Origin: a virus
DNA length: 20,845 nucleotides
Direction: 5' to 3' (one strand)
Virus record (IMG/VR): IMGVR_UViG_3300042294_001447
Location: 1-20,845 of that record
In this document: positions 1 to 20,845 of the stretch, one piece after another
Position numbering within the stretch: position 1 is the first letter of the stretch
How the letters are laid out: each line of letters begins with the position of its first letter
The notes under the pieces: model-generated
Seen by the model: only the letters and a program-made list of their open reading frames with translations
What the model was told of the DNA's origin: nothing
Database searches by the model: none
Position numbers and translations under genes: made by a program

Positions 1-60
1 TGCTACGCTGGATTATTAGGTACAGTTCAAATTGAGTCGTACAAGGTGCCAAAATTATGA
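1..60 (+). CDS. C-terminal end of an unidentified gene
   Basis: An open frame from base 1 encodes 19 residues ending in ...ESYKVPKL and stops with TGA at 58-60. The stop overlaps the ATG of the next gene in an ATGA junction, the same coupling used by most genes here, which supports it as a real gene end. Too little is present to assign a family. Confidence 0.55.
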   Translation, partial: CYAGLLGTVQIESYKVPKL

Positions 61-335
61 AATGTTCAAATTCAGAATGTGCTAAAAACTTTAATCCTAA
101 AACTCATAACCAAAAGTATTGTTCAGATGAGTGTTGTAGAATAGCAACTAATCGTAGGATTATGGAAAAGTATTATGAAAAGAAAGCTATTAAAAATGGT
201 GCTCCAAGGACATGTAAAAAATGTAAAACAAAGTTAAGTAGATATAATCAAAACGAAGTATGCTCTACTTGTGAAAAGAAAATTGCTATTGATAGTAAAA
301 ATGCAATATGGAGTATACTAAGTGAACTTGGCTAA
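57..335 (+). CDS. Small double zinc-finger protein
   Basis: This 92-residue protein carries two cysteine quartets. The first is C3, C8, C22 and C26 (spacing C-x4-C-x13-C-x3-C, with an extra C27), the second C53, C56, C69 and C72 (two CxxC knuckles). Each quartet should hold one zinc ion. A basic helix-like stretch, roughly residues 30-48, lies between them, so nucleic-acid binding is a reasonable inference. AAGGTG at 44-49 lies 7 nt before the ATG, and the start overlaps the upstream stop. The 3' end overlaps the RuvC-like gene by 14 nt, suggesting co-translation with a DNA-processing enzyme. No named family is recognised. Confidence 0.8.
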   Translation: MKCSNSECAKNFNPKTHNQKYCSDECCRIATNRRIMEKYYEKKAIKNGAPRTCKKCKTKLSRYNQNEVCSTCEKKIAIDSKNAIWSILSELG

Positions 336-888
336 TCTCGTAAAGACACAAGCAAACAAAGTATTAGGCATTGACGCATCCACCAACTCTGTAGCATTTT
401 GTTTGATGGAAAATGATAAGCCTATTAAATGGGGTAAAATAGAATTTGTTGGAGCAGACATATTTGAAAAAATACATGATGCTAAAAATAAAATGCATGC
501 TATGCTAGATCAATTAAAGTCAGATTATATTGTTGTGGAAGGTGCCATACTTGTCAGGTCACCTGATGCTGTGATAAAATTATCTTATGTTTATGGCGTT
601 GTAATTGCCGAACTTATGTCGACAGGAGCAAAAGTGATAACAATATCTCCAAGTTCTTGGCAGGCATACATAGGAAATAAAAATCCTACTAAAGATGAGA
701 AGGAGGCAATTAGAATTAAAAGTCCAGGATACGCAGACTCTTGGTATAAAACTCAATTGAGAAATATGCGTAAACAAAGAACTGTAGACTATTTTAATAA
801 AAAATATAAATTATCATTAACAGATTTTGATGTGGCAGATGCCTTTGGCATTGCTCATTATTCTAATCAGGTATTAACTAAAAGATGA
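322..888 (+). CDS. RuvC-like Holliday junction resolvase
   Basis: This is an RNase H-fold nuclease of the RuvC type, which cuts four-way DNA junctions. In phages these enzymes clear recombination or replication branches before packaging. The acidic metal-binding residues are visible: D18 in VLGIDASTNS, E73 in YIVVEGA, and the C-terminal DFDVADAFGIAHY block (D168/D170 and D173). At 188 residues the length fits the family. The start is GTG at 322, with GGAG at 310-313 and 8 nt spacing. The gene overlaps both neighbours. The middle (residues 113-150) is more divergent than bacterial RuvC, as is usual in phage versions. A poxvirus/phage RuvC-like or general RNase H-like nuclease is the alternative. 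Confidence 0.85.
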   Translation: MNLANLVKTQANKVLGIDASTNSVAFCLMENDKPIKWGKIEFVGADIFEKIHDAKNKMHAMLDQLKSDYIVVEGAILVRSPDAVIKLSYVYGVVIAELMSTGAKVITISPSSWQAYIGNKNPTKDEKEAIRIKSPGYADSWYKTQLRNMRKQRTVDYFNKKYKLSLTDFDVADAFGIAHYSNQVLTKR

Positions 889-1043
889 ATTGTGAACATG
901 TGTACAAAGATCTTGGTCCAGGGCCGTGTCCTAAATGCGGACTGCAAACACATACTATAGACTGGAGTCTTCAAAACAAAATGATGAATCAGTGGCACAT
1001 AGATAATCCAGATGCTCAGTATGAGGGCTGGATGTCTATATGA
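885..1043 (+). CDS. Zinc-ribbon microprotein
   Basis: This 52-residue protein starts with an ATGA overlap on the resolvase stop. C3 and H5 together with the CPKC knuckle (C15, C18) form a likely Cys3His zinc site in the first 20 residues. The rest is polar, with Trp at 27, 37 and 49. There is no strong Shine-Dalgarno sequence, so translation probably depends on coupling to the upstream gene. The function is unknown. It resembles the short zinc-ribbon proteins scattered through actinophage genomes. Confidence 0.65.
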   Translation: MNCEHVYKDLGPGPCPKCGLQTHTIDWSLQNKMMNQWHIDNPDAQYEGWMSI

Positions 1044-1186
1044 AATTATACCAAAGCCATCCTTGGCTATATAGAAGATACACTGTTCAAAAGAAAACTG
1101 TTACCGAGATTGCTGCAGAATGTAATGTCTCGGCCATGACAATACAGAGATATCTAGAAAAGTTTGGATTAATTAAAAAGAGATGA
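1040..1186 (+). CDS. Helix-turn-helix microprotein
   Basis: A 48-residue basic protein that is almost only a helix-turn-helix: KTVTEIAAECNVSAMTIQRYLEKFGLIKKR (residues 19-48) follows the classic pattern of an A-rich first helix, a short turn at NVS and a recognition helix (AMTIQRYLEKF). The preceding WLYRRYTV segment resembles the lead-in to HTH units at the ends of phage homing endonucleases and resolvase-type proteins. It overlaps both neighbours in ATGA junctions. It could be a small transcriptional regulator or a leftover DNA-recognition module; its target cannot be deduced. Confidence 0.72.
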   Translation: MKLYQSHPWLYRRYTVQKKTVTEIAAECNVSAMTIQRYLEKFGLIKKR

Positions 1187-1878
1187 ATATAGCATACAAG
1201 CTTTTCCATTTGCCCAGAGACCATGATAGAAATAAATTGGTTGAAAACTCTCATTCTGTTTTGCTTAAAAATATAAAAATATTAGACACCGATACAATTA
1301 AAATATCATCATATGATGACTATGTTAAATTTAAAGATAGCCACCCAGATTTTAATATAAATATAAATGGATATAATTTACATAATGAGCAGGGTTGGAG
1401 ATATGGGGAAGTTGGTATTTGGGCTAGTAATTGGTTAGCATGGAAAAATTTTATTAATTCTGACTATGACTATTTAATTTTAATGGAAGATGATATAGTC
1501 ATATATGATAATTTTTTTGAAAAAATAAATACTTATATTAAAGAATGCCCAGAAGATTTTGATGCCTTGCATATATTCTCACCAACAGATCAGGATTATA
1601 AACATAATATATTATTAAACATATCTAAAAACATATGCTCATCTTACCAAGATTGGTCATGTGCTTGTTATATAATAAATAAAGGTGGGGCTAAAAGAAT
1701 GTTAGATTTATCTAGTAAAGGTATTAATCTTCCATTAGACTGGTTTATGTTTAGACAAAAAAATTTATTAAATGTATATACAATTAATCCAAATATAAGT
1801 AAGATATGTACAATAGAAGAAGTTGAATCAACATTTCAATTAAAAGAAAGCAGGAAGATACTAAATGGGATACTCTGA
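1183..1878 (+). CDS. GT25-family glycosyltransferase
   Basis: The 231-residue product matches the glycosyltransferase 25 (LPS-biosynthesis type) pattern. GEVGIWASNWLAWK (75-88) corresponds to the family's 'GE.GC..SH...W' segment. LILMEDDI (98-105) is the acidic metal/nucleotide-sugar motif. YIINKGGAKRML (163-174) and LPLDWFMF (183-190) match the conserved C-terminal blocks, including the late Asp (D186). Members transfer sugars onto glycans or proteins. It overlaps the HTH microprotein by 4 nt and the downstream methyltransferase-glycosyltransferase by 14 nt, so the pair is probably translated together. The substrate is unknown: host surface glycan, virion protein or modified DNA base are all possible. 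Confidence 0.85.
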   Translation: MNIAYKLFHLPRDHDRNKLVENSHSVLLKNIKILDTDTIKISSYDDYVKFKDSHPDFNININGYNLHNEQGWRYGEVGIWASNWLAWKNFINSDYDYLILMEDDIVIYDNFFEKINTYIKECPEDFDALHIFSPTDQDYKHNILLNISKNICSSYQDWSCACYIINKGGAKRMLDLSSKGINLPLDWFMFRQKNLLNVYTINPNISKICTIEEVESTFQLKESRKILNGIL

Positions 1879-3100
1879 TCCAGAAAATAAACCATGGGCT
1901 CAACAAAAAATATCTGAAATAGATCCAAAACTTATTCTAGATGTTGGTGCTGGGCAAGGTGTGTACCTTAACTTAATTAGGGCGGCACTGCCAGAAGATG
2001 TTCAGGTCCATGCCGTAGAAGTTTGGGAGCCATATATAAAAGAATTTAATTTATACAATAGATACGATAAAGTATTTCATAAAGATGTTAGAGATATAGA
2101 AAATTTTGAGTATGATTTAGTCATACTTGGAGATATTTTAGAGCATATGTCAGAAGAGGATGCAGTAAAAGTTTGGGATAGAATATCTAAAGATGCCAAA
2201 TACGCAATTATATCTATTCCTATTATTCATTATCACCAAGATGCTATCAATGGAAATCCGTATGAAGTTCATGTAGAAGAAGATTGGGATTCAGAAAGAG
2301 TTTTAAAAACCTTTAAAGGAATTAAAGAGCACAAAGAATTTGCCGTAACAGGAACATTTGTTGCTAAGTTTGATAATGAATTTATTCCAAAAACTATTTG
2401 GCAAACCTATAAAGACCCATTTGTTGATTTACAGCCTTACATGCTTGAGTCTATAAATACCTGGAAGTCTTTAAATCCAGATTACGAATATAAATATATG
2501 GACGATAATCAATGTAGAGAATTTATATTAAAAGAATACGGACAGGATTGGCTAGATATATTTAATTCTGTACCAGTAGGCGTAATGCGTGGCGATTTGT
2601 GGAGGTACATGATTATATATAAATACGGCGGAGTATACTCAGATCTAGACACAGTATGTAACGAACCTATTTCAAAATGGATGATAAATAAATATAGCAT
2701 GATAGTTTGTCCAGAAAATGATAGAGATTTTTGTCAATGGACATTTGCGGCAGCACCAGGACATCCATTTTTAAAGTCCGTATTGGATCATATTAAACAA
2801 AAATTAACTAATCCAGACTATAATAAACAGCATTTTGTTCATGAAAATACTGGACCGACTGCCTGGTCACATGGTATACTTAATGCCTTAAATATAAATC
2901 ATGGATTTAATTTAATTGATGATTATCAAAAAATTAATGATATGCAAGCTGCTAAAGAAAATAGATTTTATTTGTACGGCGGGGAAAGATGGAGGATCTT
3001 TCATTTTGAATCAGTAAAGCATATATATGGAAGTCAAAATTGGAATGACGGAAGTTATGTGCAATGGATTCAAGACCCATTAGTGAAAGGTAAGAGATAA
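1865..3100 (+). CDS. SAM methyltransferase fused to GT32-type glycosyltransferase
   Basis: A two-domain enzyme of 411 residues. Residues about 20-170 form a class I SAM-dependent methyltransferase: ILDVGAGQG (24-32) is the SAM-binding motif I, VEVWEPY (51-57) the acidic loop after strand 2, and LVILGDILEHM (85-95) the motif IV/V region. Residues about 172-411 form a GT32-like sugar transferase with the DXD-containing pattern IPKTIWQTYKDP (174-185), NPDYEYKYMDD and the block RGDLWRYMIIYKYGG followed by VYSDLD, with the DxD at D260/D262. AGGAAG at 1852-1857 lies 7 nt before the ATG. The gene directly follows GT25, suggesting a small glycan-assembly and methylation unit. No transmembrane segment is evident, so it should act in the cytoplasm. 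Confidence 0.88.
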   Translation: MGYSDPENKPWAQQKISEIDPKLILDVGAGQGVYLNLIRAALPEDVQVHAVEVWEPYIKEFNLYNRYDKVFHKDVRDIENFEYDLVILGDILEHMSEEDAVKVWDRISKDAKYAIISIPIIHYHQDAINGNPYEVHVEEDWDSERVLKTFKGIKEHKEFAVTGTFVAKFDNEFIPKTIWQTYKDPFVDLQPYMLESINTWKSLNPDYEYKYMDDNQCREFILKEYGQDWLDIFNSVPVGVMRGDLWRYMIIYKYGGVYSDLDTVCNEPISKWMINKYSMIVCPENDRDFCQWTFAAAPGHPFLKSVLDHIKQKLTNPDYNKQHFVHENTGPTAWSHGILNALNINHGFNLIDDYQKINDMQAAKENRFYLYGGERWRIFHFESVKHIYGSQNWNDGSYVQWIQDPLVKGKR

Positions 3101-3423
3101 TGCCAAAACCAGTATATGCAGATAGTAAACACTTTACCTATGATGAATTGTATATGCATTCGTTATCAGCGCCGTCTGGCGGAAAAATACTATCATCTTG
3201 TATTGATATAGCCCAAATGCTAATTGAAAAGAATATATCATATGGAGACTCAGCTTTAAATCCAATAAGGATATTTTCAGTTGCCGATGCAACAGAACAA
3301 TTAAAGGTAAGAATTGATGATAAGTTAAATAGAGTAAAAAATAATCAAGGATTTGCTGGAGACAACGATATAGATGACCTAATTGGGTACTTAATATTAT
3401 ATAAAATAGCCAAATCTAATTGA
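3100..3423 (+). CDS. Nucleotide-modification-associated domain 1-like protein
   Basis: This 107-residue protein resembles the Nmad1-type domain common in phages. The signature is EKNISYGDSALNP (43-55), followed by LKVRIDDKLNRVKN (68-81) and a terminal DIDDLIGYLILYKIAK helix (90-105). The acidic/Lys pattern recalls all-alpha nucleotide-pyrophosphatase-like folds. Such proteins are found with DNA-base or nucleotide modification genes, but their biochemical role is not settled. It starts in a TAATG overlap with the glycosyltransferase fusion, with GAAAGG 9 nt upstream. This position makes modified-base metabolism one possible reading of the glycosyltransferase cluster. Its stop codon lies inside the -35 box of the terminase promoter. 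Confidence 0.75.
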   Translation: MPKPVYADSKHFTYDELYMHSLSAPSGGKILSSCIDIAQMLIEKNISYGDSALNPIRIFSVADATEQLKVRIDDKLNRVKNNQGFAGDNDIDDLIGYLILYKIAKSN

Positions 3424-3448
3424 CATTTTCAGTCAACTAGAATATAAT
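3420..3448 (+). promoter_or_regulatory. Consensus promoter for the terminase operon
   Basis: Perfect sigma-70/SigA-type boxes: TTGACA at 3420-3425, a 17-nt spacer, and TATAAT at 3443-3448. The -10 box ends 8 nt before the ATG at 3457, so the transcript should begin at or within a base or two of the start codon (leaderless). The -35 box contains the TGA stop (3421-3423) of the upstream gene. Confidence 0.88.
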
Positions 3449-3456
3449 GAGTATAT

Positions 3457-3993
3457 ATGGAAATTGAATTATCAGATCATTTTGATCGAATGAATAAAGT
3501 TGTTTCTGAATTATTAAAAGGAAACAACCCTACTCAAATTGCCTCCCTAACTGGATTTAAAAGAGCGGATGTAGTTGAATTAATTGATGAGTGGAAGCAG
3601 GTAGTTCATAACGATACTGCTTCTAGAGAACGTGCTAAAGAAGCAATCTCTGGAGCAGATCAACATTATGCAATGCTTATTAAAGAAGCATGGAAGACCG
3701 TAGAGGATGCTGATCAGGCTGGTCAATTAAACGTTAAAGCAACTGCATTAAAATTAATTGCAGATATTGAAGGCAAAAGAATTGGAATGCTGCAAGAAGT
3801 TGGCCTTTTAGACAATGCTGAAATTGCGGGTCAAATAGCTGAGACGGAAAAGAAACAAGAAATATTAATAAAGATTTTAAAAGAAGTAACTGCTACATGT
3901 CCTAAGTGCAAGCTCGATGTTGCTAAAAGATTATCCCAAATAACTGGAATAGTAGAACCTATTATATTGCAGGAAGAAGTAAGTGGATCTTAA
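3457..3993 (+). CDS. Probable terminase small subunit
   Basis: A 178-residue protein directly upstream of, and overlapping by 11 nt, the terminase large subunit. The N-terminus contains a helix-turn-helix-like segment, ELLKGNNPTQIASLTGFKRADVVELIDEW (about residues 18-46), as in DNA-recognition subunits that choose the packaging site. The centre (50-120) is helical, and a CPKC knuckle at C148-C151 lies near the C-terminus. The gene has no Shine-Dalgarno sequence; a perfect promoter ends 8 nt before the ATG, implying leaderless translation. The assignment relies on the HTH and gene order; sequence alone would not name it with certainty. Confidence 0.8.
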   Translation: MEIELSDHFDRMNKVVSELLKGNNPTQIASLTGFKRADVVELIDEWKQVVHNDTASRERAKEAISGADQHYAMLIKEAWKTVEDADQAGQLNVKATALKLIADIEGKRIGMLQEVGLLDNAEIAGQIAETEKKQEILIKILKEVTATCPKCKLDVAKRLSQITGIVEPIILQEEVSGS

Positions 3994-5782
3994 TTTTGAT
4001 GATTTAATAGATATACTCGATGGCGAAGAGTTTGATGAAAAGCCAGTCGATCTACGGACATTTGTCAGGCACCCAGACTATTTAGGACTTCCAGAATTAT
4101 CAGAACACCAATATACTCTTATTGAAAAAAGCTCACAAATTTATAAAGAGTCTACATTGATTAAACTATTTGGCGAAGAAGAAGGTAAAAAAAGATTTAA
4201 GCAGACTGCAAACGAAGTAGTTGCACAGTTAGGTAAAGGGTCTGGTAAAGATTACTGCTCAACAATTGCAGTCGCATATACAGTCTATTTGCTTTTATGC
4301 CTTAAAGACCCAGCATCATATTACGGAAAGCCACCAGGAGATAGCATTGATATTATCAATATTGCTATTAATGCTCAGCAGGCAAGCAATGTTTTCTTTA
4401 AAGGATTTAAAACCAGAATAGATAAGTCTCCTTGGTTTATTGGCAAATATACAGATAAGGCTGCAGAAATAAAGTTTAACAAGAATATAACCGTGCACTC
4501 TGGACACTCTGAAAGAGAAGCTTGGGAAGGCTATAACGTAATAATAGTAATCCTTGATGAAATTTCTGGTTTTAGTATTGAAAATACTACTGGTCACGAT
4601 CAAGCAAAAACTGGTGGTGCTATATACGATATGTATCGTGCCTCCGTAGATTCCCGTTTCCCAGACTTTGGGAAAGTGATATTGCTATCTTTCCCAAGAT
4701 ATAAGAATGATTATATTCAACAAAGGTATGATGCCGTAGTTGCTCAAAAAGAAACTGTAATAAAATCACATAGATTTAAAATGGATAATGAGTTGCCAGA
4801 CAATACAGAAGGAAATGAATTTGATGTTGAATGGGAAGAAGACCATATAGTCTCATATAAGATTCCTAAAGTTTTTGCCCTTAAAAGACCAACATGGGAT
4901 GTTAATCCAGTAAGATATATTGATGATTTTAAAACTGCATTTTATACAAATCCAGGAGATGCTTTATCAAGATTTGCATGTATGCCACCAGATGCTATTG
5001 ATGCTTTCTTTAAATCAAAAGAAAAAATTGAAAAAGCATTTAGGGTAGGGCAATTAGCAGTAGATAATTTTGGAAGACTAGAAGAGTGGTTTATTCCAGA
5101 TCCAGACAAAGAATACTTTATTCACGTAGACTTGGCACAAAAACACGACCATTGTGCAGTATCAATGTCTCACGTACAAAAATGGGTAAATATTAAAATT
5201 ACAAATGACTACTCTCAACCAGCGCCAATTGTAGAAGTAGACGCTGTAAGATATTGGACACCAACAAAAGATAAGTCTGTGGATTTTACAGAAGTTAAAG
5301 ATTATATTCTATTATTAAAAACACGGGGATTTAAAATTAGGGTGTGTACTTTTGACAGATGGAATTCTCATGACATGATGCAACAACTAAAACAATACGG
5401 CATCAATACAGAGATTCTGTCTGTCGCTAAAAAACATTATGATGATATGGCAATGATAGTAGCTGAAGAAAGGTTGGTTGGACCATATATTCAATTACTA
5501 ATAGATGAACTTCTTCAGTTAAAAATTATGAGAGACAGAGTAGATCACCCAAGAAAAGGATCTAAAGACTTGGCCGATGCGGTATGCGGATCAATTTACA
5601 ACTCTATATCTAGAAGCAAATTTAATTCGGAACAAGAAATTAATATCCATACATATCAGTCTATGAGTTACGACAACGATTTTGCAAAAGATCAAAAAGA
5701 CACTACAGTTGTAAATATGATAAGGGCGCCGCACATGCCAGATCAATTAAGGGAAGCGATGGACAGGATGATGATAATATGA
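3983..5782 (+). CDS. terL: Terminase large subunit
   Basis: The packaging motor and nuclease, 599 residues. The ATPase domain has the Walker A motif GKGSGKD (84-90) and the Walker B motif VIIVILDE (186-193, with catalytic E193). The RNase H-like nuclease domain shows D383 in FIHVDLAQKHDH, D458 in VCTFDRWNS, and D529/D532 in GSKDLADAV. The motor pumps DNA into procapsids and cuts the concatemer. The start is GTG at 3983, with AGGAAG at 3971-3976 and 6 nt spacing. All key residues are present, so the gene looks functional. Portal and capsid genes do not follow within this window, so the classic terminase-portal adjacency is broken here. Confidence 0.95.
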   Translation: MDLNFDDLIDILDGEEFDEKPVDLRTFVRHPDYLGLPELSEHQYTLIEKSSQIYKESTLIKLFGEEEGKKRFKQTANEVVAQLGKGSGKDYCSTIAVAYTVYLLLCLKDPASYYGKPPGDSIDIINIAINAQQASNVFFKGFKTRIDKSPWFIGKYTDKAAEIKFNKNITVHSGHSEREAWEGYNVIIVILDEISGFSIENTTGHDQAKTGGAIYDMYRASVDSRFPDFGKVILLSFPRYKNDYIQQRYDAVVAQKETVIKSHRFKMDNELPDNTEGNEFDVEWEEDHIVSYKIPKVFALKRPTWDVNPVRYIDDFKTAFYTNPGDALSRFACMPPDAIDAFFKSKEKIEKAFRVGQLAVDNFGRLEEWFIPDPDKEYFIHVDLAQKHDHCAVSMSHVQKWVNIKITNDYSQPAPIVEVDAVRYWTPTKDKSVDFTEVKDYILLLKTRGFKIRVCTFDRWNSHDMMQQLKQYGINTEILSVAKKHYDDMAMIVAEERLVGPYIQLLIDELLQLKIMRDRVDHPRKGSKDLADAVCGSIYNSISRSKFNSEQEINIHTYQSMSYDNDFAKDQKDTTVVNMIRAPHMPDQLREAMDRMMII

Positions 5783-6027
5783 GTACGTATCAGGAAAGAG
5801 CGAAGGAATGCAAATGCTGTGGTAAGCATGTCCCTTTGCCGACAGTCTTAAAAGAATACAACGAGGTAGTAGTTTGCCCAACAACTTTTGCTAATGTTAT
5901 TGAATATAAAAGAATTTGGACTACTTTGGGAAAACGACCTTCGGGAAATATTAGAAAGCACTTTTCTGAATATGTTCAGCAATTAGTTGAAAACACTATA
6001 GACAAGAATGAGGACGGGACTCTATAG
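5779..6027 (+). CDS. Small cysteine-rich phage protein
   Basis: An 82-residue protein overlapping the terminase stop in an ATGA junction. CKCCGKHVPLP (C11, C13, C14, H17) and C33 in VVVCPTT could bind one zinc ion. The middle, FANVIEYKRIW, and the basic GKRPSGNIRKHF segment are consistent with a small nucleic-acid-binding protein. Position suggests a role in packaging or a structural accessory. No family name is recognised. Confidence 0.75.
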   Translation: MSTYQERAKECKCCGKHVPLPTVLKEYNEVVVCPTTFANVIEYKRIWTTLGKRPSGNIRKHFSEYVQQLVENTIDKNEDGTL

Positions 6028-6036
6028 ATGTTGGAG

Positions 6037-6042
6037 TATAAT
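6037..6042 (+). promoter_or_regulatory. -10 box of a leaderless promoter
   Basis: TATAAT at 6037-6042 ends 6 nt before the ATG at 6049. No good -35 hexamer is seen 16-18 nt upstream, and there is no TGn extension, so this is one of the weaker promoters in the set. The spacing to the start codon matches the other leaderless cases. Confidence 0.6.
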
Positions 6043-6048
6043 TAATAT

Positions 6049-6375
6049 ATGGAATCAGATATGCCGATGGACGATTCATCAGATAGGTTAGAATACTATT
6101 TAAGTATTGGTGCCATAACGCTTGAAGGTGTAGATGAGAATGGTGAAATTATTTATGCCATTACAGAGGCGGCAGAAGAATTGGCTCCAGAGCTATGGGA
6201 GTCACATATAGAGCATATAGATCAATCTTTAATTAAATTGTATGAAGAAGGTCTATTGTCTGTAGAATATAACGAAGATCTAGAAGTAAAATTTACATTA
6301 AGTCCAGAAGGACATAGTAAGGCAAAAGAATATGGACTGATTGAAATTTTAAAAAACGAAATACCAAACGACTAG
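6049..6375 (+). CDS. Acidic phage protein with winged-helix-like pattern
   Basis: A 108-residue, strongly acidic protein. The order YAITEAAEELAPELWESHIEHIDQSLIKLYEEGLLSVEYNEDLEVKFTLSPEGHSKAKE (about 36-94) alternates helices with a final beta pair, as in winged-helix folds, but the expected basic recognition helix is missing. It could be a small adaptor or a repressor-like fold that binds protein. Translation is probably leaderless because TATAAT ends 6 nt before the ATG. It is the first of three short genes linked by stop/Shine-Dalgarno overlaps. Function unknown. Confidence 0.75.
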   Translation: MESDMPMDDSSDRLEYYLSIGAITLEGVDENGEIIYAITEAAEELAPELWESHIEHIDQSLIKLYEEGLLSVEYNEDLEVKFTLSPEGHSKAKEYGLIEILKNEIPND

Positions 6376-6384
6376 GAGATAAAA

Positions 6385-6564
6385 ATGCCATACAGTGTTA
6401 AACAAGGCGTATCAGGATGCAATGGATATGCCGTAGTTAATGATGAAGGTGAATTAAAAGGTTGCCATCCAGGAAGAACTGCAGCTCTTGCCCAAATGAG
6501 AGCTTTATATGCAGCAACTTCAGATGAGCAAAAAATGAAAGACAAGAAAAAGAAAATATACTAG
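6385..6564 (+). CDS. Small phage GCxGYAVV...GCHPGR domain protein
   Basis: A 59-residue protein that consists of a short phage-associated motif: GCNGYAVVND (11-20), LKGCHPGRTAALAQMRALYAA (25-45) and a lysine tail. This cysteine-containing unit often appears in phages as a free microprotein or as an appendage of prohead protease or portal-like proteins. C12 and C27 could form a metal site or a disulphide. The ATG at 6385 has AGGAG at 6374-6378 with 6 nt spacing, and that Shine-Dalgarno contains part of the upstream TAG stop, implying termination-reinitiation. The exact role is unknown; capsid-region association is inferred from known contexts. Confidence 0.75.
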   Translation: MPYSVKQGVSGCNGYAVVNDEGELKGCHPGRTAALAQMRALYAATSDEQKMKDKKKKIY

Positions 6565-6573
6565 GAGAAAAAA

Positions 6574-6720
6574 ATGCTAAAAAAAATCAAAGAATATCTG
6601 TTTCCACAAGAACTATTTCCAGTAAAACTAGAGACAGTTAAGGTCACAAAGACTAAAGCCAAAAAGGCTCCAGCAAAGAAAAAAACTGCTAAAAAAGTAG
6701 TTAAAAAGAAGTCTAAGTAA
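6574..6720 (+). CDS. Lysine-rich histone-tail-like microprotein
   Basis: A 48-residue protein. An N-terminal amphipathic part (MLKKIKEYLFPQELFPVKLE) is followed by a Lys/Ala/Pro tail with KKAPAKKKTAKKVVKKKSK (30-48), similar in composition to the C-terminal tails of H1-like and actinobacterial HU proteins. It probably binds DNA or RNA non-specifically. AGGAG at 6563-6567 overlaps the upstream TAG stop and lies 6 nt before the ATG. It could help DNA condensation or coat host DNA; neither is shown by the sequence. Confidence 0.7.
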   Translation: MLKKIKEYLFPQELFPVKLETVKVTKTKAKKAPAKKKTAKKVVKKKSK

Positions 6721-6752
6721 ATATCAATTTGCTAAATAAATAAAAAATTTGA

Positions 6753-6789
6753 TATAATATATACGGACCGCCTAACGGGGTCCGTATAT
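6753..6789 (+). promoter_or_regulatory. hsp20 promoter with CIRCE-like inverted repeat
   Basis: An extended -10 element (TGA then TATAAT at 6753-6758) is followed at once by a perfect 11-bp inverted repeat: ATATACGGACC (6759-6769), a 9-nt spacer, and GGTCCGTATAT (6779-6789). The predicted transcription start (about 6765) lies inside the left arm, so only part of the repeat is in the RNA; this favours a DNA operator over a pure RNA hairpin. The long-arm/N9/long-arm layout resembles the CIRCE operator of HrcA, although the sequence differs. A second short repeat, ATATCAA (6721-6727) and TTGATAT (6749-6755), flanks the -35 region. Confidence 0.75.
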
Positions 6790-6817
6790 TAACTTATTCG
6801 CTTAAAGGAGGAATAAA

Positions 6818-7288
6818 ATGGTAAGTAGTTTCACACTGGATCTATTCAAAGATCCATTTTTTATTGGTTGGGATCGCCACTTCAAGGATCTCGAAAAGGT
6901 AATGCATAATTCAACAAATTATCCACCATATAATTTAGTAAAATTAAATGATGATGATTATATTATTGAGCTTGCATTAGCTGGTTTTAAAAAAGAGGAT
7001 GTTCAGGTAGAACAAGAAAAAAATGTTCTGACCATTAAAGGATCAACTTCTGAATCAGATCCAAAAGATTATATCCATAAAGGAATTGGTGGTAGATCTT
7101 TTACAAGAACCTTTTCATTATCAGACTATATGGAGGTATCTGGAGTATCAATGTCTGATGGGGTATTAAAAGTGCTAATTGTACGAAATGTCCCAGAGGA
7201 AGCAAAACCAAAAACATTTGATATTGTTGATGCCTTAGAGCCACAAAAAGTAATTGCGGCTCCTTCTACCAAGAAAACAAAAAAATAG
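6818..7288 (+). CDS. Small heat-shock protein, Hsp20/alpha-crystallin type
   Basis: A 156-residue small heat-shock protein, an ATP-independent holdase that keeps unfolding proteins soluble. The alpha-crystallin domain spans about residues 37-130: YPPYNLVKLNDDDYIIELALAGFKKEDVQVEQEKNVLTIKG, then RSFTRTFSLSDYMEVSGVSMSDGVLKVLI. This last block is the typical 'GVL.V' end strand. The C-terminal tail is Lys-rich and lacks a clear I-x-I motif. A strong AAAGGAGG at 6804-6811 lies 6 nt from the ATG. Phage-encoded Hsp20 is also known in cyanophages and pelagiphages. The promoter carries a large inverted repeat, so stress-type or phage-repressor control is plausible. Confidence 0.93.
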   Translation: MVSSFTLDLFKDPFFIGWDRHFKDLEKVMHNSTNYPPYNLVKLNDDDYIIELALAGFKKEDVQVEQEKNVLTIKGSTSESDPKDYIHKGIGGRSFTRTFSLSDYMEVSGVSMSDGVLKVLIVRNVPEEAKPKTFDIVDALEPQKVIAAPSTKKTKK

Positions 7289-7429
7289 TATAATAGAAAT
7301 CTGCACCCCTTCATCGGGGAGTCGCAGATAGGGCATCGCTGCCCAGGATAGTCGGGGGAGACAGCGACTTTAAATAACTGAATGGACCTGAGCATGTCTA
7401 TAAAAGGCTCTTTTAATTTAAGGAGCAAT
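7289..7429 (+). ncRNA. GC-rich structured leader RNA of the nuclease gene
   Basis: A -10 box (TATAAT, 7289-7294) predicts transcription from about 7300, exactly where structure begins. Helices: ATCTGC (7299-7304) with GCAGAT (7324-7329), enclosing CCCC/GGGG (7306-7309 with 7316-7319); hairpin GGGCA/TGCCC (7331-7335 with 7340-7344, loop TCGC); AGTCG/CGACT (7350-7354 with 7365-7369). An alternative pairing, AGTCGC (7320-7325) with GCGACT (7364-7369), excludes the first helix. Downstream, GCTCTTT (7407-7413) can pair with AAGGAGC (7420-7426), hiding the Shine-Dalgarno. GC is 44 of 69 bases over 7301-7369, against 33-37% in sampled flanking coding stretches. This looks like a riboswitch-like or other cis-regulatory element; it matches no class I can name. 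Confidence 0.65.
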
Positions 7430-7837
7430 GTGTTTGAATATAGAATTAAGCAGGTAATAAAAGTAGTAGACGGAGACACCATAGATGTAGATATTGATCT
7501 TGGATTTAGCATTTCATATTCTCAAAGATTAAGATTAGCAGGAATAGATACTCCAGAGTCAAGAACAACAGATAAACTTGAAAAAACTTTAGGTCTAGAA
7601 TCTAAAGAGTATCTTAAGTACAAATTTAAAGATGCTAAAAAAATTGTTGTAAAAACAGAAAAGCCAGATAGTTCAGAAAAATATGGACGCATTTTGGGAT
7701 GGATCTACCTTGACGGAAATGATAAATCTATTAATGAACAAATGATTGAAGATGGCTATGCCTGGTCATATATGGGTGAGACTAAAGTTAAAGACTTTGT
7801 AGCTTTAGCAGACAGAAGAAAGAGAAGCGGCAAGTAA
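7430..7837 (+). CDS. Staphylococcal-nuclease-like (thermonuclease) protein
   Basis: A calcium-dependent nuclease of the SNase fold, 135 residues from GTG 7430. KVVDGDTIDVDID (11-23) supplies metal-binding Asp residues, LRLAGIDTPES (34-44) contains R35, D40 and E43, and KYGRILGWIYLD (84-95) contains R87, all equivalent to the catalytic residues of staphylococcal nuclease. No signal peptide is present, so it should act inside the cell, probably in nucleic-acid turnover. GTG 7430 is preferred because AAGGAG lies at 7420-7425 and the fold starts there. An in-frame ATG at 7382 would add 16 residues unrelated to the fold. The Shine-Dalgarno is predicted to be sequestered by the leader. Confidence 0.88.
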   Translation: MFEYRIKQVIKVVDGDTIDVDIDLGFSISYSQRLRLAGIDTPESRTTDKLEKTLGLESKEYLKYKFKDAKKIVVKTEKPDSSEKYGRILGWIYLDGNDKSINEQMIEDGYAWSYMGETKVKDFVALADRRKRSGK

Positions 7838-8019
7838 TGCCAATTTATGAATATGGATGTATAGATTGCGATAAATCTATAGAGGTTAATAGAAAGTTTG
7901 AAGATAAAGAGACTGTTCCTGCATGCCCCGCATGCGGATACAGAACTACAAGGGTTTATGGATCAGTTGGGGTACAATTTAAAGGAAACGGTTTTTACAA
8001 AACAGACAATCCTAAGTAA
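7837..8019 (+). CDS. FmdB-like zinc ribbon protein
   Basis: A 60-residue member of the FmdB/CxxC-CxxC regulatory zinc-ribbon family. It has the hallmark MPIYEY start, two knuckles (C8/C11 and C30/C33) and the typical end segment GVQFKGNGFYKTD. The start codon overlaps the nuclease stop (TAATG), so the two genes are co-translated. FmdB-type proteins are called putative regulators, but their biochemistry is not established. Here it probably binds one zinc ion and may partner the nuclease or another nucleic-acid enzyme. Confidence 0.88.
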   Translation: MPIYEYGCIDCDKSIEVNRKFEDKETVPACPACGYRTTRVYGSVGVQFKGNGFYKTDNPK

Positions 8020-8022
8020 CTA

Positions 8023-8077
8023 AAATAATTTAAGTAATTATTTGTGTTATAATTTCAATGTAACAAAAGTTTTGTTA
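8023..8077 (+). promoter_or_regulatory. Promoter with two palindromes before the large secreted protein
   Basis: Extended -10 TGTTATAAT ends at 8053; no clear -35 is present. AAATAATT (8023-8030) with AATTATTT (8036-8043) forms an inverted repeat over the -35 position. TAACAAAA-G-TTTTGTTA (8061-8077) is a near-continuous 17-bp palindrome centred at 8069, just past the predicted start of transcription. Both look like protein-binding sites. In RNA the second could form only a short hairpin, located just ahead of the GGAG at 8082-8085. Confidence 0.6.
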
Positions 8078-8091
8078 TATTGGAGATCCAA

Positions 8092-10695
8092 TTGAGTAGA
8101 AAGTTAAAATACTTTTTAGCTAGCCTTTTTGTAACGGGTTGGCTATTTTTTATTGGACCAAGTTATGCTTGGGCAACAGAAGGAAATAATCAAGAACAAG
8201 TTGTTGTAAGCCCCGCTCAACAGGCAGTTAACACAGCCCTTGCAACGGCTACCACAGAGGTTCAACAGGCTATTGCAGCCACAGATACTGCCACAGCCAC
8301 TATAGCAGTAGCGGTTGCTGAAAGAGTAGAAGCCCAAGCAGCGGTAGATACAGTGACAGCCACAGTAACATTAGCACAATCAAATGTAGCCTTAGTAGAC
8401 ACAGCCACCGCTACAATTAATGGCATAAACTTAGCCGTCACACCAATAGATCAAAGTTCGCAAGTAATTCAGGATGCAAAAAATACAATTATAACAGCCC
8501 AAACCTCTATAAATAATATTGACACATCAACTGCACAGGTACAAATATCCGAAGCCATTGCAGCAAAAACAACAGCAACAACAGCACAAGCCACCGCACA
8601 AACCGAATTAACTCAAGCAAACCTTGCTATTGATGCTGCCCAAACAGCAGTCAACAATTTACAAGCCACTATTGGAACTAGCACAAATGTTTTGACTGGA
8701 GTAGATGATGCTGGGGTTCAAATGAATCTTCCGTTCGGAATGCAAATGGGTGGAACTGTTTATAATAATGTATTTGTTGGATCAAATGCAACGATAACAT
8801 TTGGAACAAATGAAGGATGGGTTTATCATACAACTCCAGGCGCACCTTCTGTATCTATTGCTGGATGGGACTGGACTACTTGGAGTACAGGAACAGGAAT
8901 TACATATTCAACTACTGGAACAAGTCTAGATATTGCTTGGGACTTAAGACCCTTTCCTCAACAAGACGCCTCTACGCAAATGGTACAGGTAAGATTTAAT
9001 GCTGATGTTAATCCAAATGACGGTGCGTGGATGGCAAGTGTAACTGCTAATGGACCAATACCAGATCAAGCAAGATTTAATGTTAGAGAAACAACCAACG
9101 GTGCACTTATTCCAATTACAGATACTAATGTTGGAGCAGGTTTTGCTGGACAAATAAGTCAAGGTGCAGCATTTACTCCGTATGTAGACCCAAATACAGA
9201 AACAGTTCAGGCAGCGGTTGACTCAGCAAATGCAACTATTGCACAATTAAACTCAAGCCTTACTCCAGTAGTTGCTCAAAATACTACAAACACATCTAAT
9301 ATAAATGCTATTAATACTACATCTTTAACCAATACGGTAAACTCAGCGGTATCAACAAAGACATCTTTACAATCAACATTAAACACTAAATCAAGTCAAC
9401 TAGTTACTGCAATTAATAACAACATTCCAACCCCTGCCCCAATAATTTTAACTCCAATTGTTGCAGGAACTACTGCAACTATTACACCGTCTTTACCTGA
9501 AGGATACACAGCCAATACTTGGTTTTATCAAGTAGTAACAGATGATCCAAATGCAGAAAATCCATATGAAGGTGGCACTTATAATACAGAAGGCGCTCCA
9601 GAATCTATAGATCTAACTGGTTTAACAGAGGGTGCTACCTATACTATTAGAGTTGCTAACTGGTCAGGACCTGTAAGTGAATATACAGAAATTGTTGTTT
9701 CTATACCCGCACCAGAAGAAGAAATTATTGAGGCTCCTTCACAGCCATCTTTTATTTATGCGCCTGAACAAACTTTACCAGATTTAACCACTCCGACTGA
9801 AGAGGAGAGTACAGAGATAGAAGAGACTCCTGCAGAGGAAACTCCAGTGGAAGAAATTCCTGTTGAAGAAGTGCCTTCCGAAGAAACTGAATCTCCCGAA
9901 ACGGATACACCTGAATCTGATAATTCTTCATCCAACGATGAACTAGAAAGTATTCTTGAAGAAAGTCAGGATTCTTTTGAAGAAATAGCACAAGATAATG
10001 ATACCTTATCCGTAGAAGAAGTGCAAGATATAGTTAGTAATTTGGTTTCAGATAGTGGTTTAGATGCTTCTGAAGTTACCGAAGTTTTAGAGGCAATTTC
10101 TAATGGTGGAGAAGTATCTGAAGAAATTGCTGCAGAAGTTTCATCAACATTATCAGAAGGCGGATTAACAGAGGCAGAGGCAGAGTTTATTACAGAAATG
10201 TTATTAGCAGATGGAGAAATAACAACTGCAGAGGTTGTTAATTTATCTGAAGCCTTATCTGAAGACGGCAAATTTACTTTAGTAGAAAAAGATTTAGTTT
10301 CAGATGTATTAGTGTCATCAGCAGAGGGAGCACCAGTAACAGCCGCTAACATAGAAGCAGCAGGACTTGAGTATCGAGATCTTCCTCCAACAATTCCAGT
10401 AGAGGTAAGAGAAGATGCTAATGGTAATCCAGTAGTTATTCAAGCAGAAGTTGCTTCCGCATTACTTGTTTTAGAAAGCCCAGCAGCAATAGCAAATGCG
10501 ATTGCCACTTGCTTTAATCCAGAAGAGGCAATTGAAGGTTTAACAGAGGAACAAAAATGTGAATTAGGCAAAGCACTACTTAACATGGGTGCCGATATGT
10601 CTATTCCAGAACGTGAAAAAGCAGAAGATATCGTAGTAGTAACAATAATAGCTGGCCAGATAGTTCTTGGCACAGCATATAGAAGGAAGGTATAA
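8092..10695 (+). CDS. Large secreted, modular surface protein
   Basis: An 867-residue protein beginning with a Sec signal peptide (MSRKLKYFLASLFVTGWLFF..., likely cut after SYAWA). Order of parts: Ala/Thr-rich helical or coiled-coil region (about 35-195); a beta-rich Gly/Trp region (about 200-350) containing NVFVGSNATITFGTNEGW; a second helical region (about 375-440); an FN3-like module (about 445-550) ending in YTIRVANWSGPVSEYTEIVV; a Glu/Pro-rich linker (about 575-640); an acidic helical region; and a hydrophobic C-terminus, VVVTIIAGQIVLGTAYRRKV, that could anchor it in the membrane. TTG 8092 is chosen over TTG 8080 because GGAG (8082-8085) lies 6 nt upstream. It may be a displayed adhesin, an exclusion factor or a virion decoration. 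No named family fits. Confidence 0.8.
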   Translation: MSRKLKYFLASLFVTGWLFFIGPSYAWATEGNNQEQVVVSPAQQAVNTALATATTEVQQAIAATDTATATIAVAVAERVEAQAAVDTVTATVTLAQSNVALVDTATATINGINLAVTPIDQSSQVIQDAKNTIITAQTSINNIDTSTAQVQISEAIAAKTTATTAQATAQTELTQANLAIDAAQTAVNNLQATIGTSTNVLTGVDDAGVQMNLPFGMQMGGTVYNNVFVGSNATITFGTNEGWVYHTTPGAPSVSIAGWDWTTWSTGTGITYSTTGTSLDIAWDLRPFPQQDASTQMVQVRFNADVNPNDGAWMASVTANGPIPDQARFNVRETTNGALIPITDTNVGAGFAGQISQGAAFTPYVDPNTETVQAAVDSANATIAQLNSSLTPVVAQNTTNTSNINAINTTSLTNTVNSAVSTKTSLQSTLNTKSSQLVTAINNNIPTPAPIILTPIVAGTTATITPSLPEGYTANTWFYQVVTDDPNAENPYEGGTYNTEGAPESIDLTGLTEGATYTIRVANWSGPVSEYTEIVVSIPAPEEEIIEAPSQPSFIYAPEQTLPDLTTPTEEESTEIEETPAEETPVEEIPVEEVPSEETESPETDTPESDNSSSNDELESILEESQDSFEEIAQDNDTLSVEEVQDIVSNLVSDSGLDASEVTEVLEAISNGGEVSEEIAAEVSSTLSEGGLTEAEAEFITEMLLADGEITTAEVVNLSEALSEDGKFTLVEKDLVSDVLVSSAEGAPVTAANIEAAGLEYRDLPPTIPVEVREDANGNPVVIQAEVASALLVLESPAAIANAIATCFNPEEAIEGLTEEQKCELGKALLNMGADMSIPEREKAEDIVVVTIIAGQIVLGTAYRRKV

Positions 10696-10696
10696 T
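10667..10696 (+). promoter_or_regulatory. Leaderless promoter for the 10703 gene
   Basis: TTGGCA at 10667-10672, an 18-nt spacer, and TATAAT at 10691-10696, which ends 6 nt before the ATG at 10703. The -10 box contains the TATAA end of the upstream gene, whose stop is TAA at 10693-10695. A purine stretch, AGAAGGAAGG at 10681-10690, is too far from the ATG (12 nt) to act as a normal Shine-Dalgarno. Confidence 0.75.
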
Positions 10697-10702
10697 AAGA
10701 AT

Positions 10703-10888
10703 ATGAAATGGTTAAAAAAATGGAGCCTAGCCGCTCTAAATGAAAACTTTACATTCCTTGGATTTTTTGTAGCCTGGGTAGTATTAGAGGGTAGCGCAAA
10801 AACCGTTGTAGGTTATGTAACCCTAGCCTCAGTAGCCTTATGGTTTATGACTATTGGAATTAGAGAAAAGGCAGAAAAAGAAGAATAA
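10703..10888 (+). CDS. Small two-helix membrane protein, holin-like
   Basis: A 61-residue protein with two hydrophobic segments, FTFLGFFVAWVVLEG (about 16-30) and VVGYVTLASVALWFMTIGI (about 35-53), joined by a short loop and ending in a charged tail (REKAEKEE). A longer frame from 10667 is rejected because its first part lies inside the upstream gene and the -10 box, while TATAAT sits 6 nt before ATG 10703. Its size and position before a lipoprotein, a second membrane protein and the endolysin fit a holin or antiholin. No sequence motif proves this. Confidence 0.7.
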   Translation: MKWLKKWSLAALNENFTFLGFFVAWVVLEGSAKTVVGYVTLASVALWFMTIGIREKAEKEE

Positions 10889-10889
10889 A

Positions 10890-10898
10890 TGCTATAAT
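10890..10898 (+). promoter_or_regulatory. Extended -10 leaderless promoter for the lipoprotein
   Basis: TGC-TATAAT (TG at 10890-10891, TATAAT at 10893-10898) is an extended -10 element with no recognisable -35. It ends 6 nt before ATG 10905. The 14-nt string AAATGCTATAATAG (10887-10900) recurs exactly at 20161-20174. Confidence 0.75.
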
Positions 10899-10904
10899 AG
10901 TGGT

Positions 10905-11111
10905 ATGAAAAGAATTACCGCTATTGCTTTATCTGGCCTATTAATGCTATCATTAACAGGGTGTGGATATGACGGGCATTTTAGATACCCTTGTCAAGAT
11001 CCTGCAAATTGGGAAAAAGCAGAATGTAAGCCACCAATCTGTACGGCCAATGGGGCATGTCCAGAAGATTTAGTTAGTCGAGAAGAGATAGAAGGAACAC
11101 AAAATGGCTAG
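10905..11111 (+). CDS. Small cysteine-rich lipoprotein
   Basis: A 68-residue precursor with a lipoprotein signal: MKR, a hydrophobic core, and lipobox L-T-G-C with C20 as the lipidated residue. The mature part has four further cysteines (C30, C41, C46, C52) in HFRYPCQDPANWEKAECKPPICTANGACPEDL, probably two disulphides outside the membrane. A longer frame from 10854 is rejected because it lacks a signal peptide start and the promoter lies within it. It sits in the lysis block: a spanin-like role is less obvious in a Gram-positive-type host, so superinfection exclusion or a lysis-timing role is also possible. Short lipoproteins of this cysteine pattern occur in aquatic phages. Confidence 0.82.
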   Translation: MKRITAIALSGLLMLSLTGCGYDGHFRYPCQDPANWEKAECKPPICTANGACPEDLVSREEIEGTQNG

Positions 11112-11514
11112 AGAAAGATTGTCCCCTCAAGATTTAGACGCAAGACTTAAATTTATTTTAGGTATTACTCTAGGATCTATTTTATTTTTAACATCTGTAG
11201 GCATTATGTATGCCCTTATATTTGTTACACAACCAATTACTGGTCAATCAGAAAATGATAAAATGTTTTTTAATGTATTGGGTAGCGTAGCTACATTTAT
11301 TACAGGCACACTTGCTGGACTATTAATTGGTCAAAGTGGTGCAAAAGATGTTATGTCGGCACAAATAGCAAACAAAGAAGTTGATGCTAAAAATACACAG
11401 GCAGATAAAAAATTAGAAGCAGAGATTGATGAAGCAAAAGCTCGTAGATTAGCAAAACCAGATGGCGCAATGCCAGCAGAGCAACCAGTAGACACAGACT
11501 GGGACAAGGACTAA
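11104..11514 (+). CDS. Membrane protein with coiled-coil tail, probable holin
   Basis: A 136-residue protein with two hydrophobic helices, FILGITLGSILFLTSVGIMYALIFV (about 17-41) and VLGSVATFITGTLAGLLIG (about 59-77), followed by a charged helix rich in Ala/Lys/Glu (about 90-118) and an acidic tail. It lies 2 nt before the endolysin gene and overlaps the lipoprotein gene by 8 nt; AAGGA at 11092-11096 precedes the ATG by 7 nt. Position and topology support a holin that releases the endolysin. The long cytoplasmic coiled coil is unusual for a simple holin, so a membrane scaffold is an alternative. Confidence 0.7.
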   Translation: MARERLSPQDLDARLKFILGITLGSILFLTSVGIMYALIFVTQPITGQSENDKMFFNVLGSVATFITGTLAGLLIGQSGAKDVMSAQIANKEVDAKNTQADKKLEAEIDEAKARRLAKPDGAMPAEQPVDTDWDKD

Positions 11515-11516
11515 TA

Positions 11517-12092
11517 ATGGCATCACAAGGAACAGCAGAGAGACTTATTGAAGTAGCTAAAGCTGAAATTGGAACCATTGAAGGACCTAAAGATAACGAA
11601 ACTAAATATGGTGCGTTCACCAAGGCTAATTTTCAGCCTTGGTGCGGATCATTCGTTATGTGGTGTGCCAACGAGGCTGGGGTAAAAGTGCCAAATACTG
11701 TTTACACTCCTGGTGGTGCCGCAGCTTTTAAGAAAAAGGGTTCATGGATTGACGGAGATGTAGCAGATCCAGAGCCAGGAGACATTGCATATTTTGATTT
11801 CCCATCTGACGGAGTAGATAGAATATCTCACGTAGCAATTGTTATTAAAGATAATGAAGATGGAACAGTTTGGTGTATCGAAGGAAACACATCTGGAGAT
11901 CCTAAAGGCAGTCAGCGTAATGGCGGAGAGGTTTGCAAAAAACTTCGTGCTTATAAGAAAAATAAAAAGAATCTAATGATTTCTATTGTAGGATTTGGTA
12001 GACCAAAATTTGCTAAATCTTCAACATCTGAAACACAAAAACCTACTACACAAAATAAAAAATGTGAGGCTTGTGGTCAAGAAATAAAGTAG
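11517..12092 (+). CDS. CHAP-domain endolysin
   Basis: A 191-residue peptidoglycan hydrolase of the CHAP (cysteine/histidine-dependent amidohydrolase/peptidase) type. Catalytic residues are C43 in QPWCGSFVMW, H105 in DRISHVAIVI and E122/N124 in VWCIEGNTSG. The domain covers about residues 5-165. The C-terminus has a single CEACGQ knuckle (C183/C186), perhaps half a zinc ribbon completed in a dimer or a remnant. There is no signal peptide, so export would need the holin-like neighbours. AAGGA at 11506-11510 lies 6 nt before the ATG. It should cut peptide bonds in the host wall at the end of infection. Confidence 0.9.
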   Translation: MASQGTAERLIEVAKAEIGTIEGPKDNETKYGAFTKANFQPWCGSFVMWCANEAGVKVPNTVYTPGGAAAFKKKGSWIDGDVADPEPGDIAYFDFPSDGVDRISHVAIVIKDNEDGTVWCIEGNTSGDPKGSQRNGGEVCKKLRAYKKNKKNLMISIVGFGRPKFAKSSTSETQKPTTQNKKCEACGQEIK

Positions 12093-12093
12093 T

Positions 12094-12237
12094 ATGAATA
12101 ACTATAAGGTTAAGTTAGAAATAGATGCTGAAGTTCAAGCATTTAATGAAAACGACGCCATAGATTATGTAAACGATATTTTTGGCGTAGATGAAGAAAT
12201 TAAAAATATTAAAATTGTAAGTGTAAAGGAGAAATAA
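12094..12237 (+). CDS. Acidic microprotein
   Basis: A 47-residue protein with the pattern YKVKLEIDAEVQAFNENDAIDYVNDIFGVDEEIKNIKIVSVKEK: strand, helix (DAIDYVNDIF), strand, like a tiny alpha/beta fold. The ATG follows the endolysin stop by 1 nt and no strong Shine-Dalgarno is present, so coupling is likely. Its stop overlaps the next ATG (TAATG). The function is unknown. Confidence 0.68.
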   Translation: MNNYKVKLEIDAEVQAFNENDAIDYVNDIFGVDEEIKNIKIVSVKEK

Positions 12238-13088
12238 TGTCTAAAGAGGGATATAAGCCAACCGCTGGAATGAAATCAGCAGCAAAAAGAGCTATTCGCT
12301 GGAAAGAGCAGGGAAAAGCAAAGGGTGCTGGAACAATGGTGGGCTGGACTCGTGCAGGACAACTATCAAGAGGAGAAACACTTAGCTTATCTACAGTTAA
12401 GCGTATGTATTCTTTTTTTTCAAGACACGAAGTAGATAAAAAAGGTAAGGATTTCTACAATATTTCTAACCCTTCAAACGGCAGAATTATGTGGGACGCA
12501 TGGGGTGGAGACGCAGGTTTTTCTTGGTCCCGTAAAATAGTTAATAGGGAGAAAAATATGAAAAAGTCATTAGAAGTACAAGAAGTAATAGAGGAAATTA
12601 AAGACATGCTTGAGGATGTAATTAATCCAGTAGACACAGTCATTGAAATTCCAGAAGACACTTTATCGAAATCAGTGGATCCTAAACCAGAGGAAGAAAC
12701 AGATGAAGAAATTAGCAAAAACTATGAGTCTGATAACGAAGAAGAAGATAAATGGGACAACTTACAAAAAGCCTGTTGGTCAGGATACAAGCAAGAAGGA
12801 ATGAAAGAAAAGAACGGACGAATGGTTCCAAATTGCGTTCCTGTAAATAAATCTATGGACTCTGAAGACCTTGATAAAGCTAAAGAAAAATATGAAGATG
12901 TCATTAAGCCAAGAAAAGGTGAGCCAGCAGACAAAGAACTTTATTCTAGAATTGTTTCTGAGGCCAAAAAGAAATTTGATACCTATCCATCAGCATATGC
13001 AAATGGCTGGGTAGTTCAAGAATATAAACGTCGTGGCGGAACCTATAAAATTCAAAAGTCTATTTGGAGTGGAACTTTTCTAAAATAG
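12237..13088 (+). CDS. Three-module phage protein (DUF5872-like C-terminus)
   Basis: A 283-residue protein that joins three phage-associated units. Residues about 6-102 (YKPTAGMKSAAKRAIRWKEQG, then TVKRMYSFFSRHEVD, then NPSNGRIMWDAWGGDAGFSW) match a conserved basic phage domain often found beside or fused to prohead protease genes. Residues 110-175 form an acidic linker. Residues 180-202 (CWSGYKQEGMKEKNGRMVPNCVP) are a known phage Cys motif. Residues 232-271 (ELYSRIVSEAKKKFDTYPSAYANGWVVQEYKRRGGTY) match DUF5872. AAAGGAG at 12225-12231 lies 5 nt before the ATG. It is likely a virion- or capsid-assembly-associated protein; the mechanism is unknown. Confidence 0.8.
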   Translation: MSKEGYKPTAGMKSAAKRAIRWKEQGKAKGAGTMVGWTRAGQLSRGETLSLSTVKRMYSFFSRHEVDKKGKDFYNISNPSNGRIMWDAWGGDAGFSWSRKIVNREKNMKKSLEVQEVIEEIKDMLEDVINPVDTVIEIPEDTLSKSVDPKPEEETDEEISKNYESDNEEEDKWDNLQKACWSGYKQEGMKEKNGRMVPNCVPVNKSMDSEDLDKAKEKYEDVIKPRKGEPADKELYSRIVSEAKKKFDTYPSAYANGWVVQEYKRRGGTYKIQKSIWSGTFLK

Positions 13089-13090
13089 CC

Positions 13091-13139
13091 TTGACAAAGC
13101 CGCAACACTACCTGTATAATAATACTTGGGATGTTGCGG
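13091..13139 (+). promoter_or_regulatory. Consensus promoter flanked by an inverted repeat
   Basis: TTGACA at 13091-13096, an 18-nt spacer and TATAAT at 13115-13120 make a near-perfect promoter. CCGCAACA (13100-13107) in the spacer and TGTTGCGG (13132-13139) after the start form an 8-bp inverted repeat whose arm centres are 32 bp apart, about three helical turns, so a dimeric regulator could bridge the -10 region. A terminator is unlikely because the loop is 24 nt and no T-run follows. Confidence 0.75.
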
Positions 13140-13151
13140 TTTAGTATTTAG
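13131..13151 (+). other. Leader mini-ORF upstream of 13158
   Basis: ATG at 13131, 10 nt after the -10 box, opens a 6-codon frame (MLRFSI) that stops at TAG 13149-13151. The stop codon overlaps AGGA (13150-13153), the only Shine-Dalgarno-like element for the ATG at 13158. If used, terminating ribosomes would hand over to the main gene. It is short enough to have arisen by chance. Confidence 0.35.
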
Positions 13152-13157
13152 GATAAA

Positions 13158-13391
13158 ATGTTATATTTAAACCCGCTAGGTGTAGAAGTATTTATTAAAA
13201 GATCTAGCTCAAAAAACATAGACCCGCATTGGGACAATTACGATTTAGTAATTTGGAAAAAAGATAACTCTGGATATACAAATAAAAAAGGAATGTTTAG
13301 AAAAAATTCCTGGGGAATAGCAGACAGGGTGTCTGTTAGCAATCAAGGTATATGGAAGTTGCCAAGACAATATGTCAAATATTTTAAATGA
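13158..13391 (+). CDS. Small basic hypothetical protein
   Basis: A 77-residue, Lys/Trp-rich protein. The body (LGVEVFIKR, WDNYDLVIWKK, GMFRKNSWGIADRVSVSNQGIWKLPRQYVKYF) suggests a small beta-strand fold with aromatic residues. It is the first gene after a strong promoter and overlaps the WhiB gene by 20 nt, so it leads the regulator operon. No family is recognised. It could be a co-regulator or an unrelated early protein. Confidence 0.7.
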   Translation: MLYLNPLGVEVFIKRSSSKNIDPHWDNYDLVIWKKDNSGYTNKKGMFRKNSWGIADRVSVSNQGIWKLPRQYVKYFK

Positions 13392-13683
13392 ACTAGGGGT
13401 TGACGAAGAAGATTTTGCGTGGTGGCATCTTTCTATTTGTCGTGGCATGGAAACCAATTTATTCTATGACAAGTATGAAATGGATGTCAATATAGCAAAA
13501 AATATTGATGAGGCATGCTTGTCCTGTCCAGTTAGCAAAATGTGTTACGAGTCTGGTGTAGAAAATAATGAATATGGAATTTGGGGTGGAGTCTACTTAA
13601 ACTCTGGCTCAATTGATAAAACTAGAAACTTGCATAAAACGCAAGAGACTTGGAAAAGGTTAAAATCTAAAAATGGCTTCTAA
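13372..13683 (+). CDS. WhiB-family iron-sulphur transcription regulator
   Basis: A 103-residue WhiB-like protein. Four cysteines for a [4Fe-4S] cluster are at C23 (SICRG), C49 and C52 (EACLSCPV) and C58 (KMCYE). The family's GIWGG turn is at residues 69-73, followed by a polar C-terminus with basic patches (KTRNLHK, KRLKSKNG) that should contact DNA. WhiB proteins occur only in Actinobacteria and their phages, bind the primary sigma factor and adjust promoter choice or redox responses. The host assignment rests strongly on this gene. It overlaps genes on both sides. It could redirect host transcription towards, or away from, the SigA-type promoters seen here. Confidence 0.93.
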   Translation: MSNILNELGVDEEDFAWWHLSICRGMETNLFYDKYEMDVNIAKNIDEACLSCPVSKMCYESGVENNEYGIWGGVYLNSGSIDKTRNLHKTQETWKRLKSKNGF

Positions 13684-13978
13684 TCAATTTAAGCATGGAA
13701 TCAATATGTGGAATGGTGAACCAAATAAACCAGTTTTTTATAATGATGAAATGGCTAAGGCGATTAGGAATATAACTAAACCATCAAATAAACTTCTTTT
13801 GGATATAGTAAAATATCCAGAGTTTTTAGCTATTAGATTATATGAAGACAACTTTATACAATTTGATGGATTAAAAAAAGAAATGGTTATAGATTACGTA
13901 AGCAAGGTGAAGAAAGTAATAGAATCTTACGGCGTAAGATGTGAGCTTGAAGGAGTGCCTAGTGAAAAAGTACTATGA
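13673..13978 (+). CDS. Conserved-looking hypothetical phage protein
   Basis: A 101-residue protein, overlapping the WhiB gene by 11 nt. The best-defined part is ILDIV-like KLLLDIVKYPEFLAIRLYEDNFIQF (about 40-63) followed by a helix, MVIDYVSKVKKVIESYGVRCELEGVP. This mix of a beta-rich centre and terminal helix suggests a small globular protein, possibly acting with the regulator upstream. The ATG at 13673 lacks a clear Shine-Dalgarno and probably depends on coupling; the in-frame ATG at 13706 is an alternative start. The function is unknown. Confidence 0.7.
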   Translation: MASNQFKHGINMWNGEPNKPVFYNDEMAKAIRNITKPSNKLLLDIVKYPEFLAIRLYEDNFIQFDGLKKEMVIDYVSKVKKVIESYGVRCELEGVPSEKVL

Positions 13979-14159
13979 CATTGTATCTATTGTGTTTGTT
14001 CATAAAGAAGGCGTGTATGGGTCTTGTGAAAAACTTGGCGCTTTTGCGTCAAACGTAAGATATGCAAAAGATGGAATAGAATACGAAGTTATTCTAGAAA
14101 ATGACGAGTTCTCCATAATGGATGAAATCGTATTTGAGCATGTAGAGGAAGAAAATTAA
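13962..14159 (+). CDS. Small acidic hypothetical protein
   Basis: A 65-residue protein with an N-terminal strand-rich part (YYDIVSIVFVHKEGVYG) and an acidic C-terminus (ENDEFSIMDEIVFEHVEEEN). GTG 13962 is preferred to GTG 13941 because AAGGAG at 13950-13955 lies 6 nt upstream of it. It overlaps the upstream gene by 17 nt and shares its last base with the next ATG. The function is unknown. Confidence 0.65.
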   Translation: MKKYYDIVSIVFVHKEGVYGSCEKLGAFASNVRYAKDGIEYEVILENDEFSIMDEIVFEHVEEEN

Positions 14160-14395
14160 TGGAGAAAGTTCTATGCTATTCTTGTGGTAAAACAAAGAAT
14201 AAATTAAATTTAAAAAGATCGACATTGTTCCCAATAAATTTATTGATGTGTGAAACATGTATTGCTTCAAAGTATGAGCCAAGGTGGGCAGTGATTTTGG
14301 CTGGAAGGCAACAGGGGTCTGAAGCTGTAAGAGAATATATTCTTAAAAAAAGATATGAGGGCACAGAAATATCTGCCTCTGAGTTATTTGTTTAA
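14159..14395 (+). CDS. Zinc-knuckle protein
   Basis: A 78-residue protein with two CxxC knuckles (C6/C9 in CYSCGKTK and C31/C34 in CETCIASK) that should form one treble-clef-like zinc site. The C-terminal part contains a helix, RQQGSEAVREYILKKRYEGTEISASELF. AGAGGAA at 14144-14150 precedes the ATG by 8 nt. It closes the WhiB operon and could act as an RNA or DNA adaptor. Similar proteins are common in actinophages, but no function is known to me. Confidence 0.78.
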   Translation: MEKVLCYSCGKTKNKLNLKRSTLFPINLLMCETCIASKYEPRWAVILAGRQQGSEAVREYILKKRYEGTEISASELFV

Positions 14396-14415
14396 CATTC
14401 ATTTTAGGGTATAAT
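14388..14415 (+). promoter_or_regulatory. Leaderless promoter for the 14425 gene
   Basis: TTGTTT at 14388-14393, a 16-nt spacer, and TATAAT at 14410-14415, ending 9 nt before ATG 14425. A second TATAAT at 14421-14426 overlaps the start codon itself and cannot drive this gene. Confidence 0.65.
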
Positions 14416-14424
14416 TAATGTATA

Positions 14425-14742
14425 ATGACCCTGGACATAACCTATATAATTATTGCAATTCTTGCTGCAGTATTGTCTGGCATGGGGACGGCAATTATTG
14501 CTGGATTGAGCGAGAATAAAAAAGAAAAAATACGCCAAAAGGAACGTGATCAGGACCATTTAAAACTAGAATTAAAAGATTTAAAAATTGAATTATATAA
14601 ATTAGAGAAAGAGTTGACTCAATGGAAAGACAGATATTACGATGCAATTCAAGAGCTAATTTCAGTCAAATCTGAGCTTGAAAATGCCTTATCAGAGCTA
14701 TCCCACATTGAATTTACACAGGATTTGGACACAGAATTTTAA
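14425..14742 (+). CDS. Membrane-anchored coiled-coil protein
   Basis: A 105-residue protein. Residues about 5-28 (ITYIIIAILAAVLSGMGTAIIAG) form one transmembrane helix. Residues about 30-95 form a highly charged coiled coil (KKEKIRQKERDQDHLKLELKDLKIELYKLEKELTQWKDR...) with heptad-like Leu/Ile spacing. This layout recalls spanin subunits or membrane tethers of phages, but it is away from the endolysin. The -10 box ends 9 nt before the ATG and there is no Shine-Dalgarno, implying leaderless translation. Confidence 0.72.
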   Translation: MTLDITYIIIAILAAVLSGMGTAIIAGLSENKKEKIRQKERDQDHLKLELKDLKIELYKLEKELTQWKDRYYDAIQELISVKSELENALSELSHIEFTQDLDTEF

Positions 14743-14754
14743 ATTTAGTATACT
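14725..14754 (+). promoter_or_regulatory. Leaderless promoter of the Ntn-hydrolase gene
   Basis: TTGGAC at 14725-14730, an 18-nt spacer, and TATACT at 14749-14754, ending 6 nt before ATG 14761. The -10 region is a perfect 10-bp palindrome, TAGTATACTA (14746-14755). The 20-nt block from 14744 to the ATG matches the subtilase promoter (from 15743) at 17 of 20 positions. Confidence 0.75.
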
Positions 14755-14760
14755 AGGACT

Positions 14761-15330
14761 ATGACTGCCGTAGTAGCATTAATTCATGAAAACAAGGTAC
14801 TCCTTGGAGGAGACTCAGCCGCATCAGATGACAAAACAGGTTTAATATTTTCAAGAACTGACCCTAAAGTCTTTAGAGTTGGTCAATTTGGAATTGCTTT
14901 TGTAGATAGTTTTAGGATGGGCCAAATTTTACAATACAACTGGACCCCTCCAGTTTATAAACCAACTTCAGGATTTAAAAATTTAGAAAAATTTATGAGA
15001 ACAAAATTTATTGAATCTATTAAAGAAGCTTTTAAAGAACAGGGATATGGTAATCAGGTAGCTGGCTCTACAGAAGATGGCGATGAAGGCGGAGTATTTT
15101 TAATAGCAGTTCAGGGTGCTGGAAGAATATTTACAATGGATACAGATTTCCACATTGGTGAAGCTGATATTCAATATATGGCTGAAGGCGCTGGGCAAGA
15201 GTTATCTTTGGGGTCTCTGTACTCTACAGCATCTATTAAAACCCCTCGTAAAAGGGTCAGGATGGCCCTAGAAGCGGCTGCAAAGTTTAATATGTCAGTT
15301 AGACCACCCTTTACAATAATTGAAGTCTAG
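14761..15330 (+). CDS. Proteasome/HslV-like Ntn-hydrolase
   Basis: A 189-residue protein with the proteasome beta/HslV pattern. After Met removal, Thr2 would be the catalytic N-terminal nucleophile (M-T-A-V-V-A-L, like HslV's M-T-T). D18 in LLGGDSAAS and K36 in TDPKVFRV correspond to the Asp17/Lys33 pair of the fold. EGAGQELSLGSLYST (about 141-156) matches the conserved 'G.G...ALG.L' helix region. Such enzymes assemble into rings with the active sites inside. No ATPase partner is in the window, so it may act alone, use a host ATPase, or have a non-proteolytic role. It is transcribed by a leaderless promoter like that of the secreted subtilase. Confidence 0.83.
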   Translation: MTAVVALIHENKVLLGGDSAASDDKTGLIFSRTDPKVFRVGQFGIAFVDSFRMGQILQYNWTPPVYKPTSGFKNLEKFMRTKFIESIKEAFKEQGYGNQVAGSTEDGDEGGVFLIAVQGAGRIFTMDTDFHIGEADIQYMAEGAGQELSLGSLYSTASIKTPRKRVRMALEAAAKFNMSVRPPFTIIEV

Positions 15331-15338
15331 AGTATAAT
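15310..15338 (+). promoter_or_regulatory. Leaderless promoter for the 15348 gene
   Basis: TTTACA at 15310-15315, a 17-nt spacer, and TATAAT at 15333-15338, ending 9 nt before ATG 15348. The -35 lies within the last codons of the Ntn-hydrolase gene. Confidence 0.75.
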
Positions 15339-15347
15339 TAAACCAGC

Positions 15348-15560
15348 ATGGATATAAACGAATTAAGGCCAAAAAATTATGACCACGCTATAGATTTACG
15401 TGGGACCCCAACTCATGTATGTCCATGCGGATGCAACATTTGGAATTTAAAAGTAGTTTTTGAAGATTTTGAAATTGCAACATATTTTTTAGATATGGAA
15501 TGCATAAATTGTGGCAGCCTTGCCACTGCTCCAACCCCAGTAGACAGGATAGAAATGTGA
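15348..15560 (+). CDS. Zinc-ribbon protein
   Basis: A 70-residue protein. Cysteines C25, C27 and C29 in HVCPCGCNIW and the knuckle C52/C55 in ECINCGS form a zinc ribbon with strands (LKVVFEDFEIATYFLDM) between. This pattern occurs in many small phage proteins. Its stop overlaps the next gene's GTG (GTGA), so both are co-translated. The role may be nucleic-acid or protein binding; it is not known. Confidence 0.75.
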   Translation: MDINELRPKNYDHAIDLRGTPTHVCPCGCNIWNLKVVFEDFEIATYFLDMECINCGSLATAPTPVDRIEM

Positions 15561-15727
15561 GAAAGTCAGAAAGATTAAGGCTTATTGAAATGCAGTTATT
15601 GCGTTTAGAGTTTCAAATTGAGTCTTTAAATGCGGTAGTTCAAGTATTATTAGATATGAATAATATGCCTAAACCAGAATTAGACGCTGGGAAATGGTAT
15701 CAAAGAAAGATGGACGGAAACCGTTGA
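15557..15727 (+). CDS. Small helical protein
   Basis: A 56-residue protein from GTG 15557, made mainly of one amphipathic helix (SERLRLIEMQLLRLEFQIESLNAVVQVLLDM) with heptad-like Leu/Ile spacing, followed by a polar tail (KPELDAGKWYQRKMDGNR). The start is preferred over ATG 15500 because it forms a GTGA overlap with the upstream stop, while the longer frame would lie inside the zinc-ribbon gene. It is likely a dimerising adaptor. The function is unknown. Confidence 0.65.
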   Translation: MRKSERLRLIEMQLLRLEFQIESLNAVVQVLLDMNNMPKPELDAGKWYQRKMDGNR

Positions 15728-15760
15728 CAAAACTTAGTCCTATTTAGTACAATAGGGCTA
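15724..15760 (+). promoter_or_regulatory. Leaderless promoter and inverted repeat of the subtilase gene
   Basis: TTGACA at 15724-15729, an 18-nt spacer, and TACAAT at 15748-15753, ending 6 nt before ATG 15760. TAGTCCTATT (15735-15744) and AATAGGGCTA (15751-15760) form a 10-bp inverted repeat with one mismatch that covers the -10 box and the start codon, so a bound protein would block the promoter. The -35 box contains the TGA stop of the upstream gene. Confidence 0.82.
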
Positions 15761-16857
15761 TGAATAAAAAAATAATAAGGGCTCTAGTAGCCACAGTAAT
15801 CTCTATATCTGCCACAATTCAAGTGGTCCCTATGGCACAAGCAAATTCAGTGCCTGCAATTGCTATTCTGGACACAGCTCTAGACACTTCTTTACCAATT
15901 TTTAAAGACAGAATTGCTTATGAGGTATGTATTTTAGAGTGGAACTCTTGTCCAAATGGCAAATCATTTATGGAAGGTTCAGGATCTTCAGTACTTCCAG
16001 CAAATATTATATCTTCAAATGGATTTGATCATGGAACACAGATGTCATCTGTTGTCGCTGGATTAAATCCAAATGTTAAAATTGTATTTGTTAGGATTAT
16101 CGGCAATACCCCATCAGGAGACAGGCAAAGTGCAAACGAAGCAACTGTAACCAATGCTTTAAATTGGGTACTGCAAAATAAAGATAAATATAATATAAAA
16201 TCTGTAGCCATGTCCCAAGGACACCACAACCTTGGTCCAGTTGGTACAGAGTATTGTCCATCTACACCAAATACAAAAAACCTGTTGGTATCTCTAGCCA
16301 GTGCTGGAGTTGCAACCTTCTTCCCATCTGGAAACTCCAGAGATTATACTAGATTAGACTGGCCTGCATGCATTACTGAATCTATTTCTGTAGGATGGTC
16401 AGATCAATATGAAGGTATATCTTTAAATGGCAATTTTGATAAAGATAGATTAGACTTCTATGCTCTTGGTAACGTAAGAGTAACCATGCCAGGAGGTTCC
16501 GTTAGAAATGGGGCAGGGTCTTCTATTTCAGTACAAGTAGCAGCAACTAATTGGGCTTTATTAAAATCTAAATACCCTACATATACTCAAGATCAAATTA
16601 TTAATTTATTGTCTCAAACATCTACACAAATTCGTGGATCTAGAGGTCAATTTGGTAAATTAATTAATATAAATGCAGCATTAAGTACTATGCCTACTCA
16701 ATCACCAGCACCAGTAGTGGTAGATAAAACAGCAATTATTGCAGAGGCAAACAAAGCTATTGCATTAGCGGAAGCACAATATCAAGCAGAGGTGAAAGCC
16801 GCTGCTGATAAATTGGCTGCAATTAAATTAGAATGGTCAAAAAAGATAAATGGCTAA
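15760..16857 (+). CDS. Secreted subtilisin-like serine protease (S8)
   Basis: A 365-residue pre-enzyme. Signal peptide: MNKKIIRALVATVISISATI..., likely cut after MAQA. The subtilase triad is visible: D38 in AIAILDTALD, H91 in GFDHGTQMSSVVAG, S255 in GAGSSISVQVAATNW (aligned with the usual GTSMA), plus oxyanion N192 in FFPSGNSRD. Cysteines at 57/64 and 166/204 could pair outside the cell. The Ala/Lys-rich C-terminal helix (about 327-360) resembles a coiled coil or wall-binding stalk. No long propeptide is seen between signal and catalytic domain, which is unusual for subtilases. It probably acts on host surface proteins or on the phage's other secreted proteins. Leaderless promoter upstream. 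Confidence 0.88.
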   Translation: MNKKIIRALVATVISISATIQVVPMAQANSVPAIAILDTALDTSLPIFKDRIAYEVCILEWNSCPNGKSFMEGSGSSVLPANIISSNGFDHGTQMSSVVAGLNPNVKIVFVRIIGNTPSGDRQSANEATVTNALNWVLQNKDKYNIKSVAMSQGHHNLGPVGTEYCPSTPNTKNLLVSLASAGVATFFPSGNSRDYTRLDWPACITESISVGWSDQYEGISLNGNFDKDRLDFYALGNVRVTMPGGSVRNGAGSSISVQVAATNWALLKSKYPTYTQDQIINLLSQTSTQIRGSRGQFGKLININAALSTMPTQSPAPVVVDKTAIIAEANKAIALAEAQYQAEVKAAADKLAAIKLEWSKKING

Positions 16858-17056
16858 TATGACTGTACTTGAAGGCATCATTGAAGATGTTGCAGTAGAG
16901 TTATATCAAAAACTTTGGAATGCCATTCCTGCAGAAGAGCAGACCGAAGAGGCTTCTAAGGCTATTGGATTAAATTCTAGGGAAACTACCCTGTATGTTA
17001 TCCAAAACTTTATGAATAAATTTAATGCAGCAGCGGAGGCATTAAAAGATAGTTAA
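16850..17056 (+). CDS. Small helical hypothetical protein
   Basis: A 68-residue, mostly helical acidic protein (TVLEGIIEDVAVELYQKLWNAIPAEEQTEEASKAIGLNSRETTLYVIQNFMNKFNAAAEAL). The ATG overlaps the subtilase gene by 8 nt without a clear Shine-Dalgarno; ATG 16859 is a possible alternative. A strong hairpin follows 4 nt after the stop, so this gene ends the transcript. The function is unknown; the fold could be a small helical bundle. Confidence 0.68.
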   Translation: MANMTVLEGIIEDVAVELYQKLWNAIPAEEQTEEASKAIGLNSRETTLYVIQNFMNKFNAAAEALKDS

Positions 17057-17060
17057 TTGA

Positions 17061-17098
17061 ATGGGCAGTCTATTGACTGCCCATCATTTATTTAGTAG
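17061..17098 (+). terminator. Hairpin terminator fused to the next promoter
   Basis: ATGGGCAGTC (17061-17070), loop TATT, GACTGCCCAT (17075-17084) form a perfect 10-bp stem right after the upstream stop, followed by a modest T-rich tract (CATTTATTTAG). The T-run is interrupted, so termination may be partial. The loop and right arm also supply the TTGACT -35 box of the following promoter. Confidence 0.7.
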
Positions 17099-17101
17099 AA
17101 T
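17073..17101 (+). promoter_or_regulatory. Leaderless promoter inside the terminator arm
   Basis: TTGACT at 17073-17078, a 17-nt spacer, and TAGAAT at 17096-17101, ending 7 nt before ATG 17109. The -35 is shared with the terminator loop and right arm, so termination and re-initiation are packed into about 40 bp. Confidence 0.75.
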
Positions 17102-17108
17102 GGATGTT

Positions 17109-17597
17109 ATGCAAACATTTTTACCAGAGGCGGATTTTAGTAAAACTGCCAAGCATCTAGATAGAAAAAGATTAATTAAGCAAAGTGTAGAAAACCTACA
17201 AGTTTTAAAGTCATTAGCTGGACATTATGATGAAAGCGGTGCATGGAAAAACCATCCAGCAGTTAAAATGTGGAGAGGCCATGAAGACTGGTTGTTTCTA
17301 TACAATGAGTCAATTATAAAAGAAATCATAATGCGTGGATATAATAATAGCACTCACGTTAAGTTTGATGAAATATATCAAGAAAATTTCATTAATCTAG
17401 AGTCAGATCGGCCTTGGTGGCTAGGGGATGAAAAACTTCATTACTCGCATAAAGGTAGATTGTATGAAAAAGACCCAGATAAGTATTATTTCTATTCAGA
17501 GTTTGCGGACTACAGGGATTTAGGGTATACTTGTTGCGAGTCATGCAGTTACTATTGGCCAACACATGTGGAGAAAAACAATGAATCTAACATCTGA
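17109..17597 (+). CDS. Pyrimidine-dimer DNA glycosylase-like protein
   Basis: A 162-residue protein. MQTFLPEADFSKTAKHLDRKRLIKQSVENLQVLKSLAG (1-38), KNHPAVKMWRGHEDWLFLYNESIIKEIIMRGYNN (47-80) and RPWWLGDEKLHYSHKGRL match the bacterial/phage family annotated as pyrimidine dimer DNA glycosylase (endonuclease V-like, PF03013 type), which removes UV photoproducts. The family's 'LDRKRLxKQ' and 'NHPxxxMW' motifs are clear. A C-terminal CCESCSYYW adds a possible metal or redox site. ATG 17109 is preferred to 17061 or 17100: the family begins there, and the -10 box ends 7 nt before. UV repair fits a sunlit-water phage. Enzyme activity in this branch is not certain. Confidence 0.75.
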   Translation: MQTFLPEADFSKTAKHLDRKRLIKQSVENLQVLKSLAGHYDESGAWKNHPAVKMWRGHEDWLFLYNESIIKEIIMRGYNNSTHVKFDEIYQENFINLESDRPWWLGDEKLHYSHKGRLYEKDPDKYYFYSEFADYRDLGYTCCESCSYYWPTHVEKNNESNI

Positions 17598-17883
17598 AAC
17601 CTTTAGTAAAGCTTTAGAAGATAATACAGTACTTATTGTAGATTTTTGGGCGGACTGGTGTGGACCTTGTCTAAAGGTTGCTCCTATATTGGATGAAATA
17701 TCATCTGAGTATAACGTAAAAATTGCAAAAGTACATGTGGATGAAAATCCAGAAACATCTTCTAAATACGAAGTTTCTTCTATACCAACTATAATGGTTT
17801 TTGAGAATGGAATACCAGTTAAAAAAATAATTGGTGCTCAGCCAAAACATAAGATGGTGAAGGAGTTAGAGGGATGGCTATAG
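17581..17883 (+). CDS. Thioredoxin
   Basis: A 100-residue thioredoxin with the active site WADWCGPC (C27/C30), the core strand TVLIVDFWA before it, and the cis-proline loop SSIPTIMVFENG near residue 73. The length is that of a complete single-domain thioredoxin without a signal peptide, so it acts in the cytoplasm as a disulphide reductant. Phages use it for ribonucleotide reduction, polymerase processivity or keeping regulators reduced; here WhiB is a possible redox partner. ATG 17581 is preferred to ATG 17566 because GGAG at 17570-17573 lies 7 nt upstream. It overlaps the glycosylase gene by 17 nt. Confidence 0.93.
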   Translation: MNLTSETFSKALEDNTVLIVDFWADWCGPCLKVAPILDEISSEYNVKIAKVHVDENPETSSKYEVSSIPTIMVFENGIPVKKIIGAQPKHKMVKELEGWL

Positions 17884-18050
17884 ATTTTTTAGACATACAG
17901 TCTTGGTACGAATATGGTCGTGAAAAAGGTTGGGTATCAGAAGTATTTTGTGATACTCATGAAGGCCCACCATTATCTGATGAAGAGATGGAAGAATGGG
18001 AAGATGGCGGAGATCCTTGTAGCTTTCATATAAAGATCTCGGACATTTAA
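17874..18050 (+). CDS. Acidic microprotein
   Basis: A 58-residue acidic protein (WYEYGREKGWVSEVFCDTHEGPPLSDEEMEEWEDGGDPCSFHIKI) overlapping the thioredoxin gene by 10 nt, with AAGGAG at 17860-17865 upstream (8 nt). Two cysteines (C26, C49) and a His (H29) lie in a pattern that could bind metal or be a thioredoxin substrate. Gene spacing suggests co-translation with thioredoxin. The function is unknown. Confidence 0.72.
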   Translation: MAIDFLDIQSWYEYGREKGWVSEVFCDTHEGPPLSDEEMEEWEDGGDPCSFHIKISDI

Positions 18051-18083
18051 GATATAGCACAACAATCTGTAAAGATAATTGTC

Positions 18084-18153
18084 TATAATAGTAGGATAAA
18101 AAAAATAGAATTCCATACCTAAAAAAGGGGTGGATATGAAGGAGAAAAAATAA
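18084..18153 (+). promoter_or_regulatory. Promoter, leader hairpin and mini-ORF of the Ig-like protein
   Basis: TATAAT at 18084-18089 lacks a clear -35. In the roughly 58-nt leader, TCCATACCT (18112-18120) pairs with AGGGGTGGA (18126-18134), with one mismatch and a five-A loop, directly before AAGGAG (18139-18144). ATG 18136 opens a 5-codon frame (MKEKK) that includes the Shine-Dalgarno and stops at TAA 18151-18153, immediately before ATG 18154. Thus the leader could tune a highly expressed surface gene. Confidence 0.55.
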
Positions 18154-19755
18154 ATGAGTTCATTTAAAAAAATAGCCTCTGTCTTGGCTGCAGCCTTGAC
18201 GTTTGGCGTGTTGTCGGCACTGCCGACTAATGCTACAGTTTATGCTGACACGGTTAGCATTGATGCTGTGGCAGACACAATCAATCCTGGTGAGACTGCA
18301 ACAGCAGTGGTATCAGTATCATATTTAGGAACTACAATTGGAGATACAGTAACACTAGTATCTGCAGTATTTAGTGCCCCATCAGGCGCTAATAGTACCC
18401 CTAGATTCGCTGTTACTGAAACAACAAGTGCTACAGTAGCATTAGGATCAGATACAACAACAGCAGCAGTTTCACCAGCAACTAATACTACTGGTTATGT
18501 TACTGCAAAGCTGACATCATCACTTTATGTATCTAGTGTTCCTGGAACATACGTAATTAAGTTTATTCCAACACTAACAAGCTCTTCTGGCTCAGTAACA
18601 TCTGCGGCAGTAACTTGGACAGTAACAGTAACCGCCCCAGATCTTAAAGCATCAACTGCCTATACAACATCTGTACTAAATGCTGGAGAAACAATTTCAG
18701 CAACAACAGACGCAACAGTATATGTTTCAAGAACTACATCTTCGGATGCAGCAGCAGTTGTAGTTTTGACTCAAAAGAATGCTGCTAATGCTAGCGCTTC
18801 AGAGTCAATCACAGCAACAATTTCAGGAGCAGGAATGTTAGGATTCGGTACAAATCACACAACTATCACCCCTTTGGGTAGATCATTGTCCGTACCAGCA
18901 GGAAATTACATTGGAGTATTTTCTGACGGAACATCTGGAGTAGGAACAATTACTCTTACTTCACAATCTGGAGTATTGTTGGGAACTGAAAAAGTTACAT
19001 TCTATGGCGATATCGCTAAGATTGTTGCAACAGTAAAGAAACCAACAATTGCCGTAGGTTCTAACTCAGACGCAATTTCTGCAGTAGCATACGATGCTGC
19101 TGGGGTTATTGTTGGAGCAGGAACATTGACAGCAACTTCAAATGATCTTACAGTAATTAGCAATTCAGCAACTACTGCATCAATAGTTAATGGGGAAGCC
19201 CTGTTTTCTTTGGCTGGCGTAAAAACTGGTTCAGCAGGCTTAGTTGTCAAGAATTCAACAGTATCGGCAGATGCAGTAACAGTAAGAGTAGAGGCTAATT
19301 CTTCTAAGATTAAGTTGGCTTTTGATAAAGCTACCTATTCTGCTGGAGAGCAAGCAACAATTACTCTTTCTGTAGTTGACGATGCTGGATTAGTATTGTC
19401 TGGAAAGACATACTCAAATCTATTATCATCTACAGGAATCACTACTAGTTATTCCTTTGGTGGATCAAGCGATACATTAACTGCAACATCTGTAACAACA
19501 GACGCAAATGGTGTAAAAACTTATAAGGTTTATATGCCACTGACTGCAGGCCCAATTACAATTAGTGCTACTGGTGGTACATCTTTACCAGCAGCAGGCC
19601 AAGTAGCGGTATCTGCATCGGCAAATGTAACAGATTCAGCGTCTGCAGCTCTTGCTGCGGTAGCCGCATTAGCAGTAACCGTTGCACAGCTTAAGACCTT
19701 GATAACAACCCTAACTAATCTTGTATTAAAGATTCAGAAAAAGGTTAAGGCTTAA
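18154..19755 (+). CDS. Secreted Ig-like, S-layer-type surface protein
   Basis: A 533-residue protein with a Sec signal peptide (MSSFKKIASVLAAALTFGVL..., cut near TNA or YADT). The mature part is low-complexity Ser/Thr/Ala/Val with several beta-sandwich-like modules: INPGETATAVVSVSY (about 43-57), LNAGETISATTDATVYVS (about 176-193) and YSAGEQATITLSVVDDAG (about 395-412), repeating a 'xxGExATIxxxV' start strand. The C-terminus is a leucine-rich helix ending in a basic tail (KIQKKVKA), perhaps for oligomerisation or membrane binding. AAGGAG precedes the ATG by 9 nt, and a strong terminator follows 14 nt after the stop, so it is a single-gene transcript. It resembles surface-layer proteins of low-GC Actinobacteria. 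A signal peptide makes a normal virion protein less likely. Confidence 0.8.
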   Translation: MSSFKKIASVLAAALTFGVLSALPTNATVYADTVSIDAVADTINPGETATAVVSVSYLGTTIGDTVTLVSAVFSAPSGANSTPRFAVTETTSATVALGSDTTTAAVSPATNTTGYVTAKLTSSLYVSSVPGTYVIKFIPTLTSSSGSVTSAAVTWTVTVTAPDLKASTAYTTSVLNAGETISATTDATVYVSRTTSSDAAAVVVLTQKNAANASASESITATISGAGMLGFGTNHTTITPLGRSLSVPAGNYIGVFSDGTSGVGTITLTSQSGVLLGTEKVTFYGDIAKIVATVKKPTIAVGSNSDAISAVAYDAAGVIVGAGTLTATSNDLTVISNSATTASIVNGEALFSLAGVKTGSAGLVVKNSTVSADAVTVRVEANSSKIKLAFDKATYSAGEQATITLSVVDDAGLVLSGKTYSNLLSSTGITTSYSFGGSSDTLTATSVTTDANGVKTYKVYMPLTAGPITISATGGTSLPAAGQVAVSASANVTDSASAALAAVAALAVTVAQLKTLITTLTNLVLKIQKKVKA

Positions 19756-19769
19756 TTAATTAAACATAG

Positions 19770-19804
19770 GGGGCAAGGACCAAGTCCTTGCCCCTTTATT
19801 TTTT
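19770..19804 (+). terminator. Strong intrinsic terminator
   Basis: GGGGCAAGGAC (19770-19780), loop CAA, and GTCCTTGCCCC (19784-19794) form a perfect 11-bp GC-rich stem followed by TTTATTTTTT (19795-19804), the clearest rho-independent terminator in the window. It isolates the surface-protein gene from the genes that follow. Confidence 0.93.
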
Positions 19805-19816
19805 AAATGATAGAAT
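19788..19816 (+). promoter_or_regulatory. Leaderless promoter overlapping the terminator
   Basis: TTGCCC at 19788-19793, inside the terminator's right arm, a 17-nt spacer, and an extended -10 (TGA-TAGAAT, 19808-19816) ending 6 nt before ATG 19823. The layout repeats that at 17061-17109. Confidence 0.65.
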
Positions 19817-19822
19817 AGGTTT

Positions 19823-19948
19823 ATGGATTATATTCAGGATATTATAAGAGAAAAAATAGCGGATGAGATTAGGCATTTAGATCTTCCATATGAATGGAAA
19901 CCTAATGAAGTCTTAGCGTATATAGTAAGAAAAATAGAAAAGAAATAG
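19823..19948 (+). CDS. Helical microprotein
   Basis: A 41-residue charged helical protein (MDYIQDIIREKIADEIRHLD...NEVLAYIVRKIEKK). The -10 box ends 6 nt before the ATG and no Shine-Dalgarno is present, consistent with leaderless translation. It is the first gene after the strong terminator. The function is unknown. Confidence 0.62.
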   Translation: MDYIQDIIREKIADEIRHLDLPYEWKPNEVLAYIVRKIEKK

Positions 19949-19955
19949 GCGGACA

Positions 19956-20072
19956 TTGAGCGATAAATGTGAGATAAAGGGTTGTGAAAATCAAGCCAGT
20001 AGAATCACGGCCACAGACACCAAATATATACAGGTTTGCAATGAATGTTACCAGGATAAGTATAAGATATGA
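19956..20072 (+). CDS. Zinc-finger microprotein
   Basis: A 38-residue protein from TTG 19956. It carries C5, C10, C28 and C31 (SDKCEIKGCEN and VCNECYQ), a C-x4-C-x17-C-x2-C zinc site, and little else. AGGCGG at 19947-19952 is a near-consensus Shine-Dalgarno but lies only 3 nt upstream, so the start is uncertain. Its stop overlaps the next ATG (ATGA). The intact Cys4 pattern is the main reason to call it a gene. Confidence 0.58.
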   Translation: MSDKCEIKGCENQASRITATDTKYIQVCNECYQDKYKI

Positions 20073-20182
20073 TAGATAAAATAACTGAAATATTGTGGAT
20101 TTGGATAAATAAATTAGCCTCTTTTCCAGATGACCTTCTTGATATCCATGATGATGAGGAAAATGCTATAATAGACGAATAG
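20069..20182 (+). CDS. Acidic microprotein
   Basis: A 37-residue protein with an aromatic amphipathic start (ITEILWIWINKLASF) and an acidic end (DDLLDIHDDEENAIIDE). It overlaps the upstream stop in an ATGA junction. Its 3' end contains the extended -10 promoter of the next transcript. It could be a membrane-touching peptide. No function is known. Confidence 0.55.
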   Translation: MIDKITEILWIWINKLASFPDDLLDIHDDEENAIIDE

Positions 20183-20202
20183 ATGGAGATCTAGACCCAT
20201 CT
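20164..20202 (+). promoter_or_regulatory. Extended -10 promoter and 5' stem for the 20227 gene
   Basis: TGC-TATAAT (20164-20172) within the exact 14-nt repeat shared with 10887-10900. The transcript should start near 20179 and has a 5' stem, AGATGG (20181-20186) with CCATCT (20197-20202) and a 10-nt loop. AGGAG (20216-20220) lies 6 nt before ATG 20227, so this is a normal leadered message. Confidence 0.65.
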
Positions 20203-20226
20203 AAATACAACCTATAGGAGAACAAA

Positions 20227-20379
20227 ATGGCAGACGGATTAGAACTAAAAGGATTTAATGATACTGGAGAGCAATCAGGAAGCAACACCCTTGATTTAAA
20301 TCCAACTGGTCAAGCACCAGCATCAGCATTTCCAGCAAAAGATGTTTCAAACCAATCAACAGCACAAGGACCTAAGTAG
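20227..20379 (+). CDS. Small low-complexity phage protein
   Basis: A 50-residue polar protein rich in Gly, Ser, Asn, Ala, Pro and Gln (GLELKGFNDTGEQSGSNTLDLNPTGQAPASAFPAKD), probably disordered. It has a good Shine-Dalgarno (AGGAG, 6 nt) and its own promoter, suggesting strong expression. Such short Gly/Asn-rich proteins in this position may be virion decoration or assembly helpers, but this is inference. Confidence 0.65.
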   Translation: MADGLELKGFNDTGEQSGSNTLDLNPTGQAPASAFPAKDVSNQSTAQGPK

Positions 20380-20382
20380 TCA

Positions 20383-20532
20383 ATGTGTTTTGAATGTGGA
20401 TGTGAGTCAGTAGGTAGCGAGTCAGGAATCATTTCTGCTCCCATGCTAGATGTCACAAGAGACGACGAAGCTGGTTTAACTTTAAATATGACGGCAACAC
20501 AAGAGCAGAGAACCAGATTTATCAATGAGTGA
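20383..20532 (+). CDS. Cysteine-start microprotein (MCFECGC type)
   Basis: A 49-residue protein starting MCFECGCESVGSESGI, with C2, C5 and C7 forming a compact metal-binding N-terminus, then LDVTRDDEAGLTLNMTATQEQRTRFINE. The MCFECGC...EAGLTL...TQEQRxRFINE pattern is one seen in phage genomes near structural genes. It lies 3 nt after the previous stop and overlaps the next gene by 8 nt. A zinc or iron-sulphur role is possible; none is established. Confidence 0.68.
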   Translation: MCFECGCESVGSESGIISAPMLDVTRDDEAGLTLNMTATQEQRTRFINE

Positions 20533-20743
20533 TAATGGAACTGGAATGGCTTCACCAGCGGTAAACACACCATCAGGTGCAGTTACTAGCGAAGAGGCTA
20601 CAAGAAAAAACCCAAAACAGGGTGGGTTCCGCTCAGGAATAAGTGGGTCTAAGCCACTCACTAGAGTTGATCGAAATAGGCATGGAATACGCAGAGAGAC
20701 TAATTTAGGACCAAAGAAAACTGGAAGACCTAAAAAAGTATAA
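20525..20743 (+). CDS. Basic disordered phage protein
   Basis: A 72-residue, Gly/Lys/Arg-rich protein (EEATRKNPKQGGFRSGISGSKPLTRVDRNRHGIRRETNLGPKKTGRPKKV) with an AT-hook-like GRPKK near its end. It could bind DNA or RNA or help virion assembly. It overlaps both neighbours. No family is recognised. Confidence 0.65.
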   Translation: MSDNGTGMASPAVNTPSGAVTSEEATRKNPKQGGFRSGISGSKPLTRVDRNRHGIRRETNLGPKKTGRPKKV

Positions 20744-20844
20744 TGTGTGACCAAGTAATCAGTAATTCATCAGATCTTAGTATTGATATTATCAACACAA
20801 TAGATGATCAAATAGATAGATTTGATGAGACTGGTATACTGTAA
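20743..20844 (+). CDS. Acidic microprotein
   Basis: A 33-residue acidic protein beginning MCDQVISNSS and ending DDQIDRFDETGIL. Its ATG overlaps the upstream stop (TAATG), and its own stop is at 20842-20844, one base before the window end. It is supported mainly by continuous overlap with its neighbour. The function is unknown. Confidence 0.5.
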   Translation: MCDQVISNSSDLSIDIINTIDDQIDRFDETGIL

Positions 20845-20845
20845 A

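Follow-up and report, generated by a model that had tools for sequence, protein, structure and literature searches.

The interval between the hsp20 gene of this freshwater phage and the gene that follows it, which encodes a Staphylococcal-nuclease-like (SNase) protein, raises the question of whether it holds a switch for the nuclease or an RNA of more general use. The whole stretch of DNA analysed (the window) is an IMG/VR virus record of 20,845 bases (IMGVR_UViG_3300042294_001447), in which a zinc-ribbon gene is also present downstream, besides the SNase-like one. The initial annotation had described the interval as a GC-rich leader with a promoter box and three hairpins, able to adopt two mutually exclusive folds and to hide the Shine-Dalgarno sequence of the nuclease gene, i.e., with the layout of a riboswitch or other translation switch of no recognised class. 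We have compared the interval (Table 1) with its relatives in viral contigs and in bacterial genomes. Its terminal pseudoknot recurs in hundreds of unrelated viral sequences and matches no catalogued RNA family, which suggests a new phage RNA element of general use and not a nuclease switch.

Table 1. Features of the hsp20-SNase interval and its surroundings (positions in the window).
Feature	Position	Strand	Basis or remark
-10 box and 5'-terminal hairpin of hsp20 transcript	6753..6785	+	hairpin directly past TATAAT
hsp20 gene (upstream)	6818..7288	+	PF00011, E 2.8e-16
-10 promoter box TATAAT of leader transcript	7289..7294	+	sequence; putative promoter function
Module a: 5'-terminal hairpin, loop NUCAYN, AGUC bulge	7299..7329	+	64 distinct copies
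Module b: hairpin GGGC-AUCGCU-GCCC, then AGGAU	7331..7349	+	optional, sequence variants in relatives
Module c: hairpin AGUCG-GGGGAGACAG-CGACU	7350..7369	+	covariation; optional
AU-rich linker UUAAAUAACUGAA, module c to pseudoknot	7370..7382	+	conserved motif in c-bearing relatives (see text)
H-type pseudoknot	7383..7410	+	covarying stems in two sets of distinct copies (54; 298)
GCTCTTTTAATTTAAGGAGC, possible Shine-Dalgarno-masking hairpin, competing with stem 2 for 7407-7410	7407..7426	+	present here; not enriched in relatives
SNase-like gene (downstream), GTG start	7430..7837	+	PF00565, E 7e-17

A modular leader behind a promoter box

The TATAAT is where it had been placed, overlapping the hsp20 stop region (AAATAGTATAAT, 7283-7294), and a -10 box lies upstream of module a in 107 of 107 distinct relatives, with a spacing identical to that of the window in 101 of them; the predicted transcription start is therefore more than chance. 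The transcript would begin at ca. 7301, with the interval as its 5' part, and module a, which is optional in the relatives, starts at about this expected point. Where module c comes first, it occupies the same promoter-proximal place. The GC peak is equally real, with G or C at 44 of the 69 positions of 7301-7369, a value matched by only 2 of the 20,776 69-nt windows in the contig. All three of the proposed hairpins (that of module b spanning 7331-7344) are present in the predicted minimum-energy fold, and the fold of 7298-7376 has -29.0 kcal/mol, where shuffled sequences average -21.6 ± 2.7 (z -2.7).

The earlier proposal of a structured RNA is borne out by the relatives, in which covarying pairs are found and the element is conserved and linked to a promoter. 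Among the 64 distinct copies of module a the inner stem pairs vary from C-G to U-A or U-G, and the module is missing altogether from a few loci (L167, L169, L029). The site of module b is filled in relatives by CGGGUCGCUACCCG-AAGGAU, GGGCUAAUAGUUACGCCUUAGGAU and others. The outer pair of module c covaries through A-U, U-A, G-C and C-G, with one CG-to-UA change in addition; its exact 20-mer was recovered from 62 stretches of IMG/VR, and a looser pattern from at least 120. For hairpin c together with the next stem, 93.1% of the cells in the aligned relatives are paired, with a covariation score of 0.271 against 0.109 when shuffled. The loop of c is highly conserved, its invariance and that of the linker CUG being partly imposed because the looser search patterns required both, and c-bearing relatives share a conserved YUAAAYAACUG in the linker, part of which was itself required by the scan that yielded many of the linker-bearing relatives. 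Of 160 loci fetched solely by their neighbouring proteins, most carry matches to the resulting model, all of them on the + strand. In these protein-fetched loci each of the hairpins a, b and c can be missing or exchanged for another, whereas the 3' part is common to the relatives, some loci consisting of the pseudoknot alone, a few bases past the hsp20 stop.

We also observed a second architecture, in which c is retained and the pseudoknot is replaced by a larger hairpin (L242, L245, L266, L271, L274, L276, and also L279, L280, L283, L315, L319). Here a long stem (GCCTCACGTAGG...CCTACGTGAGGC), whose interior (GGACCTTGGGATGGATTAGTTACC) is conserved, comes after hairpin c, and the stem covaries as judged by eye. 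What appears to be an independent, promoter-linked copy of this long stem, without hairpin c, is found in L497.

A pseudoknot found between many genes

The most conserved part of the leader is the 3' pseudoknot, which is absent from the initial annotation. In the window, stem 1 pairs UGGAC (7383-7387) with GUCUA (7396-7400) and stem 2 pairs GAGC (7390-7393) with GCUC (7407-7410), that is, four pairs where five are usual; loop 1 is CU and loop 3 is A-rich. The general pattern measures 27-30 nt and consists of at least three variable pairs closed by C-G, the loop CU, GRGCA/UGCYC and an A-rich third loop. Across 54 diverse copies 97.5% of the cells are paired, with a covariation of 0.502; shuffled controls reach 0.134, and slid ones no more than 0.095. 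In a set of 298 distinct copies, for which stem 1 was unconstrained except for the closing pair, pairs 2 and 3 of this stem are Watson-Crick in 100% and 98% of the cases, against expectations of 42% and 32%. A stem 2 pair is kept in 120 of 121 copies (G-C in 111, G-U in 8, C-G in 1, and one mismatch) in a test where the viral scan forced one changed stem 2 base and left its partner free. A descriptor search over the fetched loci (4.46 Mb), many of which had been obtained by motif patterns and were thus preselected, gave 591 matches, and in shuffled sequence it gave 1. Scans of IMG/VR with stem 1 unconstrained returned more than 120 stretches per pattern, from contigs of very different base composition. 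On the strength of this covariation we regard the structure as close to certain.

Leaving aside 79 of 312 pseudoknot copies that lie inside ORFs called by a simple gene finder and were excluded from the position counts, 204 of 215 intergenic copies lie 3' of a CDS on the same strand, with 5-7 nt after the stop codon as the commonest gap. The upstream genes are unrelated to one another (DUF932, hsp20, class II ribonucleotide reductase, major head protein, helicase, tail fibre assembly) and have an excess of TAA stops (66% vs 49%), as is the case in highly expressed genes. On the other side, pseudoknots precede genes, tRNAs or nothing: the gene that follows runs in the same direction in 120 of 133 cases, a tRNA gene comes next in 24 and an opposite-strand gene in 20 of the 215 intergenic copies (pattern-scan set), and a tRNA is directly downstream in 32 of the 312. 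The 9-10 nt past the pseudoknot are G-poor. At least seven T in the following 12 nt were found in 39 of 233 copies (17%) vs 3 of 233 in the control, a 13-fold difference, and most copies, the window included (CUUUUAAUUU), are without a clear U tract. A terminator-like hairpin within 90 nt downstream was present in only 6 of 229. There are also copies directly behind a promoter (L499, L500, L538).

Several further observations concern the surroundings of the pseudoknot. The commonest gene directly before it is DUF932 (31 of 136 in the pattern-scan set, e.g., L526:4278-5360), and such copies are often followed by a tRNA-Asp-like sequence. Some contigs carry multiple copies (L443, L466, L473, L505, L526), two of them 78 nt apart in L505. 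In L179 the element comes after a perfect TTGACA-18-TATAAT promoter and ahead of an adjoining phage tRNA cluster. We provisionally discount stop-codon read-through, given that stop type and spacer vary and that the stop of one copy overlaps stem 1. The 3' strand also bears some likeness to rrn boxA (TGCTCTTTAACA in L285), which we discount as well, as stem 2 becomes UGCCC in many copies.

The pseudoknot is also carried by isolated Lactobacillus and Anoxybacillus phages, and phage LL-H and a phage of Staphylococcus have variants of it. In several Firmicutes phages it is directly upstream of the capsid scaffold gene, which the isolate-phage copies adjoin in the annotated cases; four isolate or isolate-fragment records have none or one copy. 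Among cellular genomes, 15 of 398 from Bacillota had one pattern match each (none with the reversed pattern) and 0 of 398 from Pseudomonadota had any, figures that make a host housekeeping RNA unlikely. Most of the Bacillota copies inspected follow a short reading frame ending in cysteine. In L572-L577 and L580-L585 this frame is of the type MLRKRWMLRxVAHCKEGC*, with the pseudoknot directly past its stop and, in several cases, an apparent intrinsic terminator after it; the frame is possibly a modified-peptide precursor or a leader peptide.

Comparison with known RNAs

The initial annotation recognised no known class, and a search of the window against Rfam 15 agrees, with no match at the gathering cut-off; relaxing the threshold to E 10 added a single snoRNA match, on the other strand and due to chance. 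The relatives gave only tRNA and tmRNA, plus a glutamine-II match far from any reported pseudoknot copy. Throughout the scans of window, clade relatives and pseudoknot-only loci, the one other family to appear was a sub-threshold match to GP20-b (RF03003), a phage cis-regulatory candidate motif for which Rfam annotates a hairpin only. The match is that of the copy in Lactobacillus phage KC5a (20.5 bits, E 0.016; below the 36.2-bit cut-off), and GP20-b was found neither in the window (E up to 10) nor in four further scaffold-linked phages. By a hand reading of the consensus line, GP20-b (CCGCA/UGCGG, AAAA loop) allows the same H-type pseudoknot, which may supply a structural basis for this unexplained motif. 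The position of GP20-b, upstream of the GP20 scaffold gene, is shared by the Firmicutes phage copies only, whereas the window element precedes SNase and differs in its 5' modules and in stem 2. By score and by context it is not a member of GP20-b.

Three further RNAs were compared. The frameshift pseudoknots of luteoviruses (e.g., BWYV) have a two-nucleotide loop 1, a one-nucleotide loop 2 and a short A-rich loop 3. By this BWYV-type geometry the present pseudoknot would be similarly compact, but it lies past stop codons and not past slippery sites inside coding frames. HK022 put suppresses pausing or termination through the zinc-binding domain of the polymerase and is made of two stem-loops, whereas in the leader the modules vary in number and kind and a pseudoknot is added. 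As a phage RNA near a promoter, with ca. 70 nt of stacked stem-loops, put acts regardless of the downstream genes (PMC9378689). The leader of the window is likewise placed at a putative promoter, built of stacked stem-loops and indifferent to genes; however, no pseudoknot is described for put (PMC9378689) and the widespread core here comes after stop codons, mostly off promoters. An H-type pseudoknot is known from a phage mRNA leader in the T4-type gene 32 mRNA (PMC3014915). That one is bound by the product of its own gene, on a single mRNA, while the present one accompanies many unrelated genes, and a placement upstream of an ssDNA-binding protein gene was not seen here, the neighbours being hsp20 and SNase in the window and diverse elsewhere. 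We would consider put and the gene 32 pseudoknot functional analogues at most. Among open-licence papers we found no description of the element, so an earlier description is possible.

Possible roles of the element

Control of the nuclease, as first proposed, is not supported by what lies downstream. Among 144 distinct module-bearing copies the next gene is SNase in only 67, a zinc-ribbon gene in 31 and another gene in 25, with no gene within 90 nt in 21, and on this census we reject a nuclease-specific role. The sequence that could hide the Shine-Dalgarno does exist in the window, but across 65 distinct relatives such complementarity is no better than in shuffles (mean best pairing 3.88 vs 3.82), and the masking hairpin is probably not the conserved function. 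Similarly, both AGTCG copies invoked for the two exclusive folds are present, but the alternative pairing is not conserved: the outer base of hairpin c is Watson-Crick with its own partner in 75% and with the hairpin a copy in 41%, and c is often present without a. With downstream genes unrelated or absent and no riboswitch family matched, we consider a nuclease riboswitch, or any other translation switch that responds to a ligand or to temperature, very improbable. On its side are the end of the pseudoknot near the start codon in the phage group of the window (median 20 nt) and the bases common to stem 2 and the masking hairpin, by which a local switch is possible in this particular genome, as something other than the conserved feature.

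The simplest reading, because the element is independent of genes, lies past stop codons and between co-directional genes, and occurs at +1 behind promoters, is that of a cis-acting RNA boundary element that would protect or insulate transcript ends, and this is the one that we tentatively favour. The leader would be a stack of swappable hairpin modules followed by a widely shared phage pseudoknot, normally intergenic and immediately past a stop codon, which would act in cis as an RNA boundary whatever its neighbours, its compact fold blocking exonucleases or insulating the upstream message from downstream events. A U-rich stretch past the pseudoknot may sometimes help, maybe via partial termination, and the hairpin modules at +1 would shield the new 5' end. 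The covariation, the excess of descriptor matches over shuffled sequence, the position after stop codons, the gene independence and the excess of T-rich tails over the control are all consistent with such a boundary. Against it, plain protection needs no sequence conservation of the kind seen here (CCUGRGCA...AAACUGCYC; in module a the loop NUCAYN and the bulge AGUC, in module c the loop), which therefore indicates a specific partner, and a 3'-end role makes little sense for the copies directly behind a promoter.

These two points are those on which an antitermination or anti-pausing RNA like put would do better. The folded nascent leader would bind the polymerase, which would then pass downstream terminators regardless of the genes, and the location at a promoter, the ca. 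70-120 nt of stacked hairpins and the indifference to the following genes are as in HK022 put; the strong conservation suggests a specific partner here too, and several Bacillota loci have the pseudoknot shortly before an apparent intrinsic terminator. This explanation does worse on the stop-codon position, most pseudoknots being far from promoters, and on the scarcity of terminator-like hairpins downstream, and we hold it to be unlikely, if worth keeping in mind. Neither do we give much weight to the idea that pseudoknot and U-rich tail form a partial terminator or attenuator, promoter, modules and pseudoknot making up a stand-alone small RNA of ca. 110 nt in the window. It accounts for the subset of copies that are T-rich (17-19%, 9- to 13-fold over control) or followed by a promoter (among 139 module-bearing copies, 37 have a new -10 box within 45 nt past the pseudoknot), and the module-bearing copies without a gene nearby and the apparent tandem copies with separate promoters in L290 and L296 fit it as well. 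However, most copies have no real U tract, that of the window among them, and in 102 of the 139 a Shine-Dalgarno-like sequence lies within 30 nt downstream. A site recognised by an RNA-binding protein or nuclease of phage or host, i.e., a processing site or an autoregulatory operator, has its precedent in the gene 32 pseudoknot (PMC3014915) and would suit the invariant loop nucleotides, the G-poor single strand past the pseudoknot and the copies before tRNAs, which need processing. A single phage protein is unlikely as the partner because many unrelated genes, in phages of different hosts, carry the pseudoknot, and for a host protein wide conservation would be needed; we find this reading rather improbable.

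We put forward, with some reserve, an uncatalogued and gene-independent class of phage cis-RNA, in which one 27-nt pseudoknot, often in several copies per genome and in phages of different bacterial phyla, would be reused between genes, setting transcript boundaries or acting on RNA polymerase, and to which freshwater phages would add interchangeable, promoter-linked hairpin modules. Should the function be confirmed, a very small RNA fold reused between many genes of metagenomic phages would fill a general gap in the account of how phages express their genes. Conserved stretches between genes would be explained in many viral contigs and could be annotated with the fold as search motif, and builders of synthetic operons would gain a compact insulator or stabiliser. 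The idea lends itself to a direct test by compensatory mutants in a cultivated Lactobacillus phage such as KC5a, since stem 1 can vary freely and stem 2 covaries.

The role suggested for the 5' modules, which start at the promoter, agrees with what is seen on the hsp20 transcript, where a different covarying hairpin takes the same place. The arms of this hairpin (ACGGACC...GGTCCGT) vary yet stay complementary in the relatives, and it is followed by a conserved stretch (ATTAACTTATTCGCTTRAAGGAGG). As the hsp20 transcript has its own -10 box and a different hairpin, structured 5' ends would be general among these phages and not peculiar to the nuclease gene. At 8048-8075 of the window a further TATAAT comes before a hairpin (TAACAAAAGTTTTGTTA), upstream of a gene for 871 aa that starts at 8080.
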